A stretch of DNA of 64,000 bases from Halopiger goleimassiliensis (lineage in GTDB: Archaea > Halobacteriota > Halobacteria > Halobacteriales > Natrialbaceae), in assembly GCF_000455345.1 (NCBI RefSeq), contig NZ_HG315690.1:496001-560000 (forward strand), read 5' to 3'. Every line of letters starts with the position of its first letter. Position 1 is the first letter of the stretch. The notes below the pieces were generated by a model. That model was not told the origin of the DNA. It made no database searches and was given only the letters and a program-made list of their open reading frames with translations. Below are positions 1 to 64,000 of this stretch, piece by piece. The position numbers and the translations under genes are program-made.

Positions 1-163
1 CGGGAATCGCGAGGATTCCCGCCGGAACGTCCTCGATGGGCTGGTCGTACTCGACCCGGAACGGTTCCCCCGTGACGAACCGCTCCAGGTCCCGCGTCGG
101 GCGGAGTCTACACTCGAGTGTCGATCCGTCGGCGTCGATCCGATCGATGGCGATCCGGGACAT
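1..163 (-). CDS. N-terminal part of an unrecognised protein, cut by the window edge
   Basis: An ATG at 161-163 on the minus strand opens a frame that runs off the left edge without a stop. The 54 visible residues begin MSRIAIDRIDADGSTLE and are acidic, like typical haloarchaeal cytoplasmic proteins. There is no signal peptide, membrane segment or recognisable motif in the visible part, so I assign no function. It is divergent from the membrane protein gene at 490. The start codon is the first ATG after an upstream stretch with stops. Confidence 0.6.
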   Translation of the reverse strand, partial: MSRIAIDRIDADGSTLECRLRPTRDLERFVTGEPFRVEYDQPIEDVPAGILAIP

Positions 164-489
164 ACTGGGACGACGGCGCGGCCGTCGACGCTTCCGACCA
201 CGGATCGCGACAAAAATCGGACGAATCGTTTGTGGGCCGAGAACGGCGAAATCGACACGTAACAGGCCGTATGTGGCCAATGTACGCTCGTATCGGGTTC
301 CGAAATCCGGCTCGGTCCGTCGCCGATGCTCTCGGCGCAACGGCCGAGCCTGCGGGGCCTCGGGCGGGACGCGAACCGTCGGCTTCGTGGCCGTGAATAA
401 GACGTCTATAACAAACTCCGTGATCGGAGAGCCTTCCGCCAAGACATGCGTCCGGATTCGAACGCGAGCGGTCGGTGGGGCGATCGACG
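164..489. other. Intergenic region between two divergent genes
   Basis: About 326 bases that should hold both promoters. A TATA-like tctataacaa at 400-409 could serve the plus-strand membrane protein gene with a leader of roughly 50 bases. An A-rich run (acaaaaatcgg, near 210) could be part of the minus-strand promoter. I see no convincing small gene or repeat here. Confidence 0.4.
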
Positions 490-2277
490 ATGAGACGGAC
501 GACGCTGAATCTCACGTTCGCGATCGGTTATCTCGTCGTCGCGTTCGGGGTTCTCCACGCGCGTGCGAACCCCGCGACGAGTTACGAGGCGTCGATATAC
601 GCGGGAACGCCGGCGCTCGTCTGGGTCGCCCTCGCAGTCGCGCTGGCGATCGCCGTCGGTACGACGCTGGTCTGTCGGGACCGCGAGCAAGCGCTTGGCA
701 TCGGCCTCGGCGCACTGGTCGTGACGACGATCGTCAGCCTGCCCGTGATCAGGAACTACCGCTACTCCGGGATGGGCGACGCGATGACCCACCTCGGCTG
801 GACCAGGGACCTCGTGGAGGGATCGCTCGCACCCCACGAACTGTTCTACCCGGCGGTTCACTCGCTGGGGAGCGTCCTGCACTTCCTCGGGGGCGTCTCG
901 ATCGAACGAGGGCTGTTGTTGACGATGGTCGTACTGTTCGTGCCGTTCTTGCTCTTCGTTCCGCTGGTCGTCCGGGACCTCTCGGGAAACGCGCTGGCCG
1001 TCGGCATGGCGGCCGTCGTCTCCTGGATGGTGCTGCCGATCAACAACATCGCGACCCACATGGGCGTACACACGAACTCGAACGCCCTGTTCCTCGTTCC
1101 GGTCGTGATCTTCGCGTTCGTCGCCTACGTCCGCCGACGGGCGACGATCGATCGGCTTCCGCTGGGCCTGTCGCCGTTTAGCGTCCTCATCTACGTCACC
1201 GGGGTCGCACTGCTGTTGGTCCACCCCCAGCAGATGATCAACGTCGTGGTGTTGTTCGCGGTCATCGCAGGCGTGCAGTTTCTCGCCCGGTACAGGTACG
1301 ACGACCACCCGATCCTGAACCATCCGACCACCTACGCACAGACGCTCGTACTCGGCACGATCTTCACCGTCTGGGCCGCGACGAACGAACGGTTCAGACA
1401 GGCAGTGATCGGACTCGTGGAGGGGCTGGCGGCGGAGGACATCGGTACCGCTGCCGAGGTCGACGAACGGGAAGCCGCCCTCACGGAGATCGGCGGCAGT
1501 ATCGGCGAGCTGTTCGTCACCATGTTCCTCGAGGCCGCCGTGATCGGCCTCCTCGTCGCGCTGTTCGTGCTGGCGACCTGGCTCGGCTGGACGAGCGTCG
1601 ACCGGGAGACGGGGTCGTTCGTCACGTACTTCGGGATCGGCCTGCTCCCGCTCGGCGGCATGTTCCTGATCTACTTCGTCGGGACCCCGACGATGGCGTT
1701 CCGGCAGGTCGGGTTCATCTTCGTCGTCCTGACGATCCTCGGTGGGCTGGCCCTGGCCCACCTCTTCGGTCGCATGGCCCAGTACATCACGACGCCCGGG
1801 GCAAACGCCGTCGCGTCGCTCGTGATCGGTGCCTTCCTCGTCCTCGGATTGATGACGGTCTACGCGTCGCCGATCATCTACGACCCCGGCCAGCACGTCA
1901 CCGAGGAGACGTTCAGCGGCTACGAGGCCACCCTCACGTCGGACGACGATCGCCCCCTCGCTGGATTGGGCTACGATCCCTTCCGGTACGACCACGCGAT
2001 CAACGGCCTCGAGGGCGAGGAGACCCTAAGCGGCGCGACCGCTGCGAGCGGGGAGGTCGATCACGAAGCCTTCGAAGCAGGCAACTACAGCGGCGCGTAC
2101 ACCGGCGACGACTACTACCTCGCGATCACCGACTACGACGTCACCCGCGAGATCGACGTCTATCAGGAACTGTACTACAGCGAAGCCGCCCTCGAAGGCC
2201 TCGAGCGCGATCCGGCCGCGAACAACGTTATCTCGAACGACGAGTTCGAACTGTACGAAATCTCGAGCGACGAGTAA
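490..2277 (+). CDS. Polytopic membrane protein, possible GT-C-type glycosyltransferase
   Basis: A 595-residue protein with about 13 hydrophobic segments over residues 4-470, followed by a soluble acidic tail of about 130 residues rich in Tyr, Asp and Glu. The first long loop carries GMGDAMTHLGW, an Asp-containing motif in the position where GT-C transferases place their catalytic Asp. Many-TM core plus soluble C-terminal domain is the usual architecture of that superfamily, which uses lipid-linked sugars on the outer face of the membrane. The start at 490 (MRRTTLNL) is preferred over an in-frame upstream start at 475 because it begins just before the first membrane span. Function is inferred only from topology and this motif; a transporter or unrelated haloarchaeal membrane family remains possible. 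Confidence 0.75.
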   Translation: MRRTTLNLTFAIGYLVVAFGVLHARANPATSYEASIYAGTPALVWVALAVALAIAVGTTLVCRDREQALGIGLGALVVTTIVSLPVIRNYRYSGMGDAMTHLGWTRDLVEGSLAPHELFYPAVHSLGSVLHFLGGVSIERGLLLTMVVLFVPFLLFVPLVVRDLSGNALAVGMAAVVSWMVLPINNIATHMGVHTNSNALFLVPVVIFAFVAYVRRRATIDRLPLGLSPFSVLIYVTGVALLLVHPQQMINVVVLFAVIAGVQFLARYRYDDHPILNHPTTYAQTLVLGTIFTVWAATNERFRQAVIGLVEGLAAEDIGTAAEVDEREAALTEIGGSIGELFVTMFLEAAVIGLLVALFVLATWLGWTSVDRETGSFVTYFGIGLLPLGGMFLIYFVGTPTMAFRQVGFIFVVLTILGGLALAHLFGRMAQYITTPGANAVASLVIGAFLVLGLMTVYASPIIYDPGQHVTEETFSGYEATLTSDDDRPLAGLGYDPFRYDHAINGLEGEETLSGATAASGEVDHEAFEAGNYSGAYTGDDYYLAITDYDVTREIDVYQELYYSEAALEGLERDPAANNVISNDEFELYEISSDE

Positions 2278-2822
2278 GCCGTCACTGGAGTTCTGTTCCC
2301 CCTCCCGATTCGTCCCGCGGTCCGCAGCGTCGACGCCGACTCGAGGTTCCGATCCGGGCCGACCCCGCTCTCGACGTAGCGTCGGTTCCCGACGTTCCTC
2401 TCCGGAATCGGTTACTGGTTCGCGATGACCTCCGTCTCCACCTGCCGTTCTATCGTCCTCATCGAGAGAGTGCGGGCAAGTCGTCGATCGACCTCGGTGT
2501 CGGTCGACCGCCCGGTGCCGACCGACGAGTAACGGCGAGTTACGGGTCCGTCACCGACGCAATGGCACACTTCCCGACGGATCTCCTGCTCGAGGAGCCG
2601 AACTGACCAGCAACGACTCGGTCCCGCTAGGGACGATCTCGAGGCGGTAATCCGTCGTTACGGTCGTCCGATCCGGGTTTCGATCGACCCGAACGTTCGT
2701 AACGCCGATACAGCTTTTTCATACAATCTACACTGATTACTGCTGATTAGATTACTTTCTCGTAGCCCTATACTTTATTCCAAGGAAAGGTTTATGAGTA
2801 TAACGTGGAGTTACGCAAGTGT
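2278..2822. other. Long intergenic region with the promoter of the first beta-helix gene
   Basis: About 545 bases with no gene I can support. Most of it is GC-rich non-coding sequence; near 2500-2530 there is a short inverted repeat (tcggtcg / cgaccga). The last 90 bases turn A+T-rich and contain the promoter of the following gene. Confidence 0.4.
2786..2796 (+). promoter_or_regulatory. TATA-type promoter of the first beta-helix gene
   Basis: The box aaaggtttatg ends 26 bases before the ATG at 2823, so the transcript probably begins at or just before the start codon. The same gaaag-tttatg element sits at exactly the same distance upstream of the paralog at 4218. Confidence 0.55.
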
Positions 2823-3764
2823 ATGGCGCAGAACCCCCGTACGTCCGAGGCGGATGCTACTCCGACGACAGGCCGTAATGACGGCTTACACCGACGCAGC
2901 TTCGTTCGCTCGGTGGCTGCGGTCGCCACCGCGGCGACCGCGTTCGGTGCGACCGGCACGGTCGCGGCCCAGGACGACTACGAGGTAATCGAAGCGCAGA
3001 ACCAGACGATCACCATCGAGTCCGGCGAGACCTGGGAGAACAAACTCGTCGACATGACCACCGGGCAGGACATCACCATCAGCGCCCGTGGGAGCGACTG
3101 GACGATCCGCAACGTCGGCTTCGAGGGTGCGAACACCTCCAACGCCGGCTCCGGCACGTTCGGTATCGCGGACCCGAACGGCTCGAGCACCGTCGAGAAC
3201 GTCTATCTCGGCGACGGCTCCTCGAGCGGCAACTCGGCACCGAACGGCCACGGTGAGACCGCGTTCTGGGTCGCTCCGGAACACGCCGGTCACATCGACT
3301 TCCAGCACGTCAACATCCAGGGCTTCGCGGACAACGCGATATACGGCTCCGCCCCCGGTACCGGCGGTGGCGGTACGATTCACATCGATCGATCCTTCGC
3401 CGCGAACTGTTACGTCTCGCACTTCCGCCTCGCGACCGAGGGGAGCAAGGTGACGAACTCGAGCGTCTACGTCGACGAATCCGACTACCAGGGCCGGGGT
3501 ATCTGGGCCTGGGCCCCCGGGACGATCGAAGTCGAGAACTGCCAGCTCGAGATGAACGGACAGAACGTCGCCATCGCGGCCGGCGCAAACGGCGACGCGA
3601 CGACCGTCGAGGTCAGCGACAGCGACTACGATCCGGAGGCAGGCATCCAGGAAGCCGCCGGTTCGAACGTCCAACTCGCCGACGACGTCGGCACCGACCC
3701 CGACGCGTTCATCCCCGAAGGCACGCCGACGTCGGCCGAGGAAGCGGCCAGCGGCTCCAACTGA
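2823..3764 (+). CDS. Tat-exported right-handed beta-helix protein (short paralog)
   Basis: A 313-residue protein with a twin-arginine signal (RRSFVRS near residue 24, hydrophobic h-region, AAQ cleavage region), so it should be folded in the cytoplasm and exported by Tat. The rest is Gly-, Asn- and Ser-rich short-strand sequence with recurring patterns such as TIRNVGFEG, VENVYLGDG and VEVSDSDYD, typical of right-handed parallel beta-helix (pectate-lyase-like) folds. It ends PEGTPTSAEEAASGSN, a tail shared with the core of the larger paralog at 4218. No catalytic residues of pectate lyases are evident, so binding or degradation of a polysaccharide is an inference. I chose the ATG at 2823 over the in-frame GTG at 2805 because of promoter spacing. 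Confidence 0.85.
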   Translation: MAQNPRTSEADATPTTGRNDGLHRRSFVRSVAAVATAATAFGATGTVAAQDDYEVIEAQNQTITIESGETWENKLVDMTTGQDITISARGSDWTIRNVGFEGANTSNAGSGTFGIADPNGSSTVENVYLGDGSSSGNSAPNGHGETAFWVAPEHAGHIDFQHVNIQGFADNAIYGSAPGTGGGGTIHIDRSFAANCYVSHFRLATEGSKVTNSSVYVDESDYQGRGIWAWAPGTIEVENCQLEMNGQNVAIAAGANGDATTVEVSDSDYDPEAGIQEAAGSNVQLADDVGTDPDAFIPEGTPTSAEEAASGSN

Positions 3765-3787
3765 TCGGCGACCACGCGCGACGACGG

Positions 3788-3916
3788 CCCCGCTGACGCA
3801 CCCTCCACGTGACTCCCCCGACGACCCCTCCACACGATCCCCGCTGACGCGCTCTCCACGCGGTCCCCGCTGACGCACCTTCCCGTCGGTTTTCCTGCCG
3901 ACACCCTCCATCGGCC
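3788..3916. repeat. Imperfect 26-base tandem repeat (4-5 units)
   Basis: Units begin ccccgctgacgc at 3788, 3839 and 3865, with a degenerate unit at 3814 (cccccgacgacc) and a worn fifth unit from about 3891. Each unit continues with a C-rich ccaccg/ctccac block. The array lies directly after the stop of the first beta-helix gene. Confidence 0.6.
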
Positions 3917-4180
3917 TTCCCCACGTTCGATACTCCGACGCCTACACCGGCATCGGGTCGTTTTCTCCGGCTCCCTCGAGACGCGTCGTGGCTGACCGTT
4001 CGCCGATCGAGCCGGTCGATCTGCTCGAGCCGATTGGCCGAATCGGTCACCGACCGACCGGCTTCGTTTCGCCCCGATTGTCGGAACGCCCAACGTTCCT
4101 CTTCAAGAGAACATCACAAATTCTGTGAAGATACAGTACGATATGAATTATAGTCTGTAAATTTTAAGTATTTTGTAGGA

Positions 4181-4191
4181 GAAAGTTTATG
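4181..4191 (+). promoter_or_regulatory. TATA-type promoter of the second beta-helix gene
   Basis: The box gaaagtttatg ends 26 bases before the ATG at 4218, matching the spacing of the first paralog to the base and predicting a leaderless mRNA. Confidence 0.55.
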
Positions 4192-4217
4192 GTGGTAGTT
4201 TCGTATTACTCGATCGC

Positions 4218-6005
4218 ATGGCACGCGAACGTTCGGTACTGGACGAGGACGATTCGGTCGGTACAGGCAGTGGTACGCTCGATATCGGCGGTAATGAGTC
4301 ATTACTCGACCGTCGATCGTATCTGAAGTTGGCCGGCGCGACGACGGCTGGTGCAGCCATCACTGGAACCGCCGCAGCGTCCGACGACTACGAGACGATC
4401 ACGGCACGTGGACAGACGATCCGCATCGGCGCGGGAGAAACCTACGAGAACAAACTGTTCGACCTGACGAACGGCAACAGCGTTCTCCTGCTCGTCGAGG
4501 GCGGCAACTCGACGATCCGGAACATCGGATTCGAGGGGCTCCACCGGGGTGACGCGTTTATGATCTCGATCACTGCCCCGAGGGGCGACGTTCTCATCGA
4601 GAACGTCTACCTCGGCGACGGCTCCACGAAGGAAGGCGAGAGCTTCGTCCACGGTCCGGGTGCAGTCTTCTACCACAAGCGGGCCGGCTGTGACGTCACG
4701 TTTCGGTACTGCAACGTCCAGGGTTGGCCGAACAACGGTTTTTATTGCTCCAACACCGCCTCCGGCGGCTCCGTTACGTTCGAGCACTGTTACGGCAAGA
4801 ACAACGGCGTCTCCACGTTCCGGGTCGCCGGCGGCAACGATCGACTCGTCAACTGCGTGGCCTACAACGACGATACCGACTACGGTCCCGGCTGGGGCGG
4901 CTACGTCGAGGACGCCGGTCGACCCCTGTGGGTCTGGCCCGGCGGCACCGTCTCCATCGAGGACTGTCACTTCGCGGCCGGGAGTTACCCCTACGCCGCA
5001 GTGATGCGCGGCAGCGGCTCTGCCCGGATGACCGGCGGCGCAATCCGCGGCAGCGTCCAGGGTGGCGGCCTCCAGCGATCGGGCGTCTCGAGTTCGCCCG
5101 ACCTCTCGGTTCCCGAGGGCGTCCCGACGTCGGCCGCAGAGGCCGCCGCGGGCACCTCGAGTTCCACCCCCGACGACGGCGCGAACGAGTCCCCCGAGGA
5201 GGACGACGACCCGGAACTCGAGCACGTCATCCTGTTCGACGGCGACGCCGCTGCGGTTACGCGCTACGAGTTCACGGTCAGCGGTGACCTCGAGCCGTCG
5301 AACTACCGCGGGGCGACGATCGACGAGGAGAACGCCATCGCGGACGGCACCGCCCAGGGCGTCGTCGCCAACTGGCGTGACGCGTTCCGATTCGACGGCG
5401 ATCTCGAGGAGCTAACCGTCGACGGGCCAGCGACGGTGTTCGTCGACGGTGAGGAAGTCGATCCGGACGACTTCGGCGCGGAACTCCCCCACGTGCTGGA
5501 AGTCGAGGGCCGTGGCACGCCCACGAGCTTCGAGATCACGGTCGACGGAACGATCGAACTCGTCGACGACTCGGCCGACGACGAGACGACGACGGTCTCC
5601 GGATCGACCGTCTCGAGTTCGGTCACGGACGCGACGCTGACGGCGCGGTTCTCCGGTGCCCTGACGGACGTGACGTTCACGGAGGGCGAGGCGGCCGTCT
5701 TCGTGGACGACGAGGAGATCGATCCCCAGGAGTACGGCGACCAGGAGTTGCTCCCCCACGCGCTGGTCGTCGACGGGACGGACACCGACGGCGTAAGCAC
5801 GTACGCGTTCGAGACGTCCGGTGCGGTCGTCAAATCGGACTACCGTGACGCCTCGATCGACGACGAGGACGTCATCGAGGACGGGACGGTCCGGGGTGCG
5901 ACCGCGAACTGGCTCGACGCCTACTGGTTCGACGGCGACATCACGGCGTTCAAGCTCGTCGGCGACGCGAACGTCGACGTCCAGTACAACGCCCGAAACC
6001 AGTGA
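4218..6005 (+). CDS. Tat-exported beta-helix protein with duplicated C-terminal beta modules
   Basis: A 595-residue secreted protein. Residues 31-55 form a Tat signal (DRRSYLKLAG, then an Ala/Gly-rich h-region). Residues about 57-310 are a right-handed beta-helix closely related to the upstream paralog (ITIESGETWENKL there, IRIGAGETYENKL here; both have VENVYLGDGS). An acidic Ser/Pro linker (about 312-336) leads to a C-terminal region in which two modules recur: one with YRGATIDEENAI.DGT and ANWRDAFRFDGDL, repeated as YRDASIDDEDVI.DGT and ANWLDAYWFDGDI, and one with VFVDGEEVDPDD repeated as VFVDDEEIDPQE. The tail modules look like carbohydrate- or surface-binding beta sandwiches, but this is inference. 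Start chosen by promoter spacing. Confidence 0.85.
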   Translation: MARERSVLDEDDSVGTGSGTLDIGGNESLLDRRSYLKLAGATTAGAAITGTAAASDDYETITARGQTIRIGAGETYENKLFDLTNGNSVLLLVEGGNSTIRNIGFEGLHRGDAFMISITAPRGDVLIENVYLGDGSTKEGESFVHGPGAVFYHKRAGCDVTFRYCNVQGWPNNGFYCSNTASGGSVTFEHCYGKNNGVSTFRVAGGNDRLVNCVAYNDDTDYGPGWGGYVEDAGRPLWVWPGGTVSIEDCHFAAGSYPYAAVMRGSGSARMTGGAIRGSVQGGGLQRSGVSSSPDLSVPEGVPTSAAEAAAGTSSSTPDDGANESPEEDDDPELEHVILFDGDAAAVTRYEFTVSGDLEPSNYRGATIDEENAIADGTAQGVVANWRDAFRFDGDLEELTVDGPATVFVDGEEVDPDDFGAELPHVLEVEGRGTPTSFEITVDGTIELVDDSADDETTTVSGSTVSSSVTDATLTARFSGALTDVTFTEGEAAVFVDDEEIDPQEYGDQELLPHALVVDGTDTDGVSTYAFETSGAVVKSDYRDASIDDEDVIEDGTVRGATANWLDAYWFDGDITAFKLVGDANVDVQYNARNQ

Positions 6006-6313
6006 CGGGGCCTCGATCGATCGGTTCGGCTCGTCCGTAGCGAAGCCAGGTCTCGAGACGATCGACGACTCGTTTTAGAATCGAAGCGGCTCCCGAGGAG
6101 GAACAGTAAGCTGGCACGCGAACCGTTCCGGTACTGGACGTCGGGAGCCATGCATGCGTACGCGCGGTGGCGATAAAAGTCCTTCTCGAATCCCGCGCAG
6201 ACGCTGGGGACGACCGCTGCTACCGAGACCGTGGTAGCGAACCGAGCGTCGAACGGACCGTCCTCGGGTCGGCCTCCCTCGGTTCGAGTCGCCGCGTCTC
6301 GATCGGGTTGGGA
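6006..6313. other. Convergent intergenic region
   Basis: About 308 bases between the stop of the beta-helix gene and the stop of the DUF7344 gene on the other strand. A short T run (cgttttag near 6070) may help termination. I see no gene. Confidence 0.35.
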
Positions 6314-6913
6314 TCACTCGATTCGCGAGAGTTTGCCGTCGACGGTCGCTTCCCGCCGTCGGTTGGTGACGACGTGAGCCAGCGAGAGCAGGAGGAACGC
6401 GACGACGATCCCCGCCGCGACTCCGGTCGCGGGGAGGGTCGAAAGCGGCGGAACTCCTGCGACGGCACCCCCGGTTACCGTCGCACCGACCACGCTGAGC
6501 GCGGCGTACCACCGATCCCACCGGTCCTGTTTGTGGGTATCGGTGTCCAGGTACATCATCAGCAGGTCGGCGTTGTCCGAAAGCGAGATGAGCCCCCGAT
6601 CCTGGTCGTACTCGACGATGCCCGCGTCGTCCATCTTCGGGAGGTGGGTCTGATAGAGGGCCACGTAGACGCGCTTTCGTTGATCCGAACTCAAAGCGTT
6701 GACGTCGGTATCGTTCTCCCAGGCCGCGATCTGTTCGGCCAGTTCGCCGAGCGTGACCGTCTCGTCGGCCTCGAGGAGGTAGGTGAGGACTTCACGCCTG
6801 CGGCGGTTCTTCAGGAGTTCGAAAATGACGTCCTTCGAGAGTCCCTCCTCGTCCTCCGAGTCGGACACTGACGACGCGATCTCGTCCGGGATAGAGGTAT
6901 CTATCGACGACAT
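6314..6913 (-). CDS. DUF7344 winged-helix protein with two membrane spans
   Basis: A 199-residue protein. Residues about 20-115 form an ArsR-like winged helix that contains LKNRRRREVLTYLLEADE, then the conserved block SSDQRKRVYVALYQTHLPKMDDAGIVEYD split across the wing; this is the signature of the haloarchaeal DUF7344 family. Two hydrophobic segments (about 138-156 and 162-184) suggest it is membrane-anchored. Likely a DNA-binding regulator that responds at the membrane; its target is unknown. Convergent to the beta-helix gene and divergent from the TFB region. Confidence 0.85.
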   Translation of the reverse strand: MSSIDTSIPDEIASSVSDSEDEEGLSKDVIFELLKNRRRREVLTYLLEADETVTLGELAEQIAAWENDTDVNALSSDQRKRVYVALYQTHLPKMDDAGIVEYDQDRGLISLSDNADLLMMYLDTDTHKQDRWDRWYAALSVVGATVTGGAVAGVPPLSTLPATGVAAGIVVAFLLLSLAHVVTNRRREATVDGKLSRIE

Positions 6914-7322
6914 TATGACGAGCCTCCGGCTGTCGGTCGGTCGGTCCGTCGATATGTGGGCCGGCTGACTGGGGCGACGCGACCGGAAGAACGGACCGAC
7001 GAGAGCCGTAATACGTTCGAACGGCGATTCGCAGTCACTGTTGACACACCAAGTTGTACACCAACAGAGACACTCTTAAACGCGGCCACGTTTTGCACCG
7101 GCTGCAAAGGTCGTACGGGCCGGCTTCTCCGAGCCCTCCGGTCGTTCTGCCGGCGTCGGTCCCCACGCGCGTCGCCCCGCCAGTCCGCGTCGACGGAGTA
7201 TCGTTCGATTGGAATCCTGTACCGGGCGCGTACACTGGCGGGAATTCCGTGCAACGGTTCGGCAGCGGGATCTCTTGGATAGGTCGGCAACACGGCACTG
7301 GTATGTCACGTTCGGCGCGACC

Positions 7323-7332
7323 GATATAAAAT
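7323..7332 (+). promoter_or_regulatory. Strong TATA box upstream of the small ORF and TFB gene
   Basis: The sequence gatataaaat is one of the clearest TATA boxes in the window. It predicts a transcript start near 7350-7358 and so a leader of about 300 bases if it drives the TFB gene. Confidence 0.5.
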
Positions 7333-7338
7333 CGCCTG

Positions 7339-7353
7339 TCGGTTCGGAACCGA
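7339..7353. promoter_or_regulatory. Perfect 15-base palindrome overlapping the predicted start of transcription
   Basis: tcggttc-g-gaaccga is a perfect inverted repeat placed seven bases after the TATA box, where a bound repressor would block initiation. Confidence 0.45.
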
Positions 7354-7419
7354 AAGCGACGTTTACGCAGTGAATTGTCGATTGACGCCGACACACGCGT
7401 GAAACGATAGGAACGATTC

Positions 7420-7596
7420 ATGTGGCGAGTTCACGCAGAACACAGTGGGTCGAAGCGGCCAGCCGTTCGCCGCTTGACCCGGACACGACCGATGGGACAC
7501 GGTCTCGACACGATCGTCGACCGCCTCGAGCGGGCGGGTGGGACGTTCAGTGTCGCTCGTCTCCTCTCTTCCTTTCGGCGGCAGGAGTCGAGGTAA
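7420..7596 (+). CDS. Possible small protein (58 residues) before TFB
   Basis: An ATG at 7420 opens a 58-codon frame with a middle section GLDTIVDRLERAGGTFSVA that has helix-like spacing of hydrophobic and charged residues. It lies about 65 bases downstream of the predicted transcript start and ends 66 bases before the TFB start codon. The first half is Arg-rich and could be random GC-rich sequence, so this is a weak call; it could act as a leader ORF for the TFB gene. Confidence 0.22.
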   Translation: MWRVHAEHSGSKRPAVRRLTRTRPMGHGLDTIVDRLERAGGTFSVARLLSSFRRQESR

Positions 7597-7602
7597 GTCG
7601 GT

Positions 7603-7617
7603 GTTTCCATCGGAAAC
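7603..7617. promoter_or_regulatory. Palindrome gtttcc-atc-ggaaac before TFB
   Basis: A perfect 6-base inverted repeat with a three-base centre, 46 bases before the TFB start codon. It could be a protein-binding site or a small hairpin in the leader. Confidence 0.35.
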
Positions 7618-7662
7618 CATGTGAACCCCTTACAGTGCCTGCACGGTTTGCTCCCGCTACTG

Positions 7663-8616
7663 ATGACACAGTCCATCATCGATCAGTCGACGACTGAGTC
7701 CCAGGAGCGGGACGTCGAGCTGTGTCCCGACTGCGAAACGGATACGATCGTTCACGATCCGGACCGGGGTGAGCGCGTCTGTGAGCAGTGCGGACTGGTT
7801 CTCTCCGAGGATCCTATCGACTACGGACCCGAGTGGCGGGCGTTCAACGCCCAGGAACACGACGAACTCTCGCGCGTGGGCGCGCCACTCACGCAATCGA
7901 TGCACGATCGGGGGTTGACGACGACGATCGACTGGCGCAACCGGGACGCCAACGGTCACTCGATGTCCGCGGACAAACACGGCCAACTCCACCGGCTTCG
8001 CGTCTGGCAGGAACGCATCCGCACCAAAAACGCCGGCGAACGCAACCTGAAGTACGCGCTCTCGGAGATCGACCGCATGGTCAGCGCGCTCGGGGTGCCA
8101 AAGCCCGTCAAGGAGACCGCCAGCGTCATCTACCGACGTGCCCTGGAACAGGACCTCATCCGCGGGCGCTCGATCGAGGGGGTCGCGACGAGCGCACTCT
8201 ACACCGCGTGTCGGAAGGAGGACATCCCGCGCAGTCTCGAGGAGGTGACCTCCGTCTCCCGGGTCGACCAGCGCGAGATCGGCCGCACCTACCGGTACAT
8301 CGCCGACGAACTCGACATCAACCTCGAGCCGACCAACCCACGGCAGTTCGTCCCGCGCTTTTGCTCGGAACTGGACGTCGACAACGACGTCGAGACGACG
8401 GCGATGGAGATCATCGACCGCACGACCGACCAGGGCCTCCACTCGGGGAAGTCACCGACCGGCTTCGCCGCGGCGGCGATCTACGCGGCCGGGTTGCTCT
8501 GTGACGAGACGATCCCCCAGCGGGCCGTCGCGGAGACCGCACAGACGACCGTCGTCACCGTCCGCAACCGCTACCGAGAACAGCTCGAGGCGATCGACCG
8601 CTCGCCCGCTACATGA
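7663..8616 (+). CDS. tfb: Transcription initiation factor TFB
   Basis: A 317-residue archaeal TFB (TFIIB homolog) that bridges TBP-bound promoters and RNA polymerase. The N-terminal zinc ribbon has Cys21-x2-Cys24 and Cys40-x2-Cys43, followed by the B-reader/linker with DYGPEWRAF, and then two cyclin repeats (about 115-205 and 212-305) that contain the usual KEDIPRSLEEV and YAAGLLCDETIPQRAVAE blocks. The ATG at 7663 gives the standard N-terminus (MTQSIIDQ); an in-frame GTG at 7621 would add an unusual extension. Haloarchaea carry several TFB paralogs with different promoter sets, so this copy may be conditional; its complex upstream region supports that. Its last 8 bases overlap the convergent small gene. 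Confidence 0.95.
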   Translation: MTQSIIDQSTTESQERDVELCPDCETDTIVHDPDRGERVCEQCGLVLSEDPIDYGPEWRAFNAQEHDELSRVGAPLTQSMHDRGLTTTIDWRNRDANGHSMSADKHGQLHRLRVWQERIRTKNAGERNLKYALSEIDRMVSALGVPKPVKETASVIYRRALEQDLIRGRSIEGVATSALYTACRKEDIPRSLEEVTSVSRVDQREIGRTYRYIADELDINLEPTNPRQFVPRFCSELDVDNDVETTAMEIIDRTTDQGLHSGKSPTGFAAAAIYAAGLLCDETIPQRAVAETAQTTVVTVRNRYREQLEAIDRSPAT

Positions 8617-8785
8617 TCGAGCGCTCGTCCTCGCCGTAGGACTCCTCGTCGACGAGTGCGTGGAGGTTCGAGTACGGCACGAACGCCACGAAGTCGTCGT
8701 CCGCGTCGTATAGCTCCACCCCGTTTTCGGCGTGGTCGTACCGTTCACAGAGGATCTGGCCTTCCGGCAGGATCGCACGGAACAT
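8609..8785 (-). CDS. Small conserved-looking protein, 58 residues
   Basis: MFRAILPEGQILC opens a compact, probably beta-rich acidic protein. Its core C..YDHAENGVELYDADDDFVAFVPY resembles C.DFREYEHGVVLHDAQGYNIGYVP in the 70-residue protein at 50243-50455, so the two look like members of one family. The gene converges on TFB and overlaps it by 8 bases. I do not recognise a function; the single conserved Cys and the VP motif are the only common features. Confidence 0.6.
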   Translation of the reverse strand: MFRAILPEGQILCERYDHAENGVELYDADDDFVAFVPYSNLHALVDEESYGEDERSIM

Positions 8786-8855
8786 ATTCAATCGTACGCG
8801 CTCGGGCCGCATATAGATTGGACTCGATTGCCACCCCGGACGCGGGCCGTCCCCG

Positions 8856-10595
8856 TTACTGCCCGGCTTCCGCGACGGTGAACTCGTCGAGACGGCCGGT
8901 AAGCTCCGAGGCGGTGTCGGACAGCGATCCGGCGGCGTCGGAAATTTCCGCGATCGTCGCCGTCTGCTCCTCGGCAGCGGCGGCGACGCTGTTCGTCTCC
9001 TCGAGCGTGCGTTCGCTCTCCTCGGTGGCCCGATCGACCATCGAGACGACCTGCTGGCTCGTGGTGGCCTGCTCGTCGGTCGCCTCGTTGATCGACTGGA
9101 CCCCGTCGTTGGCCTCCTGGACCTGGTTCGCGATCTCCTCGAGTACTTCGAGGCTCTCCTCGATCGTTTCCGCACCCTCGACGACGTCCCGTTGCATCCC
9201 CTGGATCTCGTCGACCGCGTCCTGCGCCGCCGTCTGGACGTTCGTCACCAGCTCGTCGACCTCACGGGTCGCGTCGCCGGTCTCCTCGGACAGCGACTTG
9301 ATCTCGTTGGCGACGACGGCGAACCGGCTCCCGTCCTGCCCGGCGCGGGCGGCCTCGATCGAAGCGTTGACCGCGAGCAGATTGGTCTCCTCGGCGATCT
9401 CGTCGATCAGTTCCACCACGTCGCTGATCTCCGCCAGTTCTTCCTCGAGGGCGTCGATCCGATCGACGATCGTCCCGGACCGCCGTTCGATACGCTCGAG
9501 TTCCGCGATGGCGTCCGAGGCCGTCTCGCGCCCGGAGCGGGCGCGATCGGCCGCTCGAGCCGAAACGTCGGCGACGCCGTCGGCCGTCGAAGCGATCTCC
9601 TCGATCGTCGCGGAGAGGTCGCTCATCTCGCCGAGCACCTCTTCGAACCGCTCGTTCTGCTCGTCGGTCGCGATCGAGATCTCTTCGGCGGAATCGCTGA
9701 CCTCCGCGCTGGCCTGTTGCATCTCCGCGACGCTCGTCGAGACCTCCGTCCCTACCGCGTCGACCTCGTCGGCGAGACGCTGAACGTCCTGGAGCGTCCC
9801 CTCCACGTCGTCGAGCATCACGTTCAGCCCCGTCGCGATCTCGGTCATCGCCTCGTGATCGCTCTCGAGCGTGACCCGATCCGTGAAGTCGCCTTCGGCA
9901 CACTTGCGCAACACCTGCCGGATGCGTTCGGCGTCGGCCTCGAGGTCGGCGTTGCGCCGCTTCACTTCCTCGCGCTGGTCTTCGATCCGTTCGCGGCTCT
10001 CCTCGAGTTCGTCGATCCGGTTCTGAAGCCCCGCTCGCATCCCCTCGAGCGACTCGCCGAACTCGCCGGGAACGTCCGCCTCGAGGACGTCGGCCTCGAA
10101 CTCCTCCCGGGCGAGCGCGTCGGCCTGGCTGGCGACGGTCGTCAGGTAGTCGTGCATCGTGACGAACGACCGCTGGAGGTCGCCGGTCTCGTCGCGCTGG
10201 TCGGTCTCGGGCGGTCGGTAGTCGAGGTTCCCGTTCGCGATGCCGTCCGCGATCCGCTGAAGGCGCTCGAGCGGTTCGATCACGTCGCGTCTGGCGATCA
10301 GGATCGTGTTGACGAACGCGACGACCGCGAGGACGAAGACGAGGCCGGTGAGCACGATCTGGGTCGTCGGAAAGACCGCGAAGGCCTCGCGGGGACCGAG
10401 AAACACGAGCGGAAGGGCGAAGACGGCAAGCGTCGCGAGAAACTGCAAAAACACCGCAGCGGTGATCTTCCGTTCGACGCTCTCGGTGATGCCGATCCGA
10501 TCCATCACCCGCCACAGCATCGATTCGTACCAGTCCCGAACCGACCCCGACTCCGCGGTGGTCGCCTCGAGTTCGTCCGCAGACTGGGTTGCCAT
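8856..10595 (-). CDS. Methyl-accepting chemotaxis (Htr-type) transducer
   Basis: A 579-residue transducer that should signal to CheA/CheW and control the archaellum. Two membrane spans (about 44-66 and 77-101) are separated by only about 10 residues, so there is no extracellular sensor domain. A HAMP segment follows (about 101-155), then a long coiled-coil hairpin with the highly conserved tip [20 protein letters not shown] near residues 390-410. Methylatable Glu/Gln pairs are spread on both sides. It ends in a short acidic tail. The input is presumably a membrane or cytoplasmic cue, or a partner protein. It stands alone, with divergent orientation to the helicase gene. Confidence 0.93.
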
Positions 10596-10803
10596 GTCGA
10601 GAACACGTTCGGATCTGGACTTAAATCCCGACGCCGTTCCCCATCGGCGGGAAGAGGCGCATTTACGTCTTCTGGCCGCCCATTCTCGATTCCGGCCGCC
10701 AGCCAGTTCATTTATCGCCAGGATCGGAGCAGAAATCCCATCGGCAGCGCCCCCGCGGCCGCGAGCGTAATCGGTTTACTCCTACCGGCGTTACGGCCGG
10801 CCA

Positions 10804-13800
10804 GTGACCGACGAACGTGCGTCGACGCCGAACGATGGTGAGTCCGCCGCGACCGACGGTGAGCCCGACCCTGCGACCGACGGAGCCGAGGGGACTGCCA
10901 AGAGCGACGAGGAGACGGTCGACGATGCCGATTCACCCGAGGAGGCGTTCTCGATCGCCGACTTCCACGAGGCCAGCCAGCGCGAGGGTCGTCCCGTACT
11001 CACGGCCGCCGCGGTCGCTCGAGCGCTCGAGATTCCCCACGAAGAGGCAAGCGACCGCCTCGAGGCGCTGGCCGAACGCGGCGACCTAAAGCGGCTGTCG
11101 GTGTCGACGGACCCCGTGGTCTGGTATCCAAGCGAACTCGAGGACCTGACCGACCGCGAGCGGGTCGTCGTCTTTCCGAAACGCCGCGAGATCGTCGTCG
11201 ACCGGCCCGACCAGTTCACCCGCGCCCAACTCGCCCAGTTCGCCCACCTCGAGGACGCCAACGGCGAGCAGGGGTATCGGTACGTCGTCCGCCCGGAGGA
11301 CGTCTGGCAGGCACCCCACGACACGTTCGAGGCCCTCGAGCGGACGATGCGCCAGGCGCTCGGCCAGCGCTCGGAGCGACTCGAGGAGTGGGTCCGCAGC
11401 CAGTGGGAGCGGGCCCGCCAGTTCCGCCTCTACACCCACGAGGAGGGCTACACCGTCCTCGAGGCACAGAGCGCGGAGGTGATGGGCAACGTCGCCCGGC
11501 AGAAACTCGACGAAGAACACGTCCACGCGCCCATCTCCGAGACCGAGGACTGGGTTCGCGAGGGCTCCGAGGCCGCGATCAAGCGGATCCTCTACGAGGC
11601 TGGCTACCCCGTCCAGGACCACCGGGATCTCGACTCCGGAGAGGCGCTCGACATCGACCTCGAGGTGTCGCTGCGGGACTACCAGCAAACGTGGGTCGAT
11701 CGGTTCGCCGAGGCCGGCGAGGGGGTCTTCGTCGGCCCGCCGGGTAGCGGCAAGACGGTCGCCGCGATGGGTGCGATGGCCGAGGTCGGCGGCGAGACGC
11801 TGGTCCTCGTGCCGAGTCGCGACCTCGCCCGCCAGTGGGCCGATACGATCCTCGAGTACACCTCGCTCGAACCGCAGCAGGTGGGCCAGTACCACGGCGG
11901 ACAGAAGAACGTCCGTCCGGTGACGATCGCGACCTACCAGATCGCGGGGATGGATCGACACCGATCGCTCTTCGACGACCGAGAGTGGGGACTCGTCGTC
12001 TTCGACGAGTGCCAGCACGTTCCCAGCGACGTCTACCGGCGGAGCACGCACCTGCAGTCCCGACACCGCCTCGGTCTCTCCGTCGATGGTGACACGGTCG
12101 TTCCGATCAAACGCAACGGCAACGTCTCGATGGAGCGGATAGCCGACTTCGCTACGGAACATCTCGGGGAGGAAACCGGCTGGTCACGGGTGAACGACGC
12201 AAAAACGCTTGCCGTCACCGACGAGGGGGACGTCAACTGGACGGACATAACGGGCGTGATGCGGCATCGGAACACAAAACCGATGTACGAAATTCGGAGT
12301 TCGAACGGGCGGAAAGTATCCGTTACGGAAGATCATTCGATAATCGTCTTCGATGCTGAGGAAATGGAGCTCACGAGCAAGCTTCCAACGGAGATCGACG
12401 TTACCGACTATCTTCTTCAACCACACGACCCCGACCTGGGTCTTCCGTCCCGATCCACGGTCGATATATTGTCACTACTAGATGAGGGATTCGTCTTACT
12501 GAGCGAGGACACGCCCGATTCCGAATTCGAACCGCTGTACGAGAGGGATATCGGCGATAACAAGCGAAGATATAACTGGAAGACTCGAGGAAACCTCCCA
12601 CTATCAGTCGCTCGAGAAATCGATATCGACCGAGAATATATAAAGGGTGTGTACACGGGAAAGCGAACACAATATATTCCTCCTTCGGTGCCAATCGAGG
12701 ATTTCGCGCGTCTGATCGGGTTGTTCGTCGCCGATGGGTGTCTCGGCCATCGTCGAGTCGAATTTTACGCGCAAGATACCGCGGAAACGTCGGAAGTAAG
12801 CGAGTTTAAGTCAATCATCCGTTCATTACATCCAGAGGGGAATATCACGACTAGGTCGAACGGATCGGGATGCACGACTGTTCGAATAAGTGGACCTCTG
12901 GTCGATATACTCGAAACGGTTGGGCTATCGAACGGTGCACGCGAGAAAACGATACCACCGATTATTCTGTCTAACCCACAGTCGTACGAACCGTTCCTAG
13001 AAGGAGTTATACTCGGAGACGGGTCCCGACAACGCCGAGATCGAAATAGAGCGAACGTTACTATTTCGACATCGAGCGAACGGTTGACTCACGGGTTGAA
13101 TATCATACTTTCATCGCTTGGATACGTCGGTGGAAACTATCGACGAGCGTGTGATGTCGAAGTACGAGAGCAAACCCACGATGTCACGACAAACAACCTC
13201 GTTCGGTTCAACCCCAAGAATCGTGAGAAAGATCCACGGAATTCACTAGTACCGTTTACGGAGCAACTCCGAGCCTGCTACGATGCTATCGGTCGGGTTC
13301 CAGTAACGAAGAGATATGACGGGATCCAGGAAACACCACTACAGTCGGGGCTCGAACATCGAACGCGACTGAACGACCGAGAGTTAGTAGCCCTTCTTGA
13401 TCGGACAGATACCGATCAATGGCGATGGCTCGCCGAAACGGATATTGCAATGTTAGAAGTGGACAGTATCGAGCGTGTCGAAGACGAGGAGTTCGTATAC
13501 GATATCTCGACCGCTGAATCGAATTTCCTTGGAAACAGTCTTTTCTGCCATAATTCAGCCAGCCCGATCCGCGAGGACGACCGCCAGCAGGAGATCTTCA
13601 CCCTCGTCGGGCCGCCGATCGGCACCGACTGGCAGGCGCTGTTCGACGCCGGCTTCGTCGCCGAACCGGAACTCGAGATCCGCTACGTGCCGTGGGGCGA
13701 CGACGAGCAGCGCAACGCCTACGTCTCCGCCGAGGGCCGCGAGAAGTACCGCATCGCCGCCGAGAACCGCGGGAAGATCGACGAGATCCGGTACCTGCTG

Positions 13801-14229
13801 TCGGCCCACCCCGACTCGAAGGCGCTGGTCTTCGTCGACTACTTAGAGCAGGGACGAGACCTCGCCGACGCGCTGGACGTCCCCTTCGTCAGCGGCGAGA
13901 CGCGCCACTACGAGCGCCGCCGACTGTTCGACGAGTTCCGTCGCGACGAGCGGGACCTACTCGTCATCTCGCGCGTGGGCGACGAAGGGATCGACCTCCC
14001 GACCGCCGATCTCGCCATCGTCGCCTCCGGGCTCGGCGGCTCGAGGCGGCAGGGCACCCAGCGCGCGGGCCGGACGATGCGACCGGCCGGCGGCGCGCTC
14101 GTCTACGTCCTCGCCACCCGGGGCACCCGCGAGGAGGACTTCGCGCGCAAACAGCTCCAGCATCTCGGCCGGAAGGGGATGACCGTCCGCGAGAAGACCG
14201 TCGAACGGGAGGACGAGCCCGAGGACTAA
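10804..14229 (+). CDS. XPB/Rad25-like superfamily 2 DNA helicase interrupted by an intein
   Basis: A 1141-residue precursor; removal of a 492-residue intein leaves a 649-residue helicase. After an acidic low-complexity start and an N-terminal damage-recognition-like region (to about 285), the DEAD/H core has Walker A GPPGSGKT (about 310-317), motif II DECQH (401-405), and, after the intein, motif III SAS and the C-terminal RecA domain with GDEGIDLPTADLAI and QRAGRTMRP. The gap between motif II and motif III is exactly where the intein sits. Homologs in eukaryotes and archaea unwind DNA in repair and at promoters; the archaeal role is less certain. Start is a GTG at 10804 after the promoterless gap with the chemoreceptor gene. 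It overlaps the convergent small gene by four bases. Confidence 0.92.
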   Translation: MTDERASTPNDGESAATDGEPDPATDGAEGTAKSDEETVDDADSPEEAFSIADFHEASQREGRPVLTAAAVARALEIPHEEASDRLEALAERGDLKRLSVSTDPVVWYPSELEDLTDRERVVVFPKRREIVVDRPDQFTRAQLAQFAHLEDANGEQGYRYVVRPEDVWQAPHDTFEALERTMRQALGQRSERLEEWVRSQWERARQFRLYTHEEGYTVLEAQSAEVMGNVARQKLDEEHVHAPISETEDWVREGSEAAIKRILYEAGYPVQDHRDLDSGEALDIDLEVSLRDYQQTWVDRFAEAGEGVFVGPPGSGKTVAAMGAMAEVGGETLVLVPSRDLARQWADTILEYTSLEPQQVGQYHGGQKNVRPVTIATYQIAGMDRHRSLFDDREWGLVVFDECQHVPSDVYRRSTHLQSRHRLGLSVDGDTVVPIKRNGNVSMERIADFATEHLGEETGWSRVNDAKTLAVTDEGDVNWTDITGVMRHRNTKPMYEIRSSNGRKVSVTEDHSIIVFDAEEMELTSKLPTEIDVTDYLLQPHDPDLGLPSRSTVDILSLLDEGFVLLSEDTPDSEFEPLYERDIGDNKRRYNWKTRGNLPLSVAREIDIDREYIKGVYTGKRTQYIPPSVPIEDFARLIGLFVADGCLGHRRVEFYAQDTAETSEVSEFKSIIRSLHPEGNITTRSNGSGCTTVRISGPLVDILETVGLSNGAREKTIPPIILSNPQSYEPFLEGVILGDGSRQRRDRNRANVTISTSSERLTHGLNIILSSLGYVGGNYRRACDVEVREQTHDVTTNNLVRFNPKNREKDPRNSLVPFTEQLRACYDAIGRVPVTKRYDGIQETPLQSGLEHRTRLNDRELVALLDRTDTDQWRWLAETDIAMLEVDSIERVEDEEFVYDISTAESNFLGNSLFCHNSASPIREDDRQQEIFTLVGPPIGTDWQALFDAGFVAEPELEIRYVPWGDDEQRNAYVSAEGREKYRIAAENRGKIDEIRYLLSAHPDSKALVFVDYLEQGRDLADALDVPFVSGETRHYERRRLFDEFRRDERDLLVISRVGDEGIDLPTADLAIVASGLGGSRRQGTQRAGRTMRPAGGALVYVLATRGTREEDFARKQLQHLGRKGMTVREKTVEREDEPED
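12079..13554 (+). mobile_element. Intein with LAGLIDADG homing endonuclease domain
   Basis: Residues 426-917 of the helicase precursor. Ser426 is the likely intein residue 1 (SVDGDTVVPIK), block B has TEDH (508-511), and the two endonuclease motifs are LIGLFVADG (637-645) and FLEGVILGDG (731-740). It closes with FVYDISTAESNFLGN and the terminal His-Asn before Ser+1, so it is a class 1 intein with Ser at both splice junctions. Precise removal gives RHRLGL-SASPIREDD, a continuous helicase motif III. The codons are visibly richer in A and T than the flanking helicase sequence, which points to separate ancestry. Confidence 0.93.
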
Positions 14230-14546
14230 CCGACCTCCGCTACCGGTGGTGCGTCCGGTTCGACCGTTTCGACCCGTTCGACCGCTCGCACGCCGACGGC
14301 GCGCTCGAGCGTTCGTCTCGACGTCGGTTCGTCGGCGGCGTCGGCGGCGATTTCGAGGCGAACCTCGAGATCGACGGTCGTCTCGTTTAACGCAGGGGAG
14401 ACGCCCCGGACGTCGACGGAAGTGACGGTTTCGACCGCGTCGGCTCGCTCGAGGACCCCGACGGCACCCTCGGCGAGGCTGCCGGAGGCACCGAGCGGGA
14501 CACGAACGGTGCACAGCGCATCGATCTGGTGGATCGTCGCTACCAT
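14226..14546 (-). CDS. Small protein of unknown function (106 residues)
   Basis: MVATIHQIDALCTVRVPLG begins a protein with alternating beta-strand-like and acidic segments; it has no membrane span or metal motif. It could be a small alpha/beta domain, but I do not recognise the family. It converges on the helicase gene with a four-base overlap. The ATG at 14546 is two bases downstream of the 3' end of a tRNA-like fold on the same strand, which is unusual and is described separately. Upstream in-frame extension (to 14636) would run through that fold and is not favoured. Confidence 0.65.
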   Translation of the reverse strand: MVATIHQIDALCTVRVPLGASGSLAEGAVGVLERADAVETVTSVDVRGVSPALNETTVDLEVRLEIAADAADEPTSRRTLERAVGVRAVERVETVEPDAPPVAEVG

Positions 14547-14651
14547 AACGCCCCCGTCGAGAGTCGAACTCGACGCTCGGGGTCGCCGGTGCCCGGCGTG
14601 GGAACCGACGACCCCGCGTGTTGGCCGATACACCACGGGGGAACGCCCCCG
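14547..14651. repeat. 10-base direct repeats flanking the tRNA-like element
   Basis: aacgcccccg occurs at 14547-14556 and again at 14642-14651, at the two ends of the tRNA-like sequence. The first copy contains the 3' acceptor strand; the second lies next to the 5' end. Confidence 0.5.
14549..14642 (-). other. tRNA-like cloverleaf with enlarged anticodon arm
   Basis: Read on the minus strand from 14642 to 14549. The acceptor arm TCCCCCG pairs with CGGGGGC at six of seven positions (first pair mismatched). Bases 8-9 are TG; the D arm is GTGT with loop ATCGGCCA and ACAC (U8, A14, G18G19, A21, Y11 and R24 all as expected); base 26 is G. The anticodon stem CGGGG/CCCCG encloses 29 bases instead of 7 and can extend by further pairs. 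The variable loop is AGCG, and the T arm is TCGAG-TTCGACT-CTCGA, fully consensus. There is no U33 next to the stem, so it is not a normal tRNA: a decayed tRNA, an intron-containing tRNA of odd type, or a tRNA-like mRNA leader. Confidence 0.45.
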
Positions 14652-15063
14652 ATACGCGTGTCGGCCGGGCGGTCGTCGAACGTCGTACGAACCGGTCCCC
14701 GACTGTTCGGGTTCCAGGTACCTCGAGAACGAGCGACGAATCCGTCCGGCCGGCGGCGTTATCGGGCGCGGACGGATTCGATAGCGACCGAATTCGACCC
14801 GGCGATCGGGTCGACGCTCCGTCCACGACCCTCGAGTCCAATAGCGAACTCGAGGTCCGGCTTGCCGAACCCACGCTCGATCGGCCCATAGCCGAGCGAG
14901 CAGTGAGTGGACATCGTGGTGCGGAGCATCGGTCTGAACGTATCCAGACCATGTTCGGGCGCTGTCATAACTGTTTCCCCAGTGTGTTCACACGCCACAC
15001 GAATTGGACGGATCGAACCGGGGCCAATATTCAAGGTCACGCTCCGGAAACTGTACGGGTACC
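14643..15063. other. Intergenic region before the herA-like gene
   Basis: Several frames remain open by chance in this GC-rich stretch but none has a coding look. The last 45 bases contain the TATA-like promoter listed at 15024. I see nothing else beyond the tRNA-like element to its left. Confidence 0.35.
15024..15036 (+). promoter_or_regulatory. TATA-like promoter of the leader ORF/herA unit
   Basis: ccaatattcaagg lies 28-40 bases before the ATG of the 12-codon leader ORF at 15064, so the transcript should start near that ATG rather than at the herA start. Confidence 0.4.
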
Positions 15064-15102
15064 ATGAACGAGCCGTTCGCAGACGGGGTGGGACGGCGGT
15101 GA
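15064..15102 (+). CDS. 12-residue leader ORF overlapping the herA start
   Basis: ATG at 15064 begins MNEPFADGVGRR and stops at TGA 15100-15102. The stop overlaps the GTG start of the ATPase gene as GTGA, the arrangement used for translational coupling. The ORF would be the first one on a leaderless transcript from the promoter at 15024. It may regulate or simply deliver ribosomes to the downstream start. Confidence 0.35.
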   Translation: MNEPFADGVGRR

Positions 15103-16835
15103 GCGAACAACAACAGCGGGAGATCCTCGTCGGCGAGACGGACGACGGGACGGACCTCTATCTGCCCGTGGTCGAACTGCTGACCGGCCGCGGCTTCGTG
15201 ACCGGCAAGAGCGGTTCGGGGAAGTCCAACACCGCCTCCGTGATCGCCGAAGAGTTGCTCGAGGCGGGCTTTCCCCTGCTGATCGTCGACACCGACGGCG
15301 AGTACTACGGCCTGAAGGAGGAGTACGAGATGCTCCACGCCGGCGCTGACGAGGAGTGTGACATCCAGATCGGTCCGGAACACGCCGAGCAGATGGCCGA
15401 ACTCGCCCTGGAGGAGAACGTTCCGATCATCCTCGACGTCTCGGGCTACCTCGACGAGGACGTCGCCGACGAACTGCTGCGGGAGACGGCCCGACAGCTG
15501 TTCGTCAAGGAGAAGAAGATGAAAAAGCCGTTCCTGCTGGTCGTCGAGGAGGTCCACGAGTACATCCCCGAGGGCGGCGGCGTCGGCGAGACGGGCAACC
15601 TGCTGATCAAGATCGGGAAACGCGGCCGCAAACACGGCCTCGGGATCATGGGCATCAGCCAGCGTCCGGCCGACGTGAAGAAGGACTTCATCACGCAGGC
15701 GAACTGGCTGGTCTGGCACCGGCTCACCTGGGACAACGACACCAAGGTCGTCGGCCGGATCATCGACAACGAGTACTCGGAACTCGTCTCGGACCTCGAC
15801 GACGGCCAGGCGTTCGTCCAGACCGACTGGGACGAAGTCGACGTCCGCAAGGTCCAGTTCCGCCGTAAGCGCACCTTCGACGCGGGTGCGACGCCCGGTC
15901 TCGACGACTTCGAGCGACCCGAACTCAAGTCCGTCTCCGACACGCTCGTCGGCGATCTGCAGGAGATCTCCGAGCGCAAGGAACGCGAGCAGGACCGCAT
16001 CAACGAACTCGAGAACGAACTCGAGAAGAAGGAGAAACGGATCGAGACCCTGGAGGACGAACTCGAGAACGCCCGCGACATCTCGAACGCGGCCAAGCAG
16101 ATGGCCGACGCGCTCTCGAACCCGCAGACGATCCAGACGCAACTCCCCGAGGGCGACGGTGCGGACGACGAGGAACTGCGCCGGCTCCACGAGGAGATCG
16201 TCGACCTCGAGCGCGAGTGCGAACTGCTCGAGGACGAACTCGAAGAGCGGGAGGCGGCCCTCGAGGAAGCCGAGGACGAACGCGAACGCCTCGAGGCGAT
16301 GCTCGAGTCCCGGACGGAGACGATCGAGCGGCTCCGGATGGAGAACGAACGGCTCCGCCGACGGGTGACCGAACTCGAGCGCGAGGCCGACGGCGACGGG
16401 TCGGCCGGCGACGCCGAGTCGGACGGCGAGGAGGTCCCGGCCGACGATCCCATCGTCCAGGGCGACGGCGACGAGGTCGAGTTCGGCTACGTCTCGATCG
16501 ACGACCCCGACGCCACCGAGATCGTCGTCGCGAACGAGCGCCGGGAGTTCGACGAACTCCTCGAAGTGATCGGCATCACCGACAGCGTCGAAGCGGCGAG
16601 CGACCGCTCGCAGTGTACCGTAGAGACCGCGACGCGGGTCGTCGCGGTCCTGGCAGCTGACGGTCCGCTCGGGACCCCGGCCATCGCCGACCGCGTGGAT
16701 CGGTCGCCGGTCGCCGTCCAGGGGCTGGTCTCGGAGCTTCGAACGGAATCGGTACTCGACAGACGAGAAGGCCGGGAGTACGGTCTCTCCGAACCGGTCA
16801 GATCGAAGCTGAATCTCGTCGAACCCAATGAGTAG
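15099..16835 (+). CDS. HerA/DUF87-family ATPase with coiled coil and C-terminal winged helix
   Basis: A 578-residue FtsK/HerA-superfamily ATPase. Walker A is GKSGSGKSN (residues 36-44); Walker B is LLVVEEVHEY, and GLGIMGISQRPADVKKDF contains the sensor and arginine-finger-like region. After the ATPase core (to about 270) comes a long Glu/Arg-rich coiled coil (about 280-430), an acidic linker, and a C-terminal winged-helix-like domain (about 500-578). HerA proteins form hexameric rings that pump DNA and work with NurA and Mre11-Rad50 in end resection; those partners are not visible here. The coiled coil and winged helix suggest a haloarchaeal subfamily with its own DNA or protein partner. GTG start chosen for consistent length and the GTGA overlap; longer in-frame starts add non-coding-like sequence. 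Confidence 0.88.
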   Translation: MSEQQQREILVGETDDGTDLYLPVVELLTGRGFVTGKSGSGKSNTASVIAEELLEAGFPLLIVDTDGEYYGLKEEYEMLHAGADEECDIQIGPEHAEQMAELALEENVPIILDVSGYLDEDVADELLRETARQLFVKEKKMKKPFLLVVEEVHEYIPEGGGVGETGNLLIKIGKRGRKHGLGIMGISQRPADVKKDFITQANWLVWHRLTWDNDTKVVGRIIDNEYSELVSDLDDGQAFVQTDWDEVDVRKVQFRRKRTFDAGATPGLDDFERPELKSVSDTLVGDLQEISERKEREQDRINELENELEKKEKRIETLEDELENARDISNAAKQMADALSNPQTIQTQLPEGDGADDEELRRLHEEIVDLERECELLEDELEEREAALEEAEDERERLEAMLESRTETIERLRMENERLRRRVTELEREADGDGSAGDAESDGEEVPADDPIVQGDGDEVEFGYVSIDDPDATEIVVANERREFDELLEVIGITDSVEAASDRSQCTVETATRVVAVLAADGPLGTPAIADRVDRSPVAVQGLVSELRTESVLDRREGREYGLSEPVRSKLNLVEPNE

Positions 16836-16927
16836 ATCGTCCGGTATAGCCCTTGAAATGCCGATTTCCTGCATTTTTCCTGTTCACCCGTCTACCTGAA
16901 GCGTCGGCCTACGGCCGCCAAGCCCTC

Positions 16928-16935
16928 GCATAACA
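16928..16935 (+). promoter_or_regulatory. TATA-like box before the phosphatase gene
   Basis: gcataacaaa around 16927-16936 lies about 27-35 bases before the ATG at 16962 and supports that start over the ATG at 16947. Confidence 0.35.
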
Positions 16936-16961
16936 AAGCGGCGGCGATGCGACCGACCGCT

Positions 16962-18593
16962 ATGGCAGATTCGGGCGAGGAATCCGACATGCGGTTGCTC
17001 GTCGTCGGACTCGATGCCGGGTGTCGACCCGTCCTCGAGCCGTTGTTCGACTCCGGGACGGTACCGACGCTCGCTCGGCTGTTCGAGAGCGGGACGAGCG
17101 GTCCGCTCGAGTCCCAGATTCCGCCGTGGACGGCCAGCGCCTGGCCGTCGCTGTACACGGGCAAGAACCCAGGAAAACACGGCGTCTACGACTTCCTCTC
17201 GTTCGACGGCTACGACTGGGACGTGGTGAACGCGACCCACGTTCGCGAACGGCCGGTGTGGGAGCTCCTGAGCGACCACGGCCACTCGAGCGTCGTCGTC
17301 AACGTTCCCGTCACGCACCCGCCTCGGGAGTTCGACGGCGCGTTGATTCCCGGGTTGACCGCGCCGGAGGATCCGCCGTGTCACCCCGACGGGATCCTCG
17401 AGGACGTGAAACTGGCCTGTAACGGCTACCGGATCTATCCCCGGAGCGGGCCGGAACCCGCCCGCTCGATCGAGGCCTACGAGCGAACGATCGAGTGTCG
17501 CGGGAAGGCGTTTCGGTACCTCTGTCGGCGGGTCGCCCCGGCGTTTGGCTTCCTGCAGTTCCAGGTCACCGACAGCGTCTTCCACGAACGGCCCGGCGAC
17601 AAGGCGGCGATCGAAGCCGTCTACGAGGCGGTGGACCGACAGCTCGCGAAGACGCTCGAGGAAGTCGACCCCGAGAACGTCCTGGTCGTCAGCGACCACG
17701 GCATGGGGCGGGTGTCCGGCCCCGAGTTTCGAGTCAACGAGTACCTCCGCGAGGAGGGGTTCGTGACTGCGAAACGCGGCGGTGAGGGGATGCCCAACTG
17801 GACGGCGGCCTGGGAGAACGACCTGCTCGAGGGCGAGGACGCGGGCGATAGCGATCGGGGCCTCCTCGAGCGAGGGATGAACCTCGCCGCGAACGCCGGG
17901 ATCACGACCCAGCGCGTCGCGGGCGCGCTCGCTCGAGTCGGCCTGAAAGAGCCGATCGGGAGACGGATCCCCGACGGAGTGATTCGGGCGGCCAGCGAAC
18001 AGGTCGACTTCCGCGAGTCGCGGGCCTACATGCGATCCAAGAGCGAACTCGGCGTTCGGATCAACCTCGAGGGGCGCGAACCCGACGGCGTCGTCCCCGA
18101 GTCCGAGTACGAGGCCGTCCGCGAGGAACTGATCGACGCCCTGCGAGGCGTCCGAACGCCGGAGGGTGATCCGGTGTTCGAGGCCGTCGAACCCAGGGAG
18201 ACGTTCTTCGAGGGGCCTCACCTCGAGCGGGCCCCCGACGTCGTTACCGTCCCCGCCGACTTCGACGTCGGCCTGGGGGCCGCCCTGGGGCAGGGACAGT
18301 TCGGCGATCCGATCGACCCCTGGAACCACAAGCGAACGGGGATCGTCGCCGCCGCCGGACCCGCCTTCGACGAGGACGCCTCGCTCGAGGACGCCGACGC
18401 GTCGATCTTCGACGTCGCGCCGACGATCTGTTCGCTGTTCGACGTGCCCGTCGACAGGGAGATGGACGGGACGTCGCTGCCGATCGTCGAGGAGACGACG
18501 GCAACCGAGTATCCGGCGTACGACTCCGAGCCGATCGTGCCGACCGACGACAGCACCGTCGAAGACCACCTTTCGGATCTTGGCTATCTATGA
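16962..18593 (+). CDS. Alkaline phosphatase-superfamily phosphodiesterase/pyrophosphatase-like protein
   Basis: A 543-residue protein of the type I phosphodiesterase/nucleotide pyrophosphatase branch of the alkaline phosphatase superfamily. It opens LLVVGLDAGCRP (first metal-binding Asp), has the nucleophile region PPWTASAWPSLYTGKNPGK with Thr or Ser as candidate nucleophile, VVSDHGMG (metal-binding Asp-His), and WNHKRTGIVAAAGP near the C-terminus. There is no signal peptide, so it probably acts in the cytoplasm on a phosphodiester or phosphosugar. The stop overlaps the start of the FemAB/GNAT gene by four bases, so the two are translated together. Similar enzymes lie in surface-polysaccharide loci, which makes a glycan role plausible but unproven. 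Confidence 0.85.
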   Translation: MADSGEESDMRLLVVGLDAGCRPVLEPLFDSGTVPTLARLFESGTSGPLESQIPPWTASAWPSLYTGKNPGKHGVYDFLSFDGYDWDVVNATHVRERPVWELLSDHGHSSVVVNVPVTHPPREFDGALIPGLTAPEDPPCHPDGILEDVKLACNGYRIYPRSGPEPARSIEAYERTIECRGKAFRYLCRRVAPAFGFLQFQVTDSVFHERPGDKAAIEAVYEAVDRQLAKTLEEVDPENVLVVSDHGMGRVSGPEFRVNEYLREEGFVTAKRGGEGMPNWTAAWENDLLEGEDAGDSDRGLLERGMNLAANAGITTQRVAGALARVGLKEPIGRRIPDGVIRAASEQVDFRESRAYMRSKSELGVRINLEGREPDGVVPESEYEAVREELIDALRGVRTPEGDPVFEAVEPRETFFEGPHLERAPDVVTVPADFDVGLGAALGQGQFGDPIDPWNHKRTGIVAAAGPAFDEDASLEDADASIFDVAPTICSLFDVPVDREMDGTSLPIVEETTATEYPAYDSEPIVPTDDSTVEDHLSDLGYL

Positions 18594-19600
18594 GCGTCGA
18601 GGTGACCCTCTACAACCCACGGACCGACGCCGACGAGTGGAACCGATTCGTCGAACGCTCCGACGGGACGAACCCGTTCTTCCGCGCCGAGGCGCTCCGT
18701 CTCCAGGCCGAGGAAACGGGGACGAGACCGCACCTCCTGTCGGGCTTCAAGGGCCAGGAGCCGGTCGGGATCTTCCCCGTCTTCGAGTACAGCAAGGGGC
18801 CGATCACCGGTGCGTTCTCACCCGCGCCACGCTCCTGGTCGCCCTATCTCGGCCCCGCCGTGTTGAACGTCGACAAACTCAAACGGCGAAAAGCCGACCG
18901 CCGGATCAAACGCTTCCTCGAGGGCTGTCTCGAGTGGATCGACGAGGAACTCTCGCCGATGTACACGAAGTTCGTCGCGGCCGAGTTCGAGGACGTTAGA
19001 CCGTTCGTCTGGAACGAGTACGACGTCCAGCCCGGCTACACCTACGTTGTCGACCTCGACGGCGACGAGGACGCCCTCCTGAAGCGGTTCAGCAGCGACG
19101 CCAGGAGCAACGTCCGCAACGCCGACGAGGAGCGGTACGCCATCGAGGAGGGCGACGCGACGGACGTCGAACGGATCGTCCACCAGGTCGCTCGCCGCTA
19201 CGAGGACCAGGGCCGACCGTTCCACCTGAGCCCCGATTTCGCCCGACGGGCGTACGAGCGCCTCCCCGAGGGGTCGCTACGGCCGTACGCCTGTCGCGTC
19301 GACGGCGAGTTCGTCGGCGGCATCCTCGTCGTCGAGTCGGACCGCACCCGCTACCGGTGGCAGGGCGGCGTCAAGCCCGACACCGACGTCGACCTGCCGA
19401 TCAACGATCTGCTGGACTGGCACGTCATGCGCGACGGCCTCGAGAGCGGCATCGAGCGCTACGACATGGTCGGTGCCGGCGTCCCGAGCATCAACCGCTA
19501 CAAGGCGAAGTTCAACCCACGACTCGAGACGCACTTCGAAATCACGTCGGGCGCGTTCGGTCTCGACCTCGTGGTCGATCGATACCGAAAACTTCGCTAA
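18590..19600 (+). CDS. FemAB-type GNAT acyltransferase
   Basis: A 336-residue protein with the double-GNAT arrangement of FemAB/BioF2-like transferases: an N-terminal half with YNPRTDADEWNRFVERS and PFF, and a C-terminal half with the typical KRFSSDARSNVRNADEE, PYACRVDGEFVGGILVV and GVPSINRYKAKFNP blocks. Such enzymes transfer aminoacyl or acetyl groups to amino sugars or peptides. No signal peptide. It overlaps the phosphatase gene by ATGA and should belong to the same operon; together they suggest modification of an amino-sugar-containing glycan or lipid. Substrate not determinable from sequence. Confidence 0.85.
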   Translation: MSVEVTLYNPRTDADEWNRFVERSDGTNPFFRAEALRLQAEETGTRPHLLSGFKGQEPVGIFPVFEYSKGPITGAFSPAPRSWSPYLGPAVLNVDKLKRRKADRRIKRFLEGCLEWIDEELSPMYTKFVAAEFEDVRPFVWNEYDVQPGYTYVVDLDGDEDALLKRFSSDARSNVRNADEERYAIEEGDATDVERIVHQVARRYEDQGRPFHLSPDFARRAYERLPEGSLRPYACRVDGEFVGGILVVESDRTRYRWQGGVKPDTDVDLPINDLLDWHVMRDGLESGIERYDMVGAGVPSINRYKAKFNPRLETHFEITSGAFGLDLVVDRYRKLR

Positions 19601-19642
19601 CGCCTCGACCCCCGTCGACGCGATCAGCGAGGGGGTCGATCC

Positions 19643-19891
19643 TCACGGGATCCAGTACTTCGACCGGCGGGCGTCCTCGAGACAGACGCGGCTGGCGACC
19701 AGGTCCTGCTCCTCGAGTTTGCCCAGCGCGTACCTGACGGTCCGCGAGCAGAGCCGCGATTCCGCCGCGATCTCGGCCTGGGTCATCGCACCCTCGTACT
19801 CGAGGACCTTGTAGACGAGTTTCGCGCTGGGCGAGAGGTCGCCGATCGCCGAATCGTCGTCGACGTCAGTGTCGTGGTCGGTTGCGCTCAT
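19643..19891 (-). CDS. Small winged-helix transcription regulator
   Basis: An 82-residue protein. After an acidic N-terminus comes a complete winged helix: LSPSAKLVYKVLEYEGAMTQ, EIAAESRLCSRTVRYALGKL (recognition helix), and a wing ending RRSKYWIP. It is about as short as a winged-helix domain can be and has no ligand domain, so it probably acts as a dimer or with partners. It converges on the acyltransferase gene. Its own promoter region carries flanking direct repeats, which could mean autoregulation. Confidence 0.85.
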   Translation of the reverse strand: MSATDHDTDVDDDSAIGDLSPSAKLVYKVLEYEGAMTQAEIAAESRLCSRTVRYALGKLEEQDLVASRVCLEDARRSKYWIP

Positions 19892-19920
19892 GTGATCGAT
19901 ATCGTGGCCCGACGTTCAGG

Positions 19921-19945
19921 CCGCGACCATATATACGACCGCGAC
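19921..19945 (-). promoter_or_regulatory. TATA box flanked by direct repeats before the small winged-helix gene
   Basis: An atatata box at about 19928-19934 lies 37-43 bases before the ATG (19891). It is bracketed by two copies of ccgcgac (19921-19927 and 19939-19945), 18 bases apart, suitable for a bound regulator. Confidence 0.35.
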
Positions 19946-20113
19946 AGTTCAGAAATATAGGGTCGAACTACCGTCGGCCCGTTCGCCCTGAACCGGCCGG
20001 TTCGGCCGGCTGACGGCAGCGGCTTCGTCGACGACGGCCGTCGTCCTCGATCGGTCGAGTCGTGGGTCGCGAACGGATCGCTCCCGGCCGGCGAATCAGC
20101 CGTTAACGTCCAC

Positions 20114-20120
20114 ATAGTAA
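20114..20120 (+). promoter_or_regulatory. TATA box of glmM
   Basis: catagtaagg around 20113-20122 lies about 27-33 bases before the ATG at 20147 and resembles the ctatagtaa boxes of glmS and the DUF7563 gene. Confidence 0.4.
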
Positions 20121-20146
20121 GGCCACGCCCCCACCCATCAGTGCGT

Positions 20147-21460
20147 ATGTTCGGAACGAGCGGGATCCGCGGTCCCGTCGGGGAGGAAGTGACCGCAGCG
20201 CTGGCACTGTCGGTCGGGCGAGCGGTCGCATCGGACGGCTACGAGACGGTCGTTCTCGGACGAGACGTCAGGGATAGCGGCTCGATGCTCGCCGACGCCG
20301 TGGCCGCCGGACTCAACGAGTGTGGCGGGGACGTTCTCGAGGTGGGCGTCGAGGCGACGCCGACGGTGGCACGGGCCGTGAGTCGATACGGTGCCGACGC
20401 CGGAATCGTGATCACGGCGTCGCACAATCCCCCGACGGACAACGGGCTCAAACTCTGGACGCCGTCGGGGAAGGCCTTCGGCCCGGAACAGCGCGAGTCG
20501 ATCGCCCGCCGCGTCCGCGAGGGCGACTACGCGTTCGCGGACTGGGACGAGGTCGGCCGACGGAGTCGGCGGGACGACGCCCGTGACCACCACGCCGAAC
20601 GGATCCGTGAGGCCGTCTCGATCGACGAATCGCCGTCCGTCGCCGTCGATCTGGGCAACGGTGCGGGGGCGATCACCCCCGCGGTGCTCGACGACCTCGG
20701 CTGTCACGTCCGCACGCTGAACGGCCAGCAGGACGGCTCGTTCCCCGGTCGGCCGAGCGAACCGAACGCGGAGACGCTCGAGGAGTTGGCGAGACTGGTC
20801 GCCGAGACCGACGCCGAGGTGGGGATCGCCCACGACGGCGACGCCGATCGGATGGTCGCGGTCGACGAAACCGGGACGTTCGTCCCGAAGGACGTGCTGT
20901 TGGCGATATTCGCCCGACGCGCCGCTGGCGAGGGGGATCGAATCGCCGCGCCCGTCGATACGAGCCTCGCGGTCGACGACGCCGTCGCCGACGCCGGGGC
21001 GACGGTGACGAGGACCAGGGTCGGTGACGTCTACGTCGCCGAACGAACGACGGCCGACGACGTCGTCTTCGGTGGCGAACCGAGCGGGGCCTGGATCTGG
21101 CCCGGGGAAACCCGGTGTCCTGACGGCCCGCTTGCGGCGGCGAAACTCGTCGAACTGGTGGCCGCTCACGGGCCGCTATCCGCGCTCGTCGAGGACGTCG
21201 ACCGGTATCCGATCCGGCGCGAGTCCTACGAGGTCGACGAGAAGGACGCCGTCGTGGCGTCGGTTCGTGATCGCCTCCGCGAGCGCTTCGAGGAAGTCGA
21301 TACGAACGACGGCGTCCGGGTCGAAACCGACGAGGGGTGGTTCCTCGTCAGAGCCAGCGGGACCGAACCGGTCGTCCGGGTCACAGCAGAGGCCAGAACC
21401 GACGCACGGGCCGACGAACTGTTCGAACTGGCCGCTGGCGTCGTCTCGGACGCGGCGTAG
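20147..21460 (+). CDS. glmM: Phosphoglucosamine mutase
   Basis: A 437-residue alpha-D-phosphohexomutase that should interconvert glucosamine 6-phosphate and glucosamine 1-phosphate. It starts MFGTSGIRG, has the phosphoserine loop ITASHNPP (Ser92), the metal loop DGDADR (230-235), the sugar-specificity loop GGEPSGAW and the C-terminal phosphate-binding loop RASGTEP. The GEPSG form and the neighbouring glmU and glmS favour phosphoglucosamine mutase over phosphomannomutase, but the two are hard to separate in archaea. ATG at 20147 is the usual family start; an in-frame GTG at 20141 (leaderless) is possible. Confidence 0.9.
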   Translation: MFGTSGIRGPVGEEVTAALALSVGRAVASDGYETVVLGRDVRDSGSMLADAVAAGLNECGGDVLEVGVEATPTVARAVSRYGADAGIVITASHNPPTDNGLKLWTPSGKAFGPEQRESIARRVREGDYAFADWDEVGRRSRRDDARDHHAERIREAVSIDESPSVAVDLGNGAGAITPAVLDDLGCHVRTLNGQQDGSFPGRPSEPNAETLEELARLVAETDAEVGIAHDGDADRMVAVDETGTFVPKDVLLAIFARRAAGEGDRIAAPVDTSLAVDDAVADAGATVTRTRVGDVYVAERTTADDVVFGGEPSGAWIWPGETRCPDGPLAAAKLVELVAAHGPLSALVEDVDRYPIRRESYEVDEKDAVVASVRDRLRERFEEVDTNDGVRVETDEGWFLVRASGTEPVVRVTAEARTDARADELFELAAGVVSDAA

Positions 21461-21577
21461 CTGGCCCGGAAGCACGTTGCTGGAGTTCTACGGGGTGATG
21501 GGAACTCGAGCGGGTAGCTCCCGGCTCGAGCCGAGCGGGGGGACGAATCGACGCCGGTAATCCGCCACGACCGAACG

Positions 21578-21787
21578 TTATCTGGCTTCTTCCGGGATGA
21601 AATCGGACGTTTTCATCTCGCGATACGTCGCACAGTCGGGACAGGCGTGGACCACGTCGCGGTTGTCGCCGAACACGCGGGCGAACTGACGGGTTACCTG
21701 GTTTCCACAGTTGACACATCGGGGAGCGCTCGTCGCCTCACGGGACGTCATCGGCGTCCACTTCGCGTCGGTTGGTTCCGTCGACAT
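21578..21787 (-). CDS. DUF7563 zinc-ribbon micro-protein
   Basis: A 69-residue protein with two CxxC knuckles, CVNCGNQVT and CPDCATYREM, separated by FARVFGDNRDVVHA, the pattern of the haloarchaeal DUF7563 family. It should bind one zinc. Such micro-proteins probably act as small regulators or adaptors. Start at ATG 21787, which is 27 bases from its TATA box, so the mRNA is likely leaderless. Confidence 0.85.
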   Translation of the reverse strand: MSTEPTDAKWTPMTSREATSAPRCVNCGNQVTRQFARVFGDNRDVVHACPDCATYREMKTSDFIPEEAR

Positions 21788-21813
21788 CAACAGCCCGTAG
21801 CCACAGAACGGTA

Positions 21814-21823
21814 TTTACTATAG
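21814..21823 (-). promoter_or_regulatory. TATA box of the DUF7563 gene
   Basis: On the minus strand ctatagtaaa, 27 bases before the ATG. The eleven bases ttactatagac on the plus strand also occur at the glmS promoter (25815-25825). Confidence 0.5.
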
Positions 21824-22132
21824 ACACCATAACTCGATTCCGATCGGTTAGTTTCGGATTTCAACCGTGACACTCCGTCGCACGAAACCGTTCCGAAATC
21901 CTGACAGAGACGCTCTCTCCGACCAGAAATTCAATATTTCTGTCCGGAAACGACTCGTTTTTCGGCCGCTCGAGGACCGAATCGAGGGGTCGATCGCTCC
22001 CGAGGTCGCCGTCACGTCGCGGTCGGTCTCGACCGGTCGTCGCGTGCGATGGAGCCGTCGCGCATCGACGAACGTCAGACCGGCGTCCGTCGGGGGATTA
22101 CCGCGTTCCGGCGGTCGATCCCAGTAACAGAC

Positions 22133-22142
22133 GTATAATTAT
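22133..22142 (+). promoter_or_regulatory. TATA box of glmU
   Basis: gtataattat, 27-36 bases before the ATG at 22169, compatible with a leaderless or nearly leaderless mRNA. Confidence 0.5.
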
Positions 22143-22168
22143 CCGGCGTATCGGCGTAGTCGCGGGCG

Positions 22169-23353
22169 ATGAAAGCAGTCGTTCTCGCGGCGGGCGAGGG
22201 AACCCGGATCCGACCGCTCTCCGAAGCAGTGCCGAAACCGATGCTACCCGTGGCCGACCGGCCGCTCGTCGCCCACACGGTCGACGCCGCCATCGACGCC
22301 GGCGCGGACGAAATCGTTCTCGTCGTCGGGTACGAGGCCGACTCCGTCAGATCGTACTTCGGCACCGCTTACCGGGACGTTCCTGTCACGTACGCCGTTC
22401 AGCACGAACAGGCGGGCACCGCTCACGCGGTTCGGGCCGCTCGAGACCACCTCGAGGGTCCGTTCGCCGTATTGAACGGCGACAACCTCTACGAACCGGC
22501 GTCGATCGAGCGATTGTTCGCGTCCGCGCCAGCCGTCTGTGCGGTCGAGGTCGAGGATCCCCGCCAGTACGGCGTGCTCAGTACCGACGCCGACGGCACC
22601 GTCGATCACATCGTCGAGAAACCCGCGGATCCCCCGACGAACCTGGCGAACGCGGGCGCGTACGCGTTCCCGTCGGAAGCACGCGAGTGGCTCGACGTCC
22701 CTCCGAGCGAACGCGGCGAGCACGAGATCACCGACGTCCTCGCCCGCGTGATCGAGGAGTACGCGGTGACGCCGGTAACGACCGACCGCTGGATGGACGT
22801 CGGTCGCCCATGGGAGTTGCTCGAGGCCAACGAGTGGAAACTGCACGAACTCGAGCGGCGCGTCGAGGGTGACGTCAGCGACGCGGCCCACCTCGAGGGC
22901 GACGTCGTCGTCGAGGCCGGCGCGACCGTCAAACCCGGTGCCGTCGTCGAGGGGCCGGTGTTGATCCGCGACGGGGCGACCGTCGGCCCGAACGCCTACG
23001 TTCGCGGGGCGACCCTCATCGAGGCGGACGTCTCGGTGGGCAACGCCGTCGAGATCAAAAACAGCGTCCTCTCGCAGGGAACGTCGGTCAGCCACCTCTC
23101 CTACGTCGGCGACAGCGTCCTGGGTCGCGACGTCAATTTCGGTGCCGGAACGACGGTCGCGAACCTCAGACACGACGACCGCGACGTCCGCCTGACGGTG
23201 AAAGACGACCGCGTCTCGACCGGTCGGCGGAAGTTCGGCGTCGTCGTCGGCGACGGCGTCAAGACCGGGATCAACTCGAGTCTCACGCCCGGGCTGAAAC
23301 TCGACGCCGGCGCGACGACCAGACCCGGTGAAGTCGTCGAACGCGATCGGTGA
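22169..23353 (+). CDS. glmU: Bifunctional sugar-1-phosphate uridylyltransferase/acetyltransferase
   Basis: A 394-residue two-domain enzyme that should convert glucosamine 1-phosphate to UDP-GlcNAc, or the archaeal Sta/GlmU-type equivalent. Residues 1-230 are a nucleotidyltransferase with LAAGEGTRIRP (6-16), PKPMLPV and VEKP. From about 240 to the end is a left-handed beta-helix of hexapeptide repeats (VVVEAGATVKPGAVVEG and following), ending with the acetyltransferase-type GVKTGINSSLTPGLKL. Length and domain order match archaeal GlmU-like proteins. It lies downstream of glmM and near glmS, supporting an amino-sugar role, although some family members activate glucose. Confidence 0.9.
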   Translation: MKAVVLAAGEGTRIRPLSEAVPKPMLPVADRPLVAHTVDAAIDAGADEIVLVVGYEADSVRSYFGTAYRDVPVTYAVQHEQAGTAHAVRAARDHLEGPFAVLNGDNLYEPASIERLFASAPAVCAVEVEDPRQYGVLSTDADGTVDHIVEKPADPPTNLANAGAYAFPSEAREWLDVPPSERGEHEITDVLARVIEEYAVTPVTTDRWMDVGRPWELLEANEWKLHELERRVEGDVSDAAHLEGDVVVEAGATVKPGAVVEGPVLIRDGATVGPNAYVRGATLIEADVSVGNAVEIKNSVLSQGTSVSHLSYVGDSVLGRDVNFGAGTTVANLRHDDRDVRLTVKDDRVSTGRRKFGVVVGDGVKTGINSSLTPGLKLDAGATTRPGEVVERDR

Positions 23354-23414
23354 ATCGGGCGGGGAAGCGATCCGAACCGTCGCTCGATCGGGGATCTCGA
23401 TCTCGAACCGAGTT

Positions 23415-23428
23415 ATCACGTACGTGAT
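23415..23428. promoter_or_regulatory. 14-base perfect palindrome
   Basis: atcacgtacgtgat, a symmetrical site of the kind bound by dimeric regulators, 56 bases before the TATA box at 23484. Confidence 0.4.
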
Positions 23429-23483
23429 GATTATTTGGAAAATTCGCCAGCAAACGGCCGATCCCGTAGCTATCAGGTGTGGG

Positions 23484-23568
23484 CTTTATAATACGACGGC
23501 CACCTTGTCGAACTGGAGGGTGTCGATCGGTATCACGCCATCACTCGATCACCGCACTCCCTCCAGTT
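23484..23568 (+). ncRNA. Candidate small RNA with promoter and long inverted repeat
   Basis: A TATA box (ctttataat, 23484-23492) is followed about 25 bases later by the left arm aactggaggg (23511-23520) of a perfect 10-base inverted repeat whose right arm ccctccagtt is at 23559-23568. A transcript starting near 23511 would begin with this stem. Reading on, it would run antisense into the end of glmS. The 3' end is not visible. Only sequence features support this. Confidence 0.25.
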
Positions 23569-23837
23569 CCGACTTCGCCGTCGCCGAGTACGGGTCGCAT
23601 TCGACGGAGGCTCGCGGACGTGGGGCTACGGGGGTGGCCTCGCGTCCCGTTCCTCCCGAGATTCGTACTCGTTCCGAGTGGGGGCACTCCGGACGAACCG
23701 AGTGACGACGGAACGACGACGATCGTTCCTCGATCGCGTTCGATCGTGCAATCGTTCGACCGACTGAGAACACGGGGAGCGACGCGGCCAGCGACCGGTT
23801 ACAGGTGGACCGTGGCCGATTCTTCCACGCTGCGGTG

Positions 23838-25652
23838 TTACTCGACGGTGACGCTTTTCGCCAGGTTCCGCGGTTTGTCGATCGGCCGACCCAGGTTGTC
23901 GGCGGCGTAGTAGGAGACGAGCTGGAGCTGGACGTTCGCCAGCAGGCCGGCGAGTTCGGGTTCCGTGTCGGGAATCGAGAGGTGCGCGTCCGCGACGTCG
24001 ACGGCCCGGTGGTCGTCCGGACAGACGGCGATTACCGGCGCACCGCGGGTCTGGGCCTCCTCGGCGTTTTTCAGCGTCTTCTCGTCCTCCTCACCCACGA
24101 AGACCGCGAAGACGGGCGTCTCCGGCGTGACGAGCGCGAGCGGCCCGTGTTTGAGTTCGCCCGACGCGAACCCTTCGGCGTGTTCGTAGGTGATCTCCTT
24201 GAACTTCAACGCGCCCTCGAGCGCGACGGGATAGCCCAGCCCCCGCCCGATGAAGAAGTACGACCGGCTGTCCTCGTACCGGTCGGCGATATCCGGGGCG
24301 TCAGTCCCCTCGAGGACCGTCTCGATCGCCCCGGGGGCGTGCGAGAGTTCGGGGAGCAGCGACTCGAGGTCGGCCGCCGGCTGGCCGTGGCGATCGGCGG
24401 TGATCCGCTGGGCGAGCAGCGTCAGCATGACGACCTGCGAGGAGAACGTCTTGGTCGCGGCGACGCCGATCTCGGGGCCGGCCCGGATGAACACCGCGTC
24501 GTCGGCCTCGCGAGCGGCCGTCGAGCCGACGACGTTCGTGACGGCCAGCGTTCGAGCACCGTCGGCGGCTGCCTCACGGAGCGCGTTCAGCGTGTCCGCG
24601 GTCTCGCCGCTCTGGGTGACCGCGATCACGAGCGTGTTCTCGTCGACCGGCGGTGCCGAGACGCTGTACTCGTTGGCGAGCAGTGCCGTCGCCTCGACGT
24701 CGGCCTGTCGAAGGGTGAACGCGCCGTACAGCGCCGCGTGATACGACGTTCCACACGCGATCAACTGGACGCTGTCGACGTCCTCGAACGATCCGGGGCC
24801 GAAGCCCTCGAGCCTGATTCGACCCCGCTCCGGATCGATCCGCCCCTCGAGCGCCTGGGCCAGCGACGTCGGCTGCTCGTGGATCTCCTTCAGCATGAAG
24901 TGGTCGAACTCCCCTTTACCGGCCTGCTCGGGGTCCCAGTCGACGGTCTCGGGCTCCCTGCGGACGGGGTTGCCGTCGAGATCGGTACACTCGATGCCCG
25001 ACTCGTCGACGATCACGACGTCGCCGTCCTCGAGGAAGACGACGCTGTCGGTGTACTCGAGAAACGCCGGCACGTCGCTGGCGAGGAAGAACTCGTCGTC
25101 CTCGATGCCGACGACGAGGGGCGATCCCTTGCGGGCCGCGTAGAGGACGTGTTCGTCCGACACCATCGCCGTGACGGCGTAGCTCCCCTCGAGGTCGTCG
25201 ATGGCCTCCCGGAAGGCCGTCTCGCTCTCGAGACCCTCGTCGAGGTAGTACTGGATTAGGTGGGGGATGACCTCCGTGTCGGTGTCGCTGGTGAACTCAC
25301 AGCCGCGTTCTTTGAGCCACTCCTTGAGTTCGGCGTAGTTCTCGATGATCCCGTTGTGGACGACCGCGACGTCGGTCGTCTCGTCCGTGTGCGGGTGTGC
25401 GTTCTCGTCGGTCGGCGGGCCGTGCGTGCTCCAGCGGGTGTGCCCGATGCCGACGTGGCCCTTCAGCGACCCCTCCTCGACGGAGTCTTTCAGTTCCTCG
25501 ACCTCGCCGGATCGCTTCTCGATGGCGATGCCTGAGCCGTTCTGTACGGCGACCCCCGCCGAATCGTAGCCGCGGTACTCGAGGTTCTCGAGACCGGTCA
25601 ACAGCGTTTCGATCGCGTCGTCGTCGCCGACGTGTCCGATGATCCCACACAT
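23838..25652 (-). CDS. glmS: Glutamine--fructose-6-phosphate aminotransferase (isomerizing)
   Basis: A 604-residue enzyme that makes glucosamine 6-phosphate from fructose 6-phosphate and glutamine, the first step to UDP-GlcNAc. MCGIIGHVG places the catalytic Cys at residue 2 after Met removal; residues 2-220 are the class II glutamine amidotransferase (RWSTHGPP, HNGIIENY). Two SIS sugar-isomerase domains follow (about 285-420 and 455-590), with CGTSYHAAL and TQSGETADT, and the family C-terminus KSVTVE. Length is standard. It is monocistronic and convergent to glmU, with an atypically long predicted leader that contains an SD partly hidden in a hairpin. Confidence 0.95.
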   Translation of the reverse strand: MCGIIGHVGDDDAIETLLTGLENLEYRGYDSAGVAVQNGSGIAIEKRSGEVEELKDSVEEGSLKGHVGIGHTRWSTHGPPTDENAHPHTDETTDVAVVHNGIIENYAELKEWLKERGCEFTSDTDTEVIPHLIQYYLDEGLESETAFREAIDDLEGSYAVTAMVSDEHVLYAARKGSPLVVGIEDDEFFLASDVPAFLEYTDSVVFLEDGDVVIVDESGIECTDLDGNPVRREPETVDWDPEQAGKGEFDHFMLKEIHEQPTSLAQALEGRIDPERGRIRLEGFGPGSFEDVDSVQLIACGTSYHAALYGAFTLRQADVEATALLANEYSVSAPPVDENTLVIAVTQSGETADTLNALREAAADGARTLAVTNVVGSTAAREADDAVFIRAGPEIGVAATKTFSSQVVMLTLLAQRITADRHGQPAADLESLLPELSHAPGAIETVLEGTDAPDIADRYEDSRSYFFIGRGLGYPVALEGALKFKEITYEHAEGFASGELKHGPLALVTPETPVFAVFVGEEDEKTLKNAEEAQTRGAPVIAVCPDDHRAVDVADAHLSIPDTEPELAGLLANVQLQLVSYYAADNLGRPIDKPRNLAKSVTVE

Positions 25653-25662
25653 CGTCGATCAC

Positions 25663-25683
25663 CCACCTCCCGAACGCAGGTGG
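25663..25683 (-). promoter_or_regulatory. glmS ribosome binding site inside a hairpin
   Basis: In the mRNA the sequence ccacct-gcgttcggg-aggtgg folds into a six-base-pair hairpin whose right arm is part of the Shine-Dalgarno ggaggtgg (25663-25670), 10 bases before the ATG. This is a decisive RBS for the start at 25652 and would be blocked when the hairpin forms. Confidence 0.45.
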
Positions 25684-25813
25684 AGTCGCTGCCGCTCGCT
25701 TCCTTCGCCAGTGGGCCGTGAACGTCGACCCTTCCCTCCAGAGGGGCGAACCAGTGATGCGTGACGGGACGGCCGATACGTGGACATGAATGGATGCAGA
25801 CACCCCCGAACTC

Positions 25814-25823
25814 ATTACTATAG
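25814..25823 (-). promoter_or_regulatory. TATA box of glmS
   Basis: On the minus strand ctatagtaat, about 160 bases before the start codon; predicts a leader of roughly 130-145 bases. Confidence 0.45.
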
Positions 25824-25828
25824 ACGGA

Positions 25829-25844
25829 CTACTGAACCGAGTAG
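25829..25844. promoter_or_regulatory. Inverted repeat directly upstream of the glmS TATA box
   Basis: ctact-gaaccg-agtag, a 5-base inverted repeat with six-base centre at the usual activator/BRE-proximal position. It is similar to, but more closely spaced than, the TACT-N7-8-GAGTA site known for TrmB in Halobacterium. Confidence 0.4.
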
Positions 25845-25924
25845 CGTCACGGTAATTTCCGACTGAGTGGTCGTAACGTTCGCCGCGGCACGGTCCGATT
25901 TCCGTACCGCTACGAACGATTTGT

Positions 25925-25966
25925 GAACGATCGTCATGCTCCTATTCGAATAGGAGTCGATCGTTC
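25925..25966. repeat. Nested palindrome / hairpin
   Basis: A perfect 18-base palindrome ctcctattcgaataggag (25939-25956) is enclosed by a 9-base inverted repeat gaacgatcg (25925-25933) and cgatcgttc (25958-25966). The unequal spacers (5 and 1 bases) make an asymmetric internal loop, more like an RNA hairpin than a plain protein site. Confidence 0.5.
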
Positions 25967-26391
25967 CAAAACTGTCGGCAAACGCGTGCGTACGTCATGC
26001 AAACAGCAACCAAGGGAACGGATACTGCAGCGCAACGTACGTCTGTCGAGGGCTGAACCGCCGGTAACCGGCACCAACAGGAGTAGCTCGATCGACCGCT
26101 CGATTCATCGCTACGGCGAGGACTGCACTGGTGTCGGTAGTCACCACCGTAGTGATGACAACCCTGCGTCCGTCGACCGCTCCCACTCCCGACCACGAGC
26201 GGACGACACAGTCCGGAATTTGGACGACGGAAGTCGATCGTCCGTCGGCAACAGACTGCTGAAATGCGACGTTTTATTAGTCGGCCAGCCATCGTCTCCC
26301 GACGATAACGCCCGTTCCCTCGTGACGGCACCGCTGCCGAACCGCCGTGTCGATCCGGGTCGCCCATCCCGGCGGCGTTCGTCGATCCAAG

Positions 26392-28455
26392 ATGAGTCTA
26401 CGATACGTTCCCGCCACGCTCGAGTTGGGTCTCGAGGAGCCGGTGTTCGTCTTCGCGATCGCGATGGCGATCTTCCTGGTCGGTCCGTTGCTCGTCAAGC
26501 GGCTGGGCCAGCCCGGGATCGTCGGTATCGTCGTCTTCGGGGCACTCGTCGGTCCGGGAGCGCTCGGCGTCGTCGAACACTCGGCCGCGATCGAGCTACT
26601 CGGTGAAGTGGGGCTGATCTACCTGCTGTTTACGGTCGGTCTCGAGGTCGACATCCGTGGCTTCAGGGAAGCCCCACAACACGCGGCGCTGTTCGGACTG
26701 ACGAGTTTCGGCCTGCCGTTCGTCGTCGGCACGGTCGTGAGCCACGCGATCCTCGGCTTCGACGCGTGGGCGTCGATGTTGCTGTCGGCGGTCTTTGCCT
26801 CCCACACGCTGCTCGCCTATCCGGTCGTCAACCGCCTGGGCGTGACGAAAAACCGGGCCGTGGCGGCCGTCTTCGGCGGCATCCTCTTTACGGATACGAT
26901 CGCACTGATCGTCCTCGCCGTCGTCATGGGCGTCGTCGACGACGGTGGCGTGTCGCTCTGGCTCGTCGGCGACGTGGGACTCTCGCTGGCGCTGCTGTTC
27001 GGGAGTACGTGGTTCGTCCTCCCCTCGACGGGACGGTGGTTCTTCCAGAACGTCAGCGAGGAGAGCTACTTCGAGTTCCTGTTCGTGATGACGGTCATCT
27101 TCGCGACCGCGGCCCTCGCGCAACTGCTCGACATCGCGCCGATCCTGGGCGCGTTCGTCGCCGGCATCTCCCTCAACCGGCTGATCCCCGAAGGCGGGAC
27201 CCTCATGAACCGCATCGAGTTCGTCGGCAACGCCTTCTTCATCCCCTTCTTCCTGTTGCACGTCGGCATGCTCGTCGACCTCGGCGTCGTCTTCGACGGG
27301 CCGCAGACCCTCTGGATCGCGGCCGTCGTCATCGCAACCATGTTCGTGACGAAGGCCGCGGCGGCGTGGCTCGTCGCCGAAGTGCAGGGCTATACGCGCC
27401 ACGAACGCGACGTCATCTTCGGCCTCTCGACGGGCCAGGCCGCCGCCGCGCTCGCGATCACGATCCTCGGCGTCGACGCCGGCCTGTTCGGCTCCGCGAC
27501 GCTCAACGCCGTCGTCCTGATGTTGCTCGTCACGGCGCTGATCAGCCCGTGGCTGACCGAACGCGCCGCCAGGGGCGTCGCCCTCGAGCGCGACGTCGCG
27601 GACGAGGGCGACCGGGCGACGGATCCGACGATCCTGTTGCCGCTGTCCCACAACGCGGAGTTACAGCAGCGCCTGCTGGAACTCTCGTTTCTCATCAAGG
27701 GCGACCGGGGCTCGGAACCGGTCAACGTGCTCACCGTGGTCCAGCCGAACCAGCGGGAGTCGACCCCGGAGCAGGTCGCCACGGTGCAGGCGGAACTGGA
27801 CGAGATCGCCGCGGCCGGTAGCGCGGCCGAGGTGCCGATCGAGACCGAAACCCGGGTCAACCACAACGTCGCCTCCGGGATCGTCCAGGGTGCCATCGAG
27901 GTCCAGGCCGACCAGATCGTCATGGGCTGGGACGCCGGACAGAGCTTCCGCCATCGCATGTTCGGCAGCATCATCGACCAGGTGCTCGAGCGGTCGACGC
28001 TGCCGATCCTCGTCTCCCGACTCGGCCACCCGATCAACACGACCCGACGGATTTTCGTCGTCGTGCCGATCGGTGCCGACCACCACGAGGGGTTCTACGA
28101 GGCCGTCCACCTCGTGAAACGGATCGCCGTCGGGACCGGTGCCGACCTGCAGGTGATCGTCGTCGAGGGATCGGCCCACCAGTTCGAGGAACTGTTCGGC
28201 CTCGTCGAGGAGGACGTCGCCGCCGGGTTCCAGTCGGTCGATCGCTGGGATCGGTTACTGCCGCTGCTCGAGTCCCGCGCGGCGGACGACGACCTGATCG
28301 TCACCATCTCGCCGCGTCGCGGCGACGTCGGCTGGCACGGTCGCCTCGAGTCGCTACCGTCGGAACTGGTCGGACTGCCGCCGGAGTCGTTCCTCACGAT
28401 CCACCCGCGACAGGGCGAACCGGAGTACGATCGCCAGTACCTGCGGTACGAGTAG
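26392..28455 (+). CDS. CPA2-family cation:proton antiporter with C-terminal USP-like domain
   Basis: A 687-residue membrane protein. Residues about 20-400 contain 12-13 hydrophobic spans of a CPA2 (KefB/NapA-like) exchanger, including VGLEVDIRGF, FASHTLLAYPVV and FVAGISLNRLIPEG. The soluble C-terminal part (about 415-687) has two stretches resembling universal stress protein domains (DQIVMGWDAG...IIDQVLERSTLPILVSRLG), which bind nucleotides in other transporters and may gate ion flow. Probably exchanges Na+ or K+ for H+. ATG at 26392 is chosen because the first membrane span follows 12 residues later; the GTG at 26347 would add an odd polar extension. Stands alone. Confidence 0.9.
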   Translation: MSLRYVPATLELGLEEPVFVFAIAMAIFLVGPLLVKRLGQPGIVGIVVFGALVGPGALGVVEHSAAIELLGEVGLIYLLFTVGLEVDIRGFREAPQHAALFGLTSFGLPFVVGTVVSHAILGFDAWASMLLSAVFASHTLLAYPVVNRLGVTKNRAVAAVFGGILFTDTIALIVLAVVMGVVDDGGVSLWLVGDVGLSLALLFGSTWFVLPSTGRWFFQNVSEESYFEFLFVMTVIFATAALAQLLDIAPILGAFVAGISLNRLIPEGGTLMNRIEFVGNAFFIPFFLLHVGMLVDLGVVFDGPQTLWIAAVVIATMFVTKAAAAWLVAEVQGYTRHERDVIFGLSTGQAAAALAITILGVDAGLFGSATLNAVVLMLLVTALISPWLTERAARGVALERDVADEGDRATDPTILLPLSHNAELQQRLLELSFLIKGDRGSEPVNVLTVVQPNQRESTPEQVATVQAELDEIAAAGSAAEVPIETETRVNHNVASGIVQGAIEVQADQIVMGWDAGQSFRHRMFGSIIDQVLERSTLPILVSRLGHPINTTRRIFVVVPIGADHHEGFYEAVHLVKRIAVGTGADLQVIVVEGSAHQFEELFGLVEEDVAAGFQSVDRWDRLLPLLESRAADDDLIVTISPRRGDVGWHGRLESLPSELVGLPPESFLTIHPRQGEPEYDRQYLRYE

Positions 28456-28487
28456 CGACCCGGAACAGTGCCGGGGATGGTGTGGCG

Positions 28488-29186
28488 TCAGGAGAGCGTC
28501 GCGTCGCACAGTTCGCCGATCGCCCGTCGGAGCCGCTGAGAGACGGCCGACTTCGAGACGCCGAGGCGATCCGCGAGTTCGTCCTGGGAGATGCCCCGCG
28601 GGACGTCGAAGTAGCCTTCCTCGTGGGCGACCGACAGCAGTTCTTGCTGTTTCTCGGTCAGCGCGAGGACGCCGTCGTCGCCGTCGTCGGAGACCCGGAG
28701 GTGTTCGACCGCGACGGAAACGTCCCGGTCGCGACAGTACTCGTTGTACGCGACCAGGGCGTCACGACTCGGGAACCGCAGTTGGACCTGCCAGCCGTCG
28801 CGGGAACTCGTGATCTCGAGGACGCGCCCGTTCGCGTCGGCCGTACCGGCGACGAGATGGCGTGCGTGGTCGGCCAGGGCGACCCGATAGACGCGCCGGT
28901 CGGGGTACCGGTCGAGCAGCGTCGGCTCGCGGACCGTCGGGTCCATCTCGAGGGCCGATTCGAAGGCGTCGTAGGTGTCGCCGAAGACGGTGACGAACAG
29001 GAGGGTCCGGCCGGTCTCGATCGTCGTCCAGTACTCCGGCTCGAGGGTGACGTCCGCGACCCGCCGGAGGGTCGGCCGGAGCACGAGGTCGGGGTGGTCG
29101 AGACGGAGCTGTGCGATGATACCGCCGTCGGCCTGGGACTGGAGGGCCGAGCGCTCTACTTCGTGGTCGGCGACGTCGATACTCAC
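28488..29186 (-). CDS. HTH_10 (Bat-type) transcription regulator
   Basis: A 232-residue protein with an N-terminal sensory-like alpha/beta region (about 1-165) and a C-terminal HTH_10 domain (about 172-228): LTEKQQELLSVAHEEGYFDVP, ISQDELADRLGVSKSAVSQRL. HTH_10 proteins are haloarchaeal activators named after bacterio-opsin activator Bat. The GTG at 29186 (VSIDVADHE) fits family N-termini and a TATA-like tta element about 30 bases upstream; a longer in-frame ATG at 29273 exists but its extension is Arg/Asn-rich and implausible. The ligand is unknown. Confidence 0.82.
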   Translation of the reverse strand: MSIDVADHEVERSALQSQADGGIIAQLRLDHPDLVLRPTLRRVADVTLEPEYWTTIETGRTLLFVTVFGDTYDAFESALEMDPTVREPTLLDRYPDRRVYRVALADHARHLVAGTADANGRVLEITSSRDGWQVQLRFPSRDALVAYNEYCRDRDVSVAVEHLRVSDDGDDGVLALTEKQQELLSVAHEEGYFDVPRGISQDELADRLGVSKSAVSQRLRRAIGELCDATLS

Positions 29187-29528
29187 GACGACATCCGCCG
29201 TCCGAGCGGACGACCGTAAGTGCTCGTTACCGAATACGCGCTCATTACGTAGCCGATTCGACCCCGAACACATGGTCGTAGACGCTATACACGGAACCGA
29301 TCAGCCGTCTGTCGTCAATACCTATTCATCCGTCCAGATTCGTGATCGTTCGCGGGTGCAGGAAATAGTCGATTACTCGCCGGCTGAACGGGAGTAATCC
29401 CACGATACGGGTCCGGAGACGTCGGATACACGGCGAAACCCACGTGGGACTGACGGTCCGTCGAGCGAACGCACGGAAGCGAGCGTCGCACCTCCGCTGA
29501 ACGGGATCCGCGGGCGAGAAAGCGTGAA
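29187..29528. other. Intergenic region between two HTH_10 genes
   Basis: About 340 bases containing a perfect inverted repeat gattactc (29371-29378) and gagtaatc (29392-29399) with 13 bases between, placed after the end of the Bat-like gene and before the smaller regulator. It could terminate the first transcript or bind a regulator. No small gene is evident. Confidence 0.4.
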
Positions 29529-32500
29529 TTACTCCGCCTGCCGCTCGTCGAACAACAACTCGAGCAGCTTTCGCTGGGCGGTCCGGAGGTGCCGACTGAA
29601 CGTCGGCTGGGAGACGCCGAGCGAGTCGGCGATCTCTTCGCCGGTGCTCTCGCGGGGCCAGGCGAAGAAGCCGCCGTGGTAGGCCGTCTCGAGGGTTCGA
29701 AGCTGTCGTTCCGAGAGGTGCTCGTGCACCGACGCGTCGAACGGCCGAGCGGGTTCGATCGATCGCTCCCGCTCGCGGCGGGCGACCAGTTCGGTCCGCG
29801 GGTACGTCGCCGCGAGCGCATCGAGGAACGAGCGCACGTCGACGGTCCCGGGAACGTCCACGACGAGTCGCGTGTGACCCTCGCTCGGCTCGAGCGATCG
29901 GAGCCGGCCGCCGCGGGCCGCGATCGGTTCCGCGACGGACGACTCCGAGAGGCGGAGTTCGATCGCCGTCCCGTCCCCGGCGTCGTCGACGACCCGGGCG
30001 GACTCGACGGCCTCGATCGATTCTGGGAGCGTCTCCACGGCCCCCTCGTCGGCGTTCGAGACGGTTCCGTACACGGTCGACCCACCCGACGACCGTGGAA
30101 CGATCGCCCGGACCTCGAGCGGCCGGTCGAGGTGACGGACGGCCGCCGAGAGCGGTTCCGCATCTCGGAGGGCGAGTTCGAGTTCCGTCGTCGACTCGGC
30201 GAGCAACGCCTGCGTGCGCTCGAGCGAACCGATCGCGTGGCCGGCGACCGTCGCGAGGTGGTGGACGGCCCGCTGAAGACGGTCGTCGAACGCACCCGGA
30301 TCGGTCGCGTAGATCGTCAGAACGCCGAACTGGAAGCCGTCGGCCTCGATTGGGACGCCGAGTGCCGAGCGAACGCCCGCCTCGCGGAGGGACGCCAGCC
30401 AGTCCGCCGCCGGATCGCCGGGTGCGAGTTCCGAACTCCCGAGGTCGTCGACGACCGTCAGTTCGCGACGGGCCGCCGTCCTGCCCGTCGGATCGGTCGC
30501 GTCCTCAGCGACGGGGATCGACGCCGACTCGAGGCGGTCCTCGTCGGTGCCGGCCCACGCCACGGGAGAGACGGTCTCGGTGCCCGTGTCGACGTGGCCG
30601 ACCCAGGCGAACGCGGCGTCGCCGGCGAGCAGGGATCGGACGCCCTCGCAGAGGTGTCGTTCCACGCGGTCCCGACGATCCGCCTCGAGCACCTCCCGCT
30701 CGAGGTCGCGTATCCGTTCGGCCCGGGTCGCGACCGTCTCGACGCGGGACAGTTCCCGGCGACAGCGCTGGACCCGATCCCGGCTCTCGAGGCGATCCAG
30801 GGCGAGCGAGGCCGATTCGACGACCGTCTCGAGCGGCTCCGTCTCCAGCTCCTCGGCGGCGAACGGATCGGCGCTGACGGTCACGACGACCCCGTGGTCG
30901 CCCGCCGAAACGGCGACGGCGCGTTCCGCTCGAACCCCGGCGCGCGACAGCACCGAACGGAGTTCGCCGTCCTCGAGGGCGGTTCCGGCGTCGTCCTCGA
31001 GGAGGTCGACGAGGGGCGTGGCGTCGTACTCGATAGTCGGTGCGTCGGCGTCGTCGCTCGTCGCGACGGCGGCGGGCCGGAGTAGCCGTCCGTCGACGAG
31101 GTACCAGCCGACGACGTCGGCGTCCGTATACGTGTAGATCTCGTCGACGGCCGCTCGCCGGACGTCCGCCCGGGTGTCGGCCCGATCGAACGCGTCGATG
31201 GCGTCCCGGAGCGTCGACAGCGCCGCCGTCGACGACCGTCGAGCGTCGCGGACGATACAGCAGGTCCGCTCGTCGCCCGGCAGCGGCGCGACGAAGACCG
31301 CGACCGGCCGGGTCGCGCCGCCGACCTCGAGACGGCCCCGAACCGGCTCCATCCACCTGACGACCGTCGAGGCGGTCCGCTCTCGGATCGTCTCGGCCAG
31401 GTCCGCATCGAACACCGACTCGAGGTCGCGGCCGACCAGCGGGTCACCACCGGCCCACGTCGACAGCGGGCCGTTGGCGTACTGGATCGTCGATCCATCG
31501 AGGACCGCGATACCGTCCTCGAGCGCGTCGACGACCGACTCGAGCAAGGCGAGTCGGTCCCGATCCGTCGCCGGGAGACCTGCCTCGAGCGATTCGTCGG
31601 CCGATACCGATCGGGCCACTACGGTGATCCCGTCGTCGTCGGCCCCGGCCGTCACCTCGTAGCCGTCGTCCGTGGACGACCCGGCCCCGAATCGGACGAC
31701 GGAGTCGGTCGCGGCGGCCCCACGGAGGCGATCGTAGAACGCGTTCCGGACGGTCTCGGGTAGGTACTGCCAGACGACCGCCCCGGGTTCGGGATCGCCG
31801 ACGAACAGATCCTCGGCCGCGTCGTTCCAGGACCGCAGTTCCCACTCCGATCCGAGCGTGAACACCGCCACTGGGAGCCGATCGATGGCCGTCTCGAGCC
31901 CATCGTCGTCGGCGGCCGGTACCTCCGCGACGGTCGCCACGATGCCTTCGACCGCCGGGTCCGCGAGGCGGTTGGCCGCCGTCACCTCGGTCCGCACCCA
32001 GGTCCCGTCCGTCCGACCCACGCGAAGCGAGGTCGTCTCCGTCTCCCCGACGGCCGCCGACGCGACCGACTCGAGCGTCTCGCGGAGGGCCTCGCGGTCC
32101 TCGGGGTGGACGAGTCGCGACAGCGGCGTCCACTCGAGTTCGGCCGGCGTGTAGCCGAACCGGCGCTCGACCGCGGGATTGACCTCCGCGATGGTGCCGT
32201 CGGACTCGAGGACGCAGACGACGGCCGACGCGTTCGCGAGGATCGAGCGGGAGCGACGGTCACGCTCGCCGTCGGCAGTCCATCCACGGACGACGTTCGA
32301 CACCCGGGTCGCGAGGACGCGAGGCGACTCGTCGGGAGCGACCACGTCGCTCGCGCCGCGTTCGAGCGCGCGGTCGGCGGCGTCGGTCACGGCCAGGATC
32401 GGCACCTCCTCGAGGGCGACGGACAGTGCCTGGAGCGGCGACTCATCGCTGTCCGGATCGAACTCACAGACCACGCTCCGGACGGTGCCGTCGGCCAGTC

Positions 32501-32654
32501 GATCCAGGGCGTTCGCGACAGTCCGCGATCGGAGGACGCTCTCGGGTTCGAGAACGGACTCGAGCGCGTCGGCGGTCGCGTCCATTCGCGGGGAGGTCCC
32601 GACGATCAGCACGCGACTGTCGTCGCCGAGCGCGACGGCGTTGCGGTCGCTCAT
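29529..32654 (-). CDS. Large Bat-like multidomain sensor-regulator
   Basis: A 1041-residue soluble protein. In order: a receiver-like domain lacking clear phosphorylation residues (about 8-115), a PAS domain (about 125-240, VNPAVERRFGYTPAEL), two further PAS-like segments (about 250-330 and 365-440), two GAF-like domains (about 500-600 and 640-790, with GVPIEADGFQFGVLTIY), a BAT-associated domain, and a C-terminal HTH_10 (LSERQLRTLETAYHGGFFAWP, EEIADSLGVSQPTFSRHL). This is the layout of bacterio-opsin activator Bat, which senses light or oxygen through PAS and GAF domains. The cofactor and target genes are not determinable. Start at MSDRNAV (32654) rather than the longer 32684 ATG because the receiver fold begins there. 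Confidence 0.87.
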   Translation of the reverse strand: MSDRNAVALGDDSRVLIVGTSPRMDATADALESVLEPESVLRSRTVANALDRLADGTVRSVVCEFDPDSDESPLQALSVALEEVPILAVTDAADRALERGASDVVAPDESPRVLATRVSNVVRGWTADGERDRRSRSILANASAVVCVLESDGTIAEVNPAVERRFGYTPAELEWTPLSRLVHPEDREALRETLESVASAAVGETETTSLRVGRTDGTWVRTEVTAANRLADPAVEGIVATVAEVPAADDDGLETAIDRLPVAVFTLGSEWELRSWNDAAEDLFVGDPEPGAVVWQYLPETVRNAFYDRLRGAAATDSVVRFGAGSSTDDGYEVTAGADDDGITVVARSVSADESLEAGLPATDRDRLALLESVVDALEDGIAVLDGSTIQYANGPLSTWAGGDPLVGRDLESVFDADLAETIRERTASTVVRWMEPVRGRLEVGGATRPVAVFVAPLPGDERTCCIVRDARRSSTAALSTLRDAIDAFDRADTRADVRRAAVDEIYTYTDADVVGWYLVDGRLLRPAAVATSDDADAPTIEYDATPLVDLLEDDAGTALEDGELRSVLSRAGVRAERAVAVSAGDHGVVVTVSADPFAAEELETEPLETVVESASLALDRLESRDRVQRCRRELSRVETVATRAERIRDLEREVLEADRRDRVERHLCEGVRSLLAGDAAFAWVGHVDTGTETVSPVAWAGTDEDRLESASIPVAEDATDPTGRTAARRELTVVDDLGSSELAPGDPAADWLASLREAGVRSALGVPIEADGFQFGVLTIYATDPGAFDDRLQRAVHHLATVAGHAIGSLERTQALLAESTTELELALRDAEPLSAAVRHLDRPLEVRAIVPRSSGGSTVYGTVSNADEGAVETLPESIEAVESARVVDDAGDGTAIELRLSESSVAEPIAARGGRLRSLEPSEGHTRLVVDVPGTVDVRSFLDALAATYPRTELVARRERERSIEPARPFDASVHEHLSERQLRTLETAYHGGFFAWPRESTGEEIADSLGVSQPTFSRHLRTAQRKLLELLFDERQAE

Positions 32655-32895
32655 CGACCTCCCACCGGGCACCCGATGGCCCACTCACGCCGATCGAGCG
32701 GCATCCTGGCGGTCGGATTACCGAGGCTGCGGCGTCGCTGTCCGTTCGCGATCGGTCGGTGACTCGGTGCCCGCGTCCCCACCGACGCGCGGCTCCCCAC
32801 CCGCCGGGCACCCGACTCGAGGCGTTCGGCCACTGTCGCCGCGTTCGGGTCCGACGGGGAAAATTATCGCTCCCGTATCCGGTCGTAAGCCCGGA

Positions 32896-33318
32896 TTACT
32901 CCTCGACGCGGACCGTGACGACCGGAACCGGTGCGTTCCGGACGACCTCCTCGGCGACGCTGCCGACCACGAGGTGATCGAGGCCGGTCCGCCCGACCGT
33001 CCCGACGACGATCATGTCGACCGGGTTGCGCTCCGCGAACGCCACGATCTCCTCCTGCGGCACGCCCTCGAGCACCGTCGCGGTCGTCTCCACGCTCGCG
33101 TCGGCGGCGCGACGCTGGGCCTCCTCGATCGCCTGTGCCGCCTCGCCTTCTTCGTCCGCGCGCATCTCGTCGCGTTTCGAGGAACTGTGCGGCCCCTCCT
33201 CGGCGACCGAGACCACGTGCAGGGTGCTCCCGAGGCGCTCGGCCAGCGCGACCGCGTGTTCGGTGGCCCGCCGTGCGCCCTCGCTACCGTCCGTCGCGAA
33301 CAGCAGATCCTGGTACAT
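32896..33318 (-). CDS. Universal stress protein (UspA family)
   Basis: A 140-residue single-domain USP. MYQDLLFATDGSEGARRA opens the alpha/beta fold; the C-terminal nucleotide-binding motif is VGTVGRTGLDHLVVGSVAEEVVRN, with G-2x-G-9x-G(S) spacing that binds ATP, followed by PVPVVTVR. Acts in the cytoplasm in stress responses of unknown mechanism. ATG at 33318 gives the canonical N-terminus. It is divergent from the Sco operon. Confidence 0.93.
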   Translation of the reverse strand: MYQDLLFATDGSEGARRATEHAVALAERLGSTLHVVSVAEEGPHSSSKRDEMRADEEGEAAQAIEEAQRRAADASVETTATVLEGVPQEEIVAFAERNPVDMIVVGTVGRTGLDHLVVGSVAEEVVRNAPVPVVTVRVEE

Positions 33319-33448
33319 GCCCGGCCGTACCACGGGTGGGCGGATACGTCCCGGACCTGCCGTTGCCGGGGCCGATCGCCGGAGCGCGGGGCTCGCGCTT
33401 CGACGGTTACACCAGTGAGGCTTTCACTGTCGACTCGAATACTCGCGT

Positions 33449-34222
33449 ATGGAACGCCGAACGTATCTGCGAGCCGCGGGGACGACGGCCGTCGCGGGGA
33501 TCGCCGGCTGTCTCGACGGGTTCCTCGAGAACGGGGCCGAAGGGGCCGTCCTCGGGCCACCCGATCGGGATCTGGGGGACCCATCGCACCCGATCTACGG
33601 CGAGGAAGTACCCTCCTTCAGCGTCACCGATCCCTTCGCCGAGGAGACGATCACGGACGAGCAGTTCCGCGGCGAACGGGCGATGATGATAACGTTCATC
33701 TTCACCTCCTGTCCGGACGGCGTCTGCCCGGCGCTCCTCCAGATGCTCCGCGCGGGCCAGCAGGACGCTCAGGCAGAGGGGTACGCCGACGACGTCGCCT
33801 TCATCGCTATCACGTTCGATCCCGAGTACGACACGCGCGAACGGCTCCAGGAGGAGGCCGACGCGGTCGGTATCGATCCCCACGCCGACAACTGGCACTT
33901 CCTCCGGCCGGAGGACAACGAAGCGGCCGTCGAACTCGTATACGAGAAGTTCGGGACCCCAGTCCAACTCGAGGACCACGAGGATCACCGCGGTGAAGAC
34001 GGCGAGGACGGTGCCGACGACGACCACGATCACGGAGGCGAGGGTGACGGCGAAGACGACGACGCGAGCGGGGACACCGATTCGGAGACGACCGACGGGA
34101 CCCACTACGACATGATCCTGCTGGTCAACGAGAACGGCATCGTCGAACGCTCCTATCCGAGAGCGGTAAACTACCCGACCGACGAGATCGTCGACGACCT
34201 CAGGACGGTCGCGGAGGGATAA
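33449..34222 (+). CDS. Sco1/SenC-family copper protein, Tat lipoprotein
   Basis: A 257-residue exported protein. ERRTYLRAAG and the lipobox IAGC (Cys21) show a Tat-dependent lipoprotein anchored to the outer face. The thioredoxin-like Sco fold follows with FIFTSCPDGVCP (Cys88, Cys93) and a C-terminal HYDMILLVNENG, where the His is the likely third copper ligand. Sco proteins deliver copper to the CuA site of terminal oxidases. Two unusual points: the cysteines are spaced CxxxxC instead of CxxxC, and a long Asp/Glu/His-rich insert (about 173-212) follows the third beta-alpha unit. First gene of an operon with a thioredoxin-like protein and CcdA. Confidence 0.88.
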   Translation: MERRTYLRAAGTTAVAGIAGCLDGFLENGAEGAVLGPPDRDLGDPSHPIYGEEVPSFSVTDPFAEETITDEQFRGERAMMITFIFTSCPDGVCPALLQMLRAGQQDAQAEGYADDVAFIAITFDPEYDTRERLQEEADAVGIDPHADNWHFLRPEDNEAAVELVYEKFGTPVQLEDHEDHRGEDGEDGADDDHDHGGEGDGEDDDASGDTDSETTDGTHYDMILLVNENGIVERSYPRAVNYPTDEIVDDLRTVAEG

Positions 34223-34224
34223 CC

Positions 34225-34788
34225 ATGCGGCGACGGGACCTCATCGCCGGACTGCTGGGTGGCGGCGTCCTCCTCGGCGGCGGCGTCGTCGCGTTCGGCG
34301 ACGGCGCTCCGCTCGAGTCGGGCGAGACCCCCGAGCCGAACGACCCCGTAGAGGTCGAGACGCTCGACGCCCGGGGGAGCGAGGCCGGCACGCTGACCGT
34401 GCCCGACGAGGACCGCCTGACGGTGGTGACGTTCTTCGCGACGACCTGTACGGTCTGTGCCGAAAAACATCCCCGCATCGCGACGGTCGCGGAGTCGCTC
34501 GCCGACCGGCCGGTGCAGTTCGTCTCCGTGACGACCGAACCCGTCGGCGACACCGTCCCCGAATCGGCGGTCGTCGACTGGTTCGAATCCCACGACGGCG
34601 ACTGGACGCTCGCCCACGACCCCGTCTCCGAACTGACGGTCACCTACGACGGCCTGCCGTACCCGAAGACGGCCGCGATCGGCCCCGAGGGTCGCGTCTG
34701 GTGGGAGCACACCGGTAACGCCGACACCGAGGAGATCCGCGAGGGAATCGAAGGCGCACTCGAGCGCGCCGACCTCGAGCGGGCCTGA
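34225..34788 (+). CDS. Exported thioredoxin-like (TlpA/ResA-type) protein
   Basis: A 187-residue protein with a short RR-containing signal (MRRRDLIAGLLGGG), an acid linker, and a thioredoxin domain with active-site CTVC (Cys75, Cys78) and the cis-Pro loop GLPYPKT. It likely works outside the membrane as a thiol reductant for the Sco protein or cytochrome maturation. Starts two bases after the Sco stop and ends one base before the CcdA start, so translation is probably coupled along the operon. Confidence 0.88.
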   Translation: MRRRDLIAGLLGGGVLLGGGVVAFGDGAPLESGETPEPNDPVEVETLDARGSEAGTLTVPDEDRLTVVTFFATTCTVCAEKHPRIATVAESLADRPVQFVSVTTEPVGDTVPESAVVDWFESHDGDWTLAHDPVSELTVTYDGLPYPKTAAIGPEGRVWWEHTGNADTEEIREGIEGALERADLERA

Positions 34789-34789
34789 G

Positions 34790-35458
34790 ATGGTCGGAAC
34801 CGATCTCCTCCCGGCGCTGGCGTTCGCCGGGACGGCCGCGGTCGCGACCTTCTTCTCGCCGTGTGCCTACGCGTTGCTCCCCGGCTACGTCGGGTTCTAC
34901 ACGAGCCGAACCGAGGAGCCGACGCTCGGCGGCGCGCTCGCCCGGGGCCTCGCCGCGGCGGCGGGCGTCGTCGTCACCCTCGCGCTGGTGCTCGGAGCGG
35001 CCTTCCAGGTCGGGAACCGAGTGTTCGCGAACCTCCGGTGGCTCGAGATCGGCGTCGGCGTCGTCCTGATCCTCGTCGGCGTCCTCGTCGTCGCCGGGCT
35101 GGATCGCTCGCTGTCGATCCCGCTCCCGAAACGGCGCTCGAGCGTGCTGGGTTTCGGCGTCTTCGGGGCAGGGTACGCGGTCGCTTCCGCGGGCTGTGTA
35201 GCGCCGATCGTCGTCACGGTCGTCGTCCAGGCGCTGTCGTACCCGCCGGGCGAGGCCGCACTTCTGCTGGCGACCTACGTCGGGGGCGTCGCCGCGCTGG
35301 TGCTGTCGCTGACCGTCGTCACCGGGATGGGGCTGCTCGCGGGCGCGAGTCGGTTCGCCGCCTACAGTCGCCGGCTCGAGCAACTGGCGGGCGTCGTCAT
35401 GATCCTCGCCGGGATCGGACAGCTCTACGTCGCCCTGACGCTCTCGAGCACGTTCTAA
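34790..35458 (+). CDS. CcdA-like thiol-disulfide transporter
   Basis: A 222-residue membrane protein with six hydrophobic spans. It has the conserved Cys-Pro-containing FFSPCAYALLPGYVGFY in the first span and a second Cys in ASAGCVAPIV in the fourth, the pair that forms the reversible disulfide in CcdA/DsbD. It should carry electrons from cytoplasmic thioredoxin to the exported thioredoxin encoded upstream. Last gene of the copper/thiol operon. Confidence 0.92.
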   Translation: MVGTDLLPALAFAGTAAVATFFSPCAYALLPGYVGFYTSRTEEPTLGGALARGLAAAAGVVVTLALVLGAAFQVGNRVFANLRWLEIGVGVVLILVGVLVVAGLDRSLSIPLPKRRSSVLGFGVFGAGYAVASAGCVAPIVVTVVVQALSYPPGEAALLLATYVGGVAALVLSLTVVTGMGLLAGASRFAAYSRRLEQLAGVVMILAGIGQLYVALTLSSTF

Positions 35459-35583
35459 CGGATCCCTGTCGCGGTTCGGGAAGCCGTAAACGGCCCCATT
35501 CAGCCGCAGAAATCGGTGAAACGGAACGAAACGGTACGGTACGGCTCGGGTAACTATCGGGGAGGATCGGATACGCTCCCGGT

Positions 35584-35778
35584 ATGTCCCGCTCGAACCG
35601 TTCCCCGATGTCGATCGGCTGTCCCGCCTGTAACGCAACCGTAAGCGCCACGCTCCCGCCGGGACCCGGAATCGTCGAGACTGAGGCCGAACCCCACCCC
35701 GAAGACGAAAACCGGCTCCGCGGAACCGACGCCCGCTGTCGGAACTGCGGTCACGAACTCGAACTCTACTTCTACTGA
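35584..35778 (+). CDS. Zinc-finger micro-protein (two CxxC knuckles)
   Basis: A 64-residue protein with IGCPACNATVS and DARCRNCGHELELYFY, two zinc knuckles separated by about 36 residues. This matches the haloarchaeal class of one-domain zinc micro-proteins. ATG at 35584 follows a G-rich ggggagga element; a second ATG at 35608 would give 56 residues and is equally possible. It overlaps the end of the histidine kinase gene by seven bases, tail to tail. Confidence 0.75.
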   Translation: MSRSNRSPMSIGCPACNATVSATLPPGPGIVETEAEPHPEDENRLRGTDARCRNCGHELELYFY

Positions 35779-37067
35779 CAACCGACGTCCGCGCTCGATC
35801 CTCCCTCTTCGGTTCGCTCCCGAATCGACGCCGAACCGCCGGGGATACCCGTCGGGTTCTCGCTTCGAGCGGTGGCCGAGGGGCGATTCGACGCGTCGGC
35901 ACTCGCCTCGAGCGTCACGGAGAAGGTCGCTCCCTCGCCGGGTTCCGAATCGACCCGGATCTCGCCGTCGTGGCGCTCGACGATTCGTTTGCACAGCGCC
36001 AGCCCGATTCCGGAGCCATCGTGTTCCTCGAGCGAGTGCAGTCGCTGAAAGATTTCGAAAATGCGGTCGGCGTCGTCCGGATCGATACCGATGCCTTCGT
36101 CACGGACCGATACCGTCCACTCCGCGCCGTCTCGCGCCGCCGACACGTGTATCCGTGGCGGGGCGTCGCCGCTGTACTCGATCGCGTTGCTCACCAGGTT
36201 CTGCAGGAGCTGGCGTAGCTGCCGCCGGTCACCCTCGACCGTGGGTAACGGCTCCCGCGTGATCGTGGCGTCGGTCTCCTCGATCTTGAACTGCAGATCG
36301 GTGAGCACGTCGTCGAGCACCGCGTCGAGGTCGACCGCGTCGAACGAATCCCCCTGCGTTTCGACGCGGGAGTACTCGAGCAACCCGTCGATCATCTCGC
36401 TCATCCGCTCGGCACCGTCGACGGCGAAGTCGATGAACTCCCTGCAGTTCTCGTCGAGTTCCTCGCCGTAGCGCCGCTCGGCGAGTTCCAGATAGCGTCT
36501 CACCATGCGAAGCGGCTCCTGGAGGTCGTGGGACGCGGCGTAGGCGAACTGTTCTAACCGCTCGTTCGACGCTTCCAGCTGCGTGTTCGCCTCCTCGAGT
36601 CGCCGCTCCGTCCGTCGGAGCGTCTCGTTTTGTTCCTCGAGCGCTCGGGCGTGGGTACGCGCCTGGGCGTTGTTGACGCCGATGCCCAGCCCCGCGATGG
36701 AGCCGATCGACAGCAGAACGGCTTGCGTGCCGAACGTGAAGTCGACCTCGACGCCGGGATGGAGGACGCGCAGTCCGAGCACGATCCCCATGACGACGAC
36801 TCCGCCGGCGGTCCACGCGACGATTCGCCGATAGAACTGGGGGACGATCGACGACGTCGGTAACCAGAGCCCGGTCCCCAGGAGGACGAGTCCCGGAACG
36901 CTGAGCAGGAGCAGATCGAGTCCGGCCTCCAGGAAGCCGCCGCTGCTGGATGCCGCGGCCACCGACTTCCCCACGGCGAAGACGAGTAGCGTGACGCCCG
37001 CCGCTGGGATAACGAACAGCCAGTAGCTCGTCTCATCCCTCCGCGATTCGGTCGAACTCCCCCTCAT
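35772..37067 (-). CDS. Membrane sensor histidine kinase
   Basis: A 431-residue kinase. Four hydrophobic spans occupy about 15-133 with only short loops, so sensing is likely within the membrane. A coiled coil (about 138-172) leads to HisKA with His180 in YAASHDLQEPLR, and to HATPase_c with NLVSNAIEYSG, DEGIGIDPDDADRIF, and GSGIGLALCKRIVE. Typical of haloarchaeal orphan histidine kinases; no response regulator gene adjoins. The last 45 residues are a low-complexity Ser/Gly/Arg tail. ATG at 37067 has no earlier plausible start. Confidence 0.92.
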   Translation of the reverse strand: MRGSSTESRRDETSYWLFVIPAAGVTLLVFAVGKSVAAASSSGGFLEAGLDLLLLSVPGLVLLGTGLWLPTSSIVPQFYRRIVAWTAGGVVVMGIVLGLRVLHPGVEVDFTFGTQAVLLSIGSIAGLGIGVNNAQARTHARALEEQNETLRRTERRLEEANTQLEASNERLEQFAYAASHDLQEPLRMVRRYLELAERRYGEELDENCREFIDFAVDGAERMSEMIDGLLEYSRVETQGDSFDAVDLDAVLDDVLTDLQFKIEETDATITREPLPTVEGDRRQLRQLLQNLVSNAIEYSGDAPPRIHVSAARDGAEWTVSVRDEGIGIDPDDADRIFEIFQRLHSLEEHDGSGIGLALCKRIVERHDGEIRVDSEPGEGATFSVTLEASADASNRPSATARSENPTGIPGGSASIRERTEEGGSSADVGCQ

Positions 37068-37126
37068 TGATACCTACAAAGCGCACCAGCGCTGTTGAGG
37101 GTGGCTTTTGAGCTTTCAATAGCCTT

Positions 37127-37795
37127 TTACCCGTCTCCGCGAGACGGGGGCTCCGCGTCTGAGAGCGTACTTCCGAGGACGTGCTTGATGCCGCGCCGGA
37201 GACGGGATGCGACGGCCTGGTGGGAGATTCCGAGTTCCTCGCCGAGGTCCGTCATCGTCACCTCGCGGGGAGATTCGAAGTAGCCGCGATTGTACGCGAG
37301 CACCAGCGCCTCCTGCTGCGAGTCGGTGAGTGCTTCCTCGGTAGCCGTCTCGAGCGGCGTGAGCGCGTGCAGTTCCGTCAGCGTGATCGGGATATCCAGC
37401 TCCCGACAGCGAGACTGGAAGGCCGCGATGTCGGATCGCGCGTCGCCGCGGATCTCGAACGTCCACCGCCGATCGGTGCCGATGGCTTTGACGAGCGCGA
37501 TCTTCGTCTCCGTGAGCGTCGTCAGGACGTCGTCGTAATCCAGCGCCCACTCGACGCGCAGCAGGTACTCGTCCGCGACGGAGTCGACGAATTCGATTCG
37601 TTCCACGCCCGGATGGTCGGCGAACGCCCCCTCGACGTCGTCGACCGACGTTCCCCGAACCCAGAAATACGGGATCACCACGTCCCGTGCGGGGATGATC
37701 CGTTCCAGTTCGACCGTCGCGTCCGGCAGTCGCTCGAAAACGGTCCCGAGGGGGAACTGATCGGACGGCACCGTGAAGGTAGCCTCGGTAGCCAT
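37127..37795 (-). CDS. HTH_10 (Bat-type) transcription regulator
   Basis: A 222-residue protein. Residues 1-150 form a two-part alpha/beta sensory region that starts TFTVPSDQFPLGTVFERLPDATVELER, and 158-212 form the HTH_10 (LTDSQQEALVLAYNRGYFESP, DLGEELGISHQAVASRL). The ATG at 37795 (MATEATF) is the common start for this group. It lies upstream of the histidine kinase gene on the same strand, 59 bases apart, so they may be co-transcribed and functionally linked, though this is not certain. Confidence 0.88.
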   Translation of the reverse strand: MATEATFTVPSDQFPLGTVFERLPDATVELERIIPARDVVIPYFWVRGTSVDDVEGAFADHPGVERIEFVDSVADEYLLRVEWALDYDDVLTTLTETKIALVKAIGTDRRWTFEIRGDARSDIAAFQSRCRELDIPITLTELHALTPLETATEEALTDSQQEALVLAYNRGYFESPREVTMTDLGEELGISHQAVASRLRRGIKHVLGSTLSDAEPPSRGDG

Positions 37796-37872
37796 CGTCC
37801 GAACCGAGGTTCCGTGGGCGTAAATAGCCACCACGGGACCGCTCGAGCGAGACGCGACGAGCGGCCCGTCGG

Positions 37873-39030
37873 TTACGGTTCGTGATCGCCGCTCTCCCAG
37901 CCGCGGGGCGAGTCGTTCAGCCGTTCGGCCCCGTCCTCGGTGACGACCACGAGGTCCTCGATCCGGACGCCGAACCGTCCTTCGAGGTAGACGCCCGGTT
38001 CGACGCTGAAGACCATCCCCGGCTCGAGTTCACGGTCGTTGCCGGCGACGACGTAGGGCGGTTCGTGGACCTCGAGACCGACGCCGTGGCCGGTCCGGTG
38101 GACGAACGCGTCGCCGTAGCCCGCGTCGGCGACGACCTCGCGCGCGGCGGCGTCGATCGCCCCGGCCGTCACGCCGGGTTCGATCGCCTCGACGGCGGCC
38201 GCCTGGGCCGCGGCGACGACCTCGTGGACCCGCTCGTACTCCTCGGGCGGGTCGCCGACGACGATCGTCCGGGTCTGGTCGCCGGGATAGCGGCCCGTAC
38301 CGCCGGGCAGGTCGGCCTCGACGAACGCGCCGAAATCGAGGACGATCGGATCGCCGTGCTGGATCTCGCGGTCGCCGGTGTGGTGGTGCGGCCGAGCGCC
38401 GTTCGGTCCCGACGCGACGACCGTCTCGAACGCGGGTTCGCCGCCGCCCTCGGCCGCGAGCAGGCGTTCGATCTCGGCGGCCACCGCCGCTTCCGTCGCG
38501 CCGACGAGGTCCGTTCCCCGAGAGCGGATCTCGAGCGAGACGCGATCCGCGATCGCCCCTGCCCGTCGCAGGGCCTCCAGTTCGACCGCGTCCTTTCGGA
38601 CGCGCAGGTCCTCGAGGACGGCGCTCGCGAGTCCGAACGAGGCTTCGGGCAGCACCGATCGCAGGTCCTGGGAGAACGTCTCCCAGAGGCGGTCGTCGAG
38701 CAACACGGTCCGCGAGCGTCCCGTCTCGAGGCCGTAGTCCTCGAGCACGCGCTCGACGAGCACGACCGGATCGTCGTCGTCGGCCCAGGTTTCGATCGCG
38801 AGGTCCGCGATCGGCAGCGACTCCAGTTGAGCCGCGTACATCTCCGGCGCGACGATCGTCGGGTCGCCCGCACGGGGAACGAACAACAGGAGGTGGCGTT
38901 CGGACGGCGACTCCGCGAACCCGGTCAGGTACGTCAGGTTCGGTCCCGGGAAGGTGACACAGAGGTCGGCGTCGACGCGCTCGAGGCCCAGTCTGCAGGC
39001 CTCGAGGCGATCCTCGTACGGCGGTTTCAT
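37873..39030 (-). CDS. M24-family Xaa-Pro aminopeptidase
   Basis: A 385-residue creatinase-fold peptidase. The N-terminal domain (1-160) begins MKPPYEDRLEAC; the C-terminal pita-bread domain carries the five metal ligands in VLDFGAFVEAD, GDQTRTIVV, HRTGHGVGLEVHEPPY, VFSVEPGVYLEG and VRIEDLVVV. It should remove N-terminal residues before proline, in the cytoplasm. The gene product is standard in length when started at the ATG 39030; the longer upstream frame is antisense overlap with the otsA region. Confidence 0.92.
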   Translation of the reverse strand: MKPPYEDRLEACRLGLERVDADLCVTFPGPNLTYLTGFAESPSERHLLLFVPRAGDPTIVAPEMYAAQLESLPIADLAIETWADDDDPVVLVERVLEDYGLETGRSRTVLLDDRLWETFSQDLRSVLPEASFGLASAVLEDLRVRKDAVELEALRRAGAIADRVSLEIRSRGTDLVGATEAAVAAEIERLLAAEGGGEPAFETVVASGPNGARPHHHTGDREIQHGDPIVLDFGAFVEADLPGGTGRYPGDQTRTIVVGDPPEEYERVHEVVAAAQAAAVEAIEPGVTAGAIDAAAREVVADAGYGDAFVHRTGHGVGLEVHEPPYVVAGNDRELEPGMVFSVEPGVYLEGRFGVRIEDLVVVTEDGAERLNDSPRGWESGDHEP

Positions 39031-39209
39031 GGCTCGTGCTTCGGGGGTCCGGCCGAAAACCGTTCGGGTTCCGGCGGCCGGTCGGAGACTTCCGGCGCGA
39101 CGAGACCGGCGCGACGAGAGTCCCCCGGCCGGCGTGGCGATCGGTACTAGACCCCCATGCGGATGCAGGCCGTGAATCAACCCGTCCCGGGGCTGTGTCT
39201 TTCGGCCGA

Positions 39210-40859
39210 ATGCGAACTCCCGACGAGCGTTTGTCGTCGACGAACTGGCACCCGTGGCGGATACGAACGGACGGTTCCGGCCGCGGCTCGGACGACGGAC
39301 GGGACGGAGCGACTCCACCGGAGTCGCTGATCGTCGTCTCCAATCGCCAGCCCTACCGTCACGAGTACGCGGACGATGCAGGCGAGTCCGCCGACGGGAA
39401 CGGGGGCCAGCAGACCGAGGAGGAACTCACTGTCGACGAACCGGCGGGCGGACTGACGGCCGGCCTCGACCCGGTCGTCCAGGCGGCCGACGGAACCTGG
39501 ATCGCCTGGGGCGACGGCGAGGCCGACTTCGACGTCACCGACGAGCACAACTGCGTCGCCGTCCCACCCGGGGACGAATCGTATACGCTCCGACGCATCG
39601 ATCTCTCCGACGAAGCCGTCGACTCCTACTACTACGGCTTCAGTAATCAGGTGCTCTGGCCGCTCTGTCACGAGTTCCCCGATCTCGTTCGGAACCGATC
39701 GAACGACCTCGAGTGGTACCGGACGGTCAACGAGCGGTTCGCCGACGCCGTCGTCGAGCACGCCGACGACGAGTCGGTCGTCTGGTTCCAGGACTATCAC
39801 TTCGCGCTCGCTCCCGGGATTGTCCAGGAGCGGACGCCCCGGTCGACGACCGTCGCACAGTTCTGGCACATCCCGTGGCCGACGCCGGAGACGTTCCAGC
39901 GCTGTCCGGCCGGCGGACGGCTGCTCGAGGGACTGCTGGGCAACGACCTCCTGAGTTTCCACGTCGATCGCTACGTCGAACAGTTCCTCGCGACCGTCGA
40001 GCGGTTCCTGCCGGCGGCGACGGTCGACCGCGAGCGGCGGCTGGTCCACTACGGAGCCGACCCGACGCGCGTCGTGGCGACGCCGATGGGCGTCGACGCC
40101 GCGTCGTTCGACGCGGACGCTCGAACGCTCGACCCGTCGACGGCTCGTGCGGCACTCGACACCTGCGACGTCGACCCCGCCAACGTGATCGGTCTCGGAC
40201 TGGATCGGCTCGACTACTCGAAGGGGATTCCGGATCGGCTGGCCGCGCTCGAGCGGTTCTTCCAGCGCAACCCCGAGTGGCGCGGGGAGTTTACCTTCGT
40301 CCAGAAGGCGACGCCCTCCCGGACCGAGATCCCGGCCTACGACCGGTACGGCGACCTCGTCAGGAGCGAAGTCGAACGGATCAACAGCCGGTTCGGAACC
40401 GACGACTGGAACCCGATCGCCTACACCGAGGACTACGTCCCACACGAGCAACTCTGTGCGCTGTATCGCCGCGCGGACGTCATGCTCGTCAACCCGCTGC
40501 TCGACGGGATGAACCTCGTCGCACAGGAGTACGTCGCCGCGAACGTCGACGGCGACGGGGTGTTGCTACTGAGCGACCGGGCCGGCGCACACGAACGACT
40601 CGGCTCCCACGCGCTCACGGTCGATCCGACCGACGAAGCAGGGATCGCCCGCCAACTCGAGCGCGCCGTCTCGATGCCGATCCAGGAACGACAGCGCCGG
40701 ATGGAGACGCTCCGCAACCGGGTCTTCGACGGCGACCTCGAGCGCTGGATGGAGACGCAGTTCGCCTGGATTCGGCGCGTTCACGCCGACGATCCGACGG
40801 CGTCAGAACCGGACACCGACCCGGACCCCGACTCCCGAGAGCCCACGCCACCAGCATGA
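39210..40859 (+). CDS. otsA: Trehalose-6-phosphate synthase
   Basis: A 549-residue GT20 glycosyltransferase that makes trehalose 6-phosphate from UDP-glucose (or another NDP-glucose) and glucose 6-phosphate. Motifs: VSNRQPYRH and DEPAGGLTAGLDPV near the N-terminus (glucose-phosphate binding), WFQDYHFALAPG, AQFWHIPWPTPETF, GLDRLDYSKGIPDR with the active-site Arg/Lys, and NPLLDGMNLVAQEYVA for nucleotide sugar binding. Residues 1-40 and 62-85 are acidic low-complexity insertions. ATG at 39210 preferred. The stop overlaps the otsB start (ATGA), so the two enzymes are coupled. Trehalose serves as compatible solute. Confidence 0.95.
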   Translation: MRTPDERLSSTNWHPWRIRTDGSGRGSDDGRDGATPPESLIVVSNRQPYRHEYADDAGESADGNGGQQTEEELTVDEPAGGLTAGLDPVVQAADGTWIAWGDGEADFDVTDEHNCVAVPPGDESYTLRRIDLSDEAVDSYYYGFSNQVLWPLCHEFPDLVRNRSNDLEWYRTVNERFADAVVEHADDESVVWFQDYHFALAPGIVQERTPRSTTVAQFWHIPWPTPETFQRCPAGGRLLEGLLGNDLLSFHVDRYVEQFLATVERFLPAATVDRERRLVHYGADPTRVVATPMGVDAASFDADARTLDPSTARAALDTCDVDPANVIGLGLDRLDYSKGIPDRLAALERFFQRNPEWRGEFTFVQKATPSRTEIPAYDRYGDLVRSEVERINSRFGTDDWNPIAYTEDYVPHEQLCALYRRADVMLVNPLLDGMNLVAQEYVAANVDGDGVLLLSDRAGAHERLGSHALTVDPTDEAGIARQLERAVSMPIQERQRRMETLRNRVFDGDLERWMETQFAWIRRVHADDPTASEPDTDPDPDSREPTPPA

Positions 40860-41698
40860 GCGGCCAGACGACCGAACCGACGCCGGCGACTGCCCCCTCG
40901 ACGCCCGATCCGCTCGAGGACCGGCTGTCGGAACTCCGAGGAACGCTCGAGTCGGCCACCCGGCTCCTGCTGTGTCTCGACTTCGACGGGACGCTCGCGC
41001 CAATCGTCGACGATCCCGATGCGGCGACGCCGCTCCCGGAGAGCCGGGCCAGACTCGAGGCGATCGCGGCCGACCCCCGCGTGAGGACGGCCATCGTCAG
41101 CGGCCGGGCGCTCTCGGACGTCCGCACCCGGATCGAGGGGCCGTCCGTCTACGCGGGAAACCACGGCCTGGAACTCGCCCGCAACGGATCGATCGCGGTG
41201 CACCCGGTCGCGCGAAGCCGTGCGAATCGACTCGCCGAGGTCCGGGTGGCCCTCAAGACGGCGCTCGCTCCGTTTCCCGGGGTCGAACTCCAGGACAAGC
41301 GGCTCACGGCGACCGTCCACCTCCGGTCGGTTCCGGAGCCGTTACGGCCACTCGTCCGGCGTCGGACGACCGCGATCGTCGACCGCCTGGCCGGCGACGA
41401 CCTCGAACTCTCGGACGGCAAACGGATCCTCGAGATCGAACCCGCGATCCCCTGGGGGAAGGGCAACGCGGTCGCGTTGCTCGAGTCCGACCAGCCGGCG
41501 GGAGCGGTGACCGTCTACGTGGGCGACGACGTGACCGACGAGTCGGCGTTCCGGGCCGTCGAACCGCAGGGGATCGGCGTCCGGGTCGGCGGCACCGACC
41601 CGTCGGCCGCCAGCTACCGGGTCGAATCCCCGCGCGAGGTCGCGGCGTTCCTGGGCTGGCTCGAGTCGATCGACGCCGGACGCAAAGCAGTCGCGTGA
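40856..41698 (+). CDS. otsB: Trehalose-6-phosphate phosphatase
   Basis: A 280-residue HAD-superfamily phosphatase that completes trehalose synthesis. Asp42 and Asp44 lie in LCLDFDGTLAP (motif I), IVSGR is motif II, KRLTATVHLR is in the cap, and GDDVTDESAF is the motif IV with metal-binding Asp pair. The first 25 residues are Thr/Pro-rich linker. Overlaps otsA by four bases. Confidence 0.95.
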   Translation: MSGQTTEPTPATAPSTPDPLEDRLSELRGTLESATRLLLCLDFDGTLAPIVDDPDAATPLPESRARLEAIAADPRVRTAIVSGRALSDVRTRIEGPSVYAGNHGLELARNGSIAVHPVARSRANRLAEVRVALKTALAPFPGVELQDKRLTATVHLRSVPEPLRPLVRRRTTAIVDRLAGDDLELSDGKRILEIEPAIPWGKGNAVALLESDQPAGAVTVYVGDDVTDESAFRAVEPQGIGVRVGGTDPSAASYRVESPREVAAFLGWLESIDAGRKAVA

Positions 41699-41917
41699 GG
41701 AGGCCGCGGCTCGAGAGCGGTCGGCGTCTGTTCCATAGTCCGTCCCAACGACGGTCCGACGGCCGCCGAGCGAGTCCCTCAAAACCGGCATTCCGTCCCC
41801 AATTCGAACGGTCAAATTCTCCCCGAATGTCGCCGCAGATAGCCTGTACGTTCGAACAGATAGTGGAAATGGCCGACACATATCTGCACTGTTGGCCGAA
41901 AGTATTAGTTGCCACTG

Positions 41918-41927
41918 GAAATATAGG
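41918..41927 (+). promoter_or_regulatory. TATA-like box before the PhiH1-repressor-like gene
   Basis: gaaatatagg lies 23-32 bases before the GTG start at 41950, supporting a leaderless start with GTG. Confidence 0.45.
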
Positions 41928-41949
41928 ACGGGTACGAGAGTGACCAGAC

Positions 41950-42303
41950 GTGAAACTTCGCCAACCAACTGACTTCCTCATCTTGGAAGCGCTCGAGGAG
42001 AAGGGTCGGAACGTCGCGACGAACCTGGCTGAACACACCGGAAAGAGCCGGAAGAACATCAACACGCGGCTCCCGGTACTCGAGGATTACGGCCTCGTCG
42101 AGAAGATCGGACCGGCGGAACGCTCCGGTCTCTACGAGATCACGTCGCTCGGCAAGGCCGCGCTCGTCTACCGGGACCAGTACGACGAGGTCGACGACTT
42201 CGAGGCGTTGATCGAAGGCCCCAACGCGGGCGACCTCGAGAACGCCGGTGAGGCCCAGGCCTCGTTCGCTCGCGGCGAGAACGACGACGAAGCCGACGAG
42301 TAG
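41950..42303 (+). CDS. Winged-helix regulator of the PhiH1-repressor type
   Basis: A 117-residue protein: LRQPTDFLILEALEEKGRNVA, LAEHTGKSRKNINTRLPVLEDYGLVEKIG and YEITSLGKAALVYRDQYD form a complete winged helix, the sequence pattern of the repressor of haloarchaeal virus PhiH and its many chromosomal relatives. An acidic tail of about 35 residues follows. No prophage genes are nearby, so this is probably a host regulator. GTG start supported by the adjacent TATA box. Confidence 0.85.
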   Translation: MKLRQPTDFLILEALEEKGRNVATNLAEHTGKSRKNINTRLPVLEDYGLVEKIGPAERSGLYEITSLGKAALVYRDQYDEVDDFEALIEGPNAGDLENAGEAQASFARGENDDEADE

Positions 42304-42358
42304 TGCTACCGCGAGGAAGCACTCCGAGGTAACGACGACGGCCGGGTGACCGACGGCG

Positions 42359-43129
42359 TCACCGCGGCCGGAGACCACCGCGGTAGCTCTCGAGTTCTCG
42401 CCGTGCGCACGCCGAGAACGCGAGGCTCAGTCTTCTGTCCCGGTTCGTGACGTCCGGATAGTCCGTCCCGCAGTGGGATCGATCGAGGTCGACGTCGTCG
42501 GTGAACGCGTAGGTACTGATCATCGGCGACGCGACCACCGCGTCGCCGCGGCGAAAGACGACGCCGTGTTCGTGGGCCAGTCCGAGCGCGTGACCGACCT
42601 CGTGGAGCAACACCTGAACGGTCCGGGTCGACGGACGGACCGGAACGATCGCTCCATCGACGTCGGCCCCACTGACACCCCCGAACAGCTCGGCGAGCGG
42701 CTCGAGGTCCGCGAGGTGACGCGCACCGCCGACGGAGGCGACGTGCGGTATTCCGTAGCCGGTCGGTGCCTGCGACATCTGTCCGTCGGTGATCAGCAGG
42801 TTGACGTCCCGCGCTGGCTCGACGTTCCGACCGCCGATCCCACCCGCAACCACCGTCGCTGGCCACTCGCCGCGGGTCGTCACGCGGGCCCCGTCCTCCG
42901 TCGAAGTCCGTACGACGCCGCCGAAGGATACCTCGAGCGACCAGTGCTCGAGGTCGAGGAACCGCTCGAGATACTCGACGGCGCGCACCCCGACGGCCGA
43001 GTACGACGCGGCTCCGCTCGAGAGCCAGACGGCGACCTCGAGTTCGTCGACCACCTCCCGGGTCGCGTACGTGAGGGCACCGAACGACGTGGCCGACCCG
43101 ATCGCTCCCAGTAACGCCCGTCGGTTCAC
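42359..43129 (-). CDS. Exported metzincin-like zinc protease
   Basis: A 256-residue protein. VNRRALLGAIGSATSFGALTYA is a Tat-like signal. The zinc-binding signature is HEVGHALGLAH (residues 176-186), with the third His of the metzincin clan, and a nearby SPM (Met-turn-like) follows at about 203. The region before it (about 30-170) forms the upper subdomain. It thus looks like an extracellular matrixin/archaemetzincin-type protease. GTG at 43129 is the start that gives the signal peptide. Divergent from the unknown gene at 43477. Confidence 0.78.
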   Translation of the reverse strand: MNRRALLGAIGSATSFGALTYATREVVDELEVAVWLSSGAASYSAVGVRAVEYLERFLDLEHWSLEVSFGGVVRTSTEDGARVTTRGEWPATVVAGGIGGRNVEPARDVNLLITDGQMSQAPTGYGIPHVASVGGARHLADLEPLAELFGGVSGADVDGAIVPVRPSTRTVQVLLHEVGHALGLAHEHGVVFRRGDAVVASPMISTYAFTDDVDLDRSHCGTDYPDVTNRDRRLSLAFSACARRELESYRGGLRPR

Positions 43130-43476
43130 GGCCGCCAGTTTCGACGGCGCGTCCCAGTTGCTCCCGCTTCACATGTTGTGACTTTTTGAACTGTCCGCTG
43201 GGACGGGTGTCCGGCTCCCGAGACCTGTCGTTTCGACGATCACACGGAACGGGCTGTGAAGTCGTCCACGCGACGGGTCGTACCCGATTCCTCCGGGCCG
43301 TGATCGGTTCGCGAAATCTCTCCGAACGTGGACAGTGGTTCGATACGGAGAGTCACGATTACTTAACTGTCGTGCGTGTGAACCCGAGGGCGGATGATCG
43401 ATCCGCCGGTTCGATCCGACAGCATGAGTCGATCGCTCCCGACGCCCGTTCGATCGCCGGCGGTGAGTCGATCGTG
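43130..43476. other. Divergent intergenic region with several possible starts
   Basis: About 347 bases. A TATA-like attacttaac at 43359-43368 could promote the gene at 43477 or one of its upstream in-frame starts. On the other strand tcaaaaagtc near 43190 could serve the protease gene. I see no additional gene. Confidence 0.35.
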
Positions 43477-43788
43477 ATGCCGGACGTCGTCGACGGCGTC
43501 TACGCCGGCTCCAACCGTCGGTACTACACCGGTTGGCAGATCGATCGACGACTCGAGCGTGGACGCTGGCGGTGCTGTCTCGAACAGCGGGAGCCGGATC
43601 GACTGCTGATCGAGGTCGAGCGGGCGCTCCTGTTGTCGCTGGTCCGGATCGACCCGAGCGACCTCCCACCCCGGGTCGAGATCAGGATCGACGGCGACCG
43701 CGCGCGAATCGTAGAGCACGGACGGCCACGGCCGGCACCGGTTGCATTGCGGCGGGAAGGCCGGGGTCGATTCGTCTCGGACCGCTGA
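43477..43788 (+). CDS. Uncharacterised protein, about 103 residues
   Basis: From the ATG at 43477 the protein begins MPDVVDGVYAGSNRRYYTGW and continues IDRRLERGRWRCCLEQREPDRLL, ending in a beta-rich region with VEIRIDGDRARIVEHG. The region resembles a small beta-barrel or PilZ-like fold, but I do not recognise a family. In-frame GTG starts at 43378 and 43384 would add about 33 residues; the TATA-like site at 43359 makes them less likely. An opposite-strand frame also stays open here, so strand choice is not certain. Confidence 0.5.
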   Translation: MPDVVDGVYAGSNRRYYTGWQIDRRLERGRWRCCLEQREPDRLLIEVERALLLSLVRIDPSDLPPRVEIRIDGDRARIVEHGRPRPAPVALRREGRGRFVSDR

Positions 43789-43818
43789 ACGAGATCAGCA
43801 GGCGGAGTCGTGGACCTG

Positions 43819-45780
43819 TCAGGCTCCGCCGTCCTCGAAGAACTCGCCGAGGATCGTCTTGAGCCCCTTCCGGAGGTGCTGGTGCATCGTCGGCGGCGAG
43901 ACGTCCATCGATTCGGCGATCTCCTCGCCTGTGCTCTCGCGGGGCCACTCGAAGAAACCGCCGTAGTACGCGAGCCGCAAGGTCGTCAGTTGCCGATCGG
44001 TCAGTTCGTCGAGGATTCGTTTGCGGCGTTCGGCCGCCGTGTGGACCGGGCGGTCGACGACGCGGCGGGCGACCAGTTCCGTATTCTCGTAGATGCCCCC
44101 GAGCGCCTCCGCGATCTCACGCACGTCGGCGTCCCGGGAGACCTCCACACAGCAGGTGCCGACGCCGTCCTCGACGCGGACGTCGCGGATCGTCACCCCG
44201 TGGTTCGTCAGGGTGCGGACGCCCGATTTGCAGAGTCGCATCTCGATCGTACACTGCTCCGTGCCGTCGTGGATGAGTCGACAGCCCTCGATCGAGTCGT
44301 GGTCGGTCGCCTCCTCGAGAACGGTCTCGGCCTCGAGTCCCTCGACGGTGACGTACTGGTACGTGCGTCCGTCGTTAGTCGTGCCCGTCCACTCGAGCGA
44401 ACACCGACAGTCGTAGCGCTCGGTGAGGTCGAAGGAGAACGTATCGCCGCCGTCGATTCGGAACTCGAGTTCCACGACCGAATCCGACAGCAGTAGCTCC
44501 CGGTTCTTGATTGCCATGATCGTAAAGCCGATCATCCCGCCGAGCAGTTCGAACGCCTCCCGTTCGCTCTCGCTAAAGGCGTCTGCACGTTCCGACAGCA
44601 CCGTCAGGACGCCGTAGATCGAGTCGTCGTAGGAGACGGGGACGGCGAGCACCGCGTCGACGTCGTCCTCGTGGGCCGCCTCCTGTAACGGCTCCGGGAG
44701 CGGTTCGGTGTCCTGGACGTGTGTCACCGTCCGTACGTCGCCCGAGAGTGCGGCCTCGGTGGCCGGACACTCCACGCTACAGTCGAGGTCCCGAAGCTGG
44801 TCGAGGTAGGTCGTGGCCTCGCCGGTCCCCGATCGGGCGACGAGTTCGCCGTCGGGTCCGAGTTCGGCGATCCAGCTCCCACAGTAGAGCTCCGATTCGA
44901 CGATCTGCTCGCAGACGTCGCGTTCGATCGTCTCCCGTTCGGAGGCCCCGACCAGCGACTCGACGACGCGTCGTCCGAGCGTGTTGATCCGGTTGAGGGT
45001 CTCGAGTTCGGCCCGTTGCGACCGGAGTTCGCGTTCGCGCCGAGCGCGCTCGGTGATGTCGCGGGCCAGCCAGACCACCGCCCGACGGCCGGCGATGCGC
45101 CGGTCCGTCGGAACGACGCGGGCCTCGTAGTATCGCGTCCCTTCGTTCGTCTCCGCCTCGTACTCGATCGACTGCGTCTCGCCGGCCTCGATCGCCCGCT
45201 CGAGACAGGACTGGAGCCGTTCGGCCGTCTCGGGCGGGAACGCGTCCGCGAGGGTGTTGCCGGTGAGCTCCGTCGAGGAAGTTCCATACAGGTCGGCCGC
45301 CTCGCGTCGCGCTTTCGCCTCGAGGTAGGTACCGTCCGCGGCGATGACGAACGCCTCGTCGGGCAACTCGTTCGCGATGATACGATGGTAGTCACGCTCG
45401 TCCCCGTCGGCGGTGTCGGCCACCACGGCGGTTTCGATGCGGTCGATCACTCCGTCGTCCGCGAGCGGGGCGTACTCCGTCGCGTCGCCACGGACCGCCG
45501 CCGCAGCGAGTGCCTCGTCGCCCGCTGGAGGTGCGACGATCGTCGGCACTGCCGGCGAGAACTCCCGAACCTGCTCGAGGCAGTTCCGGATGGCGTCCGG
45601 CCGCTCCAGTTCGAGAACGATACCGTCGGAAACGACGCCCTCGAGGACGTCCGCCACCGAGTCGGTCGACGCCGAGTGGACCCGATACCGTCCCTCCCCT
45701 CGGAGTCGTCGCTCGAGGGAACTGTCGTCCCGGTCCGACCCGGTGACGACGACCAGTGTCACGTTCGTCTCACGTCCCAT
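43819..45780 (-). CDS. Bat-like PAS/GAF/HTH_10 sensor-regulator
   Basis: A 653-residue soluble regulator: receiver-like domain (about 8-120), PAS (about 128-238, with ITERARRERELRSQ after it), GAF (about 265-405, VPVSYDDSIYGVLTVLS), BAT-associated domain (about 412-560) and HTH_10 (LTDRQLTTLRLAYYGGFFEWP, GEEIAESMDVSPPTMHQHL). It shares layout and C-terminal wording (FEWPRESTGEEIA) with the larger protein at 29529, so both descend from the same Bat-type family. Probably responds to light, oxygen or redox through PAS/GAF ligands. No bacterio-opsin gene is present. Confidence 0.88.
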   Translation of the reverse strand: MGRETNVTLVVVTGSDRDDSSLERRLRGEGRYRVHSASTDSVADVLEGVVSDGIVLELERPDAIRNCLEQVREFSPAVPTIVAPPAGDEALAAAAVRGDATEYAPLADDGVIDRIETAVVADTADGDERDYHRIIANELPDEAFVIAADGTYLEAKARREAADLYGTSSTELTGNTLADAFPPETAERLQSCLERAIEAGETQSIEYEAETNEGTRYYEARVVPTDRRIAGRRAVVWLARDITERARRERELRSQRAELETLNRINTLGRRVVESLVGASERETIERDVCEQIVESELYCGSWIAELGPDGELVARSGTGEATTYLDQLRDLDCSVECPATEAALSGDVRTVTHVQDTEPLPEPLQEAAHEDDVDAVLAVPVSYDDSIYGVLTVLSERADAFSESEREAFELLGGMIGFTIMAIKNRELLLSDSVVELEFRIDGGDTFSFDLTERYDCRCSLEWTGTTNDGRTYQYVTVEGLEAETVLEEATDHDSIEGCRLIHDGTEQCTIEMRLCKSGVRTLTNHGVTIRDVRVEDGVGTCCVEVSRDADVREIAEALGGIYENTELVARRVVDRPVHTAAERRKRILDELTDRQLTTLRLAYYGGFFEWPRESTGEEIAESMDVSPPTMHQHLRKGLKTILGEFFEDGGA

Positions 45781-45942
45781 GCGTTTCGGTGTTCATACGA
45801 TCACTGCTCACCCGTCCGCCCCCTTCGTACTCAAGAGTACCGAGTGGAATAAAAAATCTGGTGGTTGGCACGAAAGTAAATATCGGGGTCGTCCCTCTCG
45901 GAGCGACGATCGGATCCGGAAAACCAGCGTTCGGGCTCGCGA

Positions 45943-46194
45943 TTACAGTTCGCCCTGGTCCTTGAGATCCTCGATGATGTCGTCGACGAACGTCTCTACG
46001 TCGTCGTACGGGAAGTCACCGCCCGAGGTCTTGGTGTTGAGTTCCATCGCCGTCATCGAGAAGTCGCCGGACTCGAACGTCGTGCCCGGGCCGTCAGGAA
46101 GCGCGGGAACGAGGTCCATGGGACTCGAGATGGGGTAGTCGGCCTCACCGAAGGCGTCGATCATTTGTTCGCGGATTTCGGCTTCGTCTGCCAT
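45943..46194 (-). CDS. MTH865-family protein
   Basis: An 83-residue acidic helical protein: EAEIREQMIDAFGEADYPIS, MDLVPALPDGPGTTFESGD and FVDDIIEDLKDQGEL match the conserved MTH865 domain of unknown function (EF-hand-like helical fold). ATG at 46194 lies about 25 bases after an extended TATA element. Confidence 0.85.
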   Translation of the reverse strand: MADEAEIREQMIDAFGEADYPISSPMDLVPALPDGPGTTFESGDFSMTAMELNTKTSGGDFPYDDVETFVDDIIEDLKDQGEL

Positions 46195-46214
46195 AGCGTG
46201 TTGCCGTTTGGGTG

Positions 46215-46230
46215 CATAAATAATAAATTT
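46215..46230 (-). promoter_or_regulatory. A+T-rich promoter of the MTH865 gene
   Basis: cataaataataaattt on the plus strand; read on the minus strand it contains tttattatttatg 21-36 bases before the ATG. It suggests strong leaderless transcription. Confidence 0.5.
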
Positions 46231-46445
46231 GTGGGTAGTTGTACCGTTCGATCGACGCGACCGGTATCGACCGGAATCCTCCACAGGTGTCCGTATTGAC
46301 CGTCTCAGGATTTAATAACCGGGGCCGGTTGATTGAGCGAACGACGGCGACAGTCCCAACGAACCGCTATCTACGGCAAAGCGAACAGTCACGAAACCTC
46401 TCGTATCCGAAACAGTAATTAGCGATCAGTGAGGTAGTGAAGGAC

Positions 46446-46835
46446 ATGGCCAAAGATACCGTCAGGTACCCGGACGAGGTCGTCGAGGAGATCGACACGC
46501 TCGTCCAAGACGGTATGTTCGAGAGCAAATCCGAGTTTTACCGGTTCTCGGCGGAGTACGTTCTCACCCTCATCAATCCCGATCACGACGTCAAGACGTT
46601 CAACTTCGACGAGATCAAACACGAACTCGACATCAGCGAGGAGGACCACGCCAAGGCCCTGGGTACCGACGGTGGCACGTTCTTCCTCGACGCAGTCATC
46701 ACCGTCCGCAAACACGGCCTGCGGGGCAACTACGAGGCCGCCGAACGGTTCATCGACACCCACTACGACTCGACCGACCAGGAGTGTATCATCCTCGAGG
46801 AACTGCTCGGGACGTACCGCAACGAATCGGCCTGA
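46446..46835 (+). CDS. Ribbon-helix-helix regulator
   Basis: A 129-residue protein with an N-terminal RHH (MetJ/Arc) domain: DTVRYPDEVVEEIDTLVQDGMFESKSEFYRFSAEYVL. Residues 60-129 form an additional helical domain (FDEIKHELDISEE, HKGLRGNYEAAERFIDTHY-like). RHH dimers bind DNA through the N-terminal strand (TVRYP). A gaggt element 10 bases before ATG and a gtaattag box about 31 bases upstream both support the ATG at 46446. It is longer than minimal RHH proteins and may belong to the haloarchaeal cell-division regulator group, but I cannot confirm that. Confidence 0.85.
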   Translation: MAKDTVRYPDEVVEEIDTLVQDGMFESKSEFYRFSAEYVLTLINPDHDVKTFNFDEIKHELDISEEDHAKALGTDGGTFFLDAVITVRKHGLRGNYEAAERFIDTHYDSTDQECIILEELLGTYRNESA

Positions 46836-46977
46836 CCGCTCCCGGTCTCTCGCATCCGCTCGGATTTCGAACTTCTCGACTCGTTTCGATGCTATCCGTC
46901 TCCGTGAGTGGGTTCCGCACGCTGTTCTGCCGACGATCCGTCAAAGCGTTCACATCACTGGACCTCGGGTATCGAGT

Positions 46978-47391
46978 ATGGAGGACCACGCCGATCCTGA
47001 CGCCGCCGGTCGGATTCACCACCTCGAGTTGTACGCGTCCGCGTTCGAGACGGCGGTCGCGTTCTGGGACTGGCTGCTCGGCGAACTGGGGTACGAACGG
47101 AAAGACGAGTGGGAGGGCGGTCGCTCGTGGCGCAACGGGCCGACCTACGTCGTGCTCTGTCGGGCCGAGAACGCGAACCATCCCTTCGACCGGCGCGCGA
47201 GCGGGTTGAATCACGTCGCGTTTCACGCCGGATCGCGCGAACAGGTCGACCGCATTACCGACGGGGTTCGCGACCGAGCGGACGCGAGCGTGCTCTACGA
47301 GGATCGTCACCCCTACGCCGGCGGCTACTACGCGCTGTACTGCGAGGACCCGGAGGGAATCAAGGTGGAGGTCGTCGGACCGGACGAATGA
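46978..47391 (+). CDS. VOC/glyoxalase-superfamily protein
   Basis: A 137-residue single-domain VOC protein. The two beta-alpha-beta-beta-beta halves are visible: RIHHLELYASAFETAVAFWDWLLGELGY, and GLNHVAFHAGSREQVDRI to YALYCEDPEGIKVEVVG. Candidate metal ligands are the first His in RIHHLEL, His in NHVAFH and Glu in KVEVV. Probably a lyase, isomerase or dioxygenase acting on a small substrate in the cytoplasm. Start ATG 46978. Confidence 0.88.
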   Translation: MEDHADPDAAGRIHHLELYASAFETAVAFWDWLLGELGYERKDEWEGGRSWRNGPTYVVLCRAENANHPFDRRASGLNHVAFHAGSREQVDRITDGVRDRADASVLYEDRHPYAGGYYALYCEDPEGIKVEVVGPDE

Positions 47392-47403
47392 ACGGCGGTG
47401 ACC

Positions 47404-49041
47404 TCAGACGAACGGGTCGCCCAGCGCCTCGAGGTCGACGTGTTCGCGGACCAGCGACGCGGCCCTGTCCGCAGGGGTCTCGCCGGCGAGAACTGATTCC
47501 CCCGTGGCCGACCCACAATCGCCGTCCGAGGACGGGCGGTCCACGCCGGCGTTCCGGGCAACGGCCGCGAGAAACGCCCCACGAACGGACTCGTTGTCGA
47601 AGAGACCGTGCAGATAGGTTCCGAGGACGCGCCCGCAGGACGCGCTCGAGTCGCCGAGCGGCCGCTCGAGGTCGGCGTCCGACGCCGCCTGCGTGCGCCC
47701 GGCGTGGATCTCGTAGCCGGTCGCAGTCCCTGACGCGCCGGCCAGCAGGGACGAAGCCTCGCCGTCGACCGTCACGGACGTCCGCTCGAGTCGCTTCTCG
47801 GGTTCGAATCGGGTCTCGACGGGCAGGAGGCCGAGGCCCTCGATCACGTCGTCGCCGCCGGTGCCCTCGAGTGCCGCGTTGGTGATCCGCTCGCCGAGTA
47901 GCTGGTAGCCGCCACAGAGGCCGACGATCGGGCCGTCGAACGCCGACAGCAAAGCGGCGTACCCCGCCTCGCGGAGCGCGAGCAGGTCGTCGACCGTGTT
48001 TTTCGTTCCTGGGATGACGACCGCGTGGATCTCCTCGAGGGCCGCCTCCTCGATCGACGTCTCGCGACCGACGGGGAGGTAGACGACAGAAACGCCGGGT
48101 TCGGCGGCGAGCACCTCGAGGTCGGTCGCGTTCGAGATGCGTGGCAGGCGGGGAACCCCGATCCGTATGCGACGATCCGCGGGAACGCCGTCGTCGTCGC
48201 CGCGTACGTCGCGTTCCCCGCTATCGGGAAGTGCGACGCTATCCTCCTCCGGCAGTCCGGGATCGGCGTAGGGTACCACGCCGAGTATCGGGACGCCGGT
48301 CTTCGATTCGATCGCCGCGATGCCCGGCTCGAGCAGTGATTCGTCGCCGCGGAACTTCGTGATGATCGCGCCGACGAGGTGCTCGCGGAGCCGATCGGGC
48401 ATGAGTTCGATCGTCCCGTAGAGGCTGGCAAAGGCACCACCGCGCTCGATGTCGACGAGTAGCAGGATGTCGGCGTCGGCGAACTCGGCGGCTTCGACGT
48501 TCGCCAGGTCCCGGTCGTGGAGATTGATTTCGCCGATGCTGCCGGCCCCTTCGGCGACGATGACGTCGTACTGGTCGGCGAGTCGCCGGTAGGATTCCTC
48601 GGCGGCCGTTCGCGCTCGCTCCCAGTACTCCTCGTAGTAGGTGCCGGCGGGGACGTGCTCGTGGGCACGTCCCTGGAGAACGAGTTGACTCTCTCCGTCG
48701 CCGCGGGGCTTGAGGAGGACCGGGTTGCAGTCCGTCGTGGGCGTGATCCGTGCGGCCCGGGCTTGAACGAACTGGGAGACGCCGATCTCGCCCCAGCGGT
48801 CGTCGCTCGAGTCAGTCGCGTCGCCGATACCGGCGTCGTCGGCCTCGCCGTCGCGCTCGAGGGTCTCCATCGACCCGGACGCGTCGGGTCTGACGACGAC
48901 GCGGGCGTTGTTGCTCATGTTCTGGGCCTTGAACGGGGCGACGGCGACGCCCCGATCGGCGAGCAGCCGACAGAGCCCCGCGGCCACGGTCGACTTGCCG
49001 ACGTGGCTCGCCGTGCCGGCGACCAGCAGCGTCCGTGTCAT
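47404..49041 (-). CDS. cbiP: Cobyric acid synthase
   Basis: A 545-residue adenosylcobyric acid synthase that amidates the corrin ring at b, d, e and g positions with glutamine and ATP. N-terminal dethiobiotin-synthetase-like domain: [22 protein letters not shown] (P-loop) and [12 protein letters not shown]-terminal class I glutamine amidotransferase: [22 protein letters not shown] with the nucleophile Cys, and the catalytic His near YLHGLFDNE. It contains an acidic insert at about 85-110. Fits with the adenosyltransferase at 52781 as part of cobalamin synthesis, though other cob genes are outside the window. Confidence 0.95.
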
Positions 49042-49140
49042 TCGCTTCGCGACCTACTCGCACGGCTGGGAGTATCGTCCTGTCGGTTCGGCGGTTACTC
49101 CCACCGAAAGAATTCTTCTGGACCGCCCGGAACTGCGGGT

Positions 49141-50211
49141 ATGGACGACGTGCCGGACGCCCGGGCGTTCTCCGAGGCGACCCTCGAGGAGATGCTCCGG
49201 TCCGTCGATCCCGACTGGGAACTCCTCGCTGCGGAGCCGGCAGAGCGCGGGTTCAGTTCGGTGTATCGGTTGACCGTCGCCGACGACGAGCGGACGCGAG
49301 AGCTGTACCTGAAAGCCTCCCCCGACGGACGAACGTGGAGGCTGCCGACCGAATCCCGTATCCAGGCCGTCTTGCGTGCGACAACCTCGATTCCGGTCCC
49401 CGAGGTCGTCGGCGTCGTCGACGACCACGACGCGGTGCCGACGCCGTGGTACCTGATGGAGGCCCTCCCCGGCGAGGAACTCCCCTACGAGCGTGTCGCC
49501 CGTCTCGAGGACGCGATCCTCCGACGACTCGCACGACAGGTCGGCGAATACCTGGGCGAACTCCACGCGGTGCCGGCACCCGACGACTTCGGTCACGTTC
49601 GCCACGACGGTCCGGCCCTGCGCGGCGGCCGTCCCGCCGGCGACCCGTCGACGTTGACGGTCACCGAGGCCCGGACGTGGCCCGAATTCTTGCGCGCGTA
49701 CGCCGACCGGGAACTCGAGCGCCACGCCGACTCCCGGTTCGGCGCGCTGACGCCCGAGCTACGGTCGTGGCTCGAGCGAGAGATCGACGCGCTCGAGGGG
49801 CCGTTCGAGGCGGCCCTCGGCCGGAACGATCACGGCCTGCACAACCTCCTCGTCGATCCCGAGACGGGCGACGTGATGGGGATGCTCGACTGGGGATACA
49901 CGCTCGTGGTTCCCCCGGCGTTCGACCTCGCGTTCGCGACGTACATCTTCAGCGGGGCCTTCCTCGCCGGCTGTCCAGACGTTCGGGATCGCCGGCCGCT
50001 GGTCCGGGACGCGCTGGCCGCGGGCTACCGAACGACGGCACCGGATCGCGAAGAGACGGTCCCGGTCGCCGATCCGCGCTACGAGGCGCTCGCGATGATC
50101 CGGATCACGAACGACTTCGACCAGTTGACGCTACCCGACGGGACCGAGACGGCCGTCGAAGAACGGCTCGAGGCCGACCTCGAGGCGTTGCTCGAGCGAG
50201 AACGGGCGTGA
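49141..50211 (+). CDS. APH-family small-molecule kinase-like protein
   Basis: A 356-residue protein with the aminoglycoside/choline kinase fold: RGFSSVYRLTV (nucleotide loop), LYLKAS (Lys), HLMEALPGEELPY-like hinge, then the catalytic loop LGRNDHGLHNLLVDPETG and MLDWGYTLVVPPAFDLAFATY. The loop keeps the Asp-x4-Asn spacing and the DFG-like DWG, but the usual His before the Asp is replaced (RND instead of HGD). It is therefore probably an active kinase with altered loop, on an unknown sugar or alcohol. ATG 49141. Divergent from cbiP. Confidence 0.82.
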   Translation: MDDVPDARAFSEATLEEMLRSVDPDWELLAAEPAERGFSSVYRLTVADDERTRELYLKASPDGRTWRLPTESRIQAVLRATTSIPVPEVVGVVDDHDAVPTPWYLMEALPGEELPYERVARLEDAILRRLARQVGEYLGELHAVPAPDDFGHVRHDGPALRGGRPAGDPSTLTVTEARTWPEFLRAYADRELERHADSRFGALTPELRSWLEREIDALEGPFEAALGRNDHGLHNLLVDPETGDVMGMLDWGYTLVVPPAFDLAFATYIFSGAFLAGCPDVRDRRPLVRDALAAGYRTTAPDREETVPVADPRYEALAMIRITNDFDQLTLPDGTETAVEERLEADLEALLERERA

Positions 50212-50242
50212 CAGTAGCCGATCCGGGTACGAATGCGGCGTC

Positions 50243-50455
50243 TCACTCTTCGTCCGTTTCGACGTCGGGTGGCTGGCCCTCCTCGAAAGCGACTTCCTCG
50301 CCCTCGTGGGGTTCGATGTGGCTCAGGATCTCGTGGGGGACGTAGCCGATGTTGTACCCCTGGGCGTCGTGGAGGACGACGCCGTGTTCGTACTCGCGAA
50401 AGTCGGCGCAGTTGATCTCCTCGTAGGCGTTCCCCGGCTTGAAGACGACCTTCAT
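50243..50455 (-). CDS. Small protein, 70 residues, related to the one at 8609
   Basis: MKVVFKPGNAYEEINCADF opens a small beta-rich protein with GVVLHDAQGYNIGYVPHEIL, followed by an acidic tail. The central motif is shared with the 58-residue protein at 8609-8785. Function unknown. Start ATG 50455; a few in-frame codons upstream (MTA) are less likely. Confidence 0.65.
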   Translation of the reverse strand: MKVVFKPGNAYEEINCADFREYEHGVVLHDAQGYNIGYVPHEILSHIEPHEGEEVAFEEGQPPDVETDEE

Positions 50456-50525
50456 GGCGGTCACGTCACCGTACCGGCCGGTTTCGGTACGGCTTGCAGA
50501 CGACGGTGACTTTCGGATGCCCGGA

Positions 50526-51974
50526 TCACTCGCGGCGATAGCGCCGATCCCACCGCGGCCCGGCGCGACTCGAGAGGACGTACCCGACGACCCCGAATCC
50601 GATGCCTGCCGCCGCGAGCACGGCTGCGACGGTCAGCGTCGGCGGCACGACGACGAAGCCGGCCACGAGCGCGGGCACGAGCGCGACGGCGACGCCGACG
50701 GTGAACGCGCCGAACCGGACGGAATCGAAGAGGAACTCGTTCGGGTCGAAGCCGGCGACGTAGACGGTCAGCCCGTAGTAGTACAGCCCGTACCCCGCGA
50801 GCAAAATCGCGCCGACGGCGGCGTCGACGAGCGTCGCGTCGAACCAGAGCACGGCACCGAGATACGGCAGCCCGACCGCGGGCGCGCCGACCAGCACGAA
50901 CGCCGCGCGTTTCGCCCGGAAAACCGCCTCGATCGAGACGGGGTAGACGAGGTAGGCCTCGAGCGAGTCGAACTGGGTGAGCCAGTTGTACGTCGTGAAG
51001 GCCGCGAGACCGAGAACGCCGCCGAAGAAGATCCCCGGTGCCGGCTCGATACCCGTGATCTCGCGGACGACGCCGACGAGCGCGCCCACGAGCGCGAGCA
51101 GGATGCCGGTCGAGACGAACGGCTTCCAGACGCCGCCCGAGGACCGCGCGAGGTCCAGCAGCGTCTTCGAAACGAGCGCGTCCTCGGCGATGGGCAACGG
51201 GTCGGCGACCGTGGCGAACCGGTCGCCAGCGGTCCGATCCGGCCGGGCGTACGTGGGATCGTACGCCCAGAGCGATCCGACCGCGACGACCACGGTCGCG
51301 ACGGCGAGGCCGACTGCCGCAGCCGGCGCGTCCGTGATCGGTACCGTGACGCCGAGGGCGCTCGGGCCGCCGGCGACCCACGCGCCGACGACGGCGAGGA
51401 CGGCGACGGCAGTGATCGCCCACGTCGGCACGCCCCGCGTACGGACCGCGATCAGTGCGACCGTCAGGGCCATCCCGGCGACGAAGACGAGCGACAGGGA
51501 GAGCCACAGCGCGAACAGCTGGGGAAGCGCCGTCGGCGCGAACCCGTGGATCGGAACCGCCGCGGTCGCCATCGGCAACACGACCACGAGCGCGTAGAAG
51601 ATGGCGTCTTTCACGAGGAATGCACCCAGCAGCCACCGCCGCGACAGCGGCAAGGTCTCGGCCGTCGAGAGCACCAGCGAGAGCTCCCCGAAGACGTTCT
51701 CGAGCATGTCCGAGCCCGCGAACCCGGCCGTGCCGCTGTAGAGGCCGAACCCGCAGGCGAGGACGTGCAGCCCAATCAGGACGCTCCGGGGGGACGTCCC
51801 GGTCTCGAGCAGGGCGACCGTCCCGCCGAGGACGAGGACAGCGATCAACAGGGGGAAAGACGCGAACCGCCAGCCGCCGAACAGCCGGGTGTGGAGCCGC
51901 CACTCCTCGCGGGCGAGCGAGAGAAAGACCCAGCGGAGCCGCCGCAAGCGCCCCGCGTGCTCTTCGTCCATCAT
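50526..51974 (-). CDS. ABC transporter permease
   Basis: A 482-residue membrane protein with about 12 hydrophobic spans; starts with a cytoplasmic helix (RLRRLRWVFLSLAREEWRLH) and ends in an Arg-rich tail. Repeated Gly/Ala/Val-rich spans with short loops are typical for ABC-2-type permeases of haloarchaeal exporters. Its start overlaps the stop of the ATPase gene (ATGA), so the two proteins form one transporter. Substrate unknown. Confidence 0.85.
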   Translation of the reverse strand: MMDEEHAGRLRRLRWVFLSLAREEWRLHTRLFGGWRFASFPLLIAVLVLGGTVALLETGTSPRSVLIGLHVLACGFGLYSGTAGFAGSDMLENVFGELSLVLSTAETLPLSRRWLLGAFLVKDAIFYALVVVLPMATAAVPIHGFAPTALPQLFALWLSLSLVFVAGMALTVALIAVRTRGVPTWAITAVAVLAVVGAWVAGGPSALGVTVPITDAPAAAVGLAVATVVVAVGSLWAYDPTYARPDRTAGDRFATVADPLPIAEDALVSKTLLDLARSSGGVWKPFVSTGILLALVGALVGVVREITGIEPAPGIFFGGVLGLAAFTTYNWLTQFDSLEAYLVYPVSIEAVFRAKRAAFVLVGAPAVGLPYLGAVLWFDATLVDAAVGAILLAGYGLYYYGLTVYVAGFDPNEFLFDSVRFGAFTVGVAVALVPALVAGFVVVPPTLTVAAVLAAAGIGFGVVGYVLSSRAGPRWDRRYRRE

Positions 51975-52720
51975 CGTTCGATCGGCGCTTTCGAGGGCAT
52001 GTCTCGCGGATCCGTCCGGTCGACGTGCTCGAGGAAGGTTTCGAGCAACGGCTGGTCGTCCGCGTCGGGCCGGCGCTCGGCGACGATCCGGCCGTCGGCG
52101 ACGATGCCGACGCGGCTACAGATCGCCTCCGCGACGTCGATGTTGTGCGTCGAGACGAAGACGGCGTTGTCCCGGGCCGCGTAGTCGACGAGCACCTGCT
52201 TGACCTGCTCCTGGACGATCGGATCGAGGTTCGCGAGCGGTTCGTCGATCAACACGACGTCGGGTTCGTGCAGGAACGCCTGGGCGATCATCAGCTTCTG
52301 CTGTTGTCCGCGCGAGAGGTCCGTATGCAACGTCTCGAGTTTGCCCCGAAAGCCGAGCCGATCGGCCCAGCGGTCGATGCGCTCCTCGACGACGTCCGGT
52401 TCGAGGTCGCGGACCCGACCGACGAAGGAGAGATACTCCTGTGGAGTGAGAAAGCTCGGCGGCGACCCCCGCTCCGGCAGGATGCCGACGCGGCGGCGCG
52501 TCTCGAGCGGCTCGGCGACGGGATCGGTCCCGAGAACGCTGATCGTCCCCGAATCCGGACGCACCTGTCCGGTGATCGCCCGGATGGTCGTCGTCTTCCC
52601 GGCCCCGTTCGGTCCCAGAAAGCCGTACAGCTCCCCGCGGTCGACGCTGAACTGCATTCCGTCGACTGCACGCACGGACCCGTACGACTTGGACAACTCG
52701 TCGACTCGAATGGCGGCCAT
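51971..52720 (-). CDS. ABC transporter ATP-binding protein
   Basis: A 249-residue ATPase: Walker A GPNGAGKT (36-43), signature LSRGQQQK (degenerate LSGGQ), Walker B VVLIDEPLANLD and the switch His in VSTHNID. The subgroup resembles drug and natural-product exporters of the ABC-2 class. First gene of the two-gene transporter operon, and the gene end overlaps the permease start. Confidence 0.93.
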   Translation of the reverse strand: MAAIRVDELSKSYGSVRAVDGMQFSVDRGELYGFLGPNGAGKTTTIRAITGQVRPDSGTISVLGTDPVAEPLETRRRVGILPERGSPPSFLTPQEYLSFVGRVRDLEPDVVEERIDRWADRLGFRGKLETLHTDLSRGQQQKLMIAQAFLHEPDVVLIDEPLANLDPIVQEQVKQVLVDYAARDNAVFVSTHNIDVAEAICSRVGIVADGRIVAERRPDADDQPLLETFLEHVDRTDPRDMPSKAPIER

Positions 52721-52780
52721 CGATCGCCCGTCGATTGACAGCCACCGACAATAACGGTACTGGCACCGGCGAAGCGCTCC

Positions 52781-53470
52781 CTAATATTCGGTGCCCCGGC
52801 GGGCACGCTGGCCGTCGTCGATCGGATGCTTGACCTTCCGGACGTTCGTGACGAGGTCCGCCCGGTCCGCGAGGTACGCCGGTTCGCTGTGGCTCCCGGA
52901 CAACACCAGTTCGAGGCCGTCGGGTTTCGCGTCCAGCAGGTCGTGGACCTCGTCCTCGCTCACGAGGTCGCGGTCGGCGGCGTAGAGCACCTCGTCGAGG
53001 ATCAGCATGTGCACGCCGTCCTCGGGGTCGGCGTCGAGGTCGATCGGTTCGTCGAGGTTCGCGTCGGCGGCCGCCTCGAGCAGTTCGTGGGCGCGCTCGA
53101 GGCCGGCGCGGGCCTCGGCCTCGTGTTCGGTCTCGTCGCTGCCGTCGGCCATCCCGTGCCAGCCGTAGTGGCCGAGGTTCTCGTAGCTCATCCCCGGGAG
53201 CGCCGCGATGGCGTTGTACTCGCCGCGGACGGCCTCGACGCTCGAGGCCCCGCCTTTCATGAACTGGAGCACGTGGACGCGGAAGCCGTGGCCGGCCGCG
53301 CGCATCCCCATGCCGAGCGTGGCCGTCGTCTTGCCCTTCCCGTCGCCCCACCAGACCTGGACGCGGCCGAACTCTTCGGGCGCGGACGGCTCGATGGGCT
53401 GAGCGTCGGGCGTTCGTCCCTCTCCGGGCGTGTTCTCGACGACGGATTCTGGCGTCGGGTCCTCGCTCAT
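52781..53470 (-). CDS. Cob(I)yrinic acid a,c-diamide adenosyltransferase (CobO/CobA type)
   Basis: A 229-residue enzyme that should attach the adenosyl group to the corrinoid cobalt. The P-loop GDGKGKTT (42-49) is the CobA/BtuR variant, followed by ALGMGMRAAGHGFRVHVLQFMKG-like and HMLILDEVLYAADRDLV (Walker B). Acidic N-terminus of about 35 residues is probably a disordered extension. ATG at 53470 chosen (MSEDPTPES). It pairs functionally with cbiP at 47404. Confidence 0.92.
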   Translation of the reverse strand: MSEDPTPESVVENTPGEGRTPDAQPIEPSAPEEFGRVQVWWGDGKGKTTATLGMGMRAAGHGFRVHVLQFMKGGASSVEAVRGEYNAIAALPGMSYENLGHYGWHGMADGSDETEHEAEARAGLERAHELLEAAADANLDEPIDLDADPEDGVHMLILDEVLYAADRDLVSEDEVHDLLDAKPDGLELVLSGSHSEPAYLADRADLVTNVRKVKHPIDDGQRARRGTEY

Positions 53471-53588
53471 ACGCCCATCCTCGGACCGATCAACCATGTA
53501 GCTTCCCCGTTCGCTCGTCAACCCACTCACCGTGATGACACTAACCAAACTCCTCTTGAGGCTTCGCTCCTAACGTGTTCGCATCTAT

Positions 53589-53951
53589 ATGTCTCTAGAG
53601 CTGTCGTCCGACGACGCACCCGATCTCGAGACGATCGTCGGCGTCCTCCACGACGACGGCTGTCGGCGGATCGTCGCCGTTCTCGAGGAACCGAAAACCG
53701 CCGACGAGATCGCCAAGGCGGCGGACCTCCCGCCCTCGACGACTTACCGCAAACTGGATCGGCTCACCGAAGCGTCGCTGGTCACTGAGGCGATCGGCAG
53801 CCAACAACGGAACCGGCAAAAGGCCCAATACGTCGGCAACTTCGATCGGATTACGATCGACTTCGACGAGAACAAAAATCTGCAAGCAGACGTGAGTCGT
53901 TCGTCGAATCGTGCGACCATCCTCTGGTCGAAAAATGACGGAAACTCGTAA
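53589..53951 (+). CDS. Winged-helix DNA-binding protein
   Basis: A 120-residue protein: DLETIVGVLHDDGCRRIVAVLEEP, TADEIAKAADLPPSTTYRKLDRL (HTH) and ASLVTEAIGSQQRNRQKAQYVGNF form an ArsR/MarR-type winged helix, followed by strand-rich ITIDFDENKNLQADV. Such short proteins are common haloarchaeal regulators. ATG 53589. It is at the left edge of a patch with lower GC. Confidence 0.85.
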   Translation: MSLELSSDDAPDLETIVGVLHDDGCRRIVAVLEEPKTADEIAKAADLPPSTTYRKLDRLTEASLVTEAIGSQQRNRQKAQYVGNFDRITIDFDENKNLQADVSRSSNRATILWSKNDGNS

Positions 53952-54077
53952 GGTTCGGCCCGTCTCTTCGGAACCGATCCGGTGATCGACAATCAGCGAT
54001 CCCCGCAGCCGGAATCGATACGAAAGACGGTACCTGAGTACCACGGCTGGGTGAGTCGACCACGTTCTGAGACAGTA

Positions 54078-55082
54078 TCAGGAGTGCTTCTGTAGCGTTT
54101 CGACCGCTGTCCGGCGAACAGACGGATCGGAGTCCTCGGCTAACTGCTGCAGGAGAGCCACGGCGGATCCGGACGGCACGTTTCCGAGGGCGGTCGCAGC
54201 AGCGTTTCGGACGTCAGCATCCGGATCGGTTGCTGCCGGCTGGAGTGCTCTCGCAACGGCGTCGCGCTTCCGCTCGCTTTCCAATTCAAGATTGCCGAGA
54301 ATCAGCGTGGCGTGGACTTGAATCGGGGAACGATCCGCTCGAACGAAGCCCTTGAATAGACTCGCGTGTTGCAACGGCAGACGGCCGTGATCTCGAGAGA
54401 TCCAGACGAGCGATTCGAGACTATCTTCCGTCGTTCCGTCACTACCGGACGTAACCTGCTGTACGAGTGTCTCGTAGATCGCCTCGGGGCTTGCCGAACT
54501 GTATTTAATCGCTTTTCCAGGTGTGTTTCGGAGGATATTCGAGGTGGCCTTCAACGCGGCTTCGTTCGCTCTCTCGTGTCGATGACCGATGTTCTCAAGG
54601 GCGAAGTCGATCCGTTCGACCGATGGATTTCTCACGAGTTGCTCTAGCTCTTTCGTTACTCTCACGTCGTTCTTCGCTAGGTATCTGCCGTGCAGATTCG
54701 GAACACCCGCTAGTACCACTGCTGACAGTATCATTGCCGAATTGGCCGTCACATCCCACACGCTGTCGGCCAGTACCACGGCGATGTTCAGTAGAATCAA
54801 CAACACAACCAGGAGTGAGAGATAACTCAATGGTCCATACAGCCGTTTCACTCTCCCACGCCATCCCAGTTCCTTCGACTCCTGGTACCCGCGGCCGAGA
54901 TATTTCCCCGAGAAGTACCCGAAAATACCCATCGGACTGCCGATGACGACACTAGTTCCACCGGATTCCCGTTTCCTCACGTCGTATCTAGCTATTTTTC
55001 CCTCGTAAATGTGGTCTCTAATGTTGTCGACGTGCCAGCGATAGATTCCCTTCACCATTGGTAAATTCCCGTTCAGCAACAT
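54078..55082 (-). CDS. Membrane-anchored HEAT-repeat protein
   Basis: A 334-residue protein. Two hydrophobic segments (about 87-106 and 114-132, LSYLSLLVVLLILLNIAVVL and SAMILSAVVLAGVPN) lie after a positively charged, presumably cytoplasmic N-terminal region. C-terminal residues 250-330 contain two HEAT-like repeats (DPDADVRNAAATALGNVP, DSDPSVRRTAVETL). The codon and base composition are less GC-rich than neighbours. A separate, overlapping frame just upstream (55018-55224) encodes a membrane-span-like N-terminus, so the gene may have been truncated or frameshifted. Function unknown. Confidence 0.7.
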   Translation of the reverse strand: MLLNGNLPMVKGIYRWHVDNIRDHIYEGKIARYDVRKRESGGTSVVIGSPMGIFGYFSGKYLGRGYQESKELGWRGRVKRLYGPLSYLSLLVVLLILLNIAVVLADSVWDVTANSAMILSAVVLAGVPNLHGRYLAKNDVRVTKELEQLVRNPSVERIDFALENIGHRHERANEAALKATSNILRNTPGKAIKYSSASPEAIYETLVQQVTSGSDGTTEDSLESLVWISRDHGRLPLQHASLFKGFVRADRSPIQVHATLILGNLELESERKRDAVARALQPAATDPDADVRNAAATALGNVPSGSAVALLQQLAEDSDPSVRRTAVETLQKHS

Positions 55083-55224
55083 GATGTTGCTCCAGCAGGT
55101 ATATTACGATTGTGGCAGTTCCCCCCGCAACGAGCGAACGATACAAACCGGGACGAACCTGCCTTCGTACGCCATTCGATCGGAGCAGAATCCATCGATA
55201 GAAGGGATCGAACCAGTCGATCAA
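55018..55224 (-). pseudogene. Possible displaced N-terminus of the HEAT-repeat protein
   Basis: A frame starting TTG at 55224 (no ATG or GTG) encodes IDWFDPFYRWILLRSNGV..GLYRSLVAGGTATIVIYLLE, a basic helix plus membrane-span-like segment. It overlaps the HEAT-repeat gene by 65 bases in another frame. A one-base frameshift near 55080 would fuse it to that protein. Alternatively it is random. Confidence 0.3.
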
Positions 55225-55358
55225 AACGATCCTGCAGCGCCGGTTCAGTACGACGGTCGTCCGTCAGCGGCCCCCGAGTAAACTCGTCGGCTTCACCACC
55301 GGATGGATCCAGCCTCGATGGACTGTGTATACCGACGGCAGGGGATCGGCGACCGGGG

Positions 55359-56117
55359 CTACTGCGCCAGGTAGCCCCCTTCCACGGGTAGCGTCACGCC
55401 GGTCACCCTCGAGGAGAGCTCCGAGCCGAGAAAGAGCACGGCGTTCGCGACTTCCTCGGGCTCGGCGAGCCCGGGCATGGGTTCGGTCTCCTCGAACTGA
55501 GCCTCCATCTCGGGGTTCTCCTCGATGGTCCGTTCGATCATCTCCGTCCGGACGATTCCCGGCGCGACCGCGTTGGCGCGGATCCCGTCCTCGGCGTACT
55601 CGATGGCGGCGTACCTGGTGAGTTGGCCGACGGCCGCCTTGGCCGCCCCGTAGCCGCTGTAGTTGGGGACGGCTACCTCGCCGGCGATAGAGGAGGCGCT
55701 GACGATCGACCCGCCGCCGTCGGCCAGCATGGCCTCGATGCCGTACTTCAGGCCGTACCAGACGCCCTTCAGGTTCACGTCGACCACGCGCTCGAACGCC
55801 TCGTCGTCGTACTCGTGCAATCGGTCGACCGGCCCCTCGATCGCGGCGTTGTTGTAGAGCACGTCGATGCCGCCGAACTCCTCGACGGCCGTCTCGATCG
55901 CCCCTTGGACATCGTCCGGATCCGAGACGTCCGTCTCGACGAACGTCGCCTCGCCGCCGCCGTCGGCGATCCGCGAGACGGTTTCCTCGCCGCCCTCCGC
56001 GTCGACGTCGGCCACGACTACCGACGCGCCGTGTTCGGCGAAGGTAGTCGCCGTCTCTCGACCGATACCTGACGCTGCGCCCGTGATGACCGCGACGCGA
56101 TCCTCGACGAGTCCCAT
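55359..56117 (-). CDS. Short-chain dehydrogenase/reductase
   Basis: A 252-residue SDR: TGAASGIG (cofactor loop), DVSDPDDV, NNAAIEGP, the catalytic Ser in SIVSASSIAG and YGAAK (Tyr-x3-Lys), and PG in VAPGIVRTEM. Asp at the end of beta-2 (VVADVDAEG) suggests NAD preference. Classical length. Substrate cannot be told; many haloarchaeal copies act on alcohols or sugars. ATG at 56117 preferred over longer in-frame starts. Confidence 0.93.
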   Translation of the reverse strand: MGLVEDRVAVITGAASGIGRETATTFAEHGASVVVADVDAEGGEETVSRIADGGGEATFVETDVSDPDDVQGAIETAVEEFGGIDVLYNNAAIEGPVDRLHEYDDEAFERVVDVNLKGVWYGLKYGIEAMLADGGGSIVSASSIAGEVAVPNYSGYGAAKAAVGQLTRYAAIEYAEDGIRANAVAPGIVRTEMIERTIEENPEMEAQFEETEPMPGLAEPEEVANAVLFLGSELSSRVTGVTLPVEGGYLAQ

Positions 56118-56286
56118 TGTCGGACCCTCCACACCCCCACGGATAGGGGTTCGGGTTGAGACCGGTCCCCGCGAGGAGACGCGGGTCGCCGAGCCGACAA
56201 AGCCGACGATTCGGTGGGTCGGAGACCGGGACGCGCCGGTTCGATGCGTCCGACACCGAGTCACCGGGCGATGAACCGGCGTCGGG

Positions 56287-57507
56287 CTACTGACCGACGG
56301 TGTCGGCGTCCGCGGGTCCCTGACCGTCGAACTGGTCGACGAACGCGTCGAGCCGATCCGGATTCGACGCGCCCGGGAGGTCTCGATCCGCGGTCGAACA
56401 GGGGGCGTCGACGCCGAGTTCCCTGCAGACGTGATCGGCCGCCACCTCGGCCATCTTCCGGTAGGTCGTCAGCTTGCCGCCGACGACGCTGACGAAGTTG
56501 TCGACCCCCTCGTCGGCGTGATCGAGCACGAAGAACCCCCGCGAGATGCCGCGGCCGCCGCGTGCCGCCTCGTCGGGCGCGTACAGCGGTCGGACGCCCC
56601 ACCACGTGCGCCGGCGGGGCGCGTCGGCGACCGGCGGAAGCATCGTCGCACACTCTCGAATCGTCTCCTCGAGCTCCCAGTCGGCGGTCTCGTACGCCTC
56701 GGGGTCGTCGACCGGGACGCTCGTCGTCCCCAGCACGACCGCCTCGGCGTGGGGGACCACGATGTCACCGTCGGCGGGCTCCCGGCACCGGTTGAGCACC
56801 GGCTCGAGCCCGTCGTACTCGACGGCGATCATGACCCCGCGGGTCGGCCGCATCTCGACTGACACGTCGGCGAGCGCGGCCGTCTTCTCCGCGTACGGGC
56901 CGGTCGCGTTGACGACGTACGTCGGCTCGACGGTCTCGCTTGCGTCGCCGCCGAGTTCGACCGTAGCGATCCGCCCGCCCTTACGAGTCATCGACTCCAC
57001 GGGCGCGTCCGGTAGCACGCGAGCACCGTGATCGCGGGCGTCCGCGGCGTTGGCCGCGACGAGTCGCGACGGGAAAACGACGGCGTCGGGGACCCGCATC
57101 GCCCGCTCGACGTCCTCGCTGAGCCCCGGGACCCCGCGACGCGCGTCGTCCACGTCGACGATTTCGACCGGAATCCCGCGTTCCTCACAGGCGACGCGCT
57201 TCGCGTCGAAGTAGTCCGGATCGTCCGCGGTCAACTGGACGAAGAGCCCGCCGGTATCGCGGACGCACGCGCCGGCGACGTCCCTGAGCGTGCGGTTTTC
57301 CTCGAGACACTCGGTCGCGCCGACCGGATCGGACTCGGCGTAGCGTGCGCCGCTGTGGAGCAAGCCGTGCGATCGACCCGACGCGCCCGCGGCGAGGCCG
57401 TCGCGGTCCACGAGCGTCACGTCGACCCCGCGGAGGGCGAGGTCGCGCGTGATTCCCGCGCCGGTCGCGCCGCCGCCGATCACGAGAACCGACGTCTGAT
57501 TCGGCAT
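56287..57507 (-). CDS. FAD-dependent oxidoreductase of the GlpA/GlpD (glycerol-3-phosphate dehydrogenase) family
   Basis: A 406-residue flavoprotein: VIGGGATGAGITRDLALRG (FAD-binding Rossmann), SHGLLHSGARY, and SVVGGKLTTYRKMAEVAADHVC match GlpA/GlpD. True haloarchaeal GlpA has about 560 residues with a C-terminal BFD-type iron-sulfur domain; here it ends after the FAD domain with only about 45 further residues, so it is either a shorter paralog or truncated. Neither GlpB nor GlpC follows. Probably oxidises glycerol 3-phosphate or a related hydroxy acid at the membrane. Confidence 0.83.
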   Translation of the reverse strand: MPNQTSVLVIGGGATGAGITRDLALRGVDVTLVDRDGLAAGASGRSHGLLHSGARYAESDPVGATECLEENRTLRDVAGACVRDTGGLFVQLTADDPDYFDAKRVACEERGIPVEIVDVDDARRGVPGLSEDVERAMRVPDAVVFPSRLVAANAADARDHGARVLPDAPVESMTRKGGRIATVELGGDASETVEPTYVVNATGPYAEKTAALADVSVEMRPTRGVMIAVEYDGLEPVLNRCREPADGDIVVPHAEAVVLGTTSVPVDDPEAYETADWELEETIRECATMLPPVADAPRRRTWWGVRPLYAPDEAARGGRGISRGFFVLDHADEGVDNFVSVVGGKLTTYRKMAEVAADHVCRELGVDAPCSTADRDLPGASNPDRLDAFVDQFDGQGPADADTVGQ

Positions 57508-57628
57508 ACGATACCGACGCCGGCGAGACCTACAAGCGTTTCACCGGGGCCGGTCGGCGTCCGAACCGAGGCCGTCGATCCCGCCACCGCTATTCGTCCT
57601 GGAGTCGTTCCGAGCCGTCGTGACCCGA

Positions 57629-58714
57629 TCAGTCGTCCGCACCTGTCGCCGCCTCGCCGACGCTGTCGACGCTGACCGTCTCCCACTCGGCGTCGGTGTG
57701 GGCACCCTCCCGTTCCTTCGCGCTGGGGGCGACGCGGATGAACTCGGCCTTCTCCCGGGCCTCGGGGATCGTGTGGCCGCCACAGTAGGAGAGGCCGGAG
57801 CGGATCCCCGCGCAGAACTCGCGTACGACGTCGGCGACCGGACCCTTGTACGGCGTCAGCCCCTCGACGCCCTCGTCGGTGTCGACGTCCTCCTCCTTGT
57901 CCGACCTGTCCTCCGCGGCGGCGGTCGTCGCCATCCCGCGGGAGCGTTTGTACCGGACGCCGTCGACCTCGAGCACCTCACCGGGTGCTTCCGCGGTGCC
58001 GGCGAAGAGACTGCCCAGCATGACGGTCTCCGCGCCGGCCATCAGCGCCTTGACGGCGTCGCCGGAGGTCCGGATGCCGCCGTCGGCGATCACGGGGATG
58101 CCGAGGTCGTCGGCGGCGTCGGCACAGTCGTCGACGGCCGTCAACTGCGGGACGCCGACCCCGGCAACCTTCCGGGTCGTACAGTGCGATCCCGGCCCGA
58201 TTCCCACTTTGACGCAGTCAGCGCCGACCTCGTAGCAGTCCTCGACGCCCGCCGGCGTCGCGACGTTCCCGACCACGAGTTCGGCGTCCGGGAACTCCGA
58301 ACGGATCGTCGCAGTCGCCTCGAGCGTGCGCTCTAAGTGGCCGTGGGCGACGTCGACCACGAGCGCCGTCGCACCAGCCTCGAGGAGCGCCTCGGAGCGG
58401 GCGACGTAGTCCTCGTCGATGCCGACGGCCGCCGCGACCGGGACGCCGGCTTGCGCCGTCCGGGCGACTTCGGTCGCCTGCTTCTCGATCGTGAGGAAGC
58501 GGTGGATCGTACCGATCCCGCCGGCCTCGCCGAGCGCGATGGCCAGCTCCGCTTCGGTCACGGTGTCCATCGCCGCCGACACCAGCGGCGTCTCGAGTTC
58601 CACGTTCGGCGTGAGTCGCGTCGAGAGGTCGACGTCCCCACGGCTGTCGACGGGCGATCGCTGCGGCACGAGCAGTACGTCCCCGTAGCTCAGCCCCGTC
58701 CTGATATCGTTCAT
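57629..58714 (-). CDS. IMP dehydrogenase/GMP reductase-family protein without CBS domains
   Basis: A 361-residue TIM barrel: [71 protein letters not shown] (active-site Cys loop), [19 protein letters not shown] and [15 protein letters not shown]. It lacks the CBS pair of canonical GuaB, so it could be a GMP reductase or a CBS-less IMP dehydrogenase. An acidic insert ([16 protein letters not shown]) lies in the flap region. Start ATG 58714; a much longer frame to 60199 is antisense to the next gene and not real. Confidence 0.88.
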
Positions 58715-58906
58715 GACCCGTACGAACGACGGGACGCACGGGGATAAAGTCGTCGGGCCGACACCTCGGGCTGTCGACGGGTCGAACGCTCGCCAGTCGC
58801 CCCACGCTTTACACCTGCCCGCGTCGAACGAGAGTTCCATGGCGGATCCTGCACCCCGTCTCGAGGGACGAATAGCCAGGCACGTCGGCGGTCGGAGGCG
58901 AGACGC

Positions 58907-60337
58907 GTGACCGACACGTTCGTGGTAATCGGCGGCGACGCGGCGGGGATGTCCGCCGCGAGCAAGGCCAAGCGGGACGACCCCGACCTCGAGGTGGACG
59001 TCTTCGAGACGGGCGAGTGGGTCTCCTACGGTGCCTGCGGCCTCCCCTACTACGTCAAAGGCGAGATCCAGTCGCTCGAGGCGCTGGTCTCGGTGACGCC
59101 CGAGGAGTTCCGGGAGGAACGGGACATCGATCTCCGGACGGGCCACGAGGTGGTCGGGATCGATCCCGACGAGCGAACGGTCACCGTCGAGCGCGTCGCG
59201 GACGGGACGACCCTCGAGCAGGCGTACGATCACCTGCTGCTCGCCACCGGTGCCGAGGCGGTCGTCCCGTCGATCGAGGGCACCGATCTCGAGGGCGTCT
59301 ACACGCTGGGGTCGATGAGCGACGGGAAGGAACTGCGGGAGTACGTCGCCCGCGCCCGCGAGAAGGAGTCGTTCCAGCAACCCGATCGCGGGCCGGCCTG
59401 TCGCTACCTCGAGGACTGTGCGGGCCGCGTCGCCGTCGTCGGCGGGGGCTACGTCGGCATCGAGATGGCCGAAGCCCTCGCGGCGAACGCGTTCGAGGTG
59501 ACGCTGTTCCAGCGCGGCGAGCGCCCCCTGACGGGGTTCAGCGAGGCGACGAGCGAGGCGGTCGCCGACCACCTGCGGGAACGGGACGTGGACGTCCGCC
59601 TCGGGACCGAGGTCCGGGAGCTCGTCGCTGGCGAGGATTCGGAGACGGTAGCCGCAATCGTCACCGCCGACGAGCGGGTCCCGGTCGAGATGGTGTTGCT
59701 CGGGACCGGGGTGCGACCCAGGACGGCCCTCGCCGAGGACGCGGGAATCGACATCGGGCCGACGGGTGCGATCGCGACCGACGCCTACCGCGAGACGAAC
59801 GTCCCCGACGTCTACGCCGCCGGCGACTGCGCCGAGGCGACCCACACCGTCACCGGCGAGCCGGTCTACGCGCCGCTGGCGCTGACCGCGAACCGGCACG
59901 GCCGGGCCGTCGGCCAGACCGTCGCCGGGACCCCGAGCGAGGGCGGCACCGTCGCGGGCACGGCCGCCGTCAAGGCCTTCGAGGTCGAAGCCGCGCGAAC
60001 GGGTATCCTCGACCACGCGGAGGGCCGCGAAGCCGGCTTCGACCCGGTCACGGAGACGATCGACGCCAACTCCCGAGCCGGCTACTATCCGGAAGGTGGC
60101 ACCGTCACCGTCACGCTCACCGCCGACCGCGAGACGGGACGCCTGCTCGGGGCGAGCCTCGTCAGCGAGTACGGCGAGGGGGCGGTCCACCGCAGCCACG
60201 CGATCGTGGCAGCACTCGAGGAGTCCGCGACGGTCTTCGACCTCGAGAACTACGATCTGGCCTACGCGCCGCCGTTCAACTCGACGTGGGATTCGGTGCT
60301 CGTGGCGGCGAAGGTGCTCGCCGGGAACCTGCGATAG
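58907..60337 (+). CDS. FAD-dependent pyridine nucleotide-disulfide oxidoreductase (CoA-disulfide reductase/NADH oxidase type)
   Basis: A 476-residue flavoenzyme: VVIGGDAAGMSAASKAKR (FAD), Cys44 in SYGACGLPYYV (single redox Cys of CoA-disulfide reductase/NADH oxidase), RVAVVGGGYVGIEMAEAL (NAD(P)H), DVYAAGDCAEA, and a C-terminal dimerisation domain ending NSTWDSVLVAAKVLAGNL. Standard length. GTG start at 58907. Probably keeps cellular thiols reduced; haloarchaea use gamma-glutamylcysteine and CoA-type thiols. Divergent from the guaB-like gene. Confidence 0.92.
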   Translation: MTDTFVVIGGDAAGMSAASKAKRDDPDLEVDVFETGEWVSYGACGLPYYVKGEIQSLEALVSVTPEEFREERDIDLRTGHEVVGIDPDERTVTVERVADGTTLEQAYDHLLLATGAEAVVPSIEGTDLEGVYTLGSMSDGKELREYVARAREKESFQQPDRGPACRYLEDCAGRVAVVGGGYVGIEMAEALAANAFEVTLFQRGERPLTGFSEATSEAVADHLRERDVDVRLGTEVRELVAGEDSETVAAIVTADERVPVEMVLLGTGVRPRTALAEDAGIDIGPTGAIATDAYRETNVPDVYAAGDCAEATHTVTGEPVYAPLALTANRHGRAVGQTVAGTPSEGGTVAGTAAVKAFEVEAARTGILDHAEGREAGFDPVTETIDANSRAGYYPEGGTVTVTLTADRETGRLLGASLVSEYGEGAVHRSHAIVAALEESATVFDLENYDLAYAPPFNSTWDSVLVAAKVLAGNLR

Positions 60338-60343
60338 ACCGCC

Positions 60344-60760
60344 TCAACTCGGGCCGGCCTGCTGTTCGATCACGTCCGAGGCGTTGCTCAACTCTGCCGC
60401 CGTCATCATGAGCAGGTCGTCGAGCGTGATGATCCCGCAGAGCGATCCGTCTTCGGTGATCGGGATCCGGCGGATGCCCTCGTTGCTCATCTGCTCTACG
60501 GCCTCGTAGTGGGAGGCGCTGTCCTCGATCGTGACCGGATTCTCGGCCATCACGTCCTCGGCCGTCATATCCTGGATCGAGTCGGCGTTGCGCATCTCGA
60601 GGGCGATCGAGCGATCCGTTACGATCCCCGTCGGCTCGTCGCCGTCGGTGATGACGACGCTGCCGACCATCTGGTCGTCCATCATCTCGAGGAGTTCCTC
60701 CACGCTGGCGTCCGAACTGGCCGAGACGACGTCCGTCGTGGCGATCTCTGTCAGTGTCAT
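60344..60760 (-). CDS. CBS-pair protein
   Basis: A 138-residue protein made of two CBS motifs: VVSASSDASVEELLEMMDDQMVGSVVITDGDEP and MAENPVTIEDSASHYEAVEQMSNEGIRRIPITEDG. It should bind an adenine nucleotide and act as a small energy sensor or regulatory subunit. Its stop lies six bases from the stop of the flavoenzyme gene on the other strand. Confidence 0.93.
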   Translation of the reverse strand: MTLTEIATTDVVSASSDASVEELLEMMDDQMVGSVVITDGDEPTGIVTDRSIALEMRNADSIQDMTAEDVMAENPVTIEDSASHYEAVEQMSNEGIRRIPITEDGSLCGIITLDDLLMMTAAELSNASDVIEQQAGPS

Positions 60761-60888
60761 GCAGTGACGGCTTTGCCGACCACGGCCTAAATACGGGGGG
60801 CGGCGTTCGCATGCCCGATCGGCGTGTCTCTCGGGATCGCCTGACCGTCACTCGCGGCGACGGGTCGACGTCAGTCGCGTCGGTCCCG

Positions 60889-61107
60889 TCAGTTCCGTCT
60901 GTCGCGCCGGCGCGTGGCGACGCCCTCGAGTGCGGCCCCGCGGGTCCGGTAGCCGATCCCGATCGCGTCGCAGTCGAGACACTCCCAGCGGTACTCGCCG
61001 TCGAAGCCGCGGATCGAGACGACGGCGTCGCAGTCCGGACAGCGCTTGCGACGGCGGCGTTCGCGCACACGGTCGAGCACGTCGGCGACGGTCTGCTCGT
61101 CGGTCAT
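60889..61107 (-). CDS. Zinc-ribbon micro-protein
   Basis: A 72-residue protein: an N-terminal helix DVLDRVRERRRRKR, then CPDCDAVVSIRGFDGEYRWECLDCDAIGIGYRTRG with two CxxC knuckles. A typical haloarchaeal zinc micro-protein, probably binding nucleic acid or a protein partner. ATG 61107. Confidence 0.82.
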   Translation of the reverse strand: MTDEQTVADVLDRVRERRRRKRCPDCDAVVSIRGFDGEYRWECLDCDAIGIGYRTRGAALEGVATRRRDRRN

Positions 61108-61214
61108 TCCACTGCGGGCTGGTGATCGGTCGGTTGTAAGCCTTCCCATCCAGCGGGACGCGCTTGAAATCGGGCCTCGTCAGGTACATATCGCTCGCGA
61201 CCGTACGAACGCCC

Positions 61215-61751
61215 ATGACCGAGACCGCAACGTTCGGCGGTGGCTGCTTCTGGTGTGTCGAGGCGGCGTTCAAGGAGATCGACGGCGTCGAGTCCGTCAC
61301 CTCGGGCTACGCCGGCGGTCACGTCGAGGACCCCTCCTACCGGGAGGTCTGTACGGGCAACACGGGCCACGCCGAGGTCGTCCAGGTGGAGTACGACCCC
61401 GAAGTCCACGGCTACGAGGACATGCTCGAGGTGTTTTTCACCGTCCACGACCCGACGCAGTTGAACCGGCAGGGGCCGGACGTCGGCACGCAGTACCGGT
61501 CGATCGTCCTCACCCACGACGACGAGCAACGGGAGCTAGCCGAGGCCTACATCGAGGCACTCGAGGAAGCCGGCGGCTACGACGACGAGATCGTCACCGA
61601 AGTCGAACCCCTCGAGCGGTTCTGGCGCGCCGAGGAGAAACACCAGGACTACTTCGAGAAGAACCCCCAGGACGCCTACTGCCAGATGCACGCCCAGCCG
61701 AAGGTCGAGAAGGTCCGCGAGAAGTTCGCCGAAAACGTCAGTCGGGCCTGA
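61215..61751 (+). CDS. msrA: Peptide-methionine (S)-S-oxide reductase
   Basis: A 178-residue MsrA: FGGGCFWCVEAAF places the catalytic Cys at residue 11, then SGYAGGHVEDPSYREVCTGNTGHAEVVQVEYD and QLNRQGPDVGTQYRSIV are signature blocks. It repairs oxidised methionine in the cytoplasm with thioredoxin. ATG at 61215 gives the usual start; an upstream in-frame start adds a non-homologous tail. A TATA-like acatatcgc lies about 30 bases before the ATG. Confidence 0.95.
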   Translation: MTETATFGGGCFWCVEAAFKEIDGVESVTSGYAGGHVEDPSYREVCTGNTGHAEVVQVEYDPEVHGYEDMLEVFFTVHDPTQLNRQGPDVGTQYRSIVLTHDDEQRELAEAYIEALEEAGGYDDEIVTEVEPLERFWRAEEKHQDYFEKNPQDAYCQMHAQPKVEKVREKFAENVSRA

Positions 61752-61787
61752 GCGCGGACGGATCGACGGCTGGCCCGCATCCCGCGA

Positions 61788-62450
61788 TCAGCGCTCGACC
61801 TCCCAGGTCAACAGCGCCCCCTCGTCCAGTCGCTCGACGTTCTCGAGCGCGAGCGTGGGGAACTCGTCGACGAACCCCTCGCCGTCGGCGAGCGTCGGCG
61901 CGTCGCGGCCGCCGATCACTTTCGGGCCGACGTAGACGCGGAGTTCGTCCACGAGTCCGGTCTCGAACAGCGAAAAGATGAGTTCGCCGCCGCCCTCGAC
62001 CATCAGGGTCTCGAGGCCCTCGCGCTGGAGCGACGCGAACGCGCGCGGGAGGTCGACCCGCTCTTCGCCCGCAGTGACCAGTTCGGCGCGCTCGGCGAGC
62101 GCCATCCGCTCGTCGATCGGCGCGCGCTCGCTCAGACAGACGTAACTCGCCGCCGCGTCGTCGAGGACGGCGGCGTCGAGCGGCGTACGCCCGCTCGAGT
62201 CGACGACCACGCGGGCGGGATGGTCGGGGACGCCGCGTTCGCGTCGCCGCTCGACGAGGGAGTCGTCCTTGACGGTGAGGTGTGGATCGTCCGCGAGGAC
62301 GGTCCCGACGCCGACGACGACGGCGTCGCTGTCGGCCCGGAGCCGATCGACGCGGGAAAAGTCGGCCTCGCCGCTGATGGCGAGCTGTTCCCGGCGGCGC
62401 GAGGAGAGTTTGCCGTCCGCGCTCATCGCGGCGTTGACGACGACGTGCAT
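61788..62450 (-). CDS. 2,5-diamino-6-(ribosylamino)pyrimidinone 5'-phosphate reductase (RibD C-terminal type)
   Basis: A 220-residue RibD-C-family reductase: MHVVVNAAMSADGKLSS, DAVVVGVGTVLADDPHLTV, VVDSSGRTPLD and LMVEGGGELIFSLF are the NADPH and substrate blocks. In archaea this enzyme (arfC) reduces the ribose of the riboflavin precursor before deamination. Convergent to msrA; stand-alone here. Confidence 0.93.
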   Translation of the reverse strand: MHVVVNAAMSADGKLSSRRREQLAISGEADFSRVDRLRADSDAVVVGVGTVLADDPHLTVKDDSLVERRRERGVPDHPARVVVDSSGRTPLDAAVLDDAAASYVCLSERAPIDERMALAERAELVTAGEERVDLPRAFASLQREGLETLMVEGGGELIFSLFETGLVDELRVYVGPKVIGGRDAPTLADGEGFVDEFPTLALENVERLDEGALLTWEVER

Positions 62451-62532
62451 ACCGCTTCTGGGTGCCGGGGGCTAAAGAAGACACCGCGTCCGGACGTCGG
62501 CGGCGGATCGATCCGAGGAACCGAGCGAAACG

Positions 62533-63153
62533 TTACGCGAGTTCGATGTCGCCGACCATCGTCGTCTCGTGGGGTTCACAGACGTAGGTGGCCATCTCGT
62601 CGGTCACCTCGTCGATCTCGAGGGTCTGGGTCTCGCCTTCCTCGCCCATCGTGTCGGTCTGGTAGTCGTCGACGACCTCGTCGTTGTCGTCGCGGATCTC
62701 GATGTTGTGTTCCGCGCCGTCGCCGTTCTCCCAGGTAATATCGTAGGATTCGCCCTCCTGGAGCGTGAGCGTCGGGTTCTCCTCGTCGGCGATGTCGTCC
62801 GGGGCCTCGCCCTGCCAGCCCTGCGTCTCACCTATGAGTTCGATCTCCGTCTCGGGATCGATCGCGTCGCCGCCACCGTCTCCGCTCTCCTCGCCGTCTT
62901 CTTCCGTTTCGTTGGCCTCCTCTTCCTCGCCCCCGGCGGGTTCTTCTTCCTCACCACCGCCGGCGGGTTCCTCTTCTTCCCCGCCGCCAGCGGGTTCCTC
63001 TTCCCCGCCGCCGGCGGGTTCTTCGCCACCGCCGGCAGGTTCTTCCTCACCGGGACCGCCGCCGTCGCCGCAGCCGGCCAGGACCGTCGAAACGGTCGCG
63101 ATTCCAGTCAATTTGAGCACTGTTCGGCGCGAATGCGACTGTTCTCGTGACAT
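62533..63153 (-). CDS. Halocyanin-like blue copper protein, Tat lipoprotein
   Basis: A 206-residue protein. SRRTVLKLTGIATVSTVLAGC is a Tat signal with lipobox AGC (Cys28). Residues 38-80 are an acidic low-complexity linker of five EPAGGG-type units. The copper domain begins near 98; ligands are His in GAEHNIEI and Cys-x2-His-x3-Met in YVCEPHETTMVG, giving a type 1 site. It probably carries electrons on the outer membrane face, as halocyanin does, and may connect to the Sco-dependent oxidase. Confidence 0.92.
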   Translation of the reverse strand: MSREQSHSRRTVLKLTGIATVSTVLAGCGDGGGPGEEEPAGGGEEPAGGGEEEPAGGGEEEEPAGGGEEEEPAGGEEEEANETEEDGEESGDGGGDAIDPETEIELIGETQGWQGEAPDDIADEENPTLTLQEGESYDITWENGDGAEHNIEIRDDNDEVVDDYQTDTMGEEGETQTLEIDEVTDEMATYVCEPHETTMVGDIELA

Positions 63154-63508
63154 CTGGCATCCGGGAGTGACCGTTCTACTCGCATAGTCTCCGTCCCGGC
63201 AGGTTCAGGCCGCGAAACGATCGATTTCGGGATTGGTTCCCATTGAAACGTAAACCCCCAATTACATCCGGTCCACCCCTATGGAAAGAAACGCTCCATA
63301 CCGTCACCTCCTGTGCGTGTGGGTCGTCGTTATCCACAGTGTATGGACGGATTTCGATTCCTGGTCCGTCCGCTCGCATGTCGCGCCGATGACTCGAGCC
63401 GTGATCGGCGGGGCGTCCGCTCGTCGGCGATCCACCGTCGAACGCGACGCCGTTCACTTTCGCCCCGTTGCGGGAACGTTTTTCACGTCGCCAGACGAAA
63501 CACGGACG
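63154..63508. other. Divergent intergenic region
   Basis: About 355 bases between halocyanin-like and ssDNA-binding genes. On the minus strand a perfect ggaggtga (63304-63311) precedes a six-codon ORF (ATG at 63299, peptide MERFFP). Otherwise I see promoter-like A+T words (aattacat near 63269) but no gene. Confidence 0.35.
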
Positions 63509-64000
63509 ATGGAACTCGACGACCATGCCGAGGAACTCGCCTCCGACCTCGGCGTCGACAAAGAGGAGGTCAAATCCGACCTGCAGAACTTAGTGGAGTA
63601 CAGCGTTCCGATCGACGAGGCGAAAGGCAGCCTCCGGCGCAAGTACGGCGACGGCTCGAGCGCGAGCAGCGGTGCGCCACAGAGCAAGGCCGTCGCCGAC
63701 GTCGTCCCCGAGGACAGCAACGTCACGGTGACGGCCGTCGTCCTCTCGGCGGGGAAGCGGTCGATCCGCTATCAGGGCGACGATCACGTCATCGTGGAGG
63801 GGAAACTCGCCGACGAGACCGGCGTCATCGATTACACCGCCTGGGAGGAGTTCGGCCTCGAGCCGGGCGATACGATCACCGCGGGCAACGCCGGCGTCCG
63901 CGAGTGGGACGGGGAACCCGAACTCAACCTCGGCGAGAGCACCTCGCTCTCCTTCGAGGAGGAGTCGCTCGACCTGCCCGAAGCGTACGCCGATCTGATC
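63509..64000 (+). CDS. RPA-type single-stranded DNA-binding protein, N-terminal part
   Basis: ATG at 63509 opens a frame that runs off the right edge; 164 residues are visible. MELDDHAEELASDLGVDKEEV is a helical N-terminal domain, then from about residue 68 a complete OB-fold-like segment (VTAVVLSAGKRSIRYQGDDHVIVEGKLADE, GDTITAGNAGVREWDGEPELNLG). This order is typical for haloarchaeal replication protein A. It binds and protects ssDNA in replication and repair. Confidence 0.85.
   Translation, partial: MELDDHAEELASDLGVDKEEVKSDLQNLVEYSVPIDEAKGSLRRKYGDGSSASSGAPQSKAVADVVPEDSNVTVTAVVLSAGKRSIRYQGDDHVIVEGKLADETGVIDYTAWEEFGLEPGDTITAGNAGVREWDGEPELNLGESTSLSFEEESLDLPEAYADLI

Follow-up and report, generated by a model that had tools for sequence, protein, structure and literature searches.

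The window, a 64,000-nt stretch of the 3.9-Mb haloarchaeal genome of Halopiger goleimassiliensis (G000), carries on its minus strand a gene for a 106-aa haloarchaeal protein (14226-14546), preceded on the same strand by a tRNA-like element (14549-14642). The gene is convergent with that of an XPB/Rad25-type helicase (plus strand, 10804-14229), which has an inserted intein and a LAGLIDADG homing-endonuclease domain. Relatives traced by way of the neighbouring protein are Natrialbaceae, among them Halopiger, Natrinema, Natronococcus and Natrialba, and, more distant, Halorubrum. In several Natrialbaceae plasmids the 106-aa gene has ParA genes on one side and a DEAD/DEAH helicase on the other, and in the records of two plasmid relatives the RefSeq coding sequence starts at the ATG directly behind the element.

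The 106-aa product matched no Pfam or NCBIfam model above cut-off. AlphaFold2, supplied with 55 relatives, returned a confident b-a-b-b-a-b model (pLDDT 90), predicted to be a ferredoxin-like fold of no known family. The best Foldseek match of the model had an E of 0.006; VIA Z values were 6-7 for S6, EF-1 beta, DUF211, Cse3-type and ACT domains, and 8.8 for one long adhesion-receptor chain. The structure comparison gave neither a specific RNA-binding match nor a clear structural relative. A KEOPS/Pcc1-type identity, considered as a reason for tRNA mimicry, was discarded, as sequence matches were missing in Pfam, NCBIfam and PDB.

Anatomy of the tRNA-like element

The sequence from 14642 to 14549 (minus strand) is a tRNA-like cloverleaf spanning tRNA positions 1-73, which ends two bases before the ATG of the 106-aa gene. 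An earlier note, made from the letters only, had described it so, and its coordinates and general anatomy were confirmed. An independent ARAGORN call places a tRNA at 14548-14643 (minus strand), labelled Asp(GTC), and all stem pairs are standard except 1-72, a U-C mismatch. The Rfam tRNA model stays below threshold and finds nothing within the window, which is not surprising where the anticodon loop is missing.

All parts are on the minus strand. The 5' acceptor strand UCCCCCG (14636-14642) faces the 3' strand CGGGGGC (14550-14556), residues 2-7 pairing with 66-71, and the discriminator is the G at 14549. The D arm (14618-14633) features a GUGU/ACAC stem enclosing AUCGGCCA, with G18G19, and is conserved in the family alignment. 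The T arm (14557-14573) is made by a UCGAG/CUCGA stem and a UUCGACU loop. The anticodon arm is replaced by a hairpin (14578-14616) without anticodon loop, CGGGGUCGUCGG/CCGGCGACCCCG, with a 12-bp stem and a 15-nt loop, and not, as first described, by a 5-bp CGGGG/CCCCG stem with 29 enclosed bases. The UU residues at 14547-14548, corresponding to a spacer of 1-4 nt in orthologs, would be the entire 5' UTR left upon cutting by tRNase Z.

The minimum-energy fold of the naked RNA (-57.3 kcal/mol) is stronger than that of 200 out of 200 dinucleotide shuffles (z -3.8). It is not the cloverleaf, which reaches -53.3 kcal/mol when its pairs are enforced and is not optimal; hence folding energy alone is no proof of the cloverleaf. 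The T arm is the only perfect one in the window, and among the 686 ATGs on both strands only that of the 106-aa gene has a T arm ending 0-5 nt upstream. The T-loop motif is found at the right distance from an ATG at 41 sites of the genome, 2 of which, before the 106-aa gene and a DUF5658 gene, have the full 5-bp T stem. Covariance model R1, built from 20 rows including the window sequence, assigns 83.4 bits to the element, the top genome match by a margin of 40 bits. Further full cloverleaf copies were sought and rejected: the R1 genome matches ranking after the element are a real tRNA-Pro and a real tRNA-Gln, then noise, and 20 further family matches examined are real tRNA-Gln or tRNA-Glu. 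The tRNA-like element is real, and the decisive proof is its conservation in relatives.

Conservation and variation among orthologs

Of the 125 genomes of the family, 62 encode a relative of the 106-aa protein, as do 177 of the 392 genomes of the order. The leaders of 90 orthologs, from 8 families, were examined for T arms in which four or more of the five T-stem pairs form and the T loop deviates at no more than one position. T arms were found in 85 leaders, which span 7 families; the 5 leaders lacking it are all from family f17 (Halorussus type), and represent its 5 sampled members. The gap between discriminator and ATG measures 1 nt at 49 loci, 2 nt at 24, 3 nt at 7 and 4 nt at 4, with one exception at 27 nt. 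The fixed position just 5' of the start codon, already pointed out in the earlier note, is thus kept at 84 of the 85 T-arm loci, where a cut after the discriminator would leave 1-4 nt before the ATG.

Residues U54, U55, C56, G57 and A58 and the G53-C61 pair are invariant in 68 distinct sequences; the T-loop motif and the G53-C61 pair also served to locate the T arm, and the independent part of the evidence is made by T-stem covariation and spacing. The T stem is paired at 97.9%, versus 77.9% when its halves are shuffled (maximum 85.0% in 2000 shuffles), and several pair types occur at 49-65 and 52-62. In the 20 cloverleaf members of the window's family, 95.7% of the stated structure is paired, versus 89.7% in shuffles; 8 pairs are changed on both sides, versus 4.1 (none of 500 shuffles reaches 8), and the covariation score is 0.209, versus 0.095. 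Such shuffle controls do not equal a probability, since related sequences can beat shuffles without structure. Stronger evidence of covariation is provided by controls in which the partner strand was slid, where pairing in the 20 members falls to 34-55%, and by the T-stem data from outside the window's family.

Compensatory changes affect the T stem; in the window's family they extend to the acceptor and anticodon stems. Pair 1-72 occurs in relatives as G-C, U-A or C-G, pairs 2-71 and 3-70 as C-G or U-A; 1-72 is unpaired in 9 of the 20 family members. The stem at the anticodon position is preserved by double changes, its length and loop being freely variable. The conservation of paired bases and the excess of covariation over shuffled sequence, on which the earlier note had made its proposal depend, are both present. 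Outside the family, 16 of 35 loci have an acceptor partner at p<=0.05, against 1.75 expected; individually the partner is non-significant in about half of the loci, and GC-rich sequence weakens single cases. Of the structure, the T arm persists throughout the 85 loci, and acceptor pairing is evident in roughly half of the loci.

Other parts vary. ARAGORN labels the orthologous elements Asp, Glu, Arg, Ala, Gly, Asn, or not at all, depending on the locus, because the anticodon arm can be any hairpin, from tight loops to arms >40 nt. The initial reading of the TTCCCAC heptamer as a Gly(CCC) anticodon is not supported, as relatives do not conserve the loop and their anticodon arms span this same range. 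The D arm is altered or lost in several lineages outside the window's family, and one relative (L108) has a large insertion within the D loop. As anticodons differ or are absent among loci, the element is not a decoding tRNA. It lacks the 7-nt anticodon loop with U33 and the decoding anticodon of functional tRNAs, and remains below the Rfam tRNA gathering threshold, which is reached at the orthologous loci of G001 and G006 only. Nor does it supply a tRNA absent elsewhere, as the 42 tRNA hits in the genome include Asp (twice), Glu(UUC), Glu(CUC) and Gly(CCC). A tRNA interrupted by an intron was also considered and appears unlikely: no spliced 7-nt anticodon loop is evident, and relatives carry short hairpins instead. 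Drift has thus affected the decoding half and spared the half read by tRNase Z and RNase P.

The best matches of the element are Gln/Asp/Glu-type tRNAs. Two genomes of a single genus (locus L199, G001:C3; locus L198, G006:C2) have a tRNA-Glu(UUC)-like gene in place of the element. This gene scores 59 bits with the Rfam tRNA model, has an equally short gap to the ATG, and its loop CUUUCGA is the loop of tRNA-Glu(UUC); G006 also has a separate tRNA-Glu(UUC). A tRNA fossil retained as punctuation would be the simplest history.

Additional tRNA genes and degenerate tRNA-like sequences reside near L198 and L199. Orthologs of family f17 without T arm include L144, L146, L155 and L166; in L146 and L166, stem-loops ending in GGGAG or GGAGG are found near the ATG, possibly denoting a switch to a Shine-Dalgarno leader.

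A minihelix before DUF5658 genes

Genomes were searched for a pattern made by the T loop, an acceptor GGG and an ATG at the right distance, along with a reversed control. The pattern is present in 118 of 384 genomes, and the control was nearly silent. Besides the 106-aa orthologs, it recurs before the gene of a 116-aa DUF5658 membrane protein (loci L264, L265-L271, L278, L279, L283 and L314-L333). The site in the genome analyzed here (L264, G000:C1:643983-644007) lies outside the window. DUF5658 leaders feature a minihelix, made by a CUCCC...GGGAG acceptor and a CCGG-UUCGACU-CCGG T arm, without D and anticodon arms. Across the 28 loci that were aligned, the ATG follows the end of the acceptor strand at 2-3 nt and the discriminator position at 1-2 nt. 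A TATA-like ATAACA box is located approximately 78-110 nt upstream of the ATG in most loci, which places the transcription start well 5' of the minihelix. DUF5658 loci were selected by the T-arm pattern, and the invariance of their T arms is due to this selection; what counts as evidence is that the pattern recurs at one gene, that the acceptor pairs, and where the promoter lies. The arrangement strengthens the processing reading of the 106-aa leader.

In two loci of family f7 (L272:863-887 and L273; genomes G130 and G167), a second T-arm/acceptor motif with an ATG is found 360 nt downstream of the first, and precedes a short open frame. Sites of the type 'GTTCGACTCGCCGCGGGACGCGATG' were evaluated as extra cases and discarded, having 3 of 5 T-stem pairs and being read as coding sequence.

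A probable t-element and a predicted leaderless mRNA

The cut made by tRNase Z falls on the 3' side of the discriminator and depends on the acceptor and T arms; most haloarchaeal translation is from leaderless mRNAs. The element is likely, with a probability of about 0.7, a t-element at which tRNase Z would cut after the discriminator, producing a leaderless mRNA. It features the acceptor stem and the T arm in a tRNA-like structure, as t-elements do, the other arms being dispensable. Transcription of the 106-aa gene would begin at a promoter 5' of the element. Acceptor stem and T arm would then stack in the primary transcript, forming a minihelix recognised by tRNase Z, and a cut after the discriminator at 14549 would set the mRNA 5' end 2 nt before the AUG, thus making the mRNA leaderless by the haloarchaeal definition (0-5 nt). 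RNase P may cut the other end, releasing a small tRNA-like RNA. As the acceptor stem ends 2 nt before the AUG, the uncut transcript should be poorly translated, and cutting would therefore also serve as an on-step. We infer transcription from upstream, cleavage and the effect on translation from the structure, its conservation and spacing, and the second gene. A more elaborate version, in which translation is switched on by tRNA maturation, the minihelix hiding the start codon until removed by tRNase Z, and the genes read out free tRNA-processing capacity, is tentative and rather unlikely.

The Haloferax volcanii 5S rRNA provides a precedent. Cutting by tRNase Z at the t-element upstream of this rRNA was reportedly described by Hoelzle et al. 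in 2008 and 2012. The earlier note had invoked this case, and PMC4326828 bears it out: as stated there and in PMC3296008, tRNase Z cuts a tRNA-like structure upstream of the 5S rRNA, and t-elements release RNAs in vivo together with RNase P. In the same species, 72% of the transcripts that encode proteins are leaderless (5' UTR of 0-5 nt), and a structured leader is regarded as untypical of haloarchaea (PMC4983044). Like the 5S t-element, which in a haloarchaeal precursor lies immediately 5' of the rRNA and sets its end, the element described here combines acceptor and T arm in a tRNA-like structure, and it would likewise set the 5' end of the mRNA. In contrast to the 5S t-element, the elements described here are located before protein start codons, the predicted cleavage product is a leaderless mRNA, and conservation extends across haloarchaeal families at one gene, and within one family at a second, unrelated gene. 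In the open-access literature searched, such tRNA mimicry was found described for ribosomal RNA only, an earlier mention in the 2012 study of Haloferax tRNA-like elements being possible. A further parallel is the tRNA punctuation of mitochondria, where RNase P and RNase Z excise tRNAs, and thereby set mRNA 5' ends at or near the AUG. Mitochondrial tRNAs are mostly functional and spread across a polycistron; in the haloarchaeal case the tRNA is degenerate, does not decode, and serves a single gene.

Some observations were counted against the t-element: the difference between the minimum-energy fold and the cloverleaf, the lack of T arms in f17, the unpaired 1-72 residues in 9 of 20 members of the window's family, and the non-significance of many acceptor partners outside it. 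The conserved upstream sequence is likewise not explained by simple processing. A 12-bp inverted repeat, CGAATCCGTCCG/CGGACGGATTCG, flanks an RTAA-like box at 14737-14780 (minus strand); its arms are changed yet matching at the same place in several relatives, and the repeat may be an operator or a leader/RNA hairpin. Just upstream of the element, a GGGGG run at 14646-14650 (minus strand) complements the 5' acceptor strand; GGGG is likewise present in many, but not all, family members (it is absent in L007, L013, L030 and L109). The run could form a hairpin competing for the acceptor strand, and by sequestering it could add regulation in the window's family. A scan for sigma-70-type promoters and terminators, ill-suited to archaea, revealed nothing.

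The tRNA mimic could alternatively be an operator for a tRNA-binding protein that represses translation, be it a synthetase, a tRNA-modifying enzyme or the product of the 106-aa gene; this is improbable. E. coli threonyl-tRNA synthetase binds its own mRNA leader and represses translation, and the thrS operator similarly combines tRNA mimicry with a position in the leader adjoining the ribosome binding site. A protein bound next to the start codon would block initiation, and the b-a-b-b-a-b fold is common to many RNA-binding proteins. Paralogs of the 106-aa protein are also associated with tRNAs. Arrays of 8-16 tRNA genes are found at L239-L243, L246 and L248 (genomes G004, G048, G080, G118, G116 and G120); at L239-L243 a 97-aa paralog, without matches in a phage collection, lies directly behind tRNA-Gly, with a gap of 58-59 nt, and a TROVE (Ro60-like) gene is found beside the array, as confirmed in L239. 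The thrS operator, however, mimics the anticodon arm for the synthetase. In the present element it is the acceptor and T arms that persist, while the anticodon arm varies freely and offers a synthetase no conserved anticodon as identity element. The lack of a specific RNA-binding match in the structure comparison also speaks against an operator. The unrelated DUF5658 membrane protein gene carries the same kind of signal. What the two cases have in common is therefore not the product, which argues against product-specific autoregulation.

The same Ro60-like genes next to the paralogs would fit a different function, in which the element acts chiefly as a small non-coding RNA in its own right, either a tRNA-like decoy or similar to Y RNAs, and the downstream gene is merely co-transcribed. 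YrlA, a bacterial Y RNA with a tRNA-like module, is a non-decoding tRNA mimic as well; RNase P and tRNase Z would free such an RNA, and the loci of G001 and G006 host a complete tRNA-Glu-like gene. Unlike YrlA, the element ends at a start codon, and its distance from the ATG is conserved, whereas sequence, length and number of arms outside of the T arm and acceptor are not. As DUF5658 minihelices moreover dispense with D and anticodon arms, a role mainly as RNA seems quite improbable.

Conservation could also act at the DNA level, the T-arm sequence being a promoter or operator element, or an integrase attachment site. Integrases often use tRNA 3' ends as attachment sites, tRNA arrays flank the gene in G001 and G006, and the T loop is invariant and at a fixed distance from the ATG. 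Yet stems change by compensation across variable insertions, and an attachment site would not need an adjacent start codon. At about 15-24 nt from the ATG, the T loop lies too near to it for a TATA box and is also too rich in GC, and most DUF5658 loci have their TATA-like box much further upstream. Conservation of this kind is highly improbable. The resemblance to Gln/Glu/Asp-type tRNAs, the loss of D or anticodon arms in many relatives and the non-optimal cloverleaf fold in the window would suit a functionless, decaying tRNA pseudogene or a chance fold, but neither would keep the T loop invariant, the T stem covarying and the spacing at 1-4 nt over seven families; provided that the alignments are correct, covariation and spacing already refute both.

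Reading the element as a t-element has several implications. Leaderless 5' ends at these genes appear to be made by RNA processing, and not by transcription start, and two unrelated small protein genes may provide mRNA substrates for tRNase Z. Predictions of tRNAs with differing anticodons at this locus would thereby be explained. The element would be a tRNA fossil: drift changed the part concerned with decoding, whereas the substrate of tRNase Z was kept over whole families, and the evolutionary route would be simple, as a tRNA gene beside an open reading frame may lose its tRNA function and stay as punctuation. The hypothesis is directly testable in model haloarchaea.
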